Source of the DNA: Gemmatimonadota bacterium
Lineage (GTDB): Bacteria; Gemmatimonadota; Gemmatimonadetes; Longimicrobiales; Gaopeijiaceae
Assembly (NCBI GenBank): GCA_030827315.1
Contig: JAURER010000003.1
Location: forward strand, 62,001-126,000
DNA: 64,000 nucleotides
Direction of reading: 5' to 3'
The position numbers and the translations under genes are program-made. Below the pieces are notes generated by a model. It saw nothing but the letters and a program-made list of their open reading frames with translations, was not told the DNA's origin and ran no database searches. Below are positions 1-64,000 of this stretch, in pieces. Each line of letters starts with the position of its first letter. Position 1 is the stretch's first letter.

Positions 1-419
1 CACGCCTCGAACGTCTGGCGTCGGAGCTCGGCGTCGCCGATCGGGTGCGCTTCGAGGGCGCACGGCCCCATGCGGACATGCCCGGAATCCTCTCGTCCGC
101 CCACGTCGCGGTCTTCCCCTCGCTCATGGAGGCGACGTCGGTCGCGGCACTCGAGTGCATGGCGTGCGAGGTCCCGGTCGCGGCCTCGCGCGTGGGTGGA
201 CTCCCTGAGATCGTCGACGAAGACGTGGGCACGCTCTTCGAGCCCGCCGACCCCGAGGACCTCGCGCGGCGCGTCTCGGTACTCCTGAGGCGAAGCGACC
301 TCCCCGCCGTCGGTGCACGAGCGCGCCGTCGGGTGGTCGAGCAGTGGAGCAACGCACGGCTCGCGGACCGGCACGTCGAGATCTATCGGGAACTCATCGC
401 CCGCCGCGAGGCGGCCTGA
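1..419 (+). CDS. Glycosyltransferase family 4, C-terminal part (5' end outside window)
   Basis: The reading frame is open from the first base of the window, so the gene begins upstream. About 139 residues are visible. They match the nucleotide-sugar-binding half of GT4 (GT-B fold) enzymes: a 'VRFEGARPHADMP' segment, then 'VFPSLMEATSVAALECMAC', where the acidic residue of the E-x7-E type motif contacts the sugar donor, then 'PVAASRVGGLPEIV'. Family members transfer sugars from nucleotide donors to lipid-linked or surface glycans. The substrate cannot be read from this part. The stop lies 7 bp before the YfhO-like gene, so the two are probably cotranscribed with the glycan genes that follow. 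Confidence 0.85.
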   Translation, partial: RLERLASELGVADRVRFEGARPHADMPGILSSAHVAVFPSLMEATSVAALECMACEVPVAASRVGGLPEIVDEDVGTLFEPADPEDLARRVSVLLRRSDLPAVGARARRRVVEQWSNARLADRHVEIYRELIARREAA

Positions 420-426
420 GGGAGCC

Positions 427-2931
427 ATGGCGAAGAAGAGCAAGGACACCGGGGAGTCCCGCCGCGAGCGGGGGCGCACTCCGATCGACGGGCCGGTCGA
501 TCTGCCACGGTGGCTTCCCCCCGCGCTCTACGCCGTGCTCGCGGCTTTTCTCTTCCGGGAGTTCATCTTCAGCGACCGGATGCTGGTCGGATCCGACACG
601 CTCGCGATGGGCTACGTGGTGCGCGAGCTGTACGCCGAGGCGCTGCACACCCTGGGCCGCATTCCGCGCTGGGCACCGCACATCCTCGGCGGCACACCCT
701 TCCTCGAGGCCCTGAGTGCGGGCGATTCCCTGTATCCGCCCTCGCTCCTGCTGCTGGCCGTCCTGGAGCCGTACCGTGCCCTCGGGTGGAAGCTGGTGCT
801 GCACGTCTTCCTCGCGGGGCTCTTCTTCTTCGCCTGGGTCCGGGCCATCGGCGGCTCACGACCGGCCGCGCTCCTGGGCGGGGCCGCGTACATGCTCGCC
901 CCCTTCCTCATCGGCTTCGTCCACCCGGGCCACGACGGCAAGATCTTCGTCACGGCGCTGGCTCCGCTCCTCTTCTGGGCGACGGAGCGTCACTTCGCGA
1001 GGCCCGGCCTCGGCTCCGTGGGAGCGATCGGTCTCGTCGTGGCCATGGTGCTGTACACCACGCACTTCCAGATGGCCTACTTCCTGTTCGGGGGCGTCGG
1101 GCTGTACGCCATCTTCCGGGCCATCCAGGTCGCGCGCGGCGGCGCCGACATTGCCGAGCCCGACGAGGCCGGGGCGAACGGGTCCACACGCCACGGGCGA
1201 CCGCGCGCCGGTGCCATCCGTTTTGCGCTCTTCCTCGCCGCCTCCGTCCTGGGCGCGGCCGGGGCCGCATACCAGTTCGTGCCGGCCGTCGACTACGTGA
1301 CCGAATACTCGCGGCGCGTCCAGACGACACGCGACTCGGCCGGGGAAACGGGTCGGGTATGGTCGAGCTCGTGGTCGATGCATCCGGAGGAGGCGATGTC
1401 CCTCGTCGTCCCCGAGTTCGCGGGGAACCAGGCGAACGGGTCCGGATGGACCTCCGGCACGTACTGGGGCCGCAACGCCCTCAAGGACAATCACGAGTAC
1501 GCGGGGCTGGTGGTGCTCCTCCTGGCGGCCGTGTCGTTCCTCGGAGCCGCGCGTCGCTCCCTGCGCCTCTTCTTCCTGGGACTCGGCCTCTTCGCCCTCG
1601 CGTTCGGCCTCGGTACGCACACGCCCGTGTGGGGGCTCCTGCACGCATTCCTGCCTGGCATCCGGCTCTTCCGCGCGCCCGGCATGGCCGTCTTCCTCTT
1701 CGGATTCGGTGCCATCACCCTCGCGTCACTGGGCCTGGACCGGGTCCTGCAGCTCATCCGTGAGCGCGACGACGCCGAGCTGGCCCGCGTGCAGCGCGTC
1801 CTCTGGATTGGAACCGGCATCGTCGGGGGACTCGCGGTCCTGATGACCAGCGGGGTCTTCACCACGCTCTGGACCGGCACGGTCTACCCGACCATCGACC
1901 AGCGCCGCCTCCAGATCCTTGCGGCGCATCTTCCCAACATCGCGCGCGGCGCCGCGCTCGCCACGCTGCTGGCCGCGGCCACCGCGGGGGCGGTGTGGGC
2001 AGGTGCGAAGGCGAAGCTCTCGGCGCGTGCGGTGACGGCGGCCCTCGTGGCCCTGGTCGTCGTCGACGCAGTGCGCGTCGACGTGTCGTTCATCCAGACC
2101 ATGGACTTCTTCCCGTGGTCCCAGCCCGACCCCAACATCCGGGCGCTCCTCGAGCGGGAGCAGGGCGACGAGCCCTACCGGCTGCTTTCGTTCGCCCGCG
2201 CCGGCCAGGACGTCTCGCCGGCCATGTACGGCGTCGAACTGGCCGCGGGACACCACCCCAACGACCTGTCCCGCTACCGCGAGCTCATCGGGATGGTCGG
2301 TTCGGGTCTCCCCGAAAACCTCCTGAACGCCAACGTCCGGGGTCTGCTCAACGTCCGCTACATCCTCTGGCCGGACGTCGAGCTGGGCTCCTCGCCTCAG
2401 GGGCCGGTCGTCTCCCGGACGCAGTACGGGGAAGGGAGGCCTTACCATACCCTCCTGGCCGACCGCGGGCTGCCCCGCGCCCGCCTCGTGGCGAGCGCCG
2501 TGCGCAAGTCCGACGACGAGGCCGTGGCGTACATCATGAGCCCCGCGCACACCCCCGAGACCGAGGCGGTGCTCGCCGTCGATCCTCCCGTCGCCCTCGA
2601 GGGTGGCCCGGTGACCGGCGGCGTCACGTGGGTGGAGCGTGGACCGGACCGGCACGAACTCCGCGTTGAATCGGATCGTCCCGCGCTCCTCGTGGTCGCC
2701 GACAACTGGTATCCGGCGTGGAAGGCGAGGGTCAACGGCCAGGAGTCCGAAGTCCTGCGCGCGTACCACACGCTGCGTGCCGTCGCGGTGCCGGCCGGCT
2801 CGAGCACCGTCGAGATGTGGTATTCCTCGGAGCTACTCGAACGGAGCTTCCTGCTCAGTCTGATCGTCCTGTTCGGACTCGCGGGCGCCTGCGGCCTCGG
2901 GTGGTGGCAGCGCCGGGAGGCGACCTCCTGA
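427..2931 (+). CDS. YfhO-like multi-pass membrane protein (putative GT-C type glycosyltransferase)
   Basis: This 834-residue protein starts at an ATG with GGAG just upstream. It has a basic, hydrophilic N-terminus (about 25 residues), then roughly a dozen hydrophobic segments, and a soluble C-terminal domain from about residue 560. The first periplasmic loop carries an acidic residue in 'GSDTL' (Asp57) and a 'GRIPRWAPHILGGTPF' stretch, as in YfhO/PMT-like GT-C enzymes. These use polyprenyl-phosphate sugars outside the membrane. In Bacillus, YfhO works with a polyprenyl-phosphate GT2 and a flippase; candidates for both follow here, at 2901 and 3853. The acceptor is unknown. The assignment rests on topology and local motifs. 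Confidence 0.7.
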   Translation: MAKKSKDTGESRRERGRTPIDGPVDLPRWLPPALYAVLAAFLFREFIFSDRMLVGSDTLAMGYVVRELYAEALHTLGRIPRWAPHILGGTPFLEALSAGDSLYPPSLLLLAVLEPYRALGWKLVLHVFLAGLFFFAWVRAIGGSRPAALLGGAAYMLAPFLIGFVHPGHDGKIFVTALAPLLFWATERHFARPGLGSVGAIGLVVAMVLYTTHFQMAYFLFGGVGLYAIFRAIQVARGGADIAEPDEAGANGSTRHGRPRAGAIRFALFLAASVLGAAGAAYQFVPAVDYVTEYSRRVQTTRDSAGETGRVWSSSWSMHPEEAMSLVVPEFAGNQANGSGWTSGTYWGRNALKDNHEYAGLVVLLLAAVSFLGAARRSLRLFFLGLGLFALAFGLGTHTPVWGLLHAFLPGIRLFRAPGMAVFLFGFGAITLASLGLDRVLQLIRERDDAELARVQRVLWIGTGIVGGLAVLMTSGVFTTLWTGTVYPTIDQRRLQILAAHLPNIARGAALATLLAAATAGAVWAGAKAKLSARAVTAALVALVVVDAVRVDVSFIQTMDFFPWSQPDPNIRALLEREQGDEPYRLLSFARAGQDVSPAMYGVELAAGHHPNDLSRYRELIGMVGSGLPENLLNANVRGLLNVRYILWPDVELGSSPQGPVVSRTQYGEGRPYHTLLADRGLPRARLVASAVRKSDDEAVAYIMSPAHTPETEAVLAVDPPVALEGGPVTGGVTWVERGPDRHELRVESDRPALLVVADNWYPAWKARVNGQESEVLRAYHTLRAVAVPAGSSTVEMWYSSELLERSFLLSLIVLFGLAGACGLGWWQRREATS

Positions 2932-3860
2932 AGAGGATCCTCGTCCGCCTCGCGCAGCTGGCCGCGACGATCCTGGTCACCTGGTTCGTGAGCACCCGCG
3001 CCGGCCTGCACCTGGCCGAGCTCGCCGAGCTCGACCTCGCCGACTGGTCGCCCCGGTGGGGCGTACTGGCACTGAGCTGCGCGATCCTGCTCGGCGGGTA
3101 CTTTGGCACGGGGCTGCTCTGGGGGTGGATCACCGCCGGGCTCGGCGGGCCGACGCTGCCACCAGGCGTGAGCATCCGGCTCTTCATGATCGCCAACCTC
3201 GGGCGGTACGTGCCCGGCAAGGTCTGGCAGATCGCGGGACTGGTGGCGCTGGCGCGCCAGTACGGCGTTCCGGCCGGCACGGCGACCGCCGCGGCGATCG
3301 TGGCGCAGGGCGTGTCCCTCGCCTCGGCGACGCTCATCGGCCTCGGCGCGGTGTGGACGCTGGCCGACGGGGCTCCCTGGCGCTGGGCGGTACCGGTGGC
3401 CCTCTTCGGCGGTGTCGGGCTCGGGCTCGTCCCGACGGTGTTCGACCTGCTGGCCAACGCGTGGTTCCGCCTGGCGCGCGCGCCGCGTCCCGAGGGCCTG
3501 GCCCCGCGGCACGGCATCGGCTGGCTCGCGGGCGGGCTGGCGGGCTGGCTCGTCTACGCCGCGGCGTTCTGGGTGCTCGTCGCCGGGCTCGGCTTCGACG
3601 TGCCCTTCCTGGCGACGGCCTCGGCGTTCGCGGCGGCCTACGTTCTGGGATACCTTATGATCTTCGCGCCCGCCGGTATCGGCGTGCGCGAAGGTTTCCT
3701 GATCGCGCTCCTGTCCCCCCAGCTCGGCGCCGTCAGCGCCGGAGCCATCGCGGTGATCGCCCGTCTCTGGACCACGCTCGTCGAAGTCGTGCCGGCCGCA
3801 ACGTTCTGGGCCCGGCACCTCGCCTCTACCGGTCGGGCAGGGGAGGCGCGCGATGGATGA
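2901..3860 (+). CDS. Flippase-like integral membrane protein (LPG-synthase TM / UPF0104 type)
   Basis: A protein of about 310-319 residues with seven to eight predicted membrane segments. It has 'FMIANLGRYVPGKVWQIAG' near its first third and 'APAGIGVREGFLIALL' near the C-terminus, both typical of the lysylphosphatidylglycerol-synthetase TM family (UPF0104), whose members lack the catalytic aminoacyl-transfer domain. Many sit in polysaccharide or glycolipid clusters and are suspected lipid flippases. The start is uncertain. GTG codons occur at 2901 and 2904, but a strong GGGAGG (2915-2920) is ideally spaced for a CTG at 2928, which overlaps the upstream stop (2929-2931). The 3' end overlaps the GT2 gene by 8 nt. 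Confidence 0.7.
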   Translation: MVAAPGGDLLKRILVRLAQLAATILVTWFVSTRAGLHLAELAELDLADWSPRWGVLALSCAILLGGYFGTGLLWGWITAGLGGPTLPPGVSIRLFMIANLGRYVPGKVWQIAGLVALARQYGVPAGTATAAAIVAQGVSLASATLIGLGAVWTLADGAPWRWAVPVALFGGVGLGLVPTVFDLLANAWFRLARAPRPEGLAPRHGIGWLAGGLAGWLVYAAAFWVLVAGLGFDVPFLATASAFAAAYVLGYLMIFAPAGIGVREGFLIALLSPQLGAVSAGAIAVIARLWTTLVEVVPAATFWARHLASTGRAGEARDG

Positions 3861-4578
3861 CGCCCGCATCCTGGTCATCATCCCTACCTACGACGAGGCG
3901 GAGAACCTGCCCCGGATCGTGCCCCGCATCCTGGAGCAGGACGAGCGCATCGACGTGCTGGTCGTGGACGACGCCTCGCCCGACGGCACGGGCCGCGTCG
4001 CCGACGCGATCGCGTCTCGCGAGCCCCGTGTCTCCGTGGTCCACCGGAAGGGCAAGCAGGGACTGGGCCGAGCCTACCTGGCGGGGTTCCGGCACGGGCT
4101 CTCTAGAGGATATGGCATCCTGTTCGAGATGGACGCGGACTTCTCCCACCCCCCGGAGTCGCTCCCGAAGCTCATCGCGGCGCTCGACGACGCCGACGTC
4201 GCCCTCGGATCCCGCTACGTGGATGGGCGGGTCACGGTAGTGAACTGGCCCATGAGCCGACTCCTGATCAGCTACTTCGGGTCTCTCTACGCGCGGGTCA
4301 TCACCGGGATGCCCGTGCGGGATGCGACCGGCGGGTTCAACGGCTGGAGGAGGCACGTGCTGGAGCGGGTGGGACTGGATCGCGTCCGGTCCAACGGTTA
4401 CGCGTTCCAGATCGAGCTCAAGTACCGCGCCTGGCGCGCGGGCTTCCGCCTGCGCGAGGTACCGATCCTCTTCACGGAGCGAGACACCGGGGAGTCGAAG
4501 ATGTCCAAGCGGATTCTGCGGGAGGCCGTGTGGAGGGTCTGGTCGCTCCGGATCCGGGACCTGCTCGGAAAGCTCTGA
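3853..4578 (+). CDS. Polyprenyl-phosphate mannose synthase-like GT2 glycosyltransferase
   Basis: A 241-residue soluble GT-A enzyme of the dolichol-phosphate mannose synthase type. 'PTYDEAENLP' (11-20) and 'VVDDASPDGTG' (37-47) form the nucleotide-binding start. The metal-binding DxD is Asp94-Ala-Asp96. 'DATGGFNGWRR' lies near the middle, as in Dpm1/Ppm1. There is no C-terminal membrane domain, unlike GtrB/CsbB, so it would act at the inner face of the membrane making a polyprenyl-P-sugar, probably mannose. It overlaps the flippase-like gene by 8 nt and ends 2 nt before the methyltransferase ATG. This tight packing supports a joint role with the YfhO-like protein. Confidence 0.85.
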   Translation: MDDARILVIIPTYDEAENLPRIVPRILEQDERIDVLVVDDASPDGTGRVADAIASREPRVSVVHRKGKQGLGRAYLAGFRHGLSRGYGILFEMDADFSHPPESLPKLIAALDDADVALGSRYVDGRVTVVNWPMSRLLISYFGSLYARVITGMPVRDATGGFNGWRRHVLERVGLDRVRSNGYAFQIELKYRAWRAGFRLREVPILFTERDTGESKMSKRILREAVWRVWSLRIRDLLGKL

Positions 4579-4580
4579 CC

Positions 4581-5303
4581 ATGCCGGAATCGCGCATCGG
4601 CAAGGAGTTCTACGACTCCGGCGACTATTTCGAGAACCGCGGGACGACCCATCTCGTCGACCACGACAGCCCGTTCCAGCGCTACCGGGTAGCCAAGGTG
4701 CTGGAGATCCACGCTCCGGGGCCGGACGACCGCCTCGTCGACCTCGGATGCGGGTGGGGAACCTTCGACTTCGCACTCGCCGACCAGGTCGGCTCCATCG
4801 TCGGCGTGGACTTCAGCCGGCGCTCGATCGAGATCTGCGAGGCCCGTCTGGCCGAAACCCCGGTCGGCAACGTCCGCTTCCTCTGCGCCGACGGGGGCGA
4901 CACGGGTCTGGAGTCCGCCGCCTACGATGTCGTGCTCGCCGCCGATCTCTTCGAGCATCTGTACCCCGAGGACTCGGCGCGCGTGGCGCGGGAGGCCTTC
5001 CGCATCCTCGCCCCGGGGGGACGCTTCGTGACGTGGACGCCGCACAGGGGCCACGTCCTGGAGATGCTCAAGAACAACGACATCGTGCTCAAGCGCGACG
5101 TCAGCCACGTCGACTACAAGTCCATGGCGCGCATGAAGGAACTGCTGGCGGACGCGGGGTTCGAGATCGAGCGGGCGTACTACGCCGAATCCCATGTGCC
5201 GGGTCTCCGAACCGCGGAACGGCTGCTGCAGCGCGTCGTGCCCTTCCTGCGGCGGCGAATCGCCGTGCTGGGGCGCAAACCCGCACCGTCCGCGGGGCTC
5301 TGA
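4581..5303 (+). CDS. Class I SAM-dependent methyltransferase
   Basis: A 240-residue protein with a Rossmann methyltransferase core. Motif I is 'VDLGCGWGTF' (53-62), followed by an acidic end of beta-2 in 'IVGVDFS', and 'VLAADLFEHLYPED' at the motif IV position. The C-terminal part, 'LAPGGRFVTWTPHRG', is typical of small-molecule or glycan-modifying methyltransferases of the UbiE/Methyltransf_11 group. The ATG at 4581 follows the GT2 stop by 2 nt, and the CYTH gene begins 2 nt after this stop, so all are likely translated from one mRNA. A role in capping or modifying a lipid-linked glycan is an inference from position only. Confidence 0.8.
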   Translation: MPESRIGKEFYDSGDYFENRGTTHLVDHDSPFQRYRVAKVLEIHAPGPDDRLVDLGCGWGTFDFALADQVGSIVGVDFSRRSIEICEARLAETPVGNVRFLCADGGDTGLESAAYDVVLAADLFEHLYPEDSARVAREAFRILAPGGRFVTWTPHRGHVLEMLKNNDIVLKRDVSHVDYKSMARMKELLADAGFEIERAYYAESHVPGLRTAERLLQRVVPFLRRRIAVLGRKPAPSAGL

Positions 5304-5305
5304 CC

Positions 5306-5824
5306 ATGGCGTGGGAGATCGAACGACGCTTCGTGGCCCGCGTGGAGGAGGACGTTTGGCCCCGGCTCGGGCAGGGACGACGCTTCCGGCAGGGGTACCT
5401 CGTGGCCGGCGACCCTTCGGTCAGGATCCGCACCGGAGAGGAACGGGGGGCTGTCCTGGCGTGCAAGGGCGGACGGGGGATCCGGCGTACCGAGTTCGAG
5501 ACCGTGGTCTCCGAGCAGATGGCCCGGATGCTCCTGGTCGCGGCGGCGGACCGGGTCATCGAAAAGGTGCGCTGGCGGCTGGGGCCGTGGGAGCTCGACC
5601 GCTTCCTGGGTCCGCTCGAGGGGCTGACGTTGCTGGAAATCGAGCTTGGAAACGAAGGCGACGCGCTGCCCGACGCGCCCGAGGGGGTTCATGTGTTACG
5701 TGAGGTCACAGAAGATAACCGATTTATCAGCTCGGTTCTGGCGACATCCTCGCCGGCGAAGCAGAAAGAGCTGGTGAAGACTGCGTACCAGGAGGGCGAC
5801 CCATGCAGCAGCTCCGACGCGTAG
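5306..5824 (+). CDS. CYTH domain protein (triphosphate-tunnel metalloenzyme)
   Basis: A 172-residue CYTH-superfamily protein. The N-terminal 'EIERRF' is the ExExK-type signature of the triphosphate tunnel, here with Arg in place of the last Lys. Strand motifs 'VRIRTG' and 'RTEFET', and the closing 'LEIELG', carry the alternating charged residues that line the tunnel. Bacterial relatives are inorganic triphosphatases or nucleotide-processing enzymes; substrate cannot be predicted. It starts 2 nt after the methyltransferase stop and its last 22 nt overlap the start of rlpA in another frame, suggesting translational coupling. Confidence 0.85.
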   Translation: MAWEIERRFVARVEEDVWPRLGQGRRFRQGYLVAGDPSVRIRTGEERGAVLACKGGRGIRRTEFETVVSEQMARMLLVAAADRVIEKVRWRLGPWELDRFLGPLEGLTLLEIELGNEGDALPDAPEGVHVLREVTEDNRFISSVLATSSPAKQKELVKTAYQEGDPCSSSDA

Positions 5825-6378
5825 GCCGGATGGCGCTCCTCGCCGGGCTGGGGGCATGTACCATGATCGGCTCTCCGGAGCTCGAGACCCGGTCTCCCGA
5901 GCGCGCGCGTCCCGCGGTCTCGGAAGGCGTGCCGGCCGCCGCCGCCGCGCCGCGGGCTCCGGAACCGCCGAGTGCCGGGGGCAACATGGCCGAATACGAG
6001 ATCTGGGGACGAAGGTACCGCGTCCTGGACTCGTCGTACGGCTACGACGAGCGCGGGGTCGCCTCATGGTATGGCGACGAGTTCCACGGGCGTCCCACGA
6101 GCAGCGGGGAGCCTTTCGACAAGGACCGCCTGTCGGCCGCACACCGGTCGCTGCCGCTCCCGGCCTGGGTGCGCGTCACGAATCTGGCCAACGGCCGCTC
6201 CTTGGTGCTGCGCGTCAACGATCGAGGGCCGTTCTCGGATCCGGATCGCCGGATCATCGACGTTTCGCACGCCGCCGCCGTGGAACTGGGCATGGTCGAG
6301 ACGGGAACCGCCTCGGTGCGGGTCCAGGCCGTGGAGCCCTGGCAGTCTCGAACCCCGGGCAGCCCGGGGGGAGGGTGA
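5803..6378 (+). CDS. rlpA: RlpA-like septal lytic transglycosylase lipoprotein
   Basis: A 191-residue lipoprotein with a short signal and the lipobox LGAC (16-19), so probably anchored in the outer membrane. After a Pro/Ala-rich linker comes a double-psi beta-barrel with 'GVASWYGDEFHGRPTSSGE', 'SAAHRSLPLP' and 'LRVNDRGPF'. These keep the Glu, His and Asp positions needed by Pseudomonas RlpA to cleave naked glycan strands at the septum. No SPOR domain is present. The gene overlaps the CYTH gene by 22 nt and ends this plus-strand run. It is the last gene before a convergent minus-strand group. Confidence 0.85.
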   Translation: MQQLRRVGRMALLAGLGACTMIGSPELETRSPERARPAVSEGVPAAAAAPRAPEPPSAGGNMAEYEIWGRRYRVLDSSYGYDERGVASWYGDEFHGRPTSSGEPFDKDRLSAAHRSLPLPAWVRVTNLANGRSLVLRVNDRGPFSDPDRRIIDVSHAAAVELGMVETGTASVRVQAVEPWQSRTPGSPGGG

Positions 6379-6429
6379 ACGGTCGGCACGCGCGCCTTAA
6401 AACCATCCATCTCGAATCCTCAGCTTAAC

Positions 6430-6443
6430 ATAATATATATTAT
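6430..6443. repeat. 14-bp perfect AT palindrome between convergent genes
   Basis: ATAATATATATTAT (6430-6443) is its own reverse complement and lies in a run of about 20 A/T bases. The surrounding DNA is otherwise GC-rich. It sits in the 98-bp gap between the 3' ends of rlpA (plus) and the membrane protein at 6477 (minus). It lacks the GC stem and U-tract of an intrinsic terminator. It could be a protein-binding site, a weak bidirectional terminator or a site of easy melting; nothing distinguishes these by eye. Confidence 0.5.
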
Positions 6444-6476
6444 ACGAAGCGGATCCGGGCCGGCGACGGGGCGGGC

Positions 6477-7013
6477 CTACGCGTCGGAATCCTCTCGCTG
6501 CCAGGCAGCTTCGGCCTGCTGGACGGCCCGCTCCAGACGGCCGAGCATCACGAAGACCCATGGCATGATCGCCGTGGCCAGGAAGACGAGAACCAGATGC
6601 TCCCCGATCGGTTCGTATCCGAGCGCACTGCGCCACTCTGCCACCTGGGCGAAAAAAAGCATGAGCGACGATTCGACGGCCACGAGGTCGAGTGTGGAGC
6701 GCATGATGGCGATCCCGGGTTCCTGGTGCTTCCGTGGGAGCCTCAGGAATCGTTCCCGGGTCGGAAAGTTGAACAGCTCAGGCCGCCTGGGGAGAATCCC
6801 GCCCAGGCCCTGAAGGAGGATCAGCACCCCCAGAGAGACGACCGGCAGCACCCAGGCGGCGTCCCCGACGGGCCCCGAAGCGCCCCCGGACACTCCCGCT
6901 GGGACCCGACCCCCGCGCAACGCCGCCCCGACGAAGAGCCAGTGGAGGGCCAGGACGGCGCGAGGGATCCATCGCAGGCCCGCACGCGTGAGGAGCGGAA
7001 CCGGGACGATCAC
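6477..7013 (-). CDS. Small integral membrane protein of unknown function (DUF1648-like features)
   Basis: The 178-residue product has about four hydrophobic segments and a conserved-looking cytosolic stretch, 'PELFNFPTRERFLRLP', in its middle. That stretch resembles the N-F-P-x-K-E-x-x-L pattern in DUF1648/SdpI-type proteins. The likely start is a GTG at 7013. It lies 73 bp downstream of the TPR protein at 7087 on the same strand and may be the last gene of that transcript. I do not recognise a function and no catalytic residues stand out. Confidence 0.55.
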   Translation of the reverse strand: MIVPVPLLTRAGLRWIPRAVLALHWLFVGAALRGGRVPAGVSGGASGPVGDAAWVLPVVSLGVLILLQGLGGILPRRPELFNFPTRERFLRLPRKHQEPGIAIMRSTLDLVAVESSLMLFFAQVAEWRSALGYEPIGEHLVLVFLATAIMPWVFVMLGRLERAVQQAEAAWQREDSDA

Positions 7014-7086
7014 CCGGCGCTCACGGCCCGGCGCCCGGCGTCACCCTCGCCGGCATACGCCCCGGAGCGCGGAGGGACCCGAGGCT

Positions 7087-7782
7087 TCAACCTGCCCGGG
7101 CCCGCAGCTCCTCGATGCGCATCTCGTAGGTGCCCCGCTCGGGAGCGTTCGCCTCGAGCTCCTCGAGGATTTCCTCGTAGAGAGAGACCGCGGCCTCGAC
7201 GTCGCCCTGCTCAGCATGGATGCGCGCCGCGGACATGCGGGCGGAACGCACCTGGAAGTCGAGCTCCGAGCGATCGGCGATGCGGAGCCACGTGCGGACC
7301 GCGTCGTCCCAGCGCTCCTCCTGCTCGTACGCCGCGGCGAGAAGTGCGGCCGCCTGGAATTCGATTGGATCTCCCGGCGACGCTCCGATGGGCTCCAGAA
7401 CCGCGAGCGCCTGCTGCGGACTCCCCGTCTCGAGATACAGCTCGCCGAGCATCAGACGCGCCTCGCCCGTGTAGGCGGTGCTCCCGAACCGGTCCATGAA
7501 GGTGGCGAGGTCGATCTTCGCCCCCTCCACGTCGCCGAGCGCGATCGACTGGTGGATACCCTCCAGCTGGTCGGCGGCCTGGCCGTTCATCTGCGCCCGG
7601 TAGCTCCGGTAATACAGCCCACCCGCCACGAGGATGGCCACCACCACGAGCGCGACGGTGAGAACCTGCTGATTGCCCTGCGCCCAGTTGGACGCTTCGA
7701 GGACGCGGGCGACGAAGACGTCGTCCGCCTGGTCCTGGGACCCCTGGCTGGCCCGGCGTGCTCCGGGATGGCGCTGCGACAT
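7087..7782 (-). CDS. Membrane-anchored TPR protein (YfgM/TPR_21-like)
   Basis: A 231-residue protein beginning with MSQRHP at the ATG at 7782. A hydrophilic N-terminus (about 38 residues) is followed by one transmembrane helix (about 39-60) and a run of helical repeats with TPR spacing ('GEARLMLGELYLETGSPQQAL', 'AARIHAEQGDVEAAVSLYEEILEEL'). The layout, with an inside N-terminus, one helix and a periplasmic TPR domain, matches YfgM, the SecYEG-associated protein, and related BamB-linked chaperone helpers. The Crp-like regulator lies 77 bp upstream on the same strand. Family match is moderate because TPR sequences diverge quickly. Confidence 0.65.
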   Translation of the reverse strand: MSQRHPGARRASQGSQDQADDVFVARVLEASNWAQGNQQVLTVALVVVAILVAGGLYYRSYRAQMNGQAADQLEGIHQSIALGDVEGAKIDLATFMDRFGSTAYTGEARLMLGELYLETGSPQQALAVLEPIGASPGDPIEFQAAALLAAAYEQEERWDDAVRTWLRIADRSELDFQVRSARMSAARIHAEQGDVEAAVSLYEEILEELEANAPERGTYEMRIEELRARAG

Positions 7783-7859
7783 GCTGGCTGATCTACCGTG
7801 GTTCGGGCGGCTCGGGCCGCGGAAAAAGCATCGAAAGCTAGACGGGGGGCCCGAGGCGG

Positions 7860-8588
7860 TCAACGCGAGGTGTCGCCCTCGACCGCGCCCGCACCCGACC
7901 CCCGCCTCGCGAGCGCCCCCGCGGGATACCCGGCGCAGCCCCACAGGTCCGAGGGCCGGCGGATCGACAGTCGGTTGTCGGCCGTCGACCCGAGGATCCC
8001 CTCATAGAGCCAGTCGTTGAGCAGCGTCGTGACCGTCGCGCGGTGCGCCCCGGAAAGATCGGCGAGCACCTGATGGGTGAGTCGCTCGGAGAGCTCCACG
8101 CCGCGTCCTGACGGCTCCCCGCAGCGGGCCCCGAGATCGATAACGACCTCGGCCAGGCGCTGCGAAACGCTCGGCCCGTGGGACCCGCCCTGGCCGTGGC
8201 GGAGACGGTAGAGCTCCCGCTCCTGGCCCTCCAGGTACGCGTCGAGGCTGCTCCGGGCCGTCTTGAGTCCGCGCAGGACCGCGTCACGTGGAAGCGGGCT
8301 CACGACGCACGTCGACCCCGCGATCGCCCCGTAGCGCCGGAGCCCCTCGGTGAGCGCCTCGTTGCCGAAGGTCTCCCACGGCAACGCCACGGCGACGGTG
8401 CGCGGGCGCTGGCCGGATTCCACTCCGGGCAGAACCAGCCGCATGAAGCCACTGCGCACGAGCCAGACGTCGTCCGCATCGTCGCCGGGCGCGTAGAGGG
8501 AACGCCCCTTCACCACTCGCACGGACTCGGCGTTTCGGACCAGCCGGAAGAGCGTCCGGTCGCGCGGCGGATCGAGGCGAAACGGCAC
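7860..8588 (-). CDS. Crp/Fnr-family transcriptional regulator
   Basis: A 242-residue regulator starting at GTG 8588. An N-terminal cyclic-nucleotide-binding-like beta-roll ('VVKGRSLYAPGDDADDVWLVRSGFMRLVL') is followed by a long dimerisation helix and a winged helix-turn-helix with 'LTHQVLADLSGAHRATVTTLLNDW'. No cysteine cluster for a [4Fe-4S] centre is visible, so it is not a classical oxygen-sensing FNR; the ligand is unknown. Its start is 6 nt after the stop of the MFS transporter gene, so the two are almost certainly one operon. The C-terminal tail of about 40 residues after the HTH is longer than usual. Confidence 0.85.
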   Translation of the reverse strand: MPFRLDPPRDRTLFRLVRNAESVRVVKGRSLYAPGDDADDVWLVRSGFMRLVLPGVESGQRPRTVAVALPWETFGNEALTEGLRRYGAIAGSTCVVSPLPRDAVLRGLKTARSSLDAYLEGQERELYRLRHGQGGSHGPSVSQRLAEVVIDLGARCGEPSGRGVELSERLTHQVLADLSGAHRATVTTLLNDWLYEGILGSTADNRLSIRRPSDLWGCAGYPAGALARRGSGAGAVEGDTSR

Positions 8589-8594
8589 GGCGGC

Positions 8595-9776
8595 TCAGCT
8601 CCCGTGCGGCTCGAGGCTCGGATGCAGCGCGAGGCCAACCGCGAGGAGGGCCATGGGCACCGAGGCCAGCATCGCCGCGGTCGGCCCGATCACGTCGGCC
8701 GCCGCGCCCGTCACCAGCACGCCCGCGGCCCCCGTGGCCCACGCGAGCCCCATGACGATGCCCGAGCTCACGCCGGTCCCCGACGGAACCATCTCCTGCG
8801 CCATGACGACGATCGGCGGGAGCGTCGCCATGCCGAGGAAGCCTGCGGCCGCCACGGCGGCGAGCCCGAGCGGGCCCACGGGACCCATCCAGACCGCGAA
8901 CAGGTGCGTAGGCACCGCCCAGAAGCACAGGTGTGCGAGGAGCAACCGGCGGTTGACGCGATCGGCGAGCACGCCGCCGACGATCGTGCCCACGGACTGC
9001 GCGCCGAGGTAGAAGGTCAGCGCGACTGCCCCCAGGGTCTCCGAGCCCCCGCCTTCCGCGACGATGATCGGCTCCATGGTGAGGAAGGCGCGCTGCACGA
9101 ACGCCATGATGGCGCTCACCCCGAAGATCAGGCCCAGCGGGCCGCGGAGGTACCCGAGCACGACGGACGGAGGCGGAGGAAGGGGCCGGGCCGCCGCACG
9201 CGCCTCCGCGCGCCCACTCGGGAGCGAGAGGAAGACGAACGGTGCGAGGAACAGCACCGGCAACATCGCGACCCACAGCCCTTCCAGCCCTCGCCACTGG
9301 ACGAGACCCACCGCGACGAGCGGCCCCATCGCGAAGCCGAGAGCGCCGCCGAACGAAAAAACGGAGTACCGGGCTCCCCCTCCCTTTCCCTCGGACACCC
9401 GGACCGCGTACGAGGCACCCGGCGGATGGAAGGCGGCGCTTCCGACTCCACCGAGCACCAGCAGGGCGACGAGCGTCACGAAGCCGGGGGCCCAGCCGAT
9501 GGTCGACACGAACACGCCCGTGACGATGGGGCCGGCGACCGCGAAGACCCGCCGTCCGTAACGGTCCGAGAGGTAGCCGAAAAGGGGCTGGGGCAGCGAC
9601 GACGCGATCGAGAACGCCACCGACAGCGTCGTCGCCAGCGCGATGGACAGGCCGAGGTCGCCCATGATCCGGGGGAGGAGCGGCGGCACGAACGAAGCGT
9701 ACATGTCGTTGACCGCGTGGGCGCTTGCCACCACGAGCGCCAGCCGGAGGGCCGAGTTCGCGCGCGCCGGAGGCAT
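8595..9776 (-). CDS. MFS exporter, fosmidomycin-resistance (Fsr)-like
   Basis: A 393-residue, 12-helix major facilitator protein. I take the ATG at 9776 (MPPARAN), since the sequence upstream in frame is Arg-rich and lacks membrane character. The first helix has 'ASAHAVNDMYASFVPPLLP', helix 2-3 has the motif A-like 'LFGYLSDRYGRR', and 'GVGSAAFHPPGASY' is characteristic of the Fsr drug/proton antiporters. The substrate could be a drug or a metabolite. The Crp-type regulator follows after 6 nt and may control it. The 223-bp gap to the divergent gamma-glutamyltransferase gene should contain both promoters. Confidence 0.8.
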   Translation of the reverse strand: MPPARANSALRLALVVASAHAVNDMYASFVPPLLPRIMGDLGLSIALATTLSVAFSIASSLPQPLFGYLSDRYGRRVFAVAGPIVTGVFVSTIGWAPGFVTLVALLVLGGVGSAAFHPPGASYAVRVSEGKGGGARYSVFSFGGALGFAMGPLVAVGLVQWRGLEGLWVAMLPVLFLAPFVFLSLPSGRAEARAAARPLPPPPSVVLGYLRGPLGLIFGVSAIMAFVQRAFLTMEPIIVAEGGGSETLGAVALTFYLGAQSVGTIVGGVLADRVNRRLLLAHLCFWAVPTHLFAVWMGPVGPLGLAAVAAAGFLGMATLPPIVVMAQEMVPSGTGVSSGIVMGLAWATGAAGVLVTGAAADVIGPTAAMLASVPMALLAVGLALHPSLEPHGS

Positions 9777-9999
9777 GGTCGACGTGGCGACGTTCTGCAC
9801 GCTGGGCGCTCCCCGTGGGTGGTTCGGACCGGAAGACCGCGGCCGACCGACCGGGCCCCCGCGAGTCCAACAATAACGACGCGCCCGGCCCATCCACAGC
9901 GTCCTCTGGCGCCCGCGGGCCGGTGCCTCCAACCTACGGGTTCGCATCCCCGTCCGGAGGCCCGCCGAGGCCCGCCGGAACCCGAGCCCGACCTCACTC

Positions 10000-11763
10000 A
10001 TGAGCCGCATGCCCTCCACCGCCCGATTCCACGCCGGACTCCGCGCAGCCTCGTCCTCCCTCGCCTTCGTCGTCCTCGCGCTCGCCGCCTGCACGGCCCC
10101 CGAGGCGGACTCCGGGGCGGCGCCCCCGCTCGTGACGACCACGTACGCCCCACAGAACCGGCCCGACATTCAGGGCACGGTTGGTGCGGTATCGGCGGGG
10201 CATCCGCTGGCCGCCCAGGCCGGCCTCGAGGTGCTGAAGAACGGGGGCAACGCCACGGACGCGATCATCGCGATGGCGGGCGTGCTCGCCGTCACGCGCC
10301 CCCACATGAACGGCGTGGGCGGTGACGCCTTCGGGATCTTCTACGACGGGTCCACGGGCGAGGTCACCGCGCTCAACGCGAGCGGGCGATCCGGCGCCCT
10401 CGCCACACCGGACTTCTTCACCCAGGCTGGCGTCGAGCGCATCCCGCAGTCCGGCGCGCTCTCCGTGAGCGTGCCGGGCGCCGTGGCCGGCTGGGTCGAC
10501 GCGCACGAGCGCTTCGGCTCCAAGCCGTTCGCGGAGCTCCTGCAGCCCGCCATCCACTTCGCCCGGGACGGCTTCGCGGTGTCGACCCGACTCTCGATGG
10601 ACTTCGAGGAGCAGGGCGGCGTCCTCAACGAGGCGGGCCGGGCCCTCTACCTCCCCGGTGGCTCGCCGCCCCCCGTGGGGACGCTCCTGCGGAACCCCGA
10701 GCTCGCAGCCTCTCTCGAGACCATCGCGCGCCGCGGCAAGGCCGGCTACTACACGGGCGACATCGGGCGCAAGCTCGCGGCGTTCGTCGAGGCCGAGGGT
10801 GGTCACCTCAGGGCCGACGACTTCGCGTCGCACACGTCCACCTGGGTCGACCCTCTGCTGGCCGGCTACCTCGGCCATACCGTCGTGGTGATGCCCCCCA
10901 ACACCCAGGGCCCGGCTCAGCTGGCCTACATGCGTATGGCCGCCGAGCACCCGCTCGCCGAGATGGGGCACAACAGCGCGCCCTACCTCCACGCGCTCAT
11001 CGAGCTCAAGAAGCTCGCGTTCGCCGATCGTGACCGGTGGGTGGCCGATCCGGACAAAGCGGACGTACCCGTGGCCCGCCTGCTCGACGAAGAGTACCTG
11101 AGGCAGCGGGCGCAGCTCGTCGATCCGGCCCGCGCGGCCGAGTCGGTCGAGCCCGGGTTCGGGGCCGAGTCGGAGGCGGACCACGACAACATGGACGACC
11201 GCGGCGACACGGTATACCTGACCGCCGTGGACCGCTGGGGCAACGCGGTGAGCTGGATCCAGAGCAACTTCGCCGGCTTCGGCTCCGGGCTGCTCGAGCC
11301 CGAGACCGGGATCCTGCTGCACAATCGGGGCGCGCTGTACACGCTCGAGGACGGCCACCCCAACCAGGTCGCACCGGGCAAGCGCCCCTATCACACGCTC
11401 TCGCCCATGATGGTCCTGCACGAGGACGGCTCGTTCGCCTTCACGCTCGGCACCCCGGGCGGAGACAGCCAGCCGCAGTCGCTCATTCAGATCGTCAACA
11501 ACGTGCTGATGTTCGGCATGACCCCGCAGCAAGCCATCGAGGCGCCCCGGTTCCGCTCGATGGGCGGCGTGCGCGTCTCCCTCGAGAACCGCGTGTCGCT
11601 CGCCACGGCGGAGGCTCTCGTGGCGCTGGGTCACGAGCTGGAGCTCGTCGACGGGTGGACCGCCACCTTCGGCGGGGCCCAGATGATCATGTGGGACCCG
11701 TCCACCGGCGTGCTCTCCGCCGCGGCCGACCCGCGGCGAGAGGCCTACGCGCTGGCGTACTGA
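10000..11763 (+). CDS. ggt: Gamma-glutamyltransferase (glutathione hydrolase) lipoprotein
   Basis: A 587-residue Ntn-hydrolase of usual family length. The N-terminus carries a signal with lipobox LAAC (Cys31), pointing to a lipid-anchored periplasmic or surface enzyme rather than a free one. The large subunit has 'LKNGGNATDAIIAMAG' and 'PHMNGVGGDAFGIFY'. The autocatalytic cleavage site is before Thr404 in 'RGDTVYLTAVDRWGNAVS', which becomes the N-terminal nucleophile of the small subunit; 'GTPGGDSQPQ' near the C-terminus is also conserved. It hydrolyses or transfers gamma-glutamyl groups from glutathione-like thiols. Two ATG codons, at 10000 and 10009, are possible starts. Confidence 0.9.
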   Translation: MSRMPSTARFHAGLRAASSSLAFVVLALAACTAPEADSGAAPPLVTTTYAPQNRPDIQGTVGAVSAGHPLAAQAGLEVLKNGGNATDAIIAMAGVLAVTRPHMNGVGGDAFGIFYDGSTGEVTALNASGRSGALATPDFFTQAGVERIPQSGALSVSVPGAVAGWVDAHERFGSKPFAELLQPAIHFARDGFAVSTRLSMDFEEQGGVLNEAGRALYLPGGSPPPVGTLLRNPELAASLETIARRGKAGYYTGDIGRKLAAFVEAEGGHLRADDFASHTSTWVDPLLAGYLGHTVVVMPPNTQGPAQLAYMRMAAEHPLAEMGHNSAPYLHALIELKKLAFADRDRWVADPDKADVPVARLLDEEYLRQRAQLVDPARAAESVEPGFGAESEADHDNMDDRGDTVYLTAVDRWGNAVSWIQSNFAGFGSGLLEPETGILLHNRGALYTLEDGHPNQVAPGKRPYHTLSPMMVLHEDGSFAFTLGTPGGDSQPQSLIQIVNNVLMFGMTPQQAIEAPRFRSMGGVRVSLENRVSLATAEALVALGHELELVDGWTATFGGAQMIMWDPSTGVLSAAADPRREAYALAY

Positions 11764-11776
11764 GAGGTCGGGAGCC

Positions 11777-12142
11777 GTGAAGCTGTTCTTCGGGCTCGGC
11801 GCCCTGTTCGCCGCGCTGGGCGTGGCGTTCGGCGCGTTCGGCGCGCACGCGCTGCGCAGCTCGCTCAGCGCGGCCGACCTCGCCACGTTCGAGACCGGCG
11901 TGCGCTATCAGATGTACCACGCGTTCGGCCTCTTCGTGGTGGCGTGGGCGACGACGCAGTGGAACACCCAGACCGTTCAGGCCGCCGGCTGGGCCTTCGT
12001 GATCGGGACGGTGGTGTTCTCCGGCAGCCTGTACGTGCTCGTGCTGTCCGGGGCCCGCTGGCTGGGCGCGGTCACGCCGCTGGGCGGGGTCGCGTTCATC
12101 AGCGGGTGGGCGCTGCTCGCGTGGTCGGCGCTTCGAGCCTGA
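11777..12142 (+). CDS. DUF423 family membrane protein (YgdD-like)
   Basis: A 121-residue protein with four hydrophobic helices beginning at GTG 11777 (GGAG at 11771-11774). 'GVAFGAFGAHALR' in the first helix region and 'FETGVRYQMYHAFGLF' are the defining DUF423 motifs. The family (E. coli YgdD) is small, inner-membrane and of unknown function. It starts 13 nt after ggt and its 3' end overlaps the sirtuin gene by 22 nt. The three probably form one transcript. Confidence 0.9.
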   Translation: MKLFFGLGALFAALGVAFGAFGAHALRSSLSAADLATFETGVRYQMYHAFGLFVVAWATTQWNTQTVQAAGWAFVIGTVVFSGSLYVLVLSGARWLGAVTPLGGVAFISGWALLAWSALRA

Positions 12143-12933
12143 ACCGGCCCCGGGAGATCGAGCGCGCCTCCGCACTGCTGTCGGGCGCCGGCCGGATCGT
12201 CGTGCTCACGGGCGCGGGGATCTCCGCGGAATCGGGCGTGCCCACGTTTCGCGGCCCGGGTGGCATGTGGAAGTCCCTGCGGCCCGAAGATCTCGCGACG
12301 CCGGAGGCCTTCCGACGCGACCCGGCCCTGGTGCTCGAGTGGTACGCGTGGCGACGCGCCCTCGTGCGCGAGTGCAGCCCCAACCCCGCCCACCACGCAC
12401 TCGCCCGGCTGGCGCTCGAGGTGCCGGGCCGGACCACGCTCGTGACGCAGAACGTCGACGGACTGCACCACCGGGCCGCCCGCGCCGAAGCGGGGACGGC
12501 CGACCCCGCGCCGGCCTTCCCGCACGAGGTCCACGGCGCGATCCACCGCACCCGCTGCTCACGATGCGGCTGGGTCGACGAAGACCCCCAGGACGTGGTC
12601 GCGCCCGACCTTCCGCGCTGTCCGCGCTGCGCCGCGCTCATGCGCCCCGACGTGGTCTGGTTCGGAGAGATGCTCGATCCGGACGTGCTCGGGGCCTCGT
12701 TCGATGCCGCCGAGGCGGCCGACGTCTGCCTCGTGGTCGGCACGAGCGCGCTCGTCTACCCGGCGGCGTCCGTGCCGGAAGTCACGCTCGCCGCGGGCGG
12801 CATCGTCATCGAGGTGAACCTCGAGCCCACGCCCCTGACGCGCCGCGCGGAGGTGAGCCTGCTCGGCGAAGCCGGCCAGCTCCTGCCGGCGCTCACCGCG
12901 TACGCACCGGCTCCGAGGGACGGAGCCGGGTAA
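12121..12933 (+). CDS. cobB: NAD-dependent protein deacylase (sirtuin, SIRT5/CobB-like)
   Basis: The 270-residue protein most likely starts at GTG 12121, inside the 3' end of the DUF423 gene; no internal Met precedes the catalytic core. 'LTGAGISAESGVPTFRG' is the NAD-binding loop, 'TLVTQNVDGLHHRA' the ribose/nicotinamide contact and 'HEVHG' holds the general-base His. Two CxxC pairs (CSRC, CPRC) form the zinc ribbon. Tyr75 and Arg78 (Y-A-W-R) match the Tyr-x-x-Arg pair that lets SIRT5 and E. coli CobB remove succinyl and malonyl groups, so desuccinylase as well as deacetylase activity is expected. It ends 11 nt from the convergent dehydratase gene. Confidence 0.88.
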   Translation: MVGASSLNRPREIERASALLSGAGRIVVLTGAGISAESGVPTFRGPGGMWKSLRPEDLATPEAFRRDPALVLEWYAWRRALVRECSPNPAHHALARLALEVPGRTTLVTQNVDGLHHRAARAEAGTADPAPAFPHEVHGAIHRTRCSRCGWVDEDPQDVVAPDLPRCPRCAALMRPDVVWFGEMLDPDVLGASFDAAEAADVCLVVGTSALVYPAASVPEVTLAAGGIVIEVNLEPTPLTRRAEVSLLGEAGQLLPALTAYAPAPRDGAG

Positions 12934-12944
12934 CACCCAGCCCT

Positions 12945-13967
12945 TCAGCCGGAGTCGGACAGGACCTCGAGCAGCGTCGCCGTGGCCACGTTGCCGCCGC
13001 TGACCACGACGACGAGGGCCCCGGCTTCGGTCCCTCCGCGCGCCGCCGGCCGCGGTGTCGCCCCGGCGCCGCCCGCCTCGGCCAGGAGGGCCGCCAGGCC
13101 CACCGCGCCCCCTCCCTCGACGACCACACGAAGCCGCTCGACGGCGTAGCGCATCGCCGCGGCGATCTCCTTCTCGGACACCGTCACGTGAAGGTCGACG
13201 AGATCCCGGACCATCGGGAACGAGTAGCGGTTGTCGGGGCCGATGCCGCCGGCCAGGGCGTTGGCGAGTGTGTCCTCTTCCGGGACGTCCACGGGGCGAC
13301 CCGCCCGGACGCTTGCGAGCATCACCGCCGCCCGCTCCGCCGACACGGCGACGACCTCGGGCCGGCGATCGCCGCCGGTAGCCTCGGCCTCGCGGAACGC
13401 GGCGGCGATCCCGCCGATCAGCCCACCACCGGAGAGCGGCACGAGCACGGAAGCGACGCCGTTCCCGGCTTGTTCGGCGATCTCGCCCGCGAGGGTACCC
13501 TGCCCCGCGATCACCCACGGGTCGTCGTACGCGGACACGTAGATGAGGCCCCGCTCCGACGCCCACGCCGTAGCGAGTGCCTCGGACTCGTCGAAGGTCG
13601 CACCTTCCCGACGCGCATCGGCGCCCGACGCCCGAATCCCTTCGAGCTTGACCGGATCGACCCACTCCGGCACGAACACCGTGGCGGGCACGCCCATGCG
13701 TCCCGCGACGAAGGCCACCGCACGTCCGTGGTTGCCGCTCGAGCACGCCACAACGCCCCGGACCCGTTCTTCGCGATCCAGAGACTCCAGGCGCGCGGCG
13801 GCGCCCCGGACCTTGAAAGATCCGGTGCGCTGCAGGCACTCCAGCTTGAGCAGCACGGGCCGCCCCAGCCGCTCCGAAAGGTGCCGGGCCGGCACGAGCG
13901 GCGTCCGGACCGCATGGCGGGCAACCGCCGCGCGGGCGGCACCGAAATCGAGTGTCACGGAGTCCAC
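12945..13967 (-). CDS. PLP-dependent threonine/serine dehydratase
   Basis: A 340-residue fold-type II PLP enzyme. Lys52 in 'GSFKVRGA' should form the Schiff base; 'ACSSGNHGRAVAF' contacts the substrate carboxylate, 'LSGGGLIGGIA' binds the cofactor phosphate and 'VVSGGN' near the C-terminus binds the pyridine nitrogen. There is no C-terminal ACT regulatory domain, so it resembles catabolic threonine ammonia-lyase or serine racemase rather than allosteric IlvA. It lies 37 nt downstream of the LVIVD gene on the same strand and converges on the sirtuin gene. Confidence 0.85.
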   Translation of the reverse strand: MDSVTLDFGAARAAVARHAVRTPLVPARHLSERLGRPVLLKLECLQRTGSFKVRGAAARLESLDREERVRGVVACSSGNHGRAVAFVAGRMGVPATVFVPEWVDPVKLEGIRASGADARREGATFDESEALATAWASERGLIYVSAYDDPWVIAGQGTLAGEIAEQAGNGVASVLVPLSGGGLIGGIAAAFREAEATGGDRRPEVVAVSAERAAVMLASVRAGRPVDVPEEDTLANALAGGIGPDNRYSFPMVRDLVDLHVTVSEKEIAAAMRYAVERLRVVVEGGGAVGLAALLAEAGGAGATPRPAARGGTEAGALVVVVSGGNVATATLLEVLSDSG

Positions 13968-14004
13968 GGCGCCGGCCTTTTCACGCTCGGCACGCCCGCC
14001 GGCC

Positions 14005-15936
14005 CTAGAACACCACCCTGGGCCGCTCTTTCAGCTCCGTGATCCAGAGACCCGAGTTGAGGTCCGAGCTGTAGATGCGCCCCTTGAAGATCTGAGCGCC
14101 CCAGGCCATCGGCCAGTTCGGCGTCGTGGTCTGATCGTCGGTCGTCAGGATGGTCGCGATCTCACGGCCCTGCTTGTAGAGGTCGCCACGGAGCTCGCCC
14201 GAGATGTCCACCACGCGAAGCCCGGCCTGGTAGTAGCCGACGTAGAGCTTGTCGTCCTCCACCCAGACGTTGTGGGCTCCCGCCTCGGGAACCTCGTACT
14301 TCGCGACCTCCACCGGATTTTCGATGTCGCTCACGTCGAGCACGTGGATGTAGCCCCGCGCGTGGATCGCCTTGTCGGCGTCCCAACCGGCCGGAAAGAT
14401 TTCATCGCCCACGAATAGGTACCTGCCGTAACGCCATGTCACGTGGGTATTTCCAATAGGATACTTGAACTGACTTACGAAGGTCGGCGTCGTCGGCGTC
14501 CCCCCGTGCGTGCCGGCCCCCACGTCGAGGATCACCGCCCCGTCGTCCCAGTACGAGACGTAGGCGTAGCCGTCCTGGACGATCACGTCGTGCAGCGAAC
14601 GCGACGCGCTGTCGATCCCCCAGCGACCCACCTCGGCGGGCGCCTCGGGGTTCGAGATGTCGATGACGTGCACCGCGCTCGTACCGTTGTGCACCGCGTA
14701 GACGAGTTCGTGCTCGCCCGAGATCCACACGTTGTGCACGCCGCCGGTGAGGGTCTCGGTGTACTCCGACAGGATCGTCGGGTGCGCCGGCGTGCTCAGA
14801 TCGAGCAGGACCATCCCGTTGCGTCGGCTCGAGGCGCCTTCCCGCGTCACGATGCCGAGGCGGTTGTTCGGGTGGATCTTCACGTCGTTGATGCGTCGGG
14901 CATCGAGCTGGATCGAGTCGGTGAGGATCGGGTGCGAGGCGTCGGTGACGTCCCAGATCTTCATCCAGTCCCACATGAACGTGCCGATGTACGCGTAGTC
15001 GCGTCCATCGACCCCCTCGAAAACCCAGACGTCGCCCGAATGGTGATCCGCGATGCCACCGCGGCCCACCTGGATCAGCTCCGCGTCGGCCCCGCGAGGC
15101 TCGACGAGCACCACACCGCTCACGACGTCCCGTTCGCCCATGCGGGCGGTCACGCGGTACGTGCCCGGCTCCTCGGCCACGAAGACCCCCTGCCCGCCCT
15201 CGTCGTCGACCTGGGCGCCCACGCCGCTCAGCGACCACTCGGGGAATGCCCGGAGCTCTTCGCCCCCGGACCGAGCAGTCGCCGTGAAGCGCACGACGTC
15301 TCCCGTGCGCACGCGGGCTTCGACGGGCTCGAGGGCGTAGGTGACGCCGGGATCGGGGCGCACGGTGACCTCCGTCGAGCCCGTCACCCCGGCGCCCGAG
15401 ACCCGGATGAGGGCGGTTCCCGGACGGCGCGCGAAGATCAGCCCCGCCGCGTCGACCTCCGCGACCGCCGGGTCGCTGCTCTCGTAGCCGAGCACGGGAT
15501 CGTCCACCGGCTCGCCCAGCCGGTTGAACGCCCGAACGCGGATCGGCACGACCTGACCGGCGAACGGGGTCTGCGTCCCGACCTCGGCGCGCAGCTCCGA
15601 GGGTGGCAGCGCCCGGACCACCACGGAAACGCTCCCGATCTGACTGCCGGCCACCGCGGTGATCCTGGCCATGCCGGCGTTGAGCCCGGTGACCACGCCG
15701 TCCTCGTCGACGGAGGCGAGCTCCGGCGTCGAGGCGATCCACCGCACCGCGGCCCCCGGGATCTCACGCCCCGCGCCGTCCAGCGCACGCGCCTCGAGCC
15801 GGAGGGTGCCCGTCACCTCCACCTCCGCCTGATCGGGCGTGATCTCCACCCGGGCCGGGGCCTGGGCGGAGAGGCCGGAGCCGAGCACGGCGTGCGCCGC
15901 GGCCAGGGCCAGGATTGCTGCCAGTCGCTTCTTCAT
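14005..15936 (-). CDS. Secreted protein with bacterial Ig-like (Big2) domains and LVIVD repeats
   Basis: A 643-residue protein with a cleavable signal peptide (about residues 1-25, ending near GLSAQA). The first 300 residues look like three Ig-like Big2/invasin-type domains ('GAAVRWIASTPELASVDEDG', 'YESSDPAVAEVDAAG'). The rest is an LVIVD-repeat beta-propeller ('MKIWDVTDASHPILTDS', 'HVIDISNPEAPAEVGRWG', 'IHVLDVSDIENPVEVAKY'). Both domain types occur in surface or secreted proteins, often for adhesion or ligand binding. Its ATG overlaps the stop of the upstream TPR lipoprotein gene by 1 nt. No PEP-CTERM or other sorting tail is visible. Confidence 0.75.
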   Translation of the reverse strand: MKKRLAAILALAAAHAVLGSGLSAQAPARVEITPDQAEVEVTGTLRLEARALDGAGREIPGAAVRWIASTPELASVDEDGVVTGLNAGMARITAVAGSQIGSVSVVVRALPPSELRAEVGTQTPFAGQVVPIRVRAFNRLGEPVDDPVLGYESSDPAVAEVDAAGLIFARRPGTALIRVSGAGVTGSTEVTVRPDPGVTYALEPVEARVRTGDVVRFTATARSGGEELRAFPEWSLSGVGAQVDDEGGQGVFVAEEPGTYRVTARMGERDVVSGVVLVEPRGADAELIQVGRGGIADHHSGDVWVFEGVDGRDYAYIGTFMWDWMKIWDVTDASHPILTDSIQLDARRINDVKIHPNNRLGIVTREGASSRRNGMVLLDLSTPAHPTILSEYTETLTGGVHNVWISGEHELVYAVHNGTSAVHVIDISNPEAPAEVGRWGIDSASRSLHDVIVQDGYAYVSYWDDGAVILDVGAGTHGGTPTTPTFVSQFKYPIGNTHVTWRYGRYLFVGDEIFPAGWDADKAIHARGYIHVLDVSDIENPVEVAKYEVPEAGAHNVWVEDDKLYVGYYQAGLRVVDISGELRGDLYKQGREIATILTTDDQTTTPNWPMAWGAQIFKGRIYSSDLNSGLWITELKERPRVVF

Positions 15937-16952
15937 CAGTCGTCTCCGTTCATTCGTGCAAGTTCGCCCTCGGCCGCCATGTAGCCGAACGCGCCCCACT
16001 GGCTCCGTCCGGTCAGAATCCGCTCCCACGTCTCGCGCGCCTGCGTCTCCCGCCCCTCGAGCAGGTGCCAGACCCCGAGCCCGTAGGCGGTCGTCGTGCT
16101 CTGGAGGGTGGCCGTTTCGCCGCTCGGACCGACCAGCTCCTCGAGCGTCCGGTCACCCTTGAAGAGGAGGAGGAGGTCCAGGTAGGACGTGGACTCGATG
16201 ATCTCCATGTCCTCGGAGATCGCATCGAGCACGGCGGCGGCTTCGTCGTCCCGGCCCAGACGCCGGAGCGTCATGTAGAGCCAGTACGACGTCGCGACCA
16301 CCGAGTCGGGATGTACCGAGACGGCCAGGCATCGCCGCTGCGCCTCGAGTGCGGCCTCGAGGTGGCCCTGCACGTAGTGGGCGAGGGCGAGGTGGTACCA
16401 GATGTTGAACTGGAGCGTGCTCGTCGGGACGTTCATCGCGTTGGGCAGGCCGTCCGGCTCGACTTCGTCCGGCTGTCCCTCGGTGAGGGCCGCCGCGCGC
16501 TCGAAGTCGGCGATCGCGCTGGCGGGATCGCGGACGGTCAGGTACCGGTGCCCCCGGTGCCGATAGATGCGTGCATCGCCCGGATGCAGGGACGCCGCAT
16601 GCGTGTACGTCTCGATCGCCTCCCGGTAGTGCCCCAGATACGCCGTGCGGCGGCCCATCCAGATGAGCGCGTCGACGTCTTGCGGCGCAGCCACCAGCGC
16701 GTCTTCGGCCTCGTCATAGCGAGCCTGATAGATCGCCCGGACCTCGTCCGAAAGCTGCGGTGCGTAAAGCGTGTCGCCCAGGAAGGAGATCGCCTCGGCA
16801 CCCGGCGGGAGCGCAGGGACGGTGGGCGCGGCGGCTTCCTCCGTCGCCGGGGCGCGACCGGCTTCGCACGCGCCAAGCGAAACCGACAAGAGAACGAGGA
16901 ATGCGAGCTGACGCGGGGACGCGGCTGGACTCGGAACGGTGATGCCGGACAT
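15936..16952 (-). CDS. TPR lipoprotein of unknown function
   Basis: A 338-residue protein starting at ATG 16952 with a signal sequence and lipobox LGAC (Cys29), so lipid-anchored on the periplasmic side. The mature part has TPR-like helical pairs ('ALIWMGRRTAYLGHYREAIETYTHAA', 'ARIYRHRGHRYLTVRDPASAIADFERA', 'YHLALAHYVQGHLEAALEAQRR'). No enzymatic motif is seen. The stop and the ATG of the LVIVD gene share one base, which suggests the two products are made in fixed ratio and may work together at the surface. The exosortase gene lies 94 bp upstream. Confidence 0.7.
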   Translation of the reverse strand: MSGITVPSPAASPRQLAFLVLLSVSLGACEAGRAPATEEAAAPTVPALPPGAEAISFLGDTLYAPQLSDEVRAIYQARYDEAEDALVAAPQDVDALIWMGRRTAYLGHYREAIETYTHAASLHPGDARIYRHRGHRYLTVRDPASAIADFERAAALTEGQPDEVEPDGLPNAMNVPTSTLQFNIWYHLALAHYVQGHLEAALEAQRRCLAVSVHPDSVVATSYWLYMTLRRLGRDDEAAAVLDAISEDMEIIESTSYLDLLLLFKGDRTLEELVGPSGETATLQSTTTAYGLGVWHLLEGRETQARETWERILTGRSQWGAFGYMAAEGELARMNGDD

Positions 16953-17046
16953 GGGTCGGGGGGGGCGGAGAGGATTCAGGCGGACGCGGCGACCGTCGGA
17001 CCCGCCGCGCCGCCGAATAGAAGGCCCGCGCCGTTGCGCGGCAACG

Positions 17047-18642
17047 CTAGCGCGTGACCTGCCCCGTCGAGCCAGACGTCGCGCCCGCCGCGGAATCCAC
17101 CGACGGCCCGGGCGGCACGGCGTCCGGACCCCCGACCAACGCACGCAAGGCGCGCGCCGCCGCCTCGCAGCTCTCCGGTTCGCACGCGGCGCTCATCGTC
17201 ACGAGCTCCGCGGCCGTCGAGCGTCGGAAGAACGCGATAATCTCCAGGAGTTTCGCCTTGCTGTCGAAGGGCGAGACGAAGCCGCCCACGCGGTACCAGT
17301 ACCAGGCGATGCGGGGCTGTTCGTCGGCCCAGAAGATCGCCTCGCGCACGAGGCGCATCTCCGGCCCCACCGGCCCGTACATGCCCTCGCCGACCACGAG
17401 CGAGTCGGGCGCGATCCGGTTGTTCCACTGGATCAGCTCCGCGCCCTGCCGCTGGTCCACCCAGTAGTAGCGCGACAGTGCCACGTCGTGGTCGAGCACG
17501 CCGACCGTCCAGTCGGCACGGTCGTCGATGCCCTGGAAATCTGGCGTCCAGGAAGCCGGCGCCGCGCGTGGCGGGGCCCAGGCGGCGTGGATGTCGAAGA
17601 CGTCCGTCCCCCGGTCCAGTTCCGACCCCCGGGGGATGGCCCCGATGACCGTGAAGAGGCCGGGGCCGATGAGCGCCGCGACGGTTGCGAGCGTGGCCAG
17701 ACGCGGCGAGGGCACGCCGTCGGTCCAGTGCCCCTGCGCCACCGCCGGACGTGCTTCGTCCGGGCCGGGTTCCGCCCCGGGGTCCGACGGGTCCGCATGG
17801 CGGGCCGCGCGCGCATCCCGTCGTTCGATCCTTCGGGCGAGCTGGTAGGTGGGAAGCATGAGCAGCGTGAAGATCACCCACCCCTGCCAGAGATGGTCCT
17901 CGATGTAGGGCGACTGCATGGCCGTGGCCTCGCCGAGGAAGATCAGAACGGTCACGCGGATCCAGTTGCCGACGATCGACGCGAGACCGGCCACTGCGAC
18001 GATCTTGAGCTGCGTGCGCCAGCGATCCGTGAAGAGGTGCGCGTAGAAAGCCCCCAGGGTGAGCCCACCCATGAGATAGTTGATGCCGGCGCACCCCTCC
18101 TCCACCAGGAACGTCCCGGTCGAGATCGCGATCGTGTCGTAGCCGATCACCGCCTCGATGCCGGCCAGCCGGGTCGCGGCGCCGCTCGCGATGACCGTCA
18201 TGCGCTGCAGGATCGGCACGATCACGCCCCACATCGGGATCGCCAACGCCAGGGTGGCGCCGAGGGTGAGGATCTGGACACGGGCGCCCCAGCCGAACAC
18301 CGCGAACGCCCACGCCACGCCGATCACGACGAACGCGAGCTGATGCCCCGCGCGAACGCCCATGATCGCAGCCAGGAGCCACCCCACGGAGAGGAACGCG
18401 ACGACGGGGATCAGGTCGCCCAGGCCCCGGGTCGCGCTCGTCAGGAAGCGGTCCCGCTTCGTCCACCCGAACCAAACCACGAGACCGGCCAGGAAGAAGC
18501 CGTGCTCCTGGTACGAGGCGCTCCACGTGCTCGGAAAGGTGATCAGCGTAGGCCAGAAGCCCGCGAGCCCCACGCCCACGAGGATCCCGAGCCGGCGACG
18601 CACAGCGAGCGGGACGGCGGAAGCGTGGGCGGGAGTCGTCAT
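17047..18642 (-). CDS. Exosortase fused to an EpsI-like (DUF3485) domain
   Basis: A 531-residue protein. Residues 1-265 are an eight-helix exosortase: 'SYQEHGFFLAG' near the N-terminus, Cys184 in 'EEGCAGINYLMGG', Arg229 in 'GNWIRV' and His250 in 'EDHLWQGW' give the expected Cys-Arg-His set. A charged linker (about 270-305) and one more helix lead to a periplasmic C-terminal domain that looks like EpsI, the partner normally found next to exosortase in exopolysaccharide loci. Exosortases cleave and anchor PEP-CTERM proteins. No PEP-CTERM protein is visible in this window. The start is ATG 18642; an MFS gene diverges 86 bp away. Confidence 0.8.
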   Translation of the reverse strand: MTTPAHASAVPLAVRRRLGILVGVGLAGFWPTLITFPSTWSASYQEHGFFLAGLVVWFGWTKRDRFLTSATRGLGDLIPVVAFLSVGWLLAAIMGVRAGHQLAFVVIGVAWAFAVFGWGARVQILTLGATLALAIPMWGVIVPILQRMTVIASGAATRLAGIEAVIGYDTIAISTGTFLVEEGCAGINYLMGGLTLGAFYAHLFTDRWRTQLKIVAVAGLASIVGNWIRVTVLIFLGEATAMQSPYIEDHLWQGWVIFTLLMLPTYQLARRIERRDARAARHADPSDPGAEPGPDEARPAVAQGHWTDGVPSPRLATLATVAALIGPGLFTVIGAIPRGSELDRGTDVFDIHAAWAPPRAAPASWTPDFQGIDDRADWTVGVLDHDVALSRYYWVDQRQGAELIQWNNRIAPDSLVVGEGMYGPVGPEMRLVREAIFWADEQPRIAWYWYRVGGFVSPFDSKAKLLEIIAFFRRSTAAELVTMSAACEPESCEAAARALRALVGGPDAVPPGPSVDSAAGATSGSTGQVTR

Positions 18643-18727
18643 GTTCACAAAGCTACGGCGGCGGCACGGCCCGCCCAACGTTGACGTGCGTTCTGGATCG
18701 ACACGGCGTCGTCTGTTAGCGTGCGGC

Positions 18728-20029
18728 GTGCCAGCGCGCTTTCGACTCGCCTTCCGGGCCCTCCGACACCGTGATCTCCGCCTGTTCTACTCGGGACAGG
18801 CGGTGTCGCTCGTCGGTACCTGGATGCAGCAGGTCGCCATGAGCTGGCTCGTCTACCGGCTCACCGGCTCGGCTCTGCTGCTCGGCGTCATCAGCTTCGC
18901 GAGCCAGTTCCCGTCGTTTCTCATGGCGCCGTTCGCCGGGGCGCTCGCCGACCGCTGGAGCCGCTACCGCATGGTGGTGGCCACGCAGATCCTCTCGATG
19001 GTCCAGGCGACGGTGCTGGCCACGCTCGTCATGACCGATGTCGTGGCCGTGTGGCATCTCGTGGTGCTCGCCGTGATGATGGGGCTCATCAACGGCGTCG
19101 ACGTGCCCGCGCGACAGGCGCTCATGATCAGGCTGATCGGCAGTTCGGACGACCTGCCGAACGCCATCGCGCTCAACTCGTCGATGTTCAACGCCGCCCG
19201 ACTCGTCGGCCCGGCGTTTGGCGGCCTGCTCATCGGCATCGTCGGAGAGGGACCCGTCTTCGTCATCAACGCGCTCTCCTACGCCGGCGTGCTGTGGGCC
19301 CTCGCCATGCTGCGACTCCCGCGGGAGCCCGGCAGGCCGGCCGGTGCCGTGCTCCAGACGATCGCCGAGGGCTTCCGGTACGCACTCGGGTCGCCGCCAA
19401 TCCGCGATCTCCTCGTCCTGCTCTCGCTCGTCTCGCTCATCGGCATTCCTTACGTCGTGCTCTTCCCCGTCTTCGCCGCGGACGTGCTGGGCGGTGACGC
19501 TCGGACGCTCGGGCTGCTGACGTCGAGCGCCGGCGCCGGCTCGCTCATCGGCGCCCTGGCCCTCGCGTCGCGGAGCACCGTCCGCGGGCTCGGCAGGATC
19601 ATCGCCTGGGGCACGGGGCTGTTCGGCTTGTCCCTCGTCACGTTCGCGTTCTCACGCCACCTGCTGCTGTCGTGCGCCCTGCTCGTGCTCAGCGGATGCT
19701 CCATGATCGTCGTGAGCGCATCGATCAATACCGTGCTGCAGACCATTGTGAAGGAGGAGATGCGCGGACGCATCATGGCCCTCTACACCATGGCCTTCGT
19801 GGGAACCACCCCCATCGGCGGCCTGGTGGGCGGCGCCATCGCCAACCGGGTGGGGGCTCCCGCCGCCGTCGTGATGGGCGGGCTCGGGTGCATGGGCGTC
19901 TCGGCGTGGGCCGTCTGGCGCTTCCCGGCGCTTCGAGACCTGATCCGGCCCATCTACGCCGAGCTCGGCATCATCCCGGAGGTTGCCACGGGGCTGCAAA
20001 GCGTGAGCGAGATGCGGCCGCGGGCGTAG
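18728..20029 (+). CDS. MFS transporter (MFS_3 / EntS-like exporter)
   Basis: A 433-residue, 12-helix transporter; GTG 18728 gives a typical MFS_3 N-terminus ('RALRHRDLRLFYSGQAVSLVGTWMQ'). 'FAGALADRWSRYR' is motif A between helices 2 and 3, and 'GPAFGGLLIG' and 'GLVGGAIANRVG' follow in later helices. Relatives export enterobactin, macrolides and other small molecules. The substrate is unknown. It is transcribed away from the exosortase gene across an 85-bp shared promoter region and ends 9 nt before the convergent TPR gene. Confidence 0.8.
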   Translation: MPARFRLAFRALRHRDLRLFYSGQAVSLVGTWMQQVAMSWLVYRLTGSALLLGVISFASQFPSFLMAPFAGALADRWSRYRMVVATQILSMVQATVLATLVMTDVVAVWHLVVLAVMMGLINGVDVPARQALMIRLIGSSDDLPNAIALNSSMFNAARLVGPAFGGLLIGIVGEGPVFVINALSYAGVLWALAMLRLPREPGRPAGAVLQTIAEGFRYALGSPPIRDLLVLLSLVSLIGIPYVVLFPVFAADVLGGDARTLGLLTSSAGAGSLIGALALASRSTVRGLGRIIAWGTGLFGLSLVTFAFSRHLLLSCALLVLSGCSMIVVSASINTVLQTIVKEEMRGRIMALYTMAFVGTTPIGGLVGGAIANRVGAPAAVVMGGLGCMGVSAWAVWRFPALRDLIRPIYAELGIIPEVATGLQSVSEMRPRA

Positions 20030-20038
20030 CTACGGTTC

Positions 20039-22324
20039 TCACCGCTGCAGGCGAACGATTGCCTCCTTGGCGCGGCTGACCTGAGGCTGCATGCGCGAAT
20101 CGGCGAACTCCCACGTTGCCACGACTGCAAGGTTGGCCGCGATCGCATCGTCTGAGCGCCCCACGAGCTCGTATAGACGGGCCAGGTTTTTTTGAGCCAA
20201 TGCACGTTCGTACCCCCCGACAATCATGCTCGGGCGATCCCGCACCAGCTCCCATACCTCAACGGCATCGGAGTAGCGCTCGAGCTTCTCGAGCAACCAG
20301 CCCCGGTACAGTTCGAAGCAGCGGGGGCACTCCAGGTCTTCTTCCGCCTGCTCGATCTCCCGCAGAGCTGCCTCGGCCTCACCCTCTGAGGCGCGAATCA
20401 TCGCCTGAGCGACGTTACGATTCGCCACGTTCGTCACATCGACGGCAAGCGCCTCGGCGTCCCAATCCATCAACCATTGTCGAGCCAGGTCGCCCTCTCC
20501 GGCCATTGCCTGGAGACCGATGAAAGCGCCCCAGAGGCGCAGTTCGGCATCGACGGCCTGAAACGGACCCGAGTACGCGTCTACCAGAGCCGCGGACGCC
20601 CCTTCGGCATCATCCAAAAGCCAGAACCACAGGTCTGCGGCACCCACGGAAATGCCCCGAATGCCCGCATTGACCCCATTCCACTGCGGCATGAGGATTT
20701 CGGACCACTCGAACGCGCGATCGAGACTCCCCCGTTGCACCGCCAGTGACATGCCGAACAACGGTGCGAGCGTTTGCCTCCAATGAGGATTGTCCGAGCT
20801 CGTTTGAAGAGCCCGAATTCGGCCCTCAACCCCCTCCACCTCTCCAGCAGCCAACGTTTCAACAAGATCCGTGAGTTGCTGCATGATGTGATATGGGTAC
20901 GCGGCCCGATAAGCCTCAACAGCCGCCAGCGCGCCCACGCTGTCTCCGTTCCCCAGGAGGACCATGCTGTAATTCGCGAACGCGACCGCGGTGTGGCTTT
21001 CGGGTTTCGCCACAGCCGCCGCAAACCGATCCTGCGCCTCCGAGTCCCGCGACAGGCGCCGAAGCGCCAGCCCGGAGTTGTTGAGAGCCGCTGGATCGTC
21101 CGGATAAAGGCGCAGGAGCGCATCGTAGGCCCTCAGCGCGGCCGCCTGGTCGTGTTCGACCTCGTTGTAGAAGTTCGCCTCCGTGAGGTATCGCTCCCGA
21201 TCCGTGAGACGGTGACGAAACTCGAAGGCCCGCGTAGCCGCGTCTTGGGCTAATTCAACAGGCCCACCCCGATTGGAAATCAGGACCGAAAGCTTCCGGT
21301 AGGCCATCGCGAAGCCTTCATCGAGACCCACTGCCTCCTGCAGCAGCCGCTCAGCGAGGGGGTAGTCTCCCTCCTCCTCCGCAGCCTCCGCCTGAGAAAG
21401 CTTTCTGAGCGCCTCGAAGGAAGGTGTCGTAACCTCCTCGAGAGGGGCTCCCAGCCGAATGTCCTTCAGCGATTCGCCCAACCTCTCACGCAGACGCTGG
21501 GACAGTCGATCGATAGCAGGGAGCAGGCCGTCTTCATCGGAGGCCTCTTCTCGGAAACTCCCCAACACCTCACCGGAGTCCGCTCGAACGATCCGAGCTA
21601 CCACGAGAAACCGCGAACCAACCGGCGTGATCTCTCCCTCGATGTACGCCTTGACGTTCGCTCGTAGCGACACTTCCCGTGCCATATCGCTGGTTACGGG
21701 CTGCCGCTCATCCTTCTCCATGAGGCGCAGAGCATTGGCCGTGGCCTCCTCCCCCACGATGGTAACCACCGGGGAGGTTCCCAAATCGACTGCCAGGGCC
21801 TCGGAGACGATTACGCCGAGGTCACCGCGGCTGGTGCGATCGTCGAACTGTGCCAGAAGAATCGGGTCCCTCGCCTCGAGTACTCCCTGCGCGACCAGGG
21901 ACCCCGTCGGCCCAATACCCAAGCTCCACATGGCCAGATAGATCGTCCCGCTGGCAGCAAGCAGCACCCCGGCACCAACGCCCCCCAGCAGGGCGTTGCG
22001 CCATGTAAAGAGCGCCAGCAGGCCGCGGTTCGTTGGGCTCGGCGCGGTCTGGGCTGACAGGGGGACCGGACCCGGAAGCGATGGGTCGTCAGTCTGCTGG
22101 AGATTGCGCTGCAGTCCGCCTTGAATCACGGCCGTTGCGATGATGACCGGAAACCCGAGCATCAGCAGCACGATGGCCATCGACGGCGTCCAGTCTGGAA
22201 GGCCCGCCAATCCCGTCACCACGTCAACGACGTTCAGGACAGCCCACGAGGTGGCAGCATACGCCCCTGTGACTTGCCACACGGAGCGGCGGTGTACCTC
22301 GCGCAGCCAGTTGTGAATGCTCAT
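20039..22324 (-). CDS. Large membrane-anchored TPR protein (kinase-less relative of kinase-TPR proteins)
   Basis: A 761-residue protein starting at ATG 22324 (MSIHNW). The N-terminus has two close hydrophobic segments (about 15-42 and 48-70) and a third near 112-134. A mixed alpha/beta region follows ('LLAQFDDRTSRGDLGVIVSEALAVDLG'), like the TolB/FlgO-like middle part of many kinase-TPR proteins, and then TPR repeats run to the C-terminus. No protein-kinase domain precedes them. Repeats may scaffold protein complexes; no specific role is visible. By eye the gene is less GC-rich than its neighbours, with more A/T third positions. It lies downstream of tRNA-Arg. Confidence 0.65.
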   Translation of the reverse strand: MSIHNWLREVHRRSVWQVTGAYAATSWAVLNVVDVVTGLAGLPDWTPSMAIVLLMLGFPVIIATAVIQGGLQRNLQQTDDPSLPGPVPLSAQTAPSPTNRGLLALFTWRNALLGGVGAGVLLAASGTIYLAMWSLGIGPTGSLVAQGVLEARDPILLAQFDDRTSRGDLGVIVSEALAVDLGTSPVVTIVGEEATANALRLMEKDERQPVTSDMAREVSLRANVKAYIEGEITPVGSRFLVVARIVRADSGEVLGSFREEASDEDGLLPAIDRLSQRLRERLGESLKDIRLGAPLEEVTTPSFEALRKLSQAEAAEEEGDYPLAERLLQEAVGLDEGFAMAYRKLSVLISNRGGPVELAQDAATRAFEFRHRLTDRERYLTEANFYNEVEHDQAAALRAYDALLRLYPDDPAALNNSGLALRRLSRDSEAQDRFAAAVAKPESHTAVAFANYSMVLLGNGDSVGALAAVEAYRAAYPYHIMQQLTDLVETLAAGEVEGVEGRIRALQTSSDNPHWRQTLAPLFGMSLAVQRGSLDRAFEWSEILMPQWNGVNAGIRGISVGAADLWFWLLDDAEGASAALVDAYSGPFQAVDAELRLWGAFIGLQAMAGEGDLARQWLMDWDAEALAVDVTNVANRNVAQAMIRASEGEAEAALREIEQAEEDLECPRCFELYRGWLLEKLERYSDAVEVWELVRDRPSMIVGGYERALAQKNLARLYELVGRSDDAIAANLAVVATWEFADSRMQPQVSRAKEAIVRLQR

Positions 22325-22621
22325 GGGCACGAACGACTCTCGAAGGGTCAGAAGCTGAACTGACGGGCCAGATCTGACGCCGTGGTGTGACTCGCCAGAC
22401 CGCGCAGATCCCCGGCACGCAGCCACCTCTGCCGGCGTTCGCTCACAACCTTGTCGCGCGCCCAGCGCTAGGGCAAGTACTTCCAACGGTATCATCCTGC
22501 TTGGGCACCAGGGGTCGAATCCGGCGCTCCGGCGCCGAGGGTACCCGCTGGACCGACCTCTCACGGATGGCGGATCGGATCGAGAGGTTTTCGCAACCCC
22601 ACAAGAATTGCTCAACCCCAC
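22325..22621. other. Non-coding gap between the TPR gene start and the tRNA-Arg terminator
   Basis: About 300 bp with no convincing gene on either strand. It must hold the promoter of the TPR gene at 20039-22324. The short motif CCCCAC recurs at 22597-22602, 22616-22621 and inside the tRNA terminator stem. I see no clear -10/-35 pair or known RNA structure. Confidence 0.4.
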
Positions 22622-22622
22622 G

Positions 22623-22656
22623 AAAAAGCCCCACAAGCCTGCTCGGCTTGTGGGGC
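22623..22656 (-). terminator. Rho-independent terminator of tRNA-Arg
   Basis: A perfect 12-bp stem (22628-22639 with 22645-22656) closes a 5-nt loop. Read on the minus strand it is followed directly by five T residues (22627-22623). It lies 14 nt beyond the 3' end of the tRNA, so it ends the tRNA transcript before the TPR gene. Confidence 0.9.
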
Positions 22657-22670
22657 CAGATGTCGCTCAG

Positions 22671-22744
<74 letters not shown>

Positions 22745-23557
22745 GGAACGACTTACGGCGCCGGTGTTTTCTTGAATCACCAATGAGTCACCAGTTTCAA
22801 GAGAGACAACGCGAGTTCTCTACCGTAAACGTCGGACGGCGAAGTTAGCCACGTCACGGGCGTTCCTCCACCATCCGGGCGCCAATCGCCCGCACGGGTG
22901 CGTGCGGCTGCCCGCGAAACCGCGCGAGCGCTGGGACGCGACCGTCGCGACGAAGCCGCCGAGCTTCAACGGGAGGTCTTGGACGCGCTGGGTGCCCTGC
23001 ACGGTCCGGTGCGACGCCTGGCGGCCCTGCGGGAAGGGTGCCGGCGTCCCCCGCTCACGGGACGCAGCTTGCAGAGTAAACGGACAGCGTCCGGCGATTG
23101 TCAAAGCCCCGGCTTTACCAGGCTCTCCTGGGATCGGCGGACCCGAATAAGCGCCCATCGGGTCGGCGGGCTCGGGGAAACGCCGGATGTCCTATGGACG
23201 CCTGCGGGCTGGTGGCCCGCGAACGTGGGGCGCCGGCACTCGGCCGGTGGGGACACCCCTCACCAAGGGGTCAGCCGCGCGCAGGCCCGCCCGTCGTGCT
23301 ACTTCCTTCGCTTCGTTGCCGCGGGCGCCATGACGCCACGCATCTGGCACTCCTCGCGCACGTCAGGGTCGGCCGGCAACTCGTCGGGGAGCGACCAGCC
23401 CGCAGCCGCTCAGTTGGCGACGTAGCGGTGATAGAGGTCGCTGTCGGAAGGCACCGCGTCGCCCAGGCGGCGGCCTTATGGCGGGGTAGCGCGAAGAAAC
23501 CTAAGCTTAAAGAGATTCGAATCTGACCGTTTCTCCAGGTCCGGAGGTCATTCTCCC
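22745..23557. other. About 0.8 kb without an intact gene
   Basis: Between tRNA-Arg and the cytochrome c gene no reading frame has convincing start, composition and length. A helical-looking plus-strand stretch near 22905-23035 and a broken minus-strand frame (23299-23475) may be gene remnants. Several GC-rich inverted repeats occur, for example GGGGACACCCC near 23250. The last 40 bp carry the ribosome binding site GGAGGT (23543-23548) of the cytochrome gene. I found no match to RNase P, tmRNA or SRP RNA signatures. Confidence 0.4.
23299..23475 (-). pseudogene. Possible gene remnant with an in-frame stop
   Basis: On the minus strand a frame runs from just after a TAA (23478-23476) to a TAG at 23301-23299, broken by one TGA at 23412-23410. 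Both halves have protein-like composition: 'AVPSDSDLYHRYVAN' before the TGA and 'WSLPDELPADPDVREECQM' after it. No good start codon or ribosome binding site precedes it. It may be the decayed 3' part of a gene. I do not recognise the family, and chance in GC-rich DNA cannot be excluded. Confidence 0.25.
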
Positions 23558-24526
23558 ATGAACACCCTGAAGATTCTGGGTACGCTCCTCGCGACCCTGG
23601 TACTGCTCGGTGCGGGTGGATTCGTTTGGGCCCGCGGCAAGTCCAACGAGATCCTCGACCGGCGCCTCGACGTCCACCGCGTCGACTTCCCCGTCCCGTT
23701 CCCCCTCGATCCGGCCGAGATAGAGCGGGCGGGCTTCACCCCCGCGCAGTCCGACTCAGCCGCGCTCGCTCGCGCGATGGAGCGTGGTCGTCACCTCGTC
23801 GACTCGCGCTTCGCCTGCACGGAGTGCCATGGCGAGGACTTCGGCGGCGGGGTCATGGTCGACGATCCGATGATCGGTACGCTGCTGGGGCCGAACATCA
23901 CGTCGGGCGCAGGAGGGCGCGTGGTGAGCTACACCCCTTCGGACTGGGATCGCATCGTGAGACACGGCCTGCTTCCGGACGGACGGCCCGGGGCCATGCC
24001 CGCGCAGGACTTTCAGGGCATGTCCGACCAGGAGCTGTCCGACATCGTCGTGCTGATCCGCTCCGCACCGCCCGTGGACGCCGAGGTCGAGGCGCCGACC
24101 CTCGGCCCGCTGGGCACCGTTCTCATGGCGACGGGGCAGATCGTGCTCGCCTACGACGAGATCACCGACCACGAGCGCGGGCACGCGACCCTGCCTCCGG
24201 TCACGGAGGCCAGCGCGGAGTTCGGTGCGCACCTGGCCACGGTCTGCACCGGGTGCCACAAGGCGGACCTGTCCGGAGGCAAGGTGGGGGGCGGCGATCC
24301 GAGCTGGCCGGCGGCGGCGAATCTCACGCCCGTCGCCGGAGCGTTCGGTGACTGGACCTACCAGCAGTTCGTCACGGCGATGACGGAGGGCACGAGGCCG
24401 GACGGCCGCGCGCTGGTGGCGCCGATGGACGCGGTGGTCGGGTACACGAGCAACATGACCGAAACGGAACGCCAGGCGCTGTGGGCGTACCTCCGCTCGA
24501 TTCCCGCCCAGGCGACGGAGGGGTGA
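23558..24526 (+). CDS. Membrane-anchored dihaem cytochrome c
   Basis: A 322-residue protein with one N-terminal helix (about 5-25, probably an uncleaved anchor) and two class I cytochrome c domains. Haem sites are Cys87-Thr-Glu-Cys-His91 and Cys230-Thr-Gly-Cys-His234; Met residues in 'GAMPAQDF' and 'APMDAVVGY' could be the sixth ligands. Such dihaem proteins pass electrons between dehydrogenases or sulfur/alcohol oxidation systems and terminal oxidases. No partner enzyme is adjacent. The ATG at 23558 is set by a strong GGAGGT 9 nt upstream. The gene stands alone on the plus strand. Confidence 0.85.
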   Translation: MNTLKILGTLLATLVLLGAGGFVWARGKSNEILDRRLDVHRVDFPVPFPLDPAEIERAGFTPAQSDSAALARAMERGRHLVDSRFACTECHGEDFGGGVMVDDPMIGTLLGPNITSGAGGRVVSYTPSDWDRIVRHGLLPDGRPGAMPAQDFQGMSDQELSDIVVLIRSAPPVDAEVEAPTLGPLGTVLMATGQIVLAYDEITDHERGHATLPPVTEASAEFGAHLATVCTGCHKADLSGGKVGGGDPSWPAAANLTPVAGAFGDWTYQQFVTAMTEGTRPDGRALVAPMDAVVGYTSNMTETERQALWAYLRSIPAQATEG

Positions 24527-24720
24527 GCACGGGCTGCCGCATCCGAAGGCGAATGGGCTGCTGACACGCCTCCGAAGCATCCGCCGGGCATTCGGTGAAC
24601 GGGGCGCGGGGCCCGTGTGACGACCGGACGCGCGACGGGTCGTCAGCGCCGTCGGCGCACGAGGATCGCGAGCGGTGAAGCGTCAGCCGGATGTGCTGTT
24701 CGCGTCCGAGGTGCGAGCGT

Positions 24721-25257
24721 TTAGCCGTCGCTCGGAAGCGGCTCCTGCAGCACCGGGGGCGGCGCCTCCTCGGCGCGGCGGCCGGCGAGGTATCCGACGC
24801 AGTAAGCACGGAGAGTCGCTTCGAAGCGGGACATCGCCGACCCGGCGCGCAGCGCACCCTCACCGCGACGGCTCAGGCCCTCGGCGAGCTTCGTGACGGC
24901 ATGGATGACCTCCATCACGTGCGGGTCCCCGCCCGCAACGACCTCGTCCGAATCCAGTCGCGACTCGAGGTCCATCCCGACCACCTGCCCCTCTTCACCG
25001 GGCTCGATGGCCTCCGGATCCCTGAACCCGGGCGCGAGCTCATTCCTGCGCTCGGGCATGGGCTCGTCGGGCGAGATGAACGCCGCGCCTACGGCGTCCA
25101 CGCGGGCCGGCAGTGGCTCGTCCGGTGAGATGAGCGCCTGGTCCACGGAGACCTCCGCCGGGACGGGGGCGGAGCCGCTGCTTCGCACGTGGCGTCTGCG
25201 CGACCCCGGAGGGAACGCCGGAGGCGGAAGACGGCTTCCGTTCGAGTTCTCTCTCAT
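24721..25257 (-). CDS. Hypothetical protein
   Basis: A 178-residue hydrophilic, acidic protein starting at ATG 25257 (MRENSNG). It contains two copies of a short motif, 'ISPDEPLPARVDAVG' and 'ISPDEPMPERRNELA', about 20 residues apart, an internal duplication. The C-terminal half has a helical segment ending 'LRAYCVGYLAGRRAEEAPPP'. There is no signal peptide or membrane segment. I do not recognise a family. It is flanked by gaps of about 195 and 134 bp, so it is probably monocistronic. Start and even coding status are moderately certain. Confidence 0.5.
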   Translation of the reverse strand: MRENSNGSRLPPPAFPPGSRRRHVRSSGSAPVPAEVSVDQALISPDEPLPARVDAVGAAFISPDEPMPERRNELAPGFRDPEAIEPGEEGQVVGMDLESRLDSDEVVAGGDPHVMEVIHAVTKLAEGLSRRGEGALRAGSAMSRFEATLRAYCVGYLAGRRAEEAPPPVLQEPLPSDG

Positions 25258-25390
25258 GCGACGGTGTCTCCGGGATGAAGCTGCAGACGGTGCAAACCTC
25301 CTCGTCGCGGCCAATATACGGGCTCGCGACAACGTGAAACAAAGGTTTTGCGCCGGGACCCGATCGAACGGCCCCGGATCACCCTCGCGC

Positions 25391-26059
25391 TCAGAGGAGG
25401 AACTCGATCGCCAGGAAGCCCAGCACGAAGAGCAGGCTGAACACCATCACGAGTCTGTCGAAGTGCCGGTCGATGAAACGCTGGATGGGAGGACCGAACT
25501 TCCACACGAGACCGGCGATGAGGAAGAAGCGAAGGCCGCGACTGAGGATCGAGGCCAGCACGAAGACCCCGAGGCTGATGCCGAACACGCCCGAGGCCAG
25601 CGTGAAGACCTTGTAGGGGATCGGGGTCAGTCCGGCCAGGAAGACCGCCGCGAATCCATGGCGGTCGTAGAAGTCCCTCACGCTCTCGAACGCCTCGGGT
25701 GTCACGCCGGGGACGTACGCGAAGAACCAGTCGCGGGCGAGGTCCCATGCGAATGCGCCAATGGCATACCCGAGCAGGCCCCCGAGCACCGAGGCCACGG
25801 TGCAGACGGCGGCGAAGCGAAGCGACCTCTTCGACGCGCCCAGAGCCAACGCCAGGAGCAGCGGGTCCGGAGGGAGCGGAAAGAACGACGATTCGGCGAA
25901 GGAGAGCACGAAGAGGGCCGGCACGCCGTAGGGCGTATCGGCCCAGTGCAGGACCCAGTCGTAGAGTCGTCGGACGATGTTGTCCCGCGGCGGGTTCGAC
26001 GCTCCGGCGGCCCCCTCCGGTCCCGCTGCCCCGTCGTCGTCCTCTGGACCGTTCGTCAC
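25391..26059 (-). CDS. YqaA/DedA-like membrane protein (VTT domain)
   Basis: A 222-residue protein starting at GTG 26059, whose GTGA overlaps the pcm stop by 4 nt. After a hydrophilic N-terminus come about five hydrophobic segments with 'ESSFFPLPPDPLLLALALG' and 'AVFLAGLTPIPYKVFTLASG', the conserved Pro-rich re-entrant loops of the VTT/SNARE-associated family. DedA-type members translocate polyprenyl phosphate or phospholipids; the YqaA subgroup is less well defined. It is cotranscribed with surE and pcm. Confidence 0.8.
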   Translation of the reverse strand: MTNGPEDDDGAAGPEGAAGASNPPRDNIVRRLYDWVLHWADTPYGVPALFVLSFAESSFFPLPPDPLLLALALGASKRSLRFAAVCTVASVLGGLLGYAIGAFAWDLARDWFFAYVPGVTPEAFESVRDFYDRHGFAAVFLAGLTPIPYKVFTLASGVFGISLGVFVLASILSRGLRFFLIAGLVWKFGPPIQRFIDRHFDRLVMVFSLLFVLGFLAIEFLL

Positions 26060-26733
26060 TCCCCTGCCTCCTCCGTCCACGCGAAACGACCCAGCAGCGG
26101 CACGAAGGTGACCGCTCCTTCCACGGTCTCCTGGGTGACCGCGAAGCCGGTCTTCTGAACGAGCACGAGTTCCTGTACGTCCCGGGCGCCGACGGGGATG
26201 AGCATGCGGCCTCCGTCGGCAAGCTGATCGACGAGCGCCGGTGGCACCGACGGCGAGGCCGCCGACACCACGATCACGTCGAAGGGCGCGTACTTTTTCC
26301 AGCCGATCGTTCCGTCGCCCACCATGAGCGCCACGTTCTTCACGCCGAACGCGTCGAGCGCCCGGCGCGCCTTCGTGCTCAGTTCCCGCACCCGCTCCAC
26401 CGAGTACACGCGGTCCGCCATGAGACTCAGCAGCGCCGTCAGGTACCCGCACCCCGTCCCGATCTCGAGCACCTTTTCGTCCGCTTTCGGGCGCAGAAGC
26501 TCGAGGTAGTGGGCCTGGAGCGACGGCTGGGACGCGGTCTGGCCGAAGCCGATGGGGATGGGCGCGTCCTCGTACGCACGGGGCCACATCCCCTCGGGGA
26601 GGAAGTGGTGCCGTGGCACGCGGTCGAAGAGCTGGAGAATCTCGAGGTCCTCGACCCCGCGCGCGCGGATCTCCTCGATCAGCTTCCGGCGGTACCCGAC
26701 GAAGCGCCGGTCCTCTAGAGCGTCAGGTCCCAC
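26056..26733 (-). CDS. pcm: Protein-L-isoaspartate O-methyltransferase
   Basis: A 225-residue protein. The best start is GTG 26733, inside the 3' end of surE (19-nt overlap). 'ILQLFDRVPRHHFLPEG', 'QTASQPSLQAHYLELL' and the SAM motif 'VLEIGTGCGYLTALLS' are diagnostic for Pcm, which methylates isoaspartyl residues to start their repair. 'SVERVREL' holds the acidic ribose contact. Family members are 205-215 residues long, so the length fits. The surE-pcm pairing is widespread in bacteria and tied to stationary-phase survival. Confidence 0.9.
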   Translation of the reverse strand: MGPDALEDRRFVGYRRKLIEEIRARGVEDLEILQLFDRVPRHHFLPEGMWPRAYEDAPIPIGFGQTASQPSLQAHYLELLRPKADEKVLEIGTGCGYLTALLSLMADRVYSVERVRELSTKARRALDAFGVKNVALMVGDGTIGWKKYAPFDVIVVSAASPSVPPALVDQLADGGRMLIPVGARDVQELVLVQKTGFAVTQETVEGAVTFVPLLGRFAWTEEAGE

Positions 26734-27464
26734 GAACGGATGTCCTCGAGGAGGCCGTAGTTGGTCAGATCCAGGTGCAGCGGCGTCACGGAGACGAAGC
26801 CGTCGGCGATGGCCTGGAAGTCGGAGTCGGGGACTCCGCGCCACTTCACGGACCCGCCACCGATCCAGAAGTACTCCTTGCCTGACGGGTCGCTGGCACG
26901 CGTGATAGAATCGGCGTAACGTCTTCTGCCGAGAGAGGTTACCCTGATTCCCCTGATGTCCGTTGGAGGAAGGGGCGGTAGATTCACGTTGAAGAGCGTG
27001 TCCTGCGGAAACGCGTCGCGCCGCAGCAGGGTGCGGAGCACCGCCGACACCAGCTCCTCGAATCCCTCGAGCTCCTCCGGGAAGGGCCCACAGTAGGAGA
27101 GCGCGATGGCCGGGATGCCCATGACCGTCGCCTCCATGGCGGCCGCCACGGTCCCGGAATACAGGACGTCCTCGCCCATGTTGGAGCCGTGGTTCACGCC
27201 CGACACGCACACTTCGGGGCGCTCGGGCAGGAGCTCGTTTACGGCGAGGATCACGCAGTCGGTCGGCGTCCCGTCCACCATCCAGGCCCCGTCGCGCGCG
27301 CGCCGGGCCCGCAGCGGATAGTGAAGCGTGAGCGAGCTGCTCGAGGCGCTCTGCTCCCGGTCGGGCGCGACCACGGTGACCGACCCGAGCGTGCTGGCGG
27401 CCCGCGCGAGCACGCCGATCCCCGCCGAAAGATACCCGTCGTCGTTGGTGCAGAGGATCCTCAT
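26715..27464 (-). CDS. surE: 5'-nucleotidase SurE
   Basis: A 249-residue enzyme of usual length. The N-terminal 'RILCTNDDGYLSAGI' supplies the metal-binding Asp8-Asp9, 'VVAPDREQSASSSSLT' the phosphate-binding serines, and 'VSGVNHGSNMGEDVLYSGTVAAA' the conserved Asn/Gly-rich core. SurE dephosphorylates nucleoside 5'- and 3'-monophosphates in the cytoplasm. It follows the MerR-type regulator gene by 10 nt and overlaps pcm by 19 nt. Confidence 0.95.
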   Translation of the reverse strand: MRILCTNDDGYLSAGIGVLARAASTLGSVTVVAPDREQSASSSSLTLHYPLRARRARDGAWMVDGTPTDCVILAVNELLPERPEVCVSGVNHGSNMGEDVLYSGTVAAAMEATVMGIPAIALSYCGPFPEELEGFEELVSAVLRTLLRRDAFPQDTLFNVNLPPLPPTDIRGIRVTSLGRRRYADSITRASDPSGKEYFWIGGGSVKWRGVPDSDFQAIADGFVSVTPLHLDLTNYGLLEDIRSWDLTL

Positions 27465-27474
27465 TCGACCGCGC

Positions 27475-27852
27475 TCACCCGTCCGAACGGGGCGCGCCCG
27501 GTGTCAGGAGCTGGCGCAGCTCCTCGAGTTCCTGCTTGATCCCGCTGAGGAAGTCGGGCGCCACGACCTCGTGGCCCTCGCTCCTGAGCCCTCCCTCCCG
27601 GCGCATGTCGACGAGCTTCTGGTTCGCGCCTTCGATGGTGTATTTCTCGTCGTACAGCAGCTTCTTGACGAGCATTACGACCTCGACGTCGCGCGCTCGG
27701 TAGACGCGGTTGCCCGCCCGGTTCTTCGTCGGGTTGAGCACGTCGAACTGGGTCTCCCAGTACCGGAGCACGTGCGGCTTGAGGCCCGACAGGTCGCACA
27801 CCTCCCCGATGGAGTAGTAGACCTTCTTCGCAATCGGCCGACTCGATTCCAT
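27475..27852 (-). CDS. MerR-family transcriptional regulator
   Basis: A 125-residue protein starting at ATG 27852. 'KVYYSIGEVCDLSGLKPHVLRYWETQFDVLNPTKN' is the winged helix of the MerR family, and 'YRARDVEVVMLVKKLLYDEKYTIEGANQKL' its second half. The short C-terminal part is a dimerisation helix with no effector-binding cysteines, as in the MlrA-like/unknown-ligand group often found beside gpsA-plsY or surE in this kind of bacterium. It lies 11 nt after gpsA and may regulate its own operon. Confidence 0.85.
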   Translation of the reverse strand: MESSRPIAKKVYYSIGEVCDLSGLKPHVLRYWETQFDVLNPTKNRAGNRVYRARDVEVVMLVKKLLYDEKYTIEGANQKLVDMRREGGLRSEGHEVVAPDFLSGIKQELEELRQLLTPGAPRSDG

Positions 27853-27863
27853 CTCTCCTCCGC

Positions 27864-28877
27864 TCAGGACCACTCTTCGGGCTTCGGGTCGCGCTCCATC
27901 AGCGCCTGCAGCGCCTCCAGCGGGCTGCGCCCTTTCTCGACGATCGCGTAGACCTGCTCGGCGATCGGCATCTCCACGCCGTGCCTCCGCGCCAGCTCGT
28001 GCACGGCCGAGGCCGTCTTCACCCCCTCGGCCACCGCCGTCATATCCCCCAGGATCGCGTCGAGCGTCTCACCCTGCCCCAGACGGAAGCCGACCGTGCG
28101 GTTTCGGCTCGCCGACCCCGTGCACGTCAGAACCAGGTCGCCCATGCCGGCCAGCCCGTAGAACGTAGCCTGGCGTGCCCCGAGAGCGACGCCGAGTCTC
28201 GTGATCTCGGCCAGCCCCCGCGTGATGAGCGCGGCGGTCGTGTTGTGGGCGAATCCCAGGCCCGCGGTCATCCCCGCGGCCAGCGCGATAACGTTCTTGA
28301 GCGCGCCCCCGAGCTCGACGCCGATGACGTCGAGGTTGGTGTACACGCGGAACACCCGGGTCTGGAAGGCGGCCTGGACGGACTCGGCCACGGCCTGTTC
28401 CCGAGAGGCGACCACAACCGCGGTCGGCGCTCCGGCTGCGACTTCGTGGGCGAAGCTCGGTCCGGAGAGCACGCTGAAGCGCTCCATGACCGACGGCGAA
28501 AGGACCGTGGCCAGCACCTCGTCCATTCGCAGCAGAGTGCCCAGCTCGACGCCCTTCGACGCGCTCACGATCGTCGCGTCGGCGCGAAGATGGGGCGCGG
28601 CCTCGCTCATGACGTTTCGGACGACCTGGGACGGACTCACCGAGACGACGAGCTCCGCCCCACCCACGGCGCGGCCGAGATCCGCGTCCGCCCGGAGTCC
28701 GGCGGGCAGAGTGATCCCCTTCAGATAGGGGTTGGTCGAACGCTCGTTGATCGACTGCGCAACTTCGGGTTCGTACGACCAGATACGCACCTCGTGACCC
28801 ACGTCGCAGAGCACCTTGGCGAGCGCGGTTCCCCAGGCGCCGGCCCCGACGACGGTGGCCCGGAGCGGCGCGCTCAC
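27864..28877 (-). CDS. gpsA: Glycerol-3-phosphate dehydrogenase [NAD(P)+]
   Basis: A 337-residue enzyme starting at GTG 28877, overlapping plsY by 4 nt (GTGA). 'ATVVGAGAWGTALAKVL' is the dinucleotide-binding loop; 'VSASKGVE' and 'VLSGPSFAHEVA' follow; the catalytic Lys is in 'ELGGALKNVIALAAG'; 'FYGLAGMGDLVLTCT' and 'SRNRTVG' are the substrate signatures. It reduces dihydroxyacetone phosphate to sn-glycerol-3-phosphate, the substrate of PlsY, whose gene comes just before it in the same transcript. Confidence 0.96.
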   Translation of the reverse strand: MSAPLRATVVGAGAWGTALAKVLCDVGHEVRIWSYEPEVAQSINERSTNPYLKGITLPAGLRADADLGRAVGGAELVVSVSPSQVVRNVMSEAAPHLRADATIVSASKGVELGTLLRMDEVLATVLSPSVMERFSVLSGPSFAHEVAAGAPTAVVVASREQAVAESVQAAFQTRVFRVYTNLDVIGVELGGALKNVIALAAGMTAGLGFAHNTTAALITRGLAEITRLGVALGARQATFYGLAGMGDLVLTCTGSASRNRTVGFRLGQGETLDAILGDMTAVAEGVKTASAVHELARRHGVEMPIAEQVYAIVEKGRSPLEALQALMERDPKPEEWS

Positions 28878-29542
28878 GGGGTACCCTCCGGCTCGGCGTC
28901 GGCGGAGCCGGGCGCGTCGGCCCCGCCCCTCGGGAAGCCCCGCTGGAAGCGGTTCTCCTCTCCCCGTGCCAGGCGAACGATGTTCGAGCGGTGCTTCCAG
29001 ATCACGAACGCGGCCAGCGCCACCGAAAACCAGACGAGCGTGGAGCCGCCGCGGTGCGGCGTGAAGGCGATCAGGGCCGGGAGCACGGCGGCGGCCGCCA
29101 TGGAAGCGAGCGACACGTACCCCGTGCCGAGCGTGAGCCCGAGCCAGACCACGAAGCCGCCCAGCACCGAAAACGGGGCGAGTGCCAGGAACACCCCGCA
29201 GCTGGTCGCCATCCCTTTGCCGCCCTTGAATCCGACCCAGAAGCTGAACATGTGCCCGAGGATCGCAGCGGTGCCGTAGGCCAGCGCCCACGGGAAGCCC
29301 GCACCATCGACGTCCAGGCCGGCCATCGGGGCGAGAACCGCCACGGGAACCCACCCCTTGGCGATGTCGACCAGCATCACAGGAAGCGCGGAGCGCCACC
29401 CCAGGACCCGCAGCGCGTTGGTCGCGCCGAGGTTACCTGACCCGTGCTCTCTCAGATCCAGACCGTGGACCGCCCGGCCCACCCAGTAGCTGGTCGGCGT
29501 GGCGCCCAGCAGGTACGAGAGCCCGAGGAAGGCGTAGGTCAC
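28874..29542 (-). CDS. plsY: Acyl-phosphate:glycerol-3-phosphate acyltransferase
   Basis: A 222-residue membrane enzyme (usual size about 200) starting at GTG 29542, with about five hydrophobic segments. 'LREHGSGNLGATNALRV', 'GHMFSFWVGFKGGKGMATS' and 'VIWKHRSNIVRLARGEENRF' are the three conserved PlsY motifs binding glycerol phosphate and acyl phosphate. It makes lysophosphatidic acid at the inner membrane. The C-terminus is extended by about 20 Gly/Ala/Pro-rich residues. der lies 5 nt upstream. Confidence 0.96.
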   Translation of the reverse strand: MTYAFLGLSYLLGATPTSYWVGRAVHGLDLREHGSGNLGATNALRVLGWRSALPVMLVDIAKGWVPVAVLAPMAGLDVDGAGFPWALAYGTAAILGHMFSFWVGFKGGKGMATSCGVFLALAPFSVLGGFVVWLGLTLGTGYVSLASMAAAAVLPALIAFTPHRGGSTLVWFSVALAAFVIWKHRSNIVRLARGEENRFQRGFPRGGADAPGSADAEPEGTP

Positions 29543-29547
29543 GGGGG

Positions 29548-30879
29548 TCAGTCGTCATCCTTGCCGCCGCGCACGCGGAGGCGAATGGGGGTGCCCAGGA
29601 ACGACCACGCGTCGCGAAAGCCGTTGTGCAGATAGCGAATGTAGTGTTCCGGGATCGCCTTCGGGAAGTTGGCGAAGACCGCGAAGGTGGGCGGCCGGAC
29701 CGACACCTGCGTGGCGTACTTGATCTTCACCGGACGACCCCGGAAGTGGGGCGGCGGCGCTCGACGCACGAGCTCGGCGAGAACCTCGTTGACCTCGTGC
29801 GTTTCGATGCGCCTTGAGCGCTCGTCGTTGACCTGCAGGATGACGTCGAGGCAGTTGCGCACGCGCTGGCCGGTGAGCGCGGAGGTGAAGATGATCGGCA
29901 CCCACTGCAGGAAGGGGATCCGCTCGCGGACCTTCCGCTCCCAGTTGGGGGCGGTCATCGTGTCCTTCTCGACGAGGTCCCACTTGTTGGCAATCAGCAC
30001 GAGCCCCCGCCCCGCGTCCCACGCGGTCTGAGCGATCCGGATGTCCTGGGCGTGAAGCTCTTCCTCGCTGGCGTCGACCAGGATCACGCAGACGTCGGAG
30101 TTGTGCACGACCTTGTCGGTCCGGATCGCCGAGTAGTACTCGAGGCTGTCGGTGACCTTCGACTGCCGGCGCAGCCCCGCCGTGTCGACGAACACGAGGT
30201 TGCGCCCGTGATACTTGAACGGACTGTCGATGGGGTCGCGCGTGGTGCCGGCCACGTCCGAGACCACCACACGCTCCTCGCCGATGAGGCGGTTGACGAA
30301 GCTCGACTTGCCCACGTTCGGCTTGCCGACCACCGCGACGCGGACCACGCTCTCGTCCTCCTCGGCCTCGAGCCCCTCGGGGAGAGCCGCCACGACCCGA
30401 TCCAGAAGGTCGCCCGACCCCTTGCCGGACAGCGCGCTCACGGGAACCGGCTCCCCGATTCCGAGGGACCAGAAGTCGTGATGGCTCTGATCGTGCGGCA
30501 GGTTGTCGACCTTGTTCACGACGACGATGACCGGCTTGTCGGCTTTGCGCAGCACCTCGGCCAGGCGCTCGTCGAGGGGGTGGAGCCCGACCTTGCCGTC
30601 CACGACGAACAGAATGACGTCGGCCTGTTCCACGGCGACCATCGCCTGCTCGCGGATGGGGACGTCCAGCCCTTCGGCGCCGCCCTCCACGATGCCGCCC
30701 GTGTCGACGATCAGGAAGCTTCGCCCTGCCCAGTCCGCGTGGGCGAAGTTGCGGTCGCGGGTCACGCCCGGCTGATCGTCGACGATGGCGAGGCGCTTGC
30801 CGATGACCCGGTTGAAGAACGTCGACTTGCCGACGTTCGGACGGCCGACCACGGCCACGACGGGAAGGCGTCCGCTCAT
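29548..30879 (-). CDS. der: Ribosome-assembly GTPase Der (EngA)
   Basis: A 443-residue protein with two tandem GTPase domains and a KH-like C-terminal domain, the hallmark of Der. The first domain has 'VGRPNVGKSTFFNRV', 'DTGG' and 'NKVD'; the second has 'VGKPNVGKSSFVNRL', 'DTAGLRR' and 'NKWD'. Der is needed for 50S ribosome assembly. Its ATG overlaps the stop of the DUF512 gene by 4 nt (ATGA), so translation is probably coupled. Confidence 0.97.
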   Translation of the reverse strand: MSGRLPVVAVVGRPNVGKSTFFNRVIGKRLAIVDDQPGVTRDRNFAHADWAGRSFLIVDTGGIVEGGAEGLDVPIREQAMVAVEQADVILFVVDGKVGLHPLDERLAEVLRKADKPVIVVVNKVDNLPHDQSHHDFWSLGIGEPVPVSALSGKGSGDLLDRVVAALPEGLEAEEDESVVRVAVVGKPNVGKSSFVNRLIGEERVVVSDVAGTTRDPIDSPFKYHGRNLVFVDTAGLRRQSKVTDSLEYYSAIRTDKVVHNSDVCVILVDASEEELHAQDIRIAQTAWDAGRGLVLIANKWDLVEKDTMTAPNWERKVRERIPFLQWVPIIFTSALTGQRVRNCLDVILQVNDERSRRIETHEVNEVLAELVRRAPPPHFRGRPVKIKYATQVSVRPPTFAVFANFPKAIPEHYIRYLHNGFRDAWSFLGTPIRLRVRGGKDDD

Positions 30880-32147
30880 CCGGTCCCCAGCGCTTCGGTG
30901 ATTTCGTACCCTGTGCGGACTTCGGCGGGGGAGACCCGAGCCCGCAGCTCCGACAGCGGGAGCCCATCGATGAACAGCTGGTCGGCGTTCAGCGCCTCGG
31001 CCGGCAGGACGATCACGTCTCCCGGTCTCCCGCGCCCGAGCGCCGCTGCGATGTCCTCACCCGCCAGCAGGCCCGCGATGGTGACCGTCTCGCCGAAGTA
31101 CGCGTTGCGTACGCCGAGCACTTCGACGGAGGCGCCCGTGGCGTTCTCGAGCCGCCCGGCGATGCCTCTCAGGAAGGGCTCCATGGAGCCGCCCGTCACC
31201 AGGCGCAGGCGGCGGCCGTCGAAGCGGGGCACGTCCTCCAGCCCGTCGGAGAACCCGTCGAGGAAACGGCGCACGGCGCCGACGCCGTTCTCGTAGAGCG
31301 CGCCGTCGTCGTAGTAGGCGGCGGCGGGCAGGGCGCGCCCGGCGATCAGGTACATCTCGTCGGCGGCATAGCACCACCCGAAGTCACGCTCCGCAAGCGC
31401 CCGTGTCCGGGCCGCGTCGACGGCGTCGACGACGGCCGACGCCTCCGCGGGACGAAGCAGCCGGACGGGGCGGCCGAGGTTGTAGCGCGTCAGACCGACG
31501 GGCACCACGGAAAGAGACCGGATGGCCGGCCCGAGTGCCCAAAGGTCCTCGATCGTGCGCGCGAGGTGCGCGCCGTCGTTCCACTCCGGACAGAGCACCA
31601 CCTGCGTGTGTATCTCGAGACCCCCGTCGATGAGCTCGCGGAGCTGGTCCATGATCAGACCGGCACGCTCATTGACCAGTAGCCGGACCCGTACGTCGGG
31701 CTCCGTGGCGTGCACGCTGACGTACAGGGGCGAGATGCGCTGGTCCACCAGACGGCGCAGGCCCTTGGGCCCGAGGTTCGTGAGCGTGACGTAGCTCCCG
31801 TAGGTGAACGACAGCCGGAAGTCGTCGTCACGGAGCCAGAGCGTAGGGCGGGCGTCCTTCGGATTGCCGTCGATGAAACAGAAGACGCACTTGTTGGCGC
31901 ATTCGCGGATCGTGTCCGGCGCGGGAACGATCCCGACCGGGTCTCCCGCCTCTCGCTCGATCTCGTAGACGATCGTCTCCCCGTCCGGCGTCTCGGTCTC
32001 GACCTCGAGCTCGGTGTCCGAGAGCATGAAGGTGAGGTCGATCCCGTCTCGCACGCGCTCGCCGTTGATGCGCACCACGCGAGAGCCGATCTCCAGATTC
32101 AGCTCTTCGGCGATGCTGCCGGCTTCGATTTCGGCGATGCGGACCAC
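30876..32147 (-). CDS. DUF512 family radical-SAM-like Fe-S protein with N-terminal PDZ-like domain
   Basis: A 423-residue protein, start taken as GTG 32147 because the PDZ-like domain begins there ('IAEIEAGSIAEELNLEIGSR'). Cys83-x3-Cys87-x2-Cys90 ('CANKCVFCF') is a radical-SAM cluster motif. The central TIM-barrel part ('YVTLTNLGPKG', 'VSVHATEPDVR') and the C-terminal DUF512 domain ('LRLVTGGSMEPF', 'VTIAGLLAGEDI') follow. Biochemical function is unknown. The genomic link to der is common and may hint at a ribosome or RNA modification role. A candidate promoter lies about 80 bp upstream. Confidence 0.85.
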   Translation of the reverse strand: MVRIAEIEAGSIAEELNLEIGSRVVRINGERVRDGIDLTFMLSDTELEVETETPDGETIVYEIEREAGDPVGIVPAPDTIRECANKCVFCFIDGNPKDARPTLWLRDDDFRLSFTYGSYVTLTNLGPKGLRRLVDQRISPLYVSVHATEPDVRVRLLVNERAGLIMDQLRELIDGGLEIHTQVVLCPEWNDGAHLARTIEDLWALGPAIRSLSVVPVGLTRYNLGRPVRLLRPAEASAVVDAVDAARTRALAERDFGWCYAADEMYLIAGRALPAAAYYDDGALYENGVGAVRRFLDGFSDGLEDVPRFDGRRLRLVTGGSMEPFLRGIAGRLENATGASVEVLGVRNAYFGETVTIAGLLAGEDIAAALGRGRPGDVIVLPAEALNADQLFIDGLPLSELRARVSPAEVRTGYEITEALGTG

Positions 32148-32226
32148 GGGCGACGGCGGGGGTTCGAGACGAGGTACGGGACTGGCGGAACGGAACCGAT
32201 CGTGCGGCGATCCCGTAAAGCCTTGG

Positions 32227-32255
32227 AAAATAACCGCGTTCGAGAGCCCCGCCAA
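32227..32255 (-). promoter_or_regulatory. Candidate promoter for the DUF512-der-plsY-gpsA operon
   Basis: On the minus strand, TTGGCG (32255-32250) and TATTTT (32232-32227) are 17 bp apart, a housekeeping sigma-70-like arrangement 80 bp before the chosen GTG start. Each hexamer matches consensus at four of six positions. It stands out in a GC-rich divergent gap. Judged by eye only. Confidence 0.35.
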
Positions 32256-32401
32256 TTTGGCCGACCCGCCCGGAGCCCGTTCGCCTTGACCGCGCACCGC
32301 GGCCGGACGCAGCTTCGGGATCCTTAGGCCGGCAGCTATGCGGACAGGTCGCGGGCGCCAGAGGGTGTTCTCGGCACCGCAGGCCCCAGTACGGGAGCAA
32401 G

Positions 32402-33787
32402 ATGGCACGCATCACACGAGCAGGCCCCGCAGCGCTGGCGGTCGCGATGGCGATCGTGGGGTGCGAGCAGGTGGAGGTGGTCCAGGACCGCTTCCGCGAC
32501 ATGACGCCGCACGAGGCGTACCGGGCCCGCCTCGCGGACGCCGGCCTCGCCGAGACCGCTCTGGCCCGTGACTGGGTCGATGCGGGAACTGCGGCGCTGC
32601 TCGAGGCCGCCCCCGTCTCCCTGCCCTTCCAGGAAGAGGGCTTCATCACGGCGGAAGCCCCGGGAGCGATGGCGTATCGTGTCACCGTCGGGCGGGGTCA
32701 GAAGCTCACCGCGACCGTGGAGCTGGAGAGCGACGAAGACACCCGGGTCTTCGTGGATCTGTTCCGGATCGCGTCGGACGAAGATGACCCGCCGAGACCG
32801 GTGCTCTCGTCCGAGACCGTACCGGGAGACTTCGTGCACGAGCCGTGGCGCGGTGGGGACTTCGTTCTGCGACTGCAGCCAGAGCTGCTGCGCGGCGGGC
32901 GATACCGCGTGACGTTGAAGCTCGGCGCCCAGCTCGCGTTCCCGGTCGAGGGCCACGGAATGCCCGCCGTGCAGAGCGTGTTCGGCGCCGATCGGGACGC
33001 GGGCCGCCGGAGCCACGACGGCGTGGACATCTTCGCGCGCCGCGGCACCCCGGTCATCGCCACCTCCGCCGGCATCGTGAACCGCGTCGACGTCACGAAT
33101 CTGGGTGGCAAGGTGGTCTGGCTGCGAGACCCCGTGCGGCAGGCGAACATCTACTTCGCCCACCTCGACAGCCAGCACGTGGCCAACGGCCAGCGCGTCG
33201 CGGCGGGCGACACCCTCGGCTTCGTTGGCAACACCGGCAACGCCCGGACGACCCCGCCGCATCTGCATTTCGGCATCTATCGCCGCGGGGAAGGCCCGGT
33301 CGATCCCGCTCCGTTCCTGCGCCCGCCCCGCGGCGACCTCGTCGCCACGACGGCCGACCTCGAACGGCTCGGCACGTGGGTTCGCCTCCGGGACGGCGGG
33401 ATCCGGCTCCGCTCCGCACCCGGCACGCGCGCGCCCGTCGTGCGCGAGCTCGAGCAGTACACGCCGCTTCGCGTGCTGGCCGGCTCGGGCGACTTCTTCC
33501 GCGTCCGCCTACCCGACGGCGTGCAGGGGTACGTCGCGGCCCGCCTGACCGAGGATGCCGACCTGCCGGTGGCTTCGCAGGTGGTCGCCTCCGCGGAGTC
33601 CATGCACGCGCGTCCCACCGTGGGGTCACCGACGATCGCCCGGATCGACCAGGGCACCGAAGTCCCCGTGCTGGGGCGCTACGCGGGCTACCTCTACGTT
33701 CGCGCTCCGGAGGGCTCGGTCGGCTGGGTGCCGGACGGTTCGGCCACCCCGGCTTCCGCGTCATCTCAGGAGCAGCCCGGAGCGTAA
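32402..33787 (+). CDS. M23 metallopeptidase lipoprotein with SH3 domains
   Basis: A 461-residue lipoprotein (signal ending at Cys21 in 'AIVGC'). After a beta-rich N-terminal domain comes a LytM/M23 domain: 'AGRRSHDGVDIFARRGTPV' supplies the first zinc His and Asp, and 'PHLHFGIY' the HxH catalytic/zinc pair. Both are intact, so it should be an active peptidoglycan endopeptidase rather than an EnvC/NlpD-like activator. The C-terminus holds two SH3b-like domains ('VRLRDGGIRLRSAPGT', 'SMHARPTVGSPTIARI') for wall binding. It is monocistronic, divergent from DUF512. Confidence 0.88.
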   Translation: MARITRAGPAALAVAMAIVGCEQVEVVQDRFRDMTPHEAYRARLADAGLAETALARDWVDAGTAALLEAAPVSLPFQEEGFITAEAPGAMAYRVTVGRGQKLTATVELESDEDTRVFVDLFRIASDEDDPPRPVLSSETVPGDFVHEPWRGGDFVLRLQPELLRGGRYRVTLKLGAQLAFPVEGHGMPAVQSVFGADRDAGRRSHDGVDIFARRGTPVIATSAGIVNRVDVTNLGGKVVWLRDPVRQANIYFAHLDSQHVANGQRVAAGDTLGFVGNTGNARTTPPHLHFGIYRRGEGPVDPAPFLRPPRGDLVATTADLERLGTWVRLRDGGIRLRSAPGTRAPVVRELEQYTPLRVLAGSGDFFRVRLPDGVQGYVAARLTEDADLPVASQVVASAESMHARPTVGSPTIARIDQGTEVPVLGRYAGYLYVRAPEGSVGWVPDGSATPASASSQEQPGA

Positions 33788-33857
33788 GGGCGTCGGTCCT
33801 CCCGGGCGGCAGCGCGGCTCGGGCGGACGGGAGCGCACCCCCGCCCGCCCGCGGCCC

Positions 33858-34322
33858 TCAGCGCACCGGATAGTCGATCCAGCGCGCGCGTCCCACGGAG
33901 CCGAGCTCCGCGAGAGGAGCCGCGCGGACCCGTCGCACCGCGTCGTCCACCTGCCGGCGCTGCCCTGGCCCCGGTGCCCGGGTGATCACGAACCCCGTGA
34001 TCGGAACCATCTGACCGGTGCCGGCGTCGAGGTGCGGACGCTCCGCGCGGAGCTTCGACAGGAGTGCCGTCGCCATGAGCAGTGCGTCGGCGGCGTCATC
34101 GTCGTCGCGCAGCAGCACGACGTCGAGCCCGGGGGTCCGCACGAGCAGCGAGCGCGACTCGACGTCCGGAAAGACTTCCGGAATCGCGACCACCGTCTGC
34201 GGCCTGACCTGCGCGGCGAGGCAACCGGACGAGGACGGCAAGGCGGTGGTCACCCAGGCGAGGGCGATCAGGGGGATCAGGCGCCTGGCGAGCACCGGGC
34301 GGCCCGGGGCCGGATGGTTCAT
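33858..34322 (-). CDS. Secreted hypothetical protein
   Basis: A 154-residue protein starting at ATG 34322. The N-terminus has a basic start and a hydrophobic stretch ('LIPLIALAWVTTALPSSSGCLAAQ') that reads as a signal peptide with possible cleavage near Ala-Ala-Gln. The rest is a mixed alpha/beta soluble domain ('VRTPGLDVVLLRDDDDAADALLMATALLSKL'). I do not recognise a family. It is 65 bp downstream of the lipoprotein gene at 34388 on the same strand, so they may be cotranscribed. Confidence 0.55.
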   Translation of the reverse strand: MNHPAPGRPVLARRLIPLIALAWVTTALPSSSGCLAAQVRPQTVVAIPEVFPDVESRSLLVRTPGLDVVLLRDDDDAADALLMATALLSKLRAERPHLDAGTGQMVPITGFVITRAPGPGQRRQVDDAVRRVRAAPLAELGSVGRARWIDYPVR

Positions 34323-34387
34323 GGAATGTCGGCTCCTGAGAGGAAACGGGGTGGCGGCGTGGCAGGTGCGGCTGCCTCCGGTCGACC

Positions 34388-35149
34388 TCACCACTGGTCG
34401 TTGCCCGTGCCGGTGCACGCGAGCACGGTCGTGTCCACGACCTGGCCCGTCTCGAGATCCCACGTGATCAGGACGTAGCAGATCATCCCAGTGGTCGAGT
34501 CGTCCCCGCCCCCGGACGCGGTGGCAGTCGAGCCGCAGGCTTGCTGACGCGTGGGCTGCGCCTGCGAGTAGCTCATGCTCACGCCCCACATCGGAGCCGA
34601 GCGCCCCTGGAAGAACTGCCACCAGGCGGAGTGCTTCGAGTCACCGAGCGCCGTGAGCCCGCATGTCCTGTCGGTGTACACCCGGGCCGACGCCCAGATG
34701 TCCTTGACGGTGCCGAAGTCGAGGAGGAATGGTGTGTAGTTCTGTCGCTCCGCCGTGTACGAGCCGAGGTACTGGTCGCCGAACGCAGCGTGGGCCGTGG
34801 TCGATATCGCGCCCATGTTGCCGATGTAATCGTGCAGTCCGATCGCGAACACGTACCCGTGGTCCTCCGCGAGCCCCGTTACGGTGCGCACGTTGAAGAG
34901 CTCCTGGAGCGGACGGTTCGAGAGGTCGTGGTCCCCGATCTCGGTCTCCGCGCGCAGCCCGTCCGCGGGCGACAGCGTGTCGTAGTCGACGGTGGTGAAG
35001 GTGACGAGGGGAAGTTCCGGCAGCCTTGGCGCCAGAAGGTCACCCGTACTCGGGGGCATCGTGGGAATCGCGTCCGACCCGTCGCACCCACCCGCCGCGA
35101 GGAGAGCGAGAAGGAGGGGTGTCGGAACCGTGCTGCAGCTTCGGGGCAT
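34388..35149 (-). CDS. Lipoprotein of unknown function
   Basis: A 253-residue protein with a lipoprotein signal (lipobox AGGC, Cys22). The mature part has four cysteines, two of them in the C-terminal third ('MICYVL', 'VLACTG'), which may form disulfides in the periplasm. Aromatic- and Ser/Thr-rich segments ('SKHSAWWQFFQGRSAPMWG') suggest a beta-rich fold. No known domain is recognised. It lies 60 bp after the lipoprotein gene at 35210 and 65 bp before the secreted protein at 33858, in what looks like a three-gene unit. Confidence 0.6.
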   Translation of the reverse strand: MPRSCSTVPTPLLLALLAAGGCDGSDAIPTMPPSTGDLLAPRLPELPLVTFTTVDYDTLSPADGLRAETEIGDHDLSNRPLQELFNVRTVTGLAEDHGYVFAIGLHDYIGNMGAISTTAHAAFGDQYLGSYTAERQNYTPFLLDFGTVKDIWASARVYTDRTCGLTALGDSKHSAWWQFFQGRSAPMWGVSMSYSQAQPTRQQACGSTATASGGGDDSTTGMICYVLITWDLETGQVVDTTVLACTGTGNDQW

Positions 35150-35209
35150 CGTGCCTCCAGTGTGGAGAGAGCGTGGAGTGGTGCCTTGAAGGGGTCGGCA
35201 GCGGGAGCC

Positions 35210-36718
35210 TCAGGGGGTGCAGCGGATGCTCAACCGGATGACGAGGCTGCGGACGTAGGGACGGACGGGGTCGAACCGGGCTTCCGGGCCGACGACGAGC
35301 ACTTCGGTGGGCGACGCGCGCACGGCGGCGAACGGACCGTGAAACGGGTTCGGCACGAGGCCGGCGTCCACCGCACCGGCAGGACCCAGGAGGGTGGCGC
35401 GGATCGAGGCGGACGAACCCCTTCCCGGGCCCGGGGCTCGAGCGGTGAGCCAGAGCGAGGCTCCGTGCGCTCCATCGACCGGCACGATCAGCCCGGCCAT
35501 CGGATCGATCAGGTAGGGCCCGCCCGACGCCACCCGCGGGCGGCCTCGATCTTCCCGGACGCCGGGCATCACCCAGGCGCTCGTCGGCGCGCCCGGGGTT
35601 CGTCGCAACCACCCCAGATCGAGGCGGCCGGCGGCTGAGGCGAAGGCGGGCGAAGCGAAACGTTCCCCGGGCTCCCCGTTCTGGAGCCTTCGCGCCGACA
35701 TGGAGTCGACGGGGCCGTGCGGGGGATCGAGGAAGAGCGTGCGCACGGAGGCGCGCCGCGCCTCCATCCCGGAGTCCAGCCCGGCGAGGGCGAGGACCGC
35801 ACCCCGGCCCGGCGCGGCCCCGATCGCGATCTCGTCGATCCAGCGCGGCCACACCCGGCTCGAGGTCCACCCGCGGGCACCCAACCGGAACAGGAGCACG
35901 TCGACCCCACCGCGTGGCAGCTCGTGGGGAACCGCGAGTACCTGGGCGGCGGTGCCGCGCCGACGGACGCCATCGGGTGGTTCGGTCATGTCCAGCGGCC
36001 CCGCCAGGGCTTCTAGGCCGCGCAGTCTCCCCTCGCGCGGCGCGGGCAATTCACCCATCGGTTCCCAGGTGCCGGCGACCCCGTCGTACTCGGCGAACAC
36101 GAGCCGCGACGGGACGTGGGGTCGCGCGGGCGACAGCGGCACCCCTCGCTGCCCGGGGGCCCTGTCGGCGACCTCGTACACGAAGCCCGACCTGCCGGCG
36201 ACTCGCGCGGGCGCGCCACGCGCCCAGACGATTCTCGAACCCGGGGGGACGGGGGGCAGCGCGATCGGCCGCGCCTCGTCGACCGTGAAGGTGACGCCGA
36301 ACCAGCCCCCGGATTCGGTGAGGGCACCGCCCTCGTCTCGGTCGACACGCACCCTGTACGTCGGCTGCCCCGCCAAGACCCACCCCTGCGCGCCCCGGGC
36401 GAAGTGCTGGGGCTCCACGTACACGTAGTGGCCGTCGGCCAGACGGAGGTGGTGTCGGGCGACTTCGGCGATCGTGCACGACGCGGCAGAACGGACCGCG
36501 GCCGGGCGCTCCTGAACTCTCCGCTGAGCGCGGACCTCCGAGCGGTCCGCACGGCATCCGCCGATGAGTACGAGGAACGCGGCCGCGGTCAGGAATTGAA
36601 GCACGAGCAGAGCGAGAACGGGGAGTGGACGCGGGAACGATGCCACCCGGCGCGGGGCGGCTCCATGTCGACGGCGGACCGGAGACGGCGCGTCGCACGA
36701 CGCCCAGGCGTCACGCAC
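35210..36718 (-). CDS. Large lipoprotein of unknown function
   Basis: A 502-residue protein with a long basic N-region (about 30 residues), a hydrophobic segment and a lipobox-like IGGC around residue 55. The mature part is Pro/Arg/Gly-rich, with beta-propeller-like spacing of short segments ('GWTSSRVWPRWIDEIAIG', 'GGPYLIDPMAGLIVPVDG'), but no repeat is clear enough to name. The true start could be downstream of the GTG at 36718. It heads a group of three lineage-specific exported proteins. Function unknown. Confidence 0.5.
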   Translation of the reverse strand: MRDAWASCDAPSPVRRRHGAAPRRVASFPRPLPVLALLVLQFLTAAAFLVLIGGCRADRSEVRAQRRVQERPAAVRSAASCTIAEVARHHLRLADGHYVYVEPQHFARGAQGWVLAGQPTYRVRVDRDEGGALTESGGWFGVTFTVDEARPIALPPVPPGSRIVWARGAPARVAGRSGFVYEVADRAPGQRGVPLSPARPHVPSRLVFAEYDGVAGTWEPMGELPAPREGRLRGLEALAGPLDMTEPPDGVRRRGTAAQVLAVPHELPRGGVDVLLFRLGARGWTSSRVWPRWIDEIAIGAAPGRGAVLALAGLDSGMEARRASVRTLFLDPPHGPVDSMSARRLQNGEPGERFASPAFASAAGRLDLGWLRRTPGAPTSAWVMPGVREDRGRPRVASGGPYLIDPMAGLIVPVDGAHGASLWLTARAPGPGRGSSASIRATLLGPAGAVDAGLVPNPFHGPFAAVRASPTEVLVVGPEARFDPVRPYVRSLVIRLSIRCTP

Positions 36719-36817
36719 AGCGGTGCTCGTTTCGGAATCCGATCCGAAGGTGAGCGACCGCGCGGGGGCGAGTCCGCAGCTCCCGCGCGGGCCCGCTGCA
36801 GTGCGACTTCGATCCCG

Positions 36818-37261
36818 TCAGGCCCGGGCCTTAAGCAGGTCCCGGATCTCCCCCAGCAGCTTCTCCTCGGCCGACGGCTCCGGGGGAGCCGGAGGTGCCT
36901 GGGCCGCCTCCTTTTCCGCGCGACGGAGCCTGTTGAAGTTCCGCACGACCAGGAAGACGGAAAACGAAACGATCAAGAACGAGACGACCGCGTTGGCGAA
37001 CACGCCGAGGTTGACCGTGACCGCTCCAGCCTCCTGGGCGGCCGCGAGGGTGGCGTAGGGTCCCGCGACCTCGGCTCCCGCGCGCACGGTGAGGAAGATG
37101 TTGGTGAAGTCCACGCCCCCGAGCAGCAACCCGATCGGAGGCATGATGACGTCTTTCACCAGTGACTGGACAACCGTCCCGAACGCGGCGCCGACGATGA
37201 TGCCGACCGCCATGTCCAGCATGTTGCCCTTGACCGCGAACTCCCGGAATTCCTCGAGCAT
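36818..37261 (-). CDS. mscL: Large-conductance mechanosensitive channel
   Basis: A 147-residue channel of normal size. The N-terminal amphipathic helix and pore helix are 'MLEEFREFAVKGNMLDMAV' and 'GIIVGAAFGTVVQSLVKDV'; 'IMPPIGLLLGGVDFTNIF' follows, then a periplasmic loop, the second helix ('AVVSFLIVSFSVFLVVR') and a charged C-terminal bundle ('SAEEKLLGEIRDLLKAR'). MscL opens under membrane tension to release solutes on osmotic downshock. The start at ATG 37261 is fixed by the family N-terminus. Confidence 0.96.
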   Translation of the reverse strand: MLEEFREFAVKGNMLDMAVGIIVGAAFGTVVQSLVKDVIMPPIGLLLGGVDFTNIFLTVRAGAEVAGPYATLAAAQEAGAVTVNLGVFANAVVSFLIVSFSVFLVVRNFNRLRRAEKEAAQAPPAPPEPSAEEKLLGEIRDLLKARA

Positions 37262-37372
37262 GAGCGCCTCCGTGGGTCGGTACGGGTGACTCGCTCCGAT
37301 CTTGGTCCCTCTGGCCGGGATCAGCAAGGCGAGGGAGAGCCCCGACGCGATGGGAGAGCGCGGCTGGAAAAA

Positions 37373-37410
37373 GAAAAGCCCGGCAGCGCCGTTAGGACGT
37401 TGCCGGGGCT
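37373..37410 (-). terminator. Rho-independent terminator of tRNA-Gly
   Basis: About 12 bp of stem with one bulged base (37378-37388 with 37398-37409) closes a short loop. Read on the minus strand it is followed by TTTTC and further T-rich bases (37377-37370). It begins about 15 nt beyond the 3' end of tRNA-Gly and ends that transcript before mscL. Confidence 0.8.
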
Positions 37411-37424
37411 TTCTGTTACCAAAG

Positions 37425-37497
37425 AGCGGGAGACCGGGCTCGAACCGGCGACCCTCAGCTTGGGAAGCTGATGCTCTACCAACTGAGCTACTCCCGC
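37425..37497 (-). tRNA. tRNA-Gly (anticodon CCC)
   Basis: A 73-nt cloverleaf on the minus strand. The acceptor stem is GCGGGAG paired with CTCCCGC with discriminator T. The D-arm has TAGCTCAGTTGGTAGAGC, the anticodon stem TCAGC/GCTGA encloses TTCCCAA (anticodon CCC), and the T-arm has GGTTCGAGCC. CCA is not encoded. It reads GGG. A terminator follows 15 nt downstream. Confidence 0.95.
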
Positions 37498-37533
37498 GTG
37501 GAGGCAAATCTAGCGCTCCGGCACGAAACGCAA

Positions 37534-37567
37534 AACGGGCGAACCGGCTCTCGCCGGCCCGCCCGTT
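37534..37567 (-). terminator. Terminator of the TPR lipoprotein gene
   Basis: Two nested stems: an outer 8-bp pair (37534-37541 with 37560-37567) and an inner CCGGC/GCCGG pair (37544-37548 with 37553-37557). On the minus strand the outer stem ends in TT and is followed by TTGCGTTTCG, a weak T-tract. It lies 26 nt after the stop of the gene at 37593 and just upstream of tRNA-Gly, separating the two. Confidence 0.65.
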
Positions 37568-37592
37568 CGCGGTGTTGGGGTGTCGCCCGCGG

Positions 37593-39029
37593 TCAGTTCA
37601 CCGACAGCCGGTAGCTGTACCCGCCGACGGTCTCGGCGGAGTCGAACTGCACCTGGAATACCTCGGCCATGCCCGCGGCGCCGACGGCGACCGTCTCGGT
37701 CACGGTGCCGATGGGCGTACCGTCGTTCGAATAGAACGTGAAGCGCAGCGTCACGTTCTGACCGTCCTGAAGCTTCTTGTTGATGACGCTGCCCCCCACG
37801 GCCCCGCCCCCATTGCCGAAGCGGCGCAGCGTCAGGTCGTTCACGTTCACATCGAGGGCGTCGACGGCCTGGATCGCGCGCTGCGTGTCGGCCTGATTAC
37901 CCGCTTCATTGGAGGCCTGAGCGAGGATCAACCACGCGTTCTGGCTGTTCGGATCGAGCTCGATCCAGCGCTCGGCGACGGGCGGAACCTCGGCATACAT
38001 CGAGTCGAGCTGAAGCGAACGCGCCCACATCTCGATGGCATCACGATCGTTGACACTCGCCCTGGCTGCGCCCGCGAAGGCGTTCGACGCCCGACCGTAA
38101 TCGCTCGCCTGATAGAAACCCACACCGATGCTGAAGAAGTCTTCGGATGACAGCCCGGGCATCTGCAGCATCTCTTCGTAGATGGCCGCGGCCTCGGCGT
38201 TGTTGCCCATCTCGGTGAGGATGGCAGCGAGGCCACGCTTGAGGTCCACGTTGCCCGGATCCGCGGCGGACATCTCGCGGTACGTGCCGACGGCCTCCTC
38301 GAAGCGACCGGCGTCGGCGAGCACCTGAGCACGCAGCATCGGAAGCTCCGCCACCTGCTCCTGCCAGCCGGCCGCAGTCGCCGAGTCCGCGCTCGCGAGA
38401 CGCTCGGTGTCACTGATGAAGGCGATCGCCATGTCGATGTTCTCGACCGACTTGTCGTGCTCGCGCAGCTGGGCGTAGATCTGCCCGAGGGTGATCATCG
38501 CCTCCGGACGCCCCTTGTAGACCGCGTTCGCCTGCTCGAAGTAGGTCGCGGCGGCCTCGTAGTCTCCGGCCTGGACGAACGGGGTCGCCTCCTGGTAGAG
38601 GTCGATCCACTTCGCCTCACGGATCGTGACGAAGTCGAACTCGTAGACAGGTCGCAGCTCCTGGGCCTTGTCGAAGTTCTCGCTCGCCGTCTCGTAGTCC
38701 TCGAGCCCCATCGCGGCCATGGCAGCCAGACGGAACGCGAGCGGGTTCTGCGGGTCCTCGGCGATCGCCAGCTCGGCAGACTGAGCAGCACTCGCGTAGA
38801 AACTACGCGCCTCGTCGGTGTTGCCAGCGTCCGCCGCGTCCTCGGCGTTCCCCAGCGCGCTCTGCGCGGCGCGGGTGTTGTCGGTGTTCCGCGGGTTGAG
38901 CCCCGCGCCACCGGCAGCTGAAAGGATGTCGTCCATCGAGCTGCCGGTACCGCCGCCGCCGCCCGAAGCGCAGCCGCCGAGGGCGAAACCGGTCGCGATT
39001 GCCAGGACGAGTCCGCTGCGGATCTTCAT
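37593..39029 (-). CDS. TPR-repeat lipoprotein
   Basis: A 478-residue lipoprotein (lipobox LGGC, Cys20) with a Gly-rich linker and about eight TPR-like units ('ARSFYASAAQSAELAIAEDP', 'AATYFEQANAVYKGRPEAM', 'AAAIYEEMLQMPGLSSEDFF'). The C-terminal 90 residues are beta-rich and do not look like TPR ('TLRFTFYSNDGTPIGTVTE'). It probably sits in the periplasm as an interaction scaffold. The start is supported by GGAGGAA 7 nt upstream of ATG 39029. A terminator follows it and a candidate promoter precedes it, so it is likely monocistronic. Confidence 0.7.
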   Translation of the reverse strand: MKIRSGLVLAIATGFALGGCASGGGGGTGSSMDDILSAAGGAGLNPRNTDNTRAAQSALGNAEDAADAGNTDEARSFYASAAQSAELAIAEDPQNPLAFRLAAMAAMGLEDYETASENFDKAQELRPVYEFDFVTIREAKWIDLYQEATPFVQAGDYEAAATYFEQANAVYKGRPEAMITLGQIYAQLREHDKSVENIDMAIAFISDTERLASADSATAAGWQEQVAELPMLRAQVLADAGRFEEAVGTYREMSAADPGNVDLKRGLAAILTEMGNNAEAAAIYEEMLQMPGLSSEDFFSIGVGFYQASDYGRASNAFAGAARASVNDRDAIEMWARSLQLDSMYAEVPPVAERWIELDPNSQNAWLILAQASNEAGNQADTQRAIQAVDALDVNVNDLTLRRFGNGGGAVGGSVINKKLQDGQNVTLRFTFYSNDGTPIGTVTETVAVGAAGMAEVFQVQFDSAETVGGYSYRLSVN

Positions 39030-39073
39030 CCGGGGGTTCCTCCATTGGGGTCGATTTGGTGTACAGACCGGGA

Positions 39074-39102
39074 AAGTTAGAATCGCGCAAAAAGAGAGCC
39101 AA
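39074..39102 (-). promoter_or_regulatory. Candidate promoter of the TPR lipoprotein gene
   Basis: On the minus strand TTGGCT (39102-39097) and TAACTT (39079-39074) are separated by 17 bp, 44 bp before the ATG at 39029. The spacer contains a T-run. A good ribosome binding site (39037-39043) lies between promoter and start. The match to sigma-70 consensus is partial. Confidence 0.35.
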
Positions 39103-39150
39103 CCCCCCCTGGGCCGGTCCCGGACACCCGGGCTGTGGCGTCGTCCCGTA

Positions 39151-41043
39151 TTACCGGCCCAGGTAGGTGAGGATCCGGCTTGCGAGCGCCTCGGAGAAGC
39201 CGGGGACTCGCGCGATCTCGTCTCGGGTGGCTTCCTTGACCCCCTTCAGCGACCCGAACCGTCGGAGCAGCGCCGTCTGGCGCTTCGGCCCCACGCCGGG
39301 GATGTCGGCGAGATCGGAGCGGATCGTCCGGCGGCTCCGCAGCTTGCGGTTGTAGCGCACGGCGAAGCGGTGCGCTTCGTCGCGGATGCGCTGGAGCAGG
39401 TGGAGCGCACGGTTCCGACGGTCGAGACGCAGGGGCTCCGCCCGGTCCGGAACGAACACCTCCTCCTCCCGCTTGGCCAGGGAGACCACCGCGACGTGCG
39501 GGAGTCCCAGACCCCGGAGCGCGGAGACCGCCGCGGACAGCTGTCCCTTGCCGCCGTCGATGACCGCGAGGTCGGGAATGGGCCGTTCCTCGTCAAGGAG
39601 CCTCCGGAAGTACCGCTCGACGACCTCGGCCATCGAGCGGTAGTCGTCGTTGCCCCACTCGCCCTTGATTCGCATGTGCCGGTAGAGTGCACGCTTCGGC
39701 TCGGCATTCTCGAACACGACCGCGCTGCCCACGGTCTCGGTGCCCTGGGTGTGGGAGATATCGAAGCACACCATGAGGCGGGGCACGACCTTGAGGTCGA
39801 GTTCCTCCTGCAGGCTGAACAGAGCCTCTTCGGCCCGGTCGGAAGCGAACGCGAGTGCCGTCACGCGGTCTTCCAGGACCTGGCGGGCGTTCTGCTCCGC
39901 GAGCTCGATGAGGCGCCGCTTCTCCCCCCGCCGTGGCTCCAGAACCCGCACCGCCCGCCCCTCCGCCTCCCCGAGGATGCCCTCGAGCAGCTCGCGGTCC
40001 TCGAAGTCCCCGGGCAGGAGGATCTCCCGGGGCAGATCGGACATCACCGCGTCCCCTCCGCTCAGGTAGTGCCGTGACAGGAGCGAGGCCAGCAGAGCGG
40101 CATCCGACTCGTCCCGGACATCCACGAACCGATGGGATGCCCGGCCGAGCAGAAGACCCGAGCGTACCTTGAGCACGACGCCGGCACCGAGGTCTCCGTC
40201 GCGGGCGATGGCCACGACGTCGAAGCTCCCGCCCTGCGCCCTGTGGACCCGCTGCTGTCGGGCGAGCGCGTCGAGCCCGGCGACGACGTCGCGCATATTG
40301 GCCGCGCGTTCGAAGTCCAGCGCGGCGGAGGCCTCGCGCATCTGGTGTTCGGCCTGAGCGCGGAGCCCTTCGGTATCCCCCTCGAGGATGCGAAGGATTT
40401 CGTTGATCATGGCACGGTAGTCCGCTTCGCTCTGAAGCCCCACGCATGGTGCCCTGCACCGCCCGATGTGATAGTCGAGACAGGCGCGTTCCGGCCCTTC
40501 CTTGGGCAGATCGTACCGGCACGACCGCACCGTGTGGAGCCGCTTGATGACCTCCAGAGCCTGGCGCATCGGACCGACGGAGGTATACGGGCCGAAGTAC
40601 CGGCTTCGATCGTTGGTCACGCGCCGGGTCACGTAGACCCGTGGAAACGGCTCCTGGACCGTCACCTTGATGTACGGATACTGCTTGTCGTCGCGCAGGA
40701 GGATGTTGAAACGCGGCCGGTGTTCCTTGATGAGGTTGGCTTCCAGGATGAGCGCCTCCCCCTCGCTCCCGACCACGATCGTCTCGACGTCCTCGACGAG
40801 ACGGACCAGCTCGCGGTTCTTCGCGGACAGATCCGCCTGGCGGCCGAAATAGCTTCGGACCCGGGGCCGCAGCGACTTCGCCTTGCCGACGTAAAGCACC
40901 TCCCTCCGCTCGTCACGGAAGAGGTAGACGCCCGGGCGGGTGGGCAGCTTGGCGAGGCGGTCTCGATCTACGGACAAGGGATGCGCGGCTGTTACCGGCT
41001 CGGAGAGGTCAGGCGGAACGGCGCCCCCCCATCGGAAGCCCAT
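39151..41043 (-). CDS. uvrC: UvrABC excinuclease subunit C
   Basis: A 630-residue nucleotide-excision-repair nuclease of usual length. The N-terminal GIY-YIG domain ('RPGVYLFRDERREVLYVGKAKSL') makes the 3' incision. A Cys cluster ('CLDYHIGRCRAPCVG') is typical. A UVR motif for UvrB binding ('AALDFERAANMRDVVAGLD') is at about 215-235. The RNase H-like domain ('CFDISHTQGTETVGSAVVF', 'AVIDGGKGQL') makes the 5' incision, and tandem HhH motifs ('LADIPGVGPKRQTALLRRFG') close the protein. The ATG at 41043 lies 35 nt inside the 3' end of murJ. Confidence 0.97.
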   Translation of the reverse strand: MGFRWGGAVPPDLSEPVTAAHPLSVDRDRLAKLPTRPGVYLFRDERREVLYVGKAKSLRPRVRSYFGRQADLSAKNRELVRLVEDVETIVVGSEGEALILEANLIKEHRPRFNILLRDDKQYPYIKVTVQEPFPRVYVTRRVTNDRSRYFGPYTSVGPMRQALEVIKRLHTVRSCRYDLPKEGPERACLDYHIGRCRAPCVGLQSEADYRAMINEILRILEGDTEGLRAQAEHQMREASAALDFERAANMRDVVAGLDALARQQRVHRAQGGSFDVVAIARDGDLGAGVVLKVRSGLLLGRASHRFVDVRDESDAALLASLLSRHYLSGGDAVMSDLPREILLPGDFEDRELLEGILGEAEGRAVRVLEPRRGEKRRLIELAEQNARQVLEDRVTALAFASDRAEEALFSLQEELDLKVVPRLMVCFDISHTQGTETVGSAVVFENAEPKRALYRHMRIKGEWGNDDYRSMAEVVERYFRRLLDEERPIPDLAVIDGGKGQLSAAVSALRGLGLPHVAVVSLAKREEEVFVPDRAEPLRLDRRNRALHLLQRIRDEAHRFAVRYNRKLRSRRTIRSDLADIPGVGPKRQTALLRRFGSLKGVKEATRDEIARVPGFSEALASRILTYLGR

Positions 41044-42550
41044 GTCCCATCAAGGTGGTGACGCTCACGTAGACTACACCGAACGGCACCAGCGTTTCCA
41101 GGGCGGTCACCACGGGGTGCGCAGCTGGAAGCGAAAGCTGCAGCCCGACGCCCACGAGGCCCGCGATCGCCGCCGCGAGCGTAACGTCGGCGAGGACGCG
41201 CCCGCGCGGTGCGTGCGGGCCGATCGCGCGCCCGAGCGCACGCCGAAGAAGCACGTACTCGGTCCACGCGCCCACGGTCGATCCGAGCGCGAGCCCCGCG
41301 GCGCCGAGACGCAGCGTGGAAAAGCCGACACGATCTGCCGGAAACATCAGCGCCAGTCCGGCCGCCACCGCGAGACCCACGCGCAGATACGCCAGCCTCG
41401 CGGGGGTTCGGGTGTCCCGCAGGGCGTAGAATGCGGAGGAGAGGACCCGCGAGCTCGCCGACGCCGGGAGCCCGGCCGCGTACGCTGCGAGCACACCCCA
41501 TGTCACGAGCGTCTGCACGTCCCCGAACGCACCGGTCTGATAGAGCGCACCGACGATTACGTCTCCGAGCACGACGTACACGAGCGACGACGGGATCAGG
41601 AACCAGAGGGCACGCTCCAGCGACTCGGCGACGCGCGCCGCGAGCACACGATGCTCCTCGCCGCGCATGCGCGACATCTCGGGAAGCTCGGCGGCGGCGA
41701 CCCCGGTCCCGAACAGGGAGATGGGCAGGTTGGAAAAGGTCTGCGCGTACCCCATGACCGCGACGGCGCCCGGCATCAAACGCCCGGCCAGGATCATGTC
41801 GATCCAACCGCTCAGATTCACCACCCCGCGCGCCGCCACCACCGGGACGAAGTTGCGAATCGCCTCGTGCACGCCGGTCACGCCACGGCCCAGGGAGATC
41901 CGCATCCCTCGCGCGTGGCGTGCGAGCAGCGGCAGCTGAACGAGCAGCGTCAGCGCACCACCCACGAGTGCACCCCACGCCAGGGCGACCACGAGCGACC
42001 GTCCCTGGAGACCGAACCGGATCGCCCCACCGACCATCGCCGTGATCATCGCGAGGTTCCAGAACACCGGGGCGACGAACGACAAGAAGAACCTGCGGTG
42101 GCTGTTGAGGACGCCGAGCGCCCACGCCGAGATCACGAAGAGGCCCGTCATCGGGAACAGGATCCGGACCAGCAGGACGGTCAGGTCCCGGATTTCGGGA
42201 CTCCAGCGGGGAAAGAAGAGCGTCACGAGCACGGGCGCCAGCGCCATGCCCGCCAGCGTGAGCGCCGCAGCGACCGTCGTGAGGATCCCGAGGGCGGCCC
42301 CCGCGAAGCGCGCTGCCTCCTCATCCCGACCTTCCTCCAGGAGCTCGGAGTAGACCGGAATCAGCGACGCGGAGAGGGTGCCCTCGCCAAGCAGGTTGCG
42401 GATGACGTTCGGCATCCGCAGCGCCGCCCACCACGCGTCGGCGAAGCCGCTGGACCCGAAGTAGTGCGCGAACACGCGCTCGCGCACGAATCCGAAGATC
42501 TTGCTGAGGAAGATGCCGGCACCGACCCGAACGGCGGCCCCTCCGGTCAC
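41009..42550 (-). CDS. murJ: Lipid II flippase MurJ
   Basis: A 513-residue, about 14-helix MOP-superfamily transporter starting at GTG 42550, whose GTGA overlaps the stop of the small protein upstream by 4 nt. 'GAGIFLSKIFGFVRERVFAHYFG' contains the conserved Arg of helix 1; 'NVIRNLLGEGTLSASLIPVYSE' and 'YAQTFSNLPISLFGTGVAAAELPEMSR' are MurJ signatures. It flips lipid II to the periplasm for peptidoglycan synthesis. The 3' end overlaps uvrC by 35 nt. Confidence 0.95.
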   Translation of the reverse strand: MTGGAAVRVGAGIFLSKIFGFVRERVFAHYFGSSGFADAWWAALRMPNVIRNLLGEGTLSASLIPVYSELLEEGRDEEAARFAGAALGILTTVAAALTLAGMALAPVLVTLFFPRWSPEIRDLTVLLVRILFPMTGLFVISAWALGVLNSHRRFFLSFVAPVFWNLAMITAMVGGAIRFGLQGRSLVVALAWGALVGGALTLLVQLPLLARHARGMRISLGRGVTGVHEAIRNFVPVVAARGVVNLSGWIDMILAGRLMPGAVAVMGYAQTFSNLPISLFGTGVAAAELPEMSRMRGEEHRVLAARVAESLERALWFLIPSSLVYVVLGDVIVGALYQTGAFGDVQTLVTWGVLAAYAAGLPASASSRVLSSAFYALRDTRTPARLAYLRVGLAVAAGLALMFPADRVGFSTLRLGAAGLALGSTVGAWTEYVLLRRALGRAIGPHAPRGRVLADVTLAAAIAGLVGVGLQLSLPAAHPVVTALETLVPFGVVYVSVTTLMGHGLPMGGRRSA

Positions 42551-42831
42551 GTCGATTCGCCGCCCGGCGGGAGCCTGCCTTCCTCCGCGTCGATGCGCTC
42601 CGTCAGAAGCCTGTGCACGAACTGGCTCTCTTCGTCCAGACGCATCACCTCGGCCGAGAGGCGCTCCACTTCTGCCTCGAGGTAGGCGAGGCGCTCCCAC
42701 CGGACGTCGGACGGGGCGTCGAGCCCTCGTCGCTCGAGCCGCGAGGCAAGCGCGCGCCCGACCTGCGAGTCGAGAACGATCGCCAGGAGCGGAATCATGA
42801 CGACGAGGACGAGGATCAGCTGCAGCATCAT
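42547..42831 (-). CDS. Small membrane-anchored coiled-coil protein
   Basis: A 94-residue protein: one N-terminal helix in the membrane (about 3-22, 'LQLILVLVVMIPLLAIVLDS') and then a charged helix with heptad-like spacing ('YLEAEVERLSAEVMRLDEESQF') that reads as a coiled coil. Its stop overlaps the murJ start (GTGA), so the two are translationally coupled. It might assist MurJ or the divisome, but that is inference from position. Either Met1 (42831) or Met2 (42828) could be the start. Confidence 0.7.
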   Translation of the reverse strand: MMLQLILVLVVMIPLLAIVLDSQVGRALASRLERRGLDAPSDVRWERLAYLEAEVERLSAEVMRLDEESQFVHRLLTERIDAEEGRLPPGGEST

Positions 42832-42890
42832 GGATCGAAGTTAGAACACGGCTCGCGGAGGGCACACCCTCCTGAATCCCATGCGCACGC

Positions 42891-44480
42891 TCATGACTCG
42901 AAGCTCACCGCGAACGCTTCGTAGACCCGGTCGAGAAACGCTCCGCCGTAGCGCGTAAGGAAGTAGAGGGGGCTCTGGACCCTTTCGGCCGGCTTGCCGA
43001 GCGGATACAGGTGCAGCTGTGCCTTCTCGAGCTGTGCGAGCGTGATCTCGCTCTCGCGCCTGACCGCCGCGGTCACCTTCTTCTCGACGTCCTCCAGGGT
43101 GGCGAACGCCTGGCTGCGGAAGTGCTGCACCGACCCCTTGAGGGTGGGGTCGACGGCGGCCGCCGCGCTCTGGAGCTCGCTCACCCCGGTCCCGAGCGCG
43201 CCCCGCAGCTTCCCGATGGCCGCACGCACGTCGTCGGGCACCTCCTCGCGCGCGATCTCCGACGCGACCTCGTGGAACGGCCGTGCGAGGCGCGACAGCT
43301 CCATGTGGAACTTGTCGAGCACCTTTCGGATCTTGCTCTCCACGACGGTCGCCGACCAGCGCGGAAAGACGATCGGCATCTCGATTCCGTGTGCCTCGAA
43401 GTACCCGCGCACCTGCGCGAAGTAGGCGATCTCGCCCGGGCCACCCACGTACGCCAGGGTCGGAAAGACAGCGCTCTCCACGACCGGTCGGAAGAGCACG
43501 TTCGGGCTGAGCACGCGGGAATCGCCCTCGACGCGCGCCCGGATCTGGGCGGCGTCGAGCTCCTCGCCCGAGCTTCGCAGCCGGAAGCCGTCCCCCTCGC
43601 GGTACAGGCGCTCCCGACCGGCGGCGCCCTCCAGGAAGAGATTCACGCCGCCCTCGAGGATCGGGACCTGGAGGTCGTAGCCCTGGAGCTCGAGCTGCCG
43701 GCCGGTGGCCTGGAGTACCTCCTCGAAGCGCTCGCACCCGTCGAGCTCCGCGAGCAGAAGCTCCCTGGAACGGTCCTTGACCACGGGGTCGGCCGCGTCG
43801 GTGAAGTACACCCCGAAGCGCCCGAGCACCGCCTGCATGAGCGTGTGGAAGCCGCCCGGCAGCGTGCTCCCCGCCCCGTACCCATCGCGCAGCAGCGAGA
43901 CGAACTCCACGCTGAAGTCTGTGTCCGGAAGCACCGAGCAGAACGCAGCGAGGACCTCGTCCGCCTGCCGGGGTAGCGAGATCCGGTGCAACGCCGGCGA
44001 GCGATTCGGGTCCGGCGGGTCGATCTCGAAACGCCGCAGCTCGTTGTCCACCGTGATCACGTCCGCGTGGTTCGCTTCCGCCCAGTCATGGTCGTCCGAA
44101 GCCACCCAGAAGACGGGCAGGACCGGCTTGCCCAAGCGCTCCTCGACAGCCTCGGCCAGCCGCACTGCGCTCAGTGCCTTGTAGACACTGTAGAGCGGGC
44201 CGCCGTAGAGGCCAGGCTGCTGTCCGGTCGTCACCACGTACCCGCCCTCGTCGACGAAACGCCGCAGACGCGACGGATCGGCCCCCGGGGGCACCGTAAG
44301 CGCCGCGGCCGCACGCTCCCGGGCGGCCCGGTCGAAGCGCGTGTCGACCTCCGCCGCCTTGGCGACGAATGAAGCGATCTCGTCGAAACGACGGCCGTAG
44401 AAGTCCGCGGCAGCGCCTTCGCCCGCCAGGTAGTCCTGCACCACCCGGGCGCCCGAGGGGCGCGAAACGATCAACTCCAT
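42891..44480 (-). CDS. bshC: Bacillithiol biosynthesis cysteine-adding enzyme BshC
   Basis: A 529-residue protein of family length (about 540). 'VVTTGQQPGLYGGPLYSVYKALSAVRLA' and 'PVFWVASDDHDWAEANH' form the Rossmann-like active region of BshC, and the C-terminal 150 residues are a long coiled coil ('SEITLAQLEKAQLHLYP'). BshC adds cysteine to glucosaminyl-malate, the last step to the thiol bacillithiol. BshA and BshB are not in this window. It starts 1 nt after the rlmH stop, so the two genes are cotranscribed. Confidence 0.93.
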   Translation of the reverse strand: MELIVSRPSGARVVQDYLAGEGAAADFYGRRFDEIASFVAKAAEVDTRFDRAARERAAAALTVPPGADPSRLRRFVDEGGYVVTTGQQPGLYGGPLYSVYKALSAVRLAEAVEERLGKPVLPVFWVASDDHDWAEANHADVITVDNELRRFEIDPPDPNRSPALHRISLPRQADEVLAAFCSVLPDTDFSVEFVSLLRDGYGAGSTLPGGFHTLMQAVLGRFGVYFTDAADPVVKDRSRELLLAELDGCERFEEVLQATGRQLELQGYDLQVPILEGGVNLFLEGAAGRERLYREGDGFRLRSSGEELDAAQIRARVEGDSRVLSPNVLFRPVVESAVFPTLAYVGGPGEIAYFAQVRGYFEAHGIEMPIVFPRWSATVVESKIRKVLDKFHMELSRLARPFHEVASEIAREEVPDDVRAAIGKLRGALGTGVSELQSAAAAVDPTLKGSVQHFRSQAFATLEDVEKKVTAAVRRESEITLAQLEKAQLHLYPLGKPAERVQSPLYFLTRYGGAFLDRVYEAFAVSFES

Positions 44481-44481
44481 C

Positions 44482-44952
44482 TCATCCCTTGTGATACGGT
44501 TCCGCGCGCAGGATCGTGCCCGCGCGGTAGAGCTGCTCGGCCAATATGAGCCGCGCCATCTCGTGTGGCAGCGTCATCGCGGAGAGGGACAGCGCACGGC
44601 TGGCCCGCGCGAGCACCTCGTCGCCGAGTCCGTACGCCCCCCCGACCACGAACGCCACCCCGGCCGAGGAACGGATCGCGTGCCGTTCGAGATACCGCGC
44701 GAGCTCCCTGGAGTCCATCCCCCGACCCTCGCGCGTCAGGGCGACGACCTCGAGTTCGGCCGGGATCCGGGCCAGGAGACGCTCCGCTTCCGCTCCCTTC
44801 ACCGCGGCGGGACCGGCGTCGCGCCCGGGCCCGCCCGCGGCCACCTCCACGACCTCCAGCTTCCAGTAGCGTCCGGCGCGCATCTCGTACTCCGCCACCG
44901 CCCCCGCGACTTCACCCCGGACGCGGCCGACCACCACCACCAGCACCCTCAT
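44482..44952 (-). CDS. rlmH: 23S rRNA pseudouridine-1915 N3-methyltransferase
   Basis: A 156-residue SPOUT-class methyltransferase starting at ATG 44952. The knotted C-terminal half is clear: 'ALTREGRGMDSRELARYLE', 'VAFVVGGAYGLGDEVL', 'LSLSAMTLPHEMARLILAEQLYRA' and the terminal 'YHKG', all classic RlmH. It methylates pseudouridine 1915 in helix 69 of 23S rRNA on the assembled ribosome. Its ATG overlaps the lpxK stop by 4 nt. Confidence 0.96.
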   Translation of the reverse strand: MRVLVVVVGRVRGEVAGAVAEYEMRAGRYWKLEVVEVAAGGPGRDAGPAAVKGAEAERLLARIPAELEVVALTREGRGMDSRELARYLERHAIRSSAGVAFVVGGAYGLGDEVLARASRALSLSAMTLPHEMARLILAEQLYRAGTILRAEPYHKG

Positions 44953-46037
44953 GAGCCTACCGCCGCCACGAGCGCCGCGAGTTCGTCTTCCCCCCAGTCC
45001 CAGTCGAGCCGCTGCCGAAGCACCCAGGCGTCGCCCAGGACCTCGGCATGGCCGACGAGCTTCACGGCATCCTTCTCCGTCACGACGATCGGCCGGTCGC
45101 CGGCCAAGGCCCGCGCCTCGCGCGCCTCTCCGGCCGTGAACTCGTGGTGGTCGGGACGGGCCAGCAGATCGACCGGACCCTGCAGGAGCGCCTGCAGGTA
45201 CGCTCGGAGCGTGTCGGGTCGGGCGATGCCGGTGAGGACGAGGACCCCCCGGCTCACATCGAACGGCGGGAGGGCCGAAGCCGCGTCGCGCGGCGCGGCG
45301 GACGACCGGATTCCATGTCCCGAGCCCCGGCGCGCCCCTTCGCGCCATTCCGCGAGCCGCACGAGACCGTCGGCCGTGAGGTGCACGCTGGCCACCACGG
45401 CAACGGCCGCGACCCCCGGCATCGCGGCGACGGCCGCGGCCAGCGCCCGGGCGGCATCCGCCGAGGCGGCCCGGCGAGTCAGCACGATCGCGTCGGCGCG
45501 CGCGAGCGCCGCGGGCGGCTCGCGATACGGGCCGCACGGGAGAACGGGCGCCGGAAAGGGATCATCCGCGCTGAGGAGGACGAGGTCGAGGTCGCGGGCC
45601 AGGCTCCGGTGCTGGAAGCCGTCATCGAGGACCACGGTGTCGGCACCCTCATCGGCGGCGCGGCGTGCCCCCCGCACGCGGTCCGCCTCGACGACGACGG
45701 GTACGTCGGGGTTCCATACGCCGTGCAGAAGCGCCTCGTCGCGCCCGTACCCTCGGAGCACCAGCGCGGGCTTCGCTCCCCGGCTCGAGAGCGCCCGCGC
45801 GACCCAGGCCGCCACGGGGGTCTTGCCCGTCCCTCCGACGGCCAGGTTGCCGACCGATACGACCCGGAGTCCCTCGACCGCGCGCCCCCCGGCACGGTCG
45901 AAGCGGCGCGCTCTCCTGGCGGTCTCCAGCGCCCAGAGCCAGGACAGTGGCGCCAGCAGCAGCCGGAGAAGGAGGCCGGGTAACCCGTACGCCCCCGCCC
46001 ACCACCGCCGGGCGAAGCCCTGCAGGCGCGCCCTCAC
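44949..46037 (-). CDS. lpxK: Tetraacyldisaccharide 4'-kinase
   Basis: A 362-residue membrane-associated kinase starting at GTG 46037 (4-nt overlap with the acyltransferase gene). The Walker A is 'GNLAVGGTGKTPVAAWVARAL', a family trademark, followed by 'VLRGYGRDE', 'VVLDDGFQHRSLARDLDLVL' and 'PCGPYREPP'. LpxK phosphorylates the 4' position of the lipid A disaccharide made by LpxB, giving lipid IVA. The N-terminal 35 residues form the membrane-binding helix. Confidence 0.95.
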   Translation of the reverse strand: MRARLQGFARRWWAGAYGLPGLLLRLLLAPLSWLWALETARRARRFDRAGGRAVEGLRVVSVGNLAVGGTGKTPVAAWVARALSSRGAKPALVLRGYGRDEALLHGVWNPDVPVVVEADRVRGARRAADEGADTVVLDDGFQHRSLARDLDLVLLSADDPFPAPVLPCGPYREPPAALARADAIVLTRRAASADAARALAAAVAAMPGVAAVAVVASVHLTADGLVRLAEWREGARRGSGHGIRSSAAPRDAASALPPFDVSRGVLVLTGIARPDTLRAYLQALLQGPVDLLARPDHHEFTAGEAREARALAGDRPIVVTEKDAVKLVGHAEVLGDAWVLRQRLDWDWGEDELAALVAAVGS

Positions 46038-46660
46038 GCTTCACCGGCCCGGTCGAGCGCGGCCCCGATCTCGCGGGCCATCCGCTCGAGCTCCTCGCGC
46101 CCGGCGTCGCGGGGCACGAGGGTCGGCGGAAGGTACTCGAGGGTCACGCGCGCGAAGGGTCGAGGCACGAGAAACCGGTCCCAGCTGTCGAAGTGCCAGG
46201 CCGAGGAGACCCTGACCGCGATCGGTACCACGGGCAGGCCGGCCATCTGAGCGGCGGCGAGCGCCCCGGGCTTGAACTCGTGCCGCGGTCCTCGCGGTCC
46301 GTCGGGCGTCACGGCCACGGCATGACCCTGGCGGGCCGCCCTGACCAGGCCCTTGAGCCCCTTGCGCCCCCCACGGGTGCTGGAGCCCCGCGCGGTTCCG
46401 AACCCGTTCCGCTCCAGGATTCGGGCGATGTACTCCCCGTCGCCGTGCTCGCTCGCGAGCGCCACGATGCCCTCATCCCGGTGGTAATGGACGACGGGCA
46501 GCATGTGCCCGTGCCAGACCACGATCATCACCGGCCGGCCCGCGTCGCGGTAGCGCCGATAGTGCTCCGCGCCCACGCGCGTGAGCCGCGTCGTCAGGAA
46601 GAGGCCCCGTACGAACCCCGCCCCGAGCAGGCCTGCGACCCGGAAGCGGACCTCGCTCAC
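46034..46660 (-). CDS. DUF374 lysophospholipid-acyltransferase-like protein
   Basis: A 208-residue protein starting at GTG 46660 and overlapping both lpxB and lpxK by 4 nt. 'IVVWHGHMLPVVHYHRDEGI' holds the acyltransferase His region, and 'TARGSSTRGGRKGLKGLVRAARQG' and 'VTPDGPRGPRHEFKPGAL' are conserved DUF374 blocks. The family belongs to the LPLAT superfamily with PlsC and LpxL. Its place between lpxB and lpxK makes a late lipid A acylation role likely, in place of LpxL/LpxM, but this has not been shown by anything in the sequence. Confidence 0.85.
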   Translation of the reverse strand: MSEVRFRVAGLLGAGFVRGLFLTTRLTRVGAEHYRRYRDAGRPVMIVVWHGHMLPVVHYHRDEGIVALASEHGDGEYIARILERNGFGTARGSSTRGGRKGLKGLVRAARQGHAVAVTPDGPRGPRHEFKPGALAAAQMAGLPVVPIAVRVSSAWHFDSWDRFLVPRPFARVTLEYLPPTLVPRDAGREELERMAREIGAALDRAGEA

Positions 46661-47826
46661 GTCGCCCCCTCGGCCAAGCCGCTGCCATCGGCCCCGAAGA
46701 GCTCGTCCGCGAGATCCGCGACCCTTCCGGCGGCACCCGGCTCGCCGAGAAGCGCGCGCACGCGGGTCAGCGCGGCCACCTGTTCCCCGCGGACCGTGCT
46801 CCGCGGATCGAGGAGGTCGAGGAGCACGGGCGCCACCGTTTCGGCACGAAGTTCGTCCTGGAGGAATTCCGGGACAACCGGGGCATCCGCGACCAGATTG
46901 GGCAGTCCCACGTACCCGATCTTCACGAGTCGCTTCGCGAGCCAGAACGTGACCGGACTCGTCCGGTACCCGATGGCGAAGGGCGTGCCCTCGAGGACGG
47001 TCTCGAGCGTCGATGTCCCCGACTTCACGAGCGCGGCCGTCGCATGGCGCTGGAGGGCCCGTGTGTCGGTGACCACCGGGTACCCGAGATCGCGGTACAG
47101 GCCGACGGCGAGTGTTTCCGAGCGGGAGAAGACCGGCTGCACGTCGGGCCGCCGCGCCACGACGGCGGCTGCGATCTCGCGAAAGGGCTCCAGATGACGC
47201 GCGAGCTCCTGCGCGCGCGAGCCCGGGAGCATCGCCAGGATCGGTCTCTCGGGGTCGAGCCCCCAACGGGCGCGAAAGGCGTCGGCCTGGGGCACGTCGT
47301 CCGCTCGGTCGAGCAGGGGGTGCCCGACGTACCGCGCGTCCACGCCGAACCGGGCCAGGAAGCCGGCCTCGAACGGCAGGATCACCGCCACCCGGTCCGC
47401 CACCCGCGCGAGCGTGCGGGCCCTGCCCTGCTTCCACGCCCAGACCTGGGGCGCGATGTAGTACAGCACCGGAATACCGCGCTCGTGTGCGGCGCGCGCC
47501 ATGCGCATGTTGAACCCGGGATAGTCCACGAGCACGACGAGCGCAGGCCGGTCCTCGTCCATCCGTCGCAGGACCTGCGCCGCGAGGCGGCGGAAGAACG
47601 GCAGCCGGGGCAGAACCTCGGCGAAGCCCATGACGGCCAGTTGATCGAGCCCCGCCAGCAGCTCGACCCCCTGCTCCGCCATCCGCGGACCGCCGGTTCC
47701 CAGCATACGAACGCCCGGGTGCCGTGTCCGTAGCTCCGCGGCGAACGCGGCGGCGTGGTGATCGCCAGAAGCTTCTCCGGCCAGAACCAGCACCGTGCGA
47801 CGCCCCCCGGAGCCGACCCGGGTCAC
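46657..47826 (-). CDS. lpxB: Lipid-A-disaccharide synthase
   Basis: A 389-residue GT-B enzyme starting at GTG 47826. 'VLAGEASGDHHAAAFAAEL' at the N-terminus, 'DYPGFNMRMARAAHERGIPVLYYIAPQVWAWKQGR' and 'AMLPGSRAQELARHLEPF' are LpxB signatures; 'VKSGTSTLETVLEGTPFAIGYR' binds UDP-sugar. It joins lipid X and UDP-diacylglucosamine to the tetraacyl disaccharide. A 44-residue membrane peptide gene lies 4 nt upstream. Confidence 0.96.
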   Translation of the reverse strand: MTRVGSGGRRTVLVLAGEASGDHHAAAFAAELRTRHPGVRMLGTGGPRMAEQGVELLAGLDQLAVMGFAEVLPRLPFFRRLAAQVLRRMDEDRPALVVLVDYPGFNMRMARAAHERGIPVLYYIAPQVWAWKQGRARTLARVADRVAVILPFEAGFLARFGVDARYVGHPLLDRADDVPQADAFRARWGLDPERPILAMLPGSRAQELARHLEPFREIAAAVVARRPDVQPVFSRSETLAVGLYRDLGYPVVTDTRALQRHATAALVKSGTSTLETVLEGTPFAIGYRTSPVTFWLAKRLVKIGYVGLPNLVADAPVVPEFLQDELRAETVAPVLLDLLDPRSTVRGEQVAALTRVRALLGEPGAAGRVADLADELFGADGSGLAEGAT

Positions 47827-47830
47827 GCGG

Positions 47831-47965
47831 TCAGAACGCCCAGCCGAGGTACCAGATCACCACCAGCGTGAGAGCGAGGAGAACGACGAGCTTGCCCCGC
47901 GGCATGCCCTTCCTTGCGTCCATCCAGTTCTTCTTGCGGCGTTTTCGCGTTCGTATGAGGGACAT
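47831..47965 (-). CDS. 44-residue single-pass membrane peptide inside the lpx operon
   Basis: A small gene from ATG 47965 to TGA 47831. The product has a very basic N-terminus (about ten Lys/Arg in the first 25 residues, including 'RTRKRRKKNWMD'), one hydrophobic helix ('LVVLLALTLVVIWYLGWAF') and then stops. This gives an inside N-terminus and a C-terminus in or across the inner membrane. It lies 48 nt after lpxA and 4 nt before lpxB, both on the same strand, so it is cotranscribed with them. It could stabilise or localise a Lpx enzyme; the function is unknown. The size makes it easy to miss. Confidence 0.65.
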   Translation of the reverse strand: MSLIRTRKRRKKNWMDARKGMPRGKLVVLLALTLVVIWYLGWAF

Positions 47966-48013
47966 TCCCTGCTCCCCGCCGCCCCGAGGCGACCGATGAA
48001 GGCTGGCCCGAGA

Positions 48014-48817
48014 TTAGGTCGTGATCCCGCGCTCGCTCGCGCGGATGAACTGAATGAGGTGCCGCACTTCCGGGACGCCCGTGATCTCCTCCTCGGCCCG
48101 GTCGAGCGCCCTCGAGAGGTTCACGTCGCTGCGGAAGAGCATGCTGTACGCCCGCTTGAGCGCTTTGCGGACCTCGTCGGAGAAGCCCCGCCGCTCGAGA
48201 CCGACCGAGTTCAGGCCGTACAGCCTGGGCGGCGTGCCCGCCGCACGGCAGTACGGCGGCACGTCCTGCGAGACCCGGGAGCCGCCCCCGATGAAGGCGT
48301 GTGCGCCGATGCGCACGAACTGATGCACGGGCGTCACGCCCCCGATGATCACCCAGTCCTCCACGAGCACGTGCCCGGCCAGGTTCACCGAGTTGGCCAG
48401 GATGACATGGTTGCCGAGCTCGCAGTCGTGGGCCACGTGCGTATACGCCATCAGGAGGCAGTCGCTGCCGATGACGGTGTGGCCCGACGCCGACGTCCCG
48501 CGATTCAGCGTCGCGAACTCGCGGACGACGGTGCGATCTCCGATCTCGAGTAGCGCTCGCTCGCCCTTGAACTTGAGGTCCTGGGGATCGCTGCCGAGAA
48601 CCGCCCCATTGGCGAGGAAGCAGTCCTCGCCGATGTGGGTGTCCTGCTGGATGTAGACGCGCGGACCGATCTCGGTACCGTCTCCCACAACGACCCCGGG
48701 CCCGATCAGCGCCCACGGGCCCACCTTCACCCCGGTGCCGAGCTCGGCCCCCGGGTCCACGATCGCCGTGGGATGAACCGTGGTCTCACCCCGCGCCTTC
48801 AGCAAAATTTCTGCCAT
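48014..48817 (-). CDS. lpxA: Acyl-ACP--UDP-N-acetylglucosamine O-acyltransferase
   Basis: A 267-residue left-handed beta-helix enzyme (usual length about 262). Hexapeptide repeats begin at about residue 14 ('TVHPTAIVDPGAELGTGVKVG'). 'MAYTHVAHDCELGNHVILAN' contains catalytic His130, and 'HQFVRIGAHAFIGGGSRVSQDVPPY' is the acyl-chain-measuring region. It does the first step of lipid A synthesis. It follows the lpxC-fabZ gene by 1 nt. Confidence 0.96.
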   Translation of the reverse strand: MAEILLKARGETTVHPTAIVDPGAELGTGVKVGPWALIGPGVVVGDGTEIGPRVYIQQDTHIGEDCFLANGAVLGSDPQDLKFKGERALLEIGDRTVVREFATLNRGTSASGHTVIGSDCLLMAYTHVAHDCELGNHVILANSVNLAGHVLVEDWVIIGGVTPVHQFVRIGAHAFIGGGSRVSQDVPPYCRAAGTPPRLYGLNSVGLERRGFSDEVRKALKRAYSMLFRSDVNLSRALDRAEEEITGVPEVRHLIQFIRASERGITT

Positions 48818-48818
48818 G

Positions 48819-50108
48819 TCATCTGTCCATGATCCGGGCCTTGAACTCGGCCTCTGCGACTACCTGTCCGTCGACCAGACCCCTCCCCGCGATGCTGCAC
48901 ACCTGGCGACGGAACTGGAGCACCTGGAGCTCGAAGACGAGCGTGTCGCCCGGCGTGACGGGCCGCCGGAACTTCACGTTGTCCATGGTCATGAAGTACA
49001 CGACCTTGCTCTCGGGGTCGTCCACCTGGTCCATGAGGAGGAGGCCGCCGCACTGAGCCATCGCCTCCAAGATGAGCACCCCGGGCATGATCGGGTGCCC
49101 CGGATAGTGCCCCTGGAAGTAGGGCTCGTTGATCGTGACGTTCTTGATGCCCACGATGCTCTCGCCGGGCACGAAGTCGATGATCCGGTCCACCAGCAGC
49201 ATCGGGTATCGATGCGGCAGGAAGTCCATGATCCTCGCGGTGTCGGCTACCGCCTTGCCCCCGCGGCGCGCGTGCGTCCGAATGCGGCGGGCCAGCTCCA
49301 CGTTGCCCGCGTGACTCGGTCGTTCGGCGATCACGTGCGCCTGGAGTCGCGCGCCCAGAAGCGCGAGGTCCCCGACCACGTCCCCGATCTTGTGCCGAAG
49401 GAACTCGTCGTCGAAGCGCAGGCCCCCGTCGTTCATGACCCCGTCGTCGTCGATGACGATGGCGTTGTCGAGCGAGGCGCCGAGGGCGAGCCCGCGCGCG
49501 TGCAGCGCCTCGGCGTCCGCGCGGAAACCGAACGTGCGCGCGGCGGCCAGTTCCGAGCGAAATACGTCCTCGCGGACGTGGAACGATCCGTACCGCCGCC
49601 CGATCACCGGATGCGAGAAGTCGATCGTGGCCGAGACGCACAGGCCGTTCGCTGAAGGCGTGGCGACGTAGGTCGCACCGGCATGGCCCGCGGCTTCGAC
49701 GACGCCCGAGACCGAGATGACGGTGGCCTCCTCTTTCTGCTCCACCGCGCCCGCCTCGTCCAGCGCGCGGACGTAGTCTCGAAAGGAGCCGTCCCGAATC
49801 GGGATCTCCGGCCCGTCGATGTCCACCGTCACGTTGTCGATTTCGAGTCCGGCCAGCGCGGCCATGACATGCTCGATCGTGAGGACCCGCGCCTCGCCGA
49901 CGCCGACCGTCGTGCCGAGTTCGGTGCCGACCACGCAATCGATCGTCGCCGGGATCTCCGGATGCCCTTCGAGGTCGACGCGGCGGAAGCGGATCCCCGC
50001 GCCCGGTCCGGCCGGGCGGAAGGTCAACGAAGCGCTCTGCCCGGAGTGGAGGCCGACCCCCTCGAGCCTGGCCTCGCGGGCCAACGTACGTTGGAAGACG
50101 GCGGTCAT
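48819..50108 (-). CDS. lpxC-fabZ: Fused LpxC deacetylase / FabZ dehydratase
   Basis: A 429-residue fusion. Residues 1-285 are LpxC (UDP-3-O-acyl-GlcNAc deacetylase): zinc ligands His80, His239 and Asp243, and catalytic Glu79 and His266. Residues 290-429 are FabZ (3-hydroxyacyl-ACP dehydratase): catalytic His334 in 'YFQGHYPGHP' and Glu348 in 'VLILEAMAQ'. Both active sites are intact. One polypeptide therefore links the committed step of lipid A synthesis to fatty-acid elongation, which compete for 3-hydroxyacyl-ACP. The same fusion is known in Bacteroidetes and relatives. It starts 83 nt after lpxD. Confidence 0.96.
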   Translation of the reverse strand: MTAVFQRTLAREARLEGVGLHSGQSASLTFRPAGPGAGIRFRRVDLEGHPEIPATIDCVVGTELGTTVGVGEARVLTIEHVMAALAGLEIDNVTVDIDGPEIPIRDGSFRDYVRALDEAGAVEQKEEATVISVSGVVEAAGHAGATYVATPSANGLCVSATIDFSHPVIGRRYGSFHVREDVFRSELAAARTFGFRADAEALHARGLALGASLDNAIVIDDDGVMNDGGLRFDDEFLRHKIGDVVGDLALLGARLQAHVIAERPSHAGNVELARRIRTHARRGGKAVADTARIMDFLPHRYPMLLVDRIIDFVPGESIVGIKNVTINEPYFQGHYPGHPIMPGVLILEAMAQCGGLLLMDQVDDPESKVVYFMTMDNVKFRRPVTPGDTLVFELQVLQFRRQVCSIAGRGLVDGQVVAEAEFKARIMDR

Positions 50109-50191
50109 GGGAAGGAGCGGCGGGCAACGGTTGACGTCATGCGTGTTCCGACAGCCGGAAGGTAATCCGAAGTGTGGCCGTCACACACCGG

Positions 50192-51232
50192 TCAGCCCTC
50201 CTCGCCGAGGCGCTTTACGTCCGCCTCGAGCCGGCGGATGCGTTCGAGGAGCCTGGGAATCCGGCCCACGTTCGCCTCCTTTACGAGCGCCTCACGGTGC
50301 GGACGCGCCGGAAAACCCGACACGGTCTCGCCGGCCGGTACGTCCCGCGTGACACCCGCCTGCACCGCGACACGCGCGCCGTCACCGATCTCGACCTGGT
50401 TGCGTACGCCGGCCTGTCCGCCGAGCCACACGCCCTTGCCGATGCGCGTGGAGCCGGCCACTCCGACCATGGCGGCAACGAGCGACATCGCGCCGATCCG
50501 GACGTTGTGGGCCAGATGGACCAGGTTGTCGATCTTCGTGCCCGTTCCCACCCGCGTGTCGCCCAGTGAGCCGCGGTCGATCGCGGCATTGGCTCCGATC
50601 TCGACGCCATCCTCGATCACGCAGCGCCCCACCTGAGGGATCTTCGCGTGCCGGCCGTCCATGAAGGTGTACCCGAAGCCGTCGGCGCCGAGGCGCGTGC
50701 CGCTATGCACGACGACGTCCGCCCCGATCACGGTGTCGTGGTAGGTGACGACGTGCGGATGGAGCCGTGTGCGCGCGCCGATCGTCGTGCCCTGCCCGAT
50801 CACGCAGTGGGCCCCGATCCTGCACCCGTCACCGACCCGGACTCCGCTCTCGAGGACCGCGTACGGCCCCACGTCGACCCCTGCCCCGAGTTCGACCTCG
50901 CGCCCCAGCACCGCCGTGGGATGGATCGTCGGATGCCATCCGGGTTCCGGGTGGAAGTGCTCGAGGAGCGCCCGTAGCGCAGGATAGGCGTCCTCGACGA
51001 CGACCCTCGAAGCCGCGTCGGGCAACGCCGTCTCGAGCTCGGTGGAAACGAGGAAGGCGCCGGCTTGGGAGTCCGCGGCGTACTTCACGTACCTGCGGGC
51101 GGCGAGGAAGCCGATGCGCGAGGGTTCAGCCTCGTCGACCGGTGCCACTCCGTCGATGATCAGGGCCCCTTCGCCGACGAGGCGACCCCCGACCAGGTCG
51201 GCGATCGCCTCGAGGCTCAACGGGCCGGCCAT
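50192..51232 (-). CDS. lpxD: UDP-3-O-(3-hydroxyacyl)glucosamine N-acyltransferase
   Basis: A 346-residue protein. The N-terminal uridine-binding domain has '[21 protein letters not shown]'; the beta-helix starts near residue 105 ('[21 protein letters not shown]'), with '[11 protein letters not shown]' and '[25 protein letters not shown]' conserved; catalytic His is in '[11 protein letters not shown]'. The C-terminal helix for ACP binding is present ('[15 protein letters not shown]'). It does the third step of lipid A synthesis. It lies 25 nt downstream of ompH. Confidence 0.96.
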
Positions 51233-51257
51233 CGGGTCGGAATCCGTTTCGGGGGCT

Positions 51258-51794
51258 CTAAAGGGCTCCGCCCTGACCGGCGCCGGTGGACTGCAGCCGG
51301 GTGATCACTTCCTGGGTCAGGTCGAGCGCGGGGTCGGCCGACACGATGGAGCCGGCGGCCGCATCGAGGATCAGCGAGTACGCCCCCTCCTCGCGGATCG
51401 TCTCGATGATCTGGGTGATGTTGTCCATCACGGGCTGGATCAGCGCCGCGCGCCGCTGGTTGGCAACGTCCTGGAGCTGGTTCGCCCGCTGCTGGTACTG
51501 CTGAAACTTCTGCTGGAGCTGCTGCTCGCGGTTCGACCGGGCTTCTGGCGAGAGGGTGAGCTGCTGCTGCTGGAGCGCGGTCTCCATGTTCTGGAGCTCG
51601 GTCTCGAGCTGGGCAATCTCCGCCTGATATCCCTGCATTTCCTGGTCGAACTGGGCCTGGGCGGCCGCAGCGCCAGGCGCCTGAAGGAGGATCTCCTGCG
51701 AATTGATATAGGCGATCTTGAGCGTCTGCGCCTCGACGGCTCCGGCCGTGAGCAGGAAGGCCAGCGCCATCAGCGCAAAGGAGGTGCGTCGCAT
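51258..51794 (-). CDS. skp: OmpH/Skp-family periplasmic chaperone
   Basis: A 178-residue protein starting at ATG 51794. A signal peptide (1-22, ending 'VEAQ') is followed by the short beta region '[17 protein letters not shown]', a long Gln-rich coiled coil (about 45-130), and a C-terminal strand/helix segment ('[22 protein letters not shown]'). Skp trimers hold unfolded outer-membrane proteins after Sec export. It is between bamA and lpxD, the order found in many Gram-negative genomes. Confidence 0.92.
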
Positions 51795-51955
51795 GGTGTG
51801 AAGCTCCGTTTCGTGTCGTACGGCCGCACTCTCGTATTCCGCCCGAGACCGGCATGTTCCCGTGTTCCGCCCACCGCGCCATGCGGAGGCGGGGCTACAG
51901 CCGTCAAATGTCGATTCGAACGGGCCGGAAGTACAGTCCGCCGGCGTTCGTCCGA

Positions 51956-54394
51956 CTACATCCCGCCCATCCGGAAGTGGAGCTGCCAGCCCGGCTCCGT
52001 TCGATCGAAGCCGTAGGCGTAGTCGAGCCCGAGAGGCCCGAACGGCGTCACGATCTGCATACCCACGCCCGCGCCGCGATAAAGGCGCTGCGGGTCGAAC
52101 TGACCCGGATCGCGCCACACGTTGCCCGCATCGTAGAAGACGTGTACGCCCAGCTGCCCTCCGAGTCGCACCGCGTATTCGGCGGTCAGGCTGAAGAAGG
52201 CGTCGCCGAGCCGATCGATGTCGTTGATGTCGGACGAACGCTCCGGGAAGAAACCACGCGGGGTGATCGTGGTCTCGTCGTAACCGCGAAGATTCTGCCC
52301 GAATTGCACGCCGCCCATCCAGAAGCGGTCGAAGGGAAAGGCGCCTGCGTCGCCGAAGATGGCCCCGCCGCGCAGGGTGAGCCCGAGGGCGAACTGGACC
52401 CCCCCGCTGCCTGTCGAGGCGTCACCACCGAGCTGGCCCACGGGCACCCACCAGGTCCCGTCCGCGAGCAGGCGCGTGAAGTCACCGTCGCCGCCCAGGA
52501 AGCCTCCGTTCTGCTCCACCGTCAGGTTCTGACGCGAACCGACGGTGGGGAAGATCGGGTGGTTGAGCGTCTGACGCGTGAGCGAGGAGGACAGCTGGCT
52601 CTGGACCCCGGGCGGGCGGCCGAAGAGCGAGTTGTCGTCCACGTCGTTGAAGAGCTCGTACTTCGTCCGGGAGATGGCATAGCCCACGAACACACGGGTG
52701 TACTGCGAGCCCCGCCACGGGAAGCCGAGCCGGACGCTGCTCCCGAGGCGCCGGCGACGACCGGTCGCGAACTGGTAGAAGCGGTCTCGCGAGTTGAACA
52801 GCGAGATCGTCCCGGACGTGCGCGTCTGCAGGAGCGCCGGGTCCGTGTAGGACATTTCGAAGGCGTTGATGAACCGCCCGAAGTCCCAGCGCAGCGTCCC
52901 GGCCTTGGCCTGCCCGAACAGGTTCGGCTGCTCGTAGCCCACGAAGCCCGAGAGTCCGACCCCACCCCCGATCGAGGTTCCGAAGTTGACCGAGCCCGTC
53001 TGCTTCTCGACGACGTTGAACGTGATGTCGACGTCGCCGTTGTCGAGCGGCACGACCTCAGGGAACGGAAGGGGCGACTCGAAGAAACCGAGCGCCGAGA
53101 TGTTCTGGTACGTCTGCAGGAGGCGCTGCTGGCTGTATACGTCGCCGGGCACGATGAACAACTGATTCCGGATCACCCACTCATAGGTGTACTCGTTACC
53201 AGCGATGTTCACGCGGTTCACGACGGCGGGCTGCCCCTCGACGATCTGCCAGGTCGCGTCCACCGCCGGCGCGTCGCCCTCCTCGCCCTCGCGGATGTTC
53301 ACGACCGGGTTCACCTGAGCATACAGGTAGCCCTCGTTCCGGTAGCGGTCCTGCACCGACTGGATGGCCCCGTTGAACGCCTCGGCGTCGAAGACCTCAC
53401 CCTCCTCGTTGGCGGAACCGCCGCCACCCGAGAGCCCGAGCGCGCCGAGGAGCCCGCCTCCACCCGTGGAGCGGAACATCTCCTCGAGCTCTTCGTCCTC
53501 GAAAACCGTGTTGCCTTCGATGGCAAAGGCCCCGAGTCGGTACTGGGGGCCCTCGTCGACGGTGACCTCGAGGCGCGCCTTCCCGGATTCGGGATCGACG
53601 ATGAGCGTGTCGCCGATCACCTGAAAGTCGAGGAAGCCTCGCGTCCGGTACAGCCTCGGAAGATTGGCCGCGAGATCCTCCCGGAACCCGGCCTGCGTGT
53701 ACGACCCCGTGCGGAACCACCAGAATCCCTCGGCGCGCGTGGACATCGCACCCTGAAGGTCCGCAGCGTCGATGAAGTCGTTGCCGTAAAAGACCACATC
53801 GGCCACGGTCACCCGCTGTCCCTCCGAGACCTCGAGAATCAGCTCGATCTCGTTCGCCACACCTTCGACGGGCTCGAACCGCTCGTTCACGTACGCGAAG
53901 GGAATGCCCTCCCCGGCGAGCTCCTGACGTATGTACTCCTTCGCGTCGAGAATCCGCTGCCGGTTGAGTGGAAAGCCGGAGTTGAGGCCGGTCGTGTCAC
54001 GCACCTCCCTGGCGGAGACGTTCTGGAGCCCCTCGATGCCCACGCGCCGCACGATCGGGGCCTCGACGACCTCGATCGTCAGCACGTAGGGCTGAGACGG
54101 GGTTCCACCTCGCGCCCGGACCACCACGTCGTCGAACTGACCCGTTGCGAGCAGCTCCTTGGTGCCCCGCTGCACCGCCCGGTAGGTGATCTCCTGACCG
54201 GGCTGCACGGCGAACAGCGCGAGGATCGCCTGTGCCTGCACTCTGGAGTTGCCCACGACCTCGAGAGAGTCGACGCGCACGGGCGCCTGGGCCGAGGCTG
54301 CGGGCGCCAGGACGCCTGCGCAAACGCCGAGGAAGGCCGCCGCGACGGCGACCTTTCCCAGCCCCGAGAGAATTTCCGCGACTCGCTGGCTCAC
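51956..54394 (-). CDS. bamA: Outer membrane protein assembly factor BamA
   Basis: An 812-residue Omp85 protein. A signal peptide (about 1-35), five POTRA domains (about 40-112, 115-192, 195-283, 286-387, 390-463) and a 16-strand barrel (about 468-812). The L6 loop motif is 'LRGYDE'. POTRA4 carries a Gly-rich insertion at 310-332. The C-terminus is '...HFRMGGM' and so lacks the usual terminal Phe or Trp of the beta-signal. Start is GTG 54394, which overlaps the clpC stop by 4 nt. BamA is the core of the machine that inserts outer-membrane proteins. Confidence 0.95.
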
Positions 54395-56883
54395 GTCTTG
54401 GTCGCCGACTCCGCACGCAGCGTGAGCCCCGCGCCTTGGGGGTCGAGGTCGACCTCGATCTCGTCGCCAGCGCTGAACTCCGCCTGGAGGATTTTTTCGG
54501 AGAGCGGGTCCTCCAGATGGCGCTGGATCGCCCGCTTGAGTGGCCTCGCGCCGAACTTCTCGTCGTACCCCTCGTCGACGAGGAAGTCGATCGCCGGGTC
54601 GGTGAAGCGGAGCGTGATCTCTTCCTCGGCCAGACGCGCCCGAACGTCTTCCATGAGAATGTGGATGATCTCCCCGATCTCGGCCTTCGTGAGCGGGTGG
54701 AACACGATCGTGTCGTCGACCCGGTTCAGAAACTCGGGGTTGAAGGCGCGCTCGATCTCCTGGGACACCTTGTCCTTCATGATCCGGTAGCTCGACTTCG
54801 GGTCGGCCGTCTGGAAGCCGAGCCCCCCGCCCTTGCTGATGTCACGGGCGCCGAGGTTCGACGTCATGATGAGCACGGTGTTCTTGAAGTCGATCACGCG
54901 GCCGTAGTTGTCCGTCAGATGGCCCTCGTCGAGAACCTGCAGCAGGATGTTGAATACGTCGGGGTGCGCCTTCTCGATCTCGTCGAGAAGCACCACGGAG
55001 TAGGGGCGGCGACGCACGGCCTTCGTGAGGGCCCCGGAATCCTCGTAGCCGACGTATCCAGGAGGCGCGCCGATGAGGCGCGACACCGAGAACTTCTCCA
55101 TGTACTCGCTCATGTCGACGCGGATCAGCGCGTCCCGGTCGTCGAAGAGGAACTCTGCGAGCGCCCGCGCCAGTTCCGTCTTCCCCACGCCCGTCGGGCC
55201 CGAGAAGATGAACGAGCCGATCGGGCGCCGCGGGTCCTTGAGACCGGCGCGACTGCGGCGGATCGCACGCGAGATCGCAACGATCGCGTCGTGCTGGCCG
55301 ACGATGCGCTTGTGGAGCTCGTCTTCCATGTGGACAAGCCGCTCGGACTCCGTCTGCCGGATCCTCTGCACAGGGATCCCGGTCCATCGACCGACGATGA
55401 AGGCGATGTCCTCGGTCGTGAGCCGGGGGCGGTGCTGCTTGCGCTCCTCCTCCCACGCAGCCTGCCGGTCGCGGATCTGCTGGCCGAACTCGCGCTCCTC
55501 GTCGCGCAGCTCGGCGGCGCGCTCGAAGTCCTGGTCTCCGATCGCCTCCTCCTTGCGGCGGGCGATCTGGGCGAGCTGGTCTTTGAGCTCGTCCACGTCC
55601 GCCGGCGGCACCTGGCTCGCGATACGGGCGCGGGCACCGGCCTCGTCGATGACGTCGATGGCCTTGTCGGGGAGGAAGCGGTCGGTGATGTAGCGGTCGG
55701 AGAGGCGAGCGGCCTGCTCGAGGGCCTCGTCGGGGATGGCCACCCGGTGGTGATCCTCGTAGTGGCCGCGCAGGCCCTTGAGGATCTCGACGGTCTCCTC
55801 GACCGCCGGGGGATCCACGATCACCGGTTGGAAGCGACGCTCGAGGGCGCCGTCCTTCTCGATGTACTTCCGGTACTCGTTGAGCGTCGACGCGCCGATG
55901 CACTGCAGCTCGCCGCGCGCGAGCGCGGGCTTGAGCATATTCGAGGCGTCGATGGCGCCCTCGGCCGCACCAGCGCCAACCAGCGTGTGGAGCTCGTCGA
56001 TGAACAGGATGACCGTCTTGGTCTGCTGGATCTCGTTCATGACCGCCTTGAGGCGCTCCTCGAACTGACCCCGGTACTTGGTGCCGGCGATCACGGCCGC
56101 CATGTCGAGGGCAAGGACGCGGTGGTCCTTGATCGCCTCTGTGACATTGCCGTTGGCGATGAGCTGAGCCAGCCCCTCGACGATGGCGGTCTTGCCGACG
56201 CCGGGCTCACCGATGAGCACCGGGTTGTTCTTCTTGCGCCGGCACAGGATCTCCACCACGCGCTCGATCTCTTCCGCGCGACCGATGGTGGGATCGAGCT
56301 TGCCCTGGGCCGCGAGCTCGGTGAGGTCGCGGCAGAAGTGGTCCAGAGCAGGAGTCTTGGACTTCTTGTCGCCGGCCTTTCCGGGAGACCCGGTGGTCAC
56401 GGGGTCGGTCGCGCCGGCGATGCCGGCCGGCTCCGAAGGAGAGACCTCGGATCCGAGGACCTTGAGCGTCTCCCCCCGCGCCTCCTCGAGCGTCACGCCG
56501 AGCGAGTTGAGTACCTGAGCGGCGATCCCCTTCTCTTCGCGAAGGAGGCCGAGCAGCAGGTGCTCAGTCCCGACGTACGAGTGGTTGAGGTCGCGGGCTT
56601 CGGCCATCGCGAACTCGAGCACCTTCTTGGCGCGGGACGTATACGGGAGCTCGCCGAGGGCGATGGTCGCCTTGCCTTTCCGCACCGACTCTTCGACCCG
56701 CTCGTGGATCTGGTCGAGATCGACGCTGAGGTTCTGGAGCACGGCCGCGGCCACACCCTCGCCCTCGCGGATCAGCCCGAGCAGGATGTGCTCGGTACCG
56801 ACGTAATCGTGCTGGAGCCGGATGGCCTCTTCGCGGGCCATCGCCAGGACTTTCCGGACTCGGTCGGTGAAGTTGTAGTTCAT
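54391..56883 (-). CDS. clpC: AAA+ unfoldase ClpC
   Basis: An 830-residue class I Hsp100. The N-terminal domain has the double Clp_N repeat ('[20 protein letters not shown]', '[20 protein letters not shown]'). AAA-1 has Walker A '[15 protein letters not shown]' and '[14 protein letters not shown]'. The middle domain includes a UVR-like motif ('[18 protein letters not shown]'). AAA-2 has '[15 protein letters not shown]' and '[15 protein letters not shown]'. It feeds substrates, including arginine-phosphorylated ones, to ClpP. Gene order mcsA-mcsB-clpC matches the Firmicutes ctsR operon, but no CtsR gene is nearby. It starts 6 nt after mcsB. Confidence 0.96.
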
Positions 56884-56889
56884 AACCCG

Positions 56890-58017
56890 TCAGGGCTTCT
56901 CAGGGGCGTTCTCGCCGTGCGACGGATCGTCGGCGGCCGAGACATCGCCTTCGGTGGCCAGGACACGACGCACGTACGAGGCTCGATGGGCGTCGGACTC
57001 CTCAGGGGCAAGATCACGACCGGCGGCCTGCTCGAGGTGAGCCGGCTGCGTGAAGATCATGATCTTGTTGAGAGAATATACACGGAGTCCGGGCAACAGT
57101 TGCAGGCTCATGCCCAGCCTGACGCCGGACAGGAATGCCATCAGCTCCTCGAATCCGAGCGAGCGGGCGTAGCGCAGCGTCCCGTAGGCTCGCCAGATCC
57201 GATCCTCCGTCACGCCACGTGCCTCTCGAAGAAGCCGCTGACGAGCCTCGAGTTCCTTCTGGATGACCATGCGCACGGCCCGGTCGAGGCCGTCGACGAG
57301 ATCTTCCTCGCTCCGCCCCAGAGTCACCTGGTTGGACACCTGGAAGAAGTTGCCAACGACCTCGGAGCCTTCGCCGTACAGACCACGAAAGGTCAGCCCG
57401 AGCTCTCCGAGACCGCGCAGCGCCCTGGCGATCTCCTTGGTCAGGACCAGCCCGGGGAGGTGCATGAAGACCGACGCGCGCATGCCCGTGCCGACGTTCG
57501 TGGGGCAGCTCGTCAGGAAGCCGAAGTCGTGGTGATACGCGAACGGAAGCTCGCGCCCCAGGTCGTCGTCGAGCCGGTCGACAATGCGCCAGGCCTCCCG
57601 GAGGCGCAGCCCCGAAACGAGGCTCTGAACCCGGAGGTGGTCTTCCTCGTTGACCATGACCGACACGGGCTCGCGGGCGGAGAAGTGCACGGCGGTCCCG
57701 TTCAGGGGCGCCGATCCCTCCTCTCCGAGCAGATCCCGGGTGACCAGCCGCCGCTCGTGAAGGATGCGGCGCGTCCGGTCCGATACGTTCGGCATCTCCA
57801 GGAGCCGCCCCCCCCGAAGCGAGTCCGAGCGTTCGACCGACGACCGGAAATGCCGGAGCACCGCCTCCCGATCGTTGACGCGTGCCCGTACGCCGAACGC
57901 GTGTCCCTGAAGGTTCCGTGCGATGCGGACCCGGGTCGACAGCACGATGTCGGCGAACTCGCCGCTCGCCTCCAGCCATCCGAGGCCGTGGTCGGGGATC
58001 GCGTCGAATTCGTTCAT
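56890..58017 (-). CDS. mcsB: Protein arginine kinase McsB
   Basis: A 375-residue phosphagen-kinase-fold protein (usual length about 360) starting at ATG 58017. 'IVLSTRVRIARNLQGHAF', 'VMVNEEDHLRVQSL', 'DFGFLTSCPTNVGTGMRASV' and 'VGNFFQVSNQVTLGRSEEDL' give the ATP- and arginine-binding sites; the catalytic-loop Glu and Cys are in 'NEEDH' and 'TSCPTN'. The C-terminal allosteric RDxxRA motif appears as 'SDAHRA'. It phosphorylates arginines on damaged proteins, marking them for ClpCP. It starts 2 nt after the mcsA stop. Confidence 0.93.
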   Translation of the reverse strand: MNEFDAIPDHGLGWLEASGEFADIVLSTRVRIARNLQGHAFGVRARVNDREAVLRHFRSSVERSDSLRGGRLLEMPNVSDRTRRILHERRLVTRDLLGEEGSAPLNGTAVHFSAREPVSVMVNEEDHLRVQSLVSGLRLREAWRIVDRLDDDLGRELPFAYHHDFGFLTSCPTNVGTGMRASVFMHLPGLVLTKEIARALRGLGELGLTFRGLYGEGSEVVGNFFQVSNQVTLGRSEEDLVDGLDRAVRMVIQKELEARQRLLREARGVTEDRIWRAYGTLRYARSLGFEELMAFLSGVRLGMSLQLLPGLRVYSLNKIMIFTQPAHLEQAAGRDLAPEESDAHRASYVRRVLATEGDVSAADDPSHGENAPEKP

Positions 58018-58019
58018 CG

Positions 58020-58514
58020 TCACGCCGGCTCGAGGGAGCGGATCTGATCGCGGAGTTCCGCGGCGCGCTCGAAATCCTCGGACTGCACGGCACGCTCGAG
58101 CCGAAGACGGAGTCCATCCAGCCGCTTCTCCATCTCCGAGGCCGACGGATCCGGCGGCAGGTAGACCTTCCCCGCGTGCCTGGCAGCCCCGTGTATGCGC
58201 CGGAGCAGCCGCGTGATCTCGCCGCCGAAGGTCTCCCAGCAGTGCGGGCATCCGAGTCGCCCGGTCTTGCGGAAGTCACGCCACGTCAGGCCGCAGAAGG
58301 CACACTCCGAACCCGTCACCGACGTGTCGGGGGGCGACGCCTCCGCCATCTGGGCGATGACGTCCATGAGCGGGAAGTCCGCGGCCGTGGGAGCGCTCTC
58401 GAGCCCCTTCTCGGCGGCGCAGCGCTCGCAGAGGTGGTAGGTGGATATCTGGTTGTCGACGATCTGTGTCAGGTGCACGACCGCGCCGGTCGCACCGCAC
58501 TTCTCACAGATCAT
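58020..58514 (-). CDS. mcsA: McsA, zinc-finger activator of McsB
   Basis: A 164-residue protein starting at ATG 58514 (MICEKC). Four CxxC pairs (Cys3/6, 29/32, 71/74, 89/92) form two zinc sites, followed by a C-terminal UVR motif ('[20 protein letters not shown]'). This is the McsA arrangement; McsA binds and activates the McsB kinase and delivers it to ClpC. The 91-bp gap to lolD upstream is the largest nearby, so an internal promoter here is possible, but I see no CtsR or CIRCE operator. Confidence 0.9.
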   Translation of the reverse strand: MICEKCGATGAVVHLTQIVDNQISTYHLCERCAAEKGLESAPTAADFPLMDVIAQMAEASPPDTSVTGSECAFCGLTWRDFRKTGRLGCPHCWETFGGEITRLLRRIHGAARHAGKVYLPPDPSASEMEKRLDGLRLRLERAVQSEDFERAAELRDQIRSLEPA

Positions 58515-58605
58515 GATCGAGACTCCCGCTCCGGCGTTCCACGCATCGCGGCTTGCTGTACCACCGAACCCCCTGAGAGTGCCACCCTCCTCCGTCGCAC
58601 CGTGT

Positions 58606-59316
58606 CTACACCCGTGCAACGGGATGGAGGCGCCCGGCAGACATCTGCAGAACGCGATCGGCCCGGCCGGCCAGGTCCGGGTTGTGGGTCACCACCACCA
58701 GAGACAGAGCCTCGCGTTCCCGGAGCTCGAACAGGAGGTCGTGGAGTACCGTGCTCGTGGCCGTGTCGAGGTTGCCGGAGGGCTCGTCAGCCAGGAGCAC
58801 GACGGGATCGTTGACCAGCGCGCGGGCCACCGCGACGCGCTGCTGCTCGCCACCCGACAGCTGCCGCGGCTTGTGCGTCACGCGCCGGGCCAGACCCACG
58901 TCACCGAGCAGCTGGCGCGCTCGACGCTCGGCCGCCGCGAAGCCGGCGCCCGCGATCAGCGCCGGCATCATGACGTTCTCCAGCGCGGTGAACTCGCGGA
59001 GAAGGTGATGGAACTGGAAGACGAACCCGATGCGTCGATTCCGCACGTCGGCGAGCTCCTCGTCGGTCAGCCCGGCCACGGCACGCCCACCGACGAGGAC
59101 CTCGCCCGCGGTCGGACGGTCGAGCGCGCCGAGGATGTGGAGGAGCGTCGACTTGCCCGCCCCGCTCGCCCCGGTGACGGCGACCGCCTCCCCGCGCTCC
59201 ACGGCGAGATCGATGCCCGCGAGGATGGCGAGGTGGCTGCCGTCGCCGCCCACGAACGTCTTGTGGACTCCGCGCGCCTCGATGGGGTGCGCGGCGTCCG
59301 CCCGGGCGTCACTCAT
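58606..59316 (-). CDS. lolD: Lipoprotein-releasing system ATP-binding protein LolD
   Basis: A 236-residue ABC ATPase. Walker A 'GASGAGKSTLLH' (49-60), Q-loop 'IGFVFQFHHLLREFTALENV', signature 'LSGGEQQRVAVARAL', Walker B 'VVLLADEPSGNLD' and switch His in 'VVVTHNPDL'. The Q-loop wording with 'FQFHHLLREF' is typical for LolD. With the LolC/E-type permease next door it would extract outer-membrane lipoproteins from the inner membrane. Its ATG overlaps the permease stop by 8 nt. Confidence 0.93.
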   Translation of the reverse strand: MSDARADAAHPIEARGVHKTFVGGDGSHLAILAGIDLAVERGEAVAVTGASGAGKSTLLHILGALDRPTAGEVLVGGRAVAGLTDEELADVRNRRIGFVFQFHHLLREFTALENVMMPALIAGAGFAAAERRARQLLGDVGLARRVTHKPRQLSGGEQQRVAVARALVNDPVVLLADEPSGNLDTATSTVLHDLLFELREREALSLVVVTHNPDLAGRADRVLQMSAGRLHPVARV

Positions 59317-60562
59317 GGCGGATCGCCTCCACGGGCTCGAGGCGTGCCGCCTGGCGGGCCGGATAGATCGTGGCCGCGAACGAGACCAGCATGCTCGCCA
59401 GGATGATCAGCCCGATGTCGAAGGCGTTCATCGTGGCCGGCAGGTGCTCCACGAAGTACACGTCGCCCGGGATCTTGATGATCTCGTAGCGGTCGATGGC
59501 CCACGAGACCCCCACGCCGAGCGCCGCACCCACCGTCGTGCCGATGACTCCGATCCAGACGCCCTGGATCACGAAAATCCGCGTGATCCCCCTCTGGGTC
59601 ATCCCCATGGTGCGCAGGATCCCGATCTCCTTCGTGCGGTCGGACACCACCATCACGAGCGTGCTGACGATGTTGAACGCGGCGACCAGCACGATCAGGA
59701 AGACGATCACCCCCAGCGCGATCTTTTCGAGCTGGAGCGCGCTGAAGAGCGCCTGGTTCCGGACGATCCACGATTCGACCGTGTACGGATACCCGAGCTT
59801 CGCCCCGAGCAGGGCGCCGATCTCCGTGGCGCGGTCGGCATCGACCGTGCGCACCCCGATGCCGCTCGCGTCGTCGGACGCCAGCCCCAGCAGGTCCTGC
59901 GCCGCGTCCAGCCGGGTGTAGATGTTCGACAGATCGTACTCGTACATCCCGGTCTGGAATGTGCCCGTGACCTCGAACTGGCGGAGCGTGGGCTGCGGCA
60001 TCCCCAGCGAGTTGACCCCGAGGTTCTCCATGGACATGACGACCATGGTGTCGCCTGGAAAGACGCCCATCCGGTCGGCAAGCACCGACCCCATGAGCAG
60101 GGGGGGCAGCCCCGAAGCCGGCGGCTCCAGGTTGAGCGCGCCCTGCACGATGCGGCTTTCCATGTCCGTGGCCGAGACACGCGTCGTGTCGATGTCCACG
60201 CCGAACAGATAGGCGGGCTGACCATACTGGCCCCGATCCATGACGAGCGTCACGCTCGACATGGCGAACGGCGCCGCCCCGGCGACCCCCTCCGTCGCAA
60301 GTATCGAGTCGACGACGTCCTCGTACTTCTCCAGCCGCAGGCTCGTGTTGTACTGGAGCACGTAGAGGTGCGGCGTGGACTCCAGGATCTTGCCACGCAA
60401 CTCGCCCTGCATGCCACTCATGACCGAGACGACGGTGATGAGGGCCGCGACCCCGAGCGTGATGCCCCCGAGCGCGATCCAGGTGATGAGGGACAGGAGA
60501 GCCTTGCCCCGGCCCGCCTTCAGATAGTGCCGCGCGATGAACCAGTGAACGCGCCGGGACAC
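59309..60562 (-). CDS. lolC: Lipoprotein-releasing ABC transporter permease (LolC/LolE type)
   Basis: A 417-residue permease starting at GTG 60562. One N-terminal helix ('ALLSLITWIALGGITLGVAALITVV'), a large periplasmic MacB/PCD-like domain (about 50-260) and three C-terminal helices ('GVIVFLIVLVAAFNIVSTLVMVV'). 'RTKEIGILRTMGMTQRGITRIF' is the coupling-helix region. Only one permease gene is present, so the transporter may be a homodimer (LolF-like) with LolD, as in bacteria lacking separate LolC and LolE. It starts 4 nt after lysS. Confidence 0.92.
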   Translation of the reverse strand: MSRRVHWFIARHYLKAGRGKALLSLITWIALGGITLGVAALITVVSVMSGMQGELRGKILESTPHLYVLQYNTSLRLEKYEDVVDSILATEGVAGAAPFAMSSVTLVMDRGQYGQPAYLFGVDIDTTRVSATDMESRIVQGALNLEPPASGLPPLLMGSVLADRMGVFPGDTMVVMSMENLGVNSLGMPQPTLRQFEVTGTFQTGMYEYDLSNIYTRLDAAQDLLGLASDDASGIGVRTVDADRATEIGALLGAKLGYPYTVESWIVRNQALFSALQLEKIALGVIVFLIVLVAAFNIVSTLVMVVSDRTKEIGILRTMGMTQRGITRIFVIQGVWIGVIGTTVGAALGVGVSWAIDRYEIIKIPGDVYFVEHLPATMNAFDIGLIILASMLVSFAATIYPARQAARLEPVEAIRHE

Positions 60563-60566
60563 CGAC

Positions 60567-62108
60567 CTACTCCTCGGTCCGCAGGATCGGGAAGAGGATC
60601 ACGTCGCGGATGCTGGTCTGCCCGGTGAGCATCATGACGAGCCGGTCGACCCCCATCCCGACCCCGCCCGTGGGCGGCATACCGTATTCGAGCGCACGGA
60701 TGTAGTCGTCGTCGATCTGCTGCGCCTCGTCGTCGCCGGCCTCCCGCAATGCCGTCTGCGCCTCGAAGCGCTCCCGCTGATCGATAGGGTCGTTGAGCTC
60801 GGAGAACGCATTGAAGATCTCCGCCCCGCCGATGTAAAGCTCGAATCTCTCCGTGAGCCGCGCGTCCCGGCGGTGTGGCTTCGCGAGGGGGCTGAGCTCC
60901 TTGGGGTGGTCGAGCACGAAGGTGGGATGCATGAGTCCGGGCTCGACCAGCTCGCCGAACAGCTTGTCGATCAGCTTGCCGCGGCCCGCGCCCTTCAGGT
61001 CGGGGATCCCGAGTTCCTCGGCCTTTTTGTAGAGCTCTTCCTGCGTCATCTCGTGGACGTCGCGCCCGAGCACCTCCGAGAGTCCATCGATGAGGCCGAG
61101 GCGCCGGAACGGAGCCTCCACGGGGATTTCCCGGTCTCCGACGCGCACCCTGCGCTCCCCGACCACCTCGTCGAGTACGTACAGCACCAGCCGCTCGACG
61201 AGCTCCATCTGGTCCTCGTAGTCGGAGAACGCCTGGTACCACTCGAGCATCGTGAACTCGGGATTGTGCACCCGCGAGAGTCCCTCGTTGCGGAAATCCT
61301 TCGAGATCTCGTAGACGCGGTCCAGCCCGCCGACGATCAGGCGCTTCAGGTAGAGCTCGTCCGCGATGCGCAGGTACATGGTCCGGTCCAGCGCGTTGTG
61401 CCTCGTGAGAAACGGTCTCGCCGACGCACCACCGTAGATCGGCTGGAGCACCGGCGTCTCGACCTCGAGGAAGCCCTCGGCGTCGAGGAAGCGCCGCAGC
61501 GCCGTGATGACCCGCGAGCGGGTCCGGAAGACCTCGCGAACCTCGGGATGCACCGCCAGGTCCGCGTAACGCTGCCGGTAGCGGGCCTCCTGATCCTCGA
61601 AGCCTGAGTGCACGATGCGCTCTCCCGTTTCCGCGTCGGTCTCGACCTTTCCGAAGGGGAGCGGGCGAAGCGACTTGGTAAGGAGCGTCCACGATTCCAC
61701 GTGGACGGTGACCTCGCCCGAGCGCGTCCGGAACGTGGGGCCCTCCACGCCGATCCAGTCGCTCAGGTCGAGGAGGGCGAGCGTCTCGAACGACTCCTCG
61801 CCCACAACGTTCTTCTTGAAGTACACCTGCACGCGACCGGAGACGTCCTCGACGTGAGCAAAGACGCTCCGGCCCATGTCGCGCCAGCCGACGATCCGGC
61901 CACCCAAGCGGAACGACGGTCCGTACCCGCCCTCGGCGAGATTCCCGTCCGCCTCCCCCGCTTCGAACGCGGTGATGGCCCCGGCTGCCGTGGCAGTGGG
62001 CTCGAAGTTGTACGCAAAGGGCTCGATCCCTCGCTCCCGGAGAGCCGCCAGCTTCTCGCGCCGGTGGCGCATGACCTGGCTCAGTTCCTCCCTGCCTTGA
62101 TCGGACAT
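60567..62108 (-). CDS. lysS: Lysyl-tRNA synthetase (class II)
   Basis: A 513-residue enzyme of usual length. An N-terminal OB-fold anticodon-binding domain ('LGGRIVGWRDMGRSVFAHVED') precedes the class II core: motif 2 'FRNEGLSRVHNPEFTMLEWY' and motif 3 'GVGMGVDRLVMMLTGQTSIR'. It charges tRNA-Lys. Its ATG overlaps the prfB TAA by 1 nt (TAATG), a known way to couple translation. The prfB-lysS order is widespread. Confidence 0.97.
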   Translation of the reverse strand: MSDQGREELSQVMRHRREKLAALRERGIEPFAYNFEPTATAAGAITAFEAGEADGNLAEGGYGPSFRLGGRIVGWRDMGRSVFAHVEDVSGRVQVYFKKNVVGEESFETLALLDLSDWIGVEGPTFRTRSGEVTVHVESWTLLTKSLRPLPFGKVETDAETGERIVHSGFEDQEARYRQRYADLAVHPEVREVFRTRSRVITALRRFLDAEGFLEVETPVLQPIYGGASARPFLTRHNALDRTMYLRIADELYLKRLIVGGLDRVYEISKDFRNEGLSRVHNPEFTMLEWYQAFSDYEDQMELVERLVLYVLDEVVGERRVRVGDREIPVEAPFRRLGLIDGLSEVLGRDVHEMTQEELYKKAEELGIPDLKGAGRGKLIDKLFGELVEPGLMHPTFVLDHPKELSPLAKPHRRDARLTERFELYIGGAEIFNAFSELNDPIDQRERFEAQTALREAGDDEAQQIDDDYIRALEYGMPPTGGVGMGVDRLVMMLTGQTSIRDVILFPILRTEE

Positions 62109-63218
62109 TAGCTGCTCGCGGCCGCTCCCGTCTTCTTGAGGTACGCTTCGATGAGCGGGTCGAGATCACCTTCCATCACGCCATACACGTCGGTGATCTT
62201 CAGCTCGGTGCGATGGTCGTTGACCATGGTGTAGGGCTGGAAGACGTAGGAACGGATCTGGCTTCCGAAGTCGATAGCGCTCTTACCCGACTCGAGTTCC
62301 TTCTTGGCGGCCTCGCGCGCCGCTACTTCCCGCTGGTACAGCGCCGCCCGGAGCATCTTCATGGCCGTGCTTCGGTTCTTGTGCTGCGAGCGCTCCTGCT
62401 GGCACGCCACGACGATTCCGCTCGGTTCGTGCGTGATGCGCACCGCGGAGTCCGTCTTGTTGATGTGCTGACCACCGGCGCCGGAGGCGCGGTACGTGTC
62501 GATGCGCAGATCACTCTCGTCGATCTCGATCTCGATCTCGTCCTCCACGAGCGGATAGACGAAGACACTCGCGAAGGAGGTGTGACGGCGCGCCTGAGCG
62601 TCGAAGGGGGATATGCGGACGAGCCGGTGCACCCCGCCTTCCGCCTTCAGGTAGCCGTAGGCACTCTCGCCCTTGATCTCGAGCGTGGCGTTCTTGATGC
62701 CGCCCTCTTCGGCGGTCTGGAGGTCGAGCACGCCGACGTCGAATCCCTTCCGCTCGGCCCAGCGCGTATACATCCGCATGAGCATCTCGGCCCAGTCCTG
62801 GGACTCGAGCCCGCCCGCTCCGGGATGGATGGTGACGATCGCCTCGCGGTGGTCGTCCTCGCCCTGAAGCATCGTGCGGAGCTCGAGCTCCTCGACACCG
62901 GACTGGAGCTCGGTCAGCCCCGCCTCGAGTTCCGCGGCCAGGTCGGGGTCGTCTTCCAGCTGCAAGAGCTCGAAGAGTGCGTCCAGGTCGTCGGCGCGGC
63001 CCGCGAGCCGCTTCCACGGCCCGAGCCACCCCTTCAGGCGATTCGCCTCGTCGATCAGAGACCGCGCCCGTTCCTGATCGTTCCAGAAGTGCGGCGCCGC
63101 CATGACCTCGTCGAGGTTTCTCAGTCGCTCTTCACGGGTGTCCAGGTCAAAGGTACCCCCTGAGCTCCCGGAGCTTCTCTCGAAGATCACCGAGCTGCTG
63201 CAGCTGTTCCCTGTTCAT
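62108..63218 (-). CDS. prfB: Peptide chain release factor 2, with programmed +1 frameshift
   Basis: The product is 369 residues, read as complement(62108..63148) joined to complement(63150..63218). The short first frame begins at ATG 63218 and gives 23 codons up to CTT, then an in-frame TGA (63149-63147); skipping the T at 63149 continues in the main frame. The site matches the classic prfB shift signal. Domain motifs: 'RISPFDAQARR' holds the Ser-Pro-Phe that reads UGA/UAA, and 'RASGAGGQHINKTDSAV' holds the GGQ for peptide release. Expression should be autoregulated by RF2 level. The stop overlaps lysS by 1 nt. Confidence 0.95.
63146..63161 (-). promoter_or_regulatory. prfB programmed +1 frameshift site
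   Basis: Read on the minus strand the site is AGGGGG (63161-63156), TAC, CTT, TGA, C. The Shine-Dalgarno-like AGGGGG three bases before the slippery CTT, the in-frame TGA and the following C are the same elements, in the same spacing, as in E. coli prfB. Low RF2 makes the ribosome slip by +1 and complete RF2. Confidence 0.95.
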
Positions 63219-63284
63219 CGGGCAAGTACGGTCGGAGGCGTAAGGTCTGGACGCGCGGCAGGCCGCGACGCGGAGCCAAAGCGA

Positions 63285-63313
63285 GAGGGGCCGCCCGAGG
63301 TGGACGGCCCCTC
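63285..63313 (-). terminator. Hairpin downstream of the zinc-ribbon gene
   Basis: A perfect 9-bp stem (63285-63293 with 63305-63313) encloses an 11-nt loop. On the minus strand it is followed by TCGCTTTGG, so there is only a weak T-tract. It lies 38 nt beyond the stop of the zinc-ribbon gene and 67 nt before the prfB start. It could be a terminator or an mRNA-stabilising hairpin. Confidence 0.6.
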
Positions 63314-63350
63314 CGCTGGACCCGTGAAGTATACCGGGTAGGAGGACCGT

Positions 63351-63863
63351 CTAGAAGACCTCGTTTCCCTTGGCGAGGATGTCGTTCAGGGCATCCTTCC
63401 AGAACTGCCGCCCCTGCCCGTTGGCGAGCTCTTCGCCCACCTGGTCGACGAACTCCTTCCACGACTTCTCGATCTCTTCATCGAAGGCCTGGACGAGCGT
63501 CCCGGAAGCCAGTGCCGTCTGATGCCGCTCGGCGTTGTACATGACCATGTCCGACACGAGCACGCGGGCCAGTCGCCGCGCCTTGTCGGTCGGGTCGCGC
63601 TTGCCGAAGGTGAACCCCTGCACGCCCCCCGCGGGGGCGGCCGCCGTCTCAAACGGGGCCGCTTTAGCGAACGGGTCCGCGGGCGGCGCGGGTGCCGGAG
63701 GTGCCGCCGTCGTCGCGGCCACCGGCGGGTCCTCCGCAGGCTTCTCGATCCTGAAGATGTATCCACACGCACTGCAGCGGGCCTTCACGCCTCCCGCGGG
63801 GATCTTGGCGGGATCGACCGGGAAGGAGGCGGAACACGACGGGCAGGTGACGGTGATGACCAT
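63351..63863 (-). CDS. Zinc-ribbon (MJ0042-type) domain protein
   Basis: A 170-residue protein. The N-terminus is an MJ0042-family zinc ribbon ('VTCPSCSASFPVDPAKIP', 'ARCSACGYIFRI') with two CxxC pairs. A Pro/Ala-rich linker (about 42-85) connects to a conserved-looking helical C-terminal domain ('DKARRLARVLVSDMVMYNAERHQTALASGTL'). Similar two-part proteins occur in several Gram-negative lineages; function is unknown. A hairpin separates it from prfB. The upstream partial gene ends 12 nt before its start. Confidence 0.8.
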   Translation of the reverse strand: MVITVTCPSCSASFPVDPAKIPAGGVKARCSACGYIFRIEKPAEDPPVAATTAAPPAPAPPADPFAKAAPFETAAAPAGGVQGFTFGKRDPTDKARRLARVLVSDMVMYNAERHQTALASGTLVQAFDEEIEKSWKEFVDQVGEELANGQGRQFWKDALNDILAKGNEVF

Positions 63864-63875
63864 GATCGGCTGGGT

Positions 63876-64000
63876 TCAGGGAGTGATCTCGGGTAGGCGG
63901 CCCGTTCGCTCCGGGCCCACCAGGGAAGCCTCGTCCAGGGCCGACGCAGTCGGAAGCTGCGGCGACTGATGACGGCGGTCCACAACGTATTTGGAGCCCG
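63876..64000 (-). CDS. C-terminal end of an unidentified protein (5' end outside window)
   Basis: On the minus strand an open frame enters from the window edge and ends at TGA 63878-63876. About 40 residues are visible ('GSKYVVDRRHQSPQLPT', then 'ALDEASLVGPERTGRLPEITP'). Composition and the 12-nt spacing to the next gene on the same strand fit a real C-terminus. The family cannot be told from this piece. Confidence 0.5.
   Translation of the reverse strand, partial: GSKYVVDRRHQSPQLPTASALDEASLVGPERTGRLPEITP

Follow-up and report, generated by a model that had tools for sequence, protein, structure and literature searches.

A conserved 44-codon gene between lpxA and lpxB in Gemmatimonadota encodes a predicted membrane peptide and persists in a genus that appears to have lost lipid A genes

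A small gene in the gap between lpxA and lpxB

The window analyzed here, a stretch of 64,000 nucleotides, carries a co-directional series of genes on its minus strand, to which all window coordinates below refer. The series opens with a gene for POTRA and Omp85 domains (51956..54394; PF07244 and PF01103) that we take to be bamA, and continues with an OmpH/Skp-like gene (51258..51794; PF03938, 115.1 bits), for which the reading frame and start were chosen in our analysis, lpxD (50192..51232; PF04613, 53.4 bits), an lpxC-fabZ fusion (48819..50108; NF009667, 485.9 bits) and lpxA (48014..48817; TIGR01852, 338.7 bits). There follow the small gene that is the subject of this report (47831..47965), lpxB (46657..47826; TIGR00215, 278.8 bits; PF02684), a DUF374 acyltransferase-like gene with an approximate start (46034..46681; PF04028, 94.1 bits), lpxK (44949..46037; PF02606) and a reading frame at 44482..44952 that, from its sequence, is presumably an rlmH-like gene. 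A scan for promoters and terminators over 44400-54600 found none.

The small gene consists of an ATG start, 44 codons in all and a stop, and its 44-residue product is MSLIRTRKRRKKNWMDARKGMPRGKLVVLLALTLVVIWYLGWAF. It lies 48 nt downstream of lpxA and 4 nt upstream of lpxB on the same strand. An earlier reading of the window made without database searches, which we call the sequence-only reading, had noticed a complete gene in just this place and had assigned it to a lipid A operon; the frame is indeed present in the sequence, and the family matches of the flanking lpxA and lpxB agree with the assignment. Upstream of the ATG, at 47972..47976, the motif GGGAG is a possible Shine-Dalgarno element, a call made from the Shine-Dalgarno consensus. 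In many relatives a Gfo/Idh-type gene that we take to be gnnA-like is found between lpxA and the small gene (for example at L105:1001-2057); it is absent at window positions 47827-48013, which gives a hint of different lipid A sugars. One paper (PMC5644692) describes where gnnA genes lie in other bacteria.

Frames of such size are common in this DNA, with 77 ORFs of 30 aa or longer overlapping positions 43000-53000, and conservation is needed as the deciding criterion. A search of the 121 genomes of the window's own family (f1) found a homologue in 103 of them at E<=1e-3; at E<=10 there were matches in 109, six of which are not credible by their E-values. Two further copies, one of 45 aa (G055) and one cut by a contig end (G046), were recognized by reading the DNA. 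Length is nearly constant: among the 149 copies in the fetched loci, in which some genomes are counted twice, 126 are 44 aa long and 148 fall within 43-48 aa. All 43 aligned sequences share L3, R7, R10 and L26, residue 11 is K or R in all 74 distinct sequences, and the same 74 sequences share an I-W-Y-L motif at codons 37-40 (47846..47857), toward the C-terminal end of the predicted membrane helix, with I37 in 60, W38 in 67, Y39 in 67 and L40 in 72.

Substitution patterns point in the same direction. The sequence-only reading had proposed looking for synonymous-biased substitution in the lpxA-lpxB gap of related genomes, and this is what we observe: the median dN/dS is 0.41 in 33 non-overlapping pairs, 32 of which lie below 1 and one of which reaches 1.18, and it is 0.32 across 566 pairs. 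Medians for the other five frames are 0.96, 1.65, 0.95, 0.53 and 1.47. Since each pair rests on 132 bases and single values are therefore noisy, and since one antisense frame, at 0.53, comes close to the 0.41 of the real frame, we regard the end-to-end conservation of the aligned peptides as the stronger argument for a gene. Given homologues of near-constant length together with purifying selection, these comparisons indicate that the small gene is a genuine protein-coding gene. That it could be a chance ORF gains something from the abundance of similar frames in the window, but homologues across f1, across the phylum and in the genus g101 described below, along with the purifying selection on them, make this a negligible prospect.

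The predicted peptide and its lack of a named family

AlphaFold2, run with 29 aligned sequences, models two helices, at residues 3-18 and 23-43 (mean pLDDT 84.0, pTM 0.38). The first is a predicted basic helix (codons 3-18; 47912..47959): net charge over the first 25 residues has a median of +7.5 and a range of 3 to 11 in 94 sequences. The second is a predicted single membrane helix (codons 23-43; 47837..47899), with Kyte-Doolittle values over residues 25-41 that have a median of 2.49 and a minimum of 1.67 among 94 distinct homologues. Charge, hydropathy and model thus agree with the basic N-terminus and single hydrophobic helix that had been described from the sequence. Under the positive-inside rule the basic N-terminal helix belongs on the cytoplasmic side, and we infer that the gene is translated and that its product sits in the inner membrane with a cytoplasmic N-terminus. 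Conservation shows a weak tendency to be one-sided on the membrane helix, where positions 26, 30, 33, 37 and 40 would form a conserved face (p=0.028 over residues 23-43, p=0.083 over 26-40), and there may be a similar face on the first helix at positions 4, 7, 11, 14 and 18 (p=0.067). Such one-sidedness would fit packing of the helix on a partner, and we take it as a hint of this.

The window peptide matched no NCBIfam family at E<=1 and no Pfam family above its cut-off. Its sole Pfam match at E<=1, PF14007 (YtpI), was rejected as a family assignment because its score of 15.4 bits (E=0.024) falls short of the 29.4-bit cut-off; 3 of 43 aligned members match this family at E<=0.1. Across the same 43 members, the Pfam scan gave ten families at E<=0.1, the best being MgtC (0.0017, in two members), and the best E-value in the NCBIfam scan was 0.014. 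A profile search of the PDB yielded three matches, all of them weak (E 0.0015, 0.68 and 0.69). A literature search, which extended to titles and the opening of abstracts and did not cover subscription papers, found no paper on the peptide. The earlier description of the peptide as unnoticed accords with these searches, and an operon that is usually considered fully understood gains a conserved protein that apparently has no name.

Gene order and distribution in the phylum

Gene order around the peptide was compared for 101 distinct coding sequences drawn from the 149 copies. For 92 of them lpxB is the next gene, 65 copies lying between gnnA and lpxB and 27 between lpxA and lpxB; because some loci were picked around lpxB, the share found beside it is somewhat inflated. 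Of the other nine, two stand between fabZ and nadB, one has lpxA and a DUF374 gene as its neighbours, and six lack a recognized next gene in the stretch. In the median, 28 nt separate the small-gene stop from the codon for residue 11 of LpxB. The copy next to DUF374 belongs to a genome of family f8 (G280; L138:1690-1930), where lpxB is elsewhere in the genome and unmatched in the stretch. Outside g101, the lasting nearness of the small gene to lpxB hints at a connection with the lpx genes. Short gaps to lpxB, and a gnnA frame that at L105 extends beyond the small-gene start, might also suggest a leader-type translational coupler, in which reading of the frame serves the next gene and the peptide itself is irrelevant. 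Amino acids are conserved over the whole length of the peptide, however, also where lpxB is gone, and this makes a mere coupler very improbable.

When 298 genomes of the phylum were searched with a profile, 135 had matches at E<=0.05, and those of about 1e-6 or better fall in families f1, f2, f3, f7, f9 and f11. The last of these represents another class; at each of the four f11 loci read, gnnA and lpxB are separated by a similar small ORF, which is clearly related to the window gene in two of them and weakly in the other two. No such ORF was found at 15 loci of families f4, f5 and f6, which have the order lpxA-gnnA-lpxB with lpxB close after gnnA (lpxB itself was matched in 13 of them and was placed by separate search or region choice in the other two). 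At the one f10 locus read, lpxA directly precedes lpxB and there is no small gene. Weak matches in G160, G324 and G307 were considered as hidden copies in families without the gene and rejected, as there is no lpx match in the stretch and the likeness amounts to a hydrophobic stretch. Two f7 genomes, G361 and G347, matched neither the peptide nor LpxB, and the contig of G361 ends inside lpxC.

Within f1 itself, an intact copy is missing upstream of lpxB in four of the genomes read there, three of genus g38 (G113, G114 and G115) and G073. The latter, a genome of about 1.6 Mb, retains a seven-codon remnant of the small gene, MSLVRVR, followed by an out-of-family frame (L108:1921-2018). Absence of the frame under preserved lpxA-lpxB synteny, which the sequence-only reading had named as the result that would speak against it, does occur, in g38, in G073 and at the f4, f5, f6 and f10 loci that were read, but not in most of f1.

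On a GnnA tree of 68 rows, four presence changes are needed to explain the distribution of the small gene, and 0 of 500 shuffles gave a number as low, with several f3 loci (profile E about 0.0002-0.02) and two f11 loci labelled as present on a partial or weak match. All 15 of the f4, f5 and f6 rows form one group. With f11 taken as the outgroup, the pattern reads as an ancient presence of the gene in the phylum with a few losses and vertical inheritance. A scan of a wider collection with the f1 alignment found 36 loci, all in MAG records, 32 of which have Gemmatimonadota-type titles, including Longimicrobiales and BD2-11. The other four (L169, L172, L174 and L178) contain a close copy of the peptide in records titled as Gammaproteobacteria MAGs, and these are probably mislabelled bins.

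A genus with the peptide and without matched lipid A genes, and possible roles

The six genomes of genus g101 in family f7 (G244, G240, G278, G369, G368 and G367; loci L191, L192, L193, L197, L198 and L199, respectively) are 71-90% complete, and all six have the peptide. LpxB was found in none of the six, a loose first pass giving no candidate. In the three that were searched genome-wide for LpxA, LpxC and LpxK (G240, G244 and G278), there was no match to LpxA or LpxK, and the only trace of LpxC was a C-terminal fragment of 64 positions in G244, which adjoins an assembly gap of 100 bases; the same searches were positive in three control genomes from this family (G202, G301 and G261). The fetched stretches of all six likewise show no match to lpxD, lpxA, gnnA, lpxB, the DUF374 gene or lpxK, all of which are seen in the controls G202 and G362. 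What does remain is fabZ, which adjoins the peptide in 6/6, in an order fabZ-sORF-nadB: nadB is next in 5/6, with no N between fabZ and nadB, and in G369 the contig ends first. Upstream, an OmpH-like gene is present in 4/6 and bamA in 3/6, and in the others contig ends or the gap cut the cluster short; G244 has no bamA match within its fetched stretch. LptD (PF04453) was matched in 0 of 13 genomes, the lpx-positive controls and the window genome being equally without a match. Judging from the missing genes, lipid A synthesis seems to be gone from this cluster in g101, with fabZ and, where visible, bamA and the OmpH-like gene remaining, and it is possible that the genus is an LPS-less diderm lineage within Gemmatimonadota.

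Selection on the peptide continues in this genus. In the 15 pairs of the six genomes dN/dS ranges from 0.02 to 0.44, with 13 at or below 0.22 and dS saturated in some, and the differences between G240 and G278 fall once at first, never at second and 14 times at third codon positions. With dN/dS in this range, the g101 peptide does not look like a decaying leftover. The genus thereby provides a natural test of the lipid A hypothesis, as it shows an element of the cluster that seemingly still serves the cell without lipid A genes.

It had been proposed from the sequence that the peptide tunes LpxB or the acyltransferase. As an account of its whole function this proposal does not hold up, since g101 combines the peptide in 6/6 genomes with LpxB in 0/6, LpxA in 0/3 and purifying selection, and 15 f4, f5 and f6 loci are without the peptide. 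The two genes are thus separable both ways, with the peptide occurring apart from lpxB in g101 and lpxB apart from the peptide in the three families. A gene that served LpxB alone would be expected to decay in g101, and the low dN/dS there leaves such a role unsupported, so we rejected tuning of LpxB as the sole function. A variant in which the peptide is a dedicated regulator or membrane anchor of LpxB (or LpxA) that was re-used in g101 would account for the prevalence of lpxB as the next gene, allowing for how loci were picked, and for the spacing of 4 nt in the window. Against it stand the selected g101 copies, the 15 loci with lpxB and no peptide, and the G280 copy that does not adjoin lpxB, and we consider it improbable. 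Because selection persists in a genus seemingly without the surrounding lipid A genes, the job of the peptide is probably wider than tuning LpxB; in lineages that have lipid A, it may still include a lipid A role.

The reading we prefer, at a probability of roughly one in three, is that the small gene encodes a vertically inherited, single-span inner-membrane protein of the Bam-Lpx cluster that functions without a need for lipid A as a membrane anchor or modulator, our guess for its target being acyl supply through FabZ. According to this model, the basic helix would lie on the cytoplasmic face of the inner membrane, and the conserved face of the membrane helix would dock on a partner membrane protein, giving the peptide its anchoring or modulating role. 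The guessed target would be the supply of acyl chains common to phospholipid and lipid A synthesis, at FabZ and the acyl-ACP branch point. FabZ is suggested because fabZ encodes the lipid enzyme still found beside the peptide once the lpx genes go, and the link is a guess drawn purely from gene order. The families f4, f5 and f6 retain lpxC-fabZ yet have no peptide at the locus, so a link to FabZ could not be an obligate one.

Since bamA and the OmpH-like gene also stay where the contig shows them, their products are comparable candidates for the partner, and a role in outer-membrane assembly is nearly as likely as one with FabZ, which is put ahead by gene order alone. The peptide might accordingly assist the assembly of outer-membrane proteins or some other general machine of the inner membrane, with the BamA/OmpH neighbours, Sec/YidC or an FtsH-type protease as conceivable clients. 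The makeup of the reduced g101 cluster favors such a factor, and large membrane machines are the targets of many known small proteins with a single span; taken as a whole, we rate this explanation as somewhat less likely than the preferred one. In more general terms, and with a confidence slightly short of an even bet, we suspect that the peptide is an undescribed mini-protein with a long history in the phylum, whose place is in the core envelope program of Gemmatimonadota and not in lipid A itself. As one genus kept the peptide beside fabZ when the lipid A genes seemingly disappeared from the cluster, such a protein may connect the inner membrane with the supply of fatty acids or phospholipids, or with outer-membrane assembly, in diderms that have LPS and in diderms that do not. 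The question this raises is what a lipid A operon still supplies once lipid A has been lost.

Two systems of Escherichia coli invite comparison by role. The LapA, LapB and LapD proteins are larger than the 44-residue peptide. As one report describes, FabZ co-purifies with LapB, the LapA/LapB/LapD complex of the inner membrane keeps LPS and phospholipid synthesis in balance, and these inner-membrane components are tied to LpxC amounts (PMC9456370). We take this as a precedent for the guessed FabZ target. The second system is PmrR, a membrane peptide that inhibits the lipid A phosphotransferase LpxT (PMC8129183), and it resembles the Gemmatimonadota peptide in being a membrane peptide tied to lipid A enzymes, the likeness drawn here being one of role. 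Within Gemmatimonadota, another study reports, in a passage without bearing on g101, that Kdo2-lipid A synthesis is common in one order across several habitats (PMC11651109). PmrR differs in its genetic setting, pmrR being divergent from eptA-pmrAB, whereas the Gemmatimonadota peptide persists where the lipid A genes are gone.
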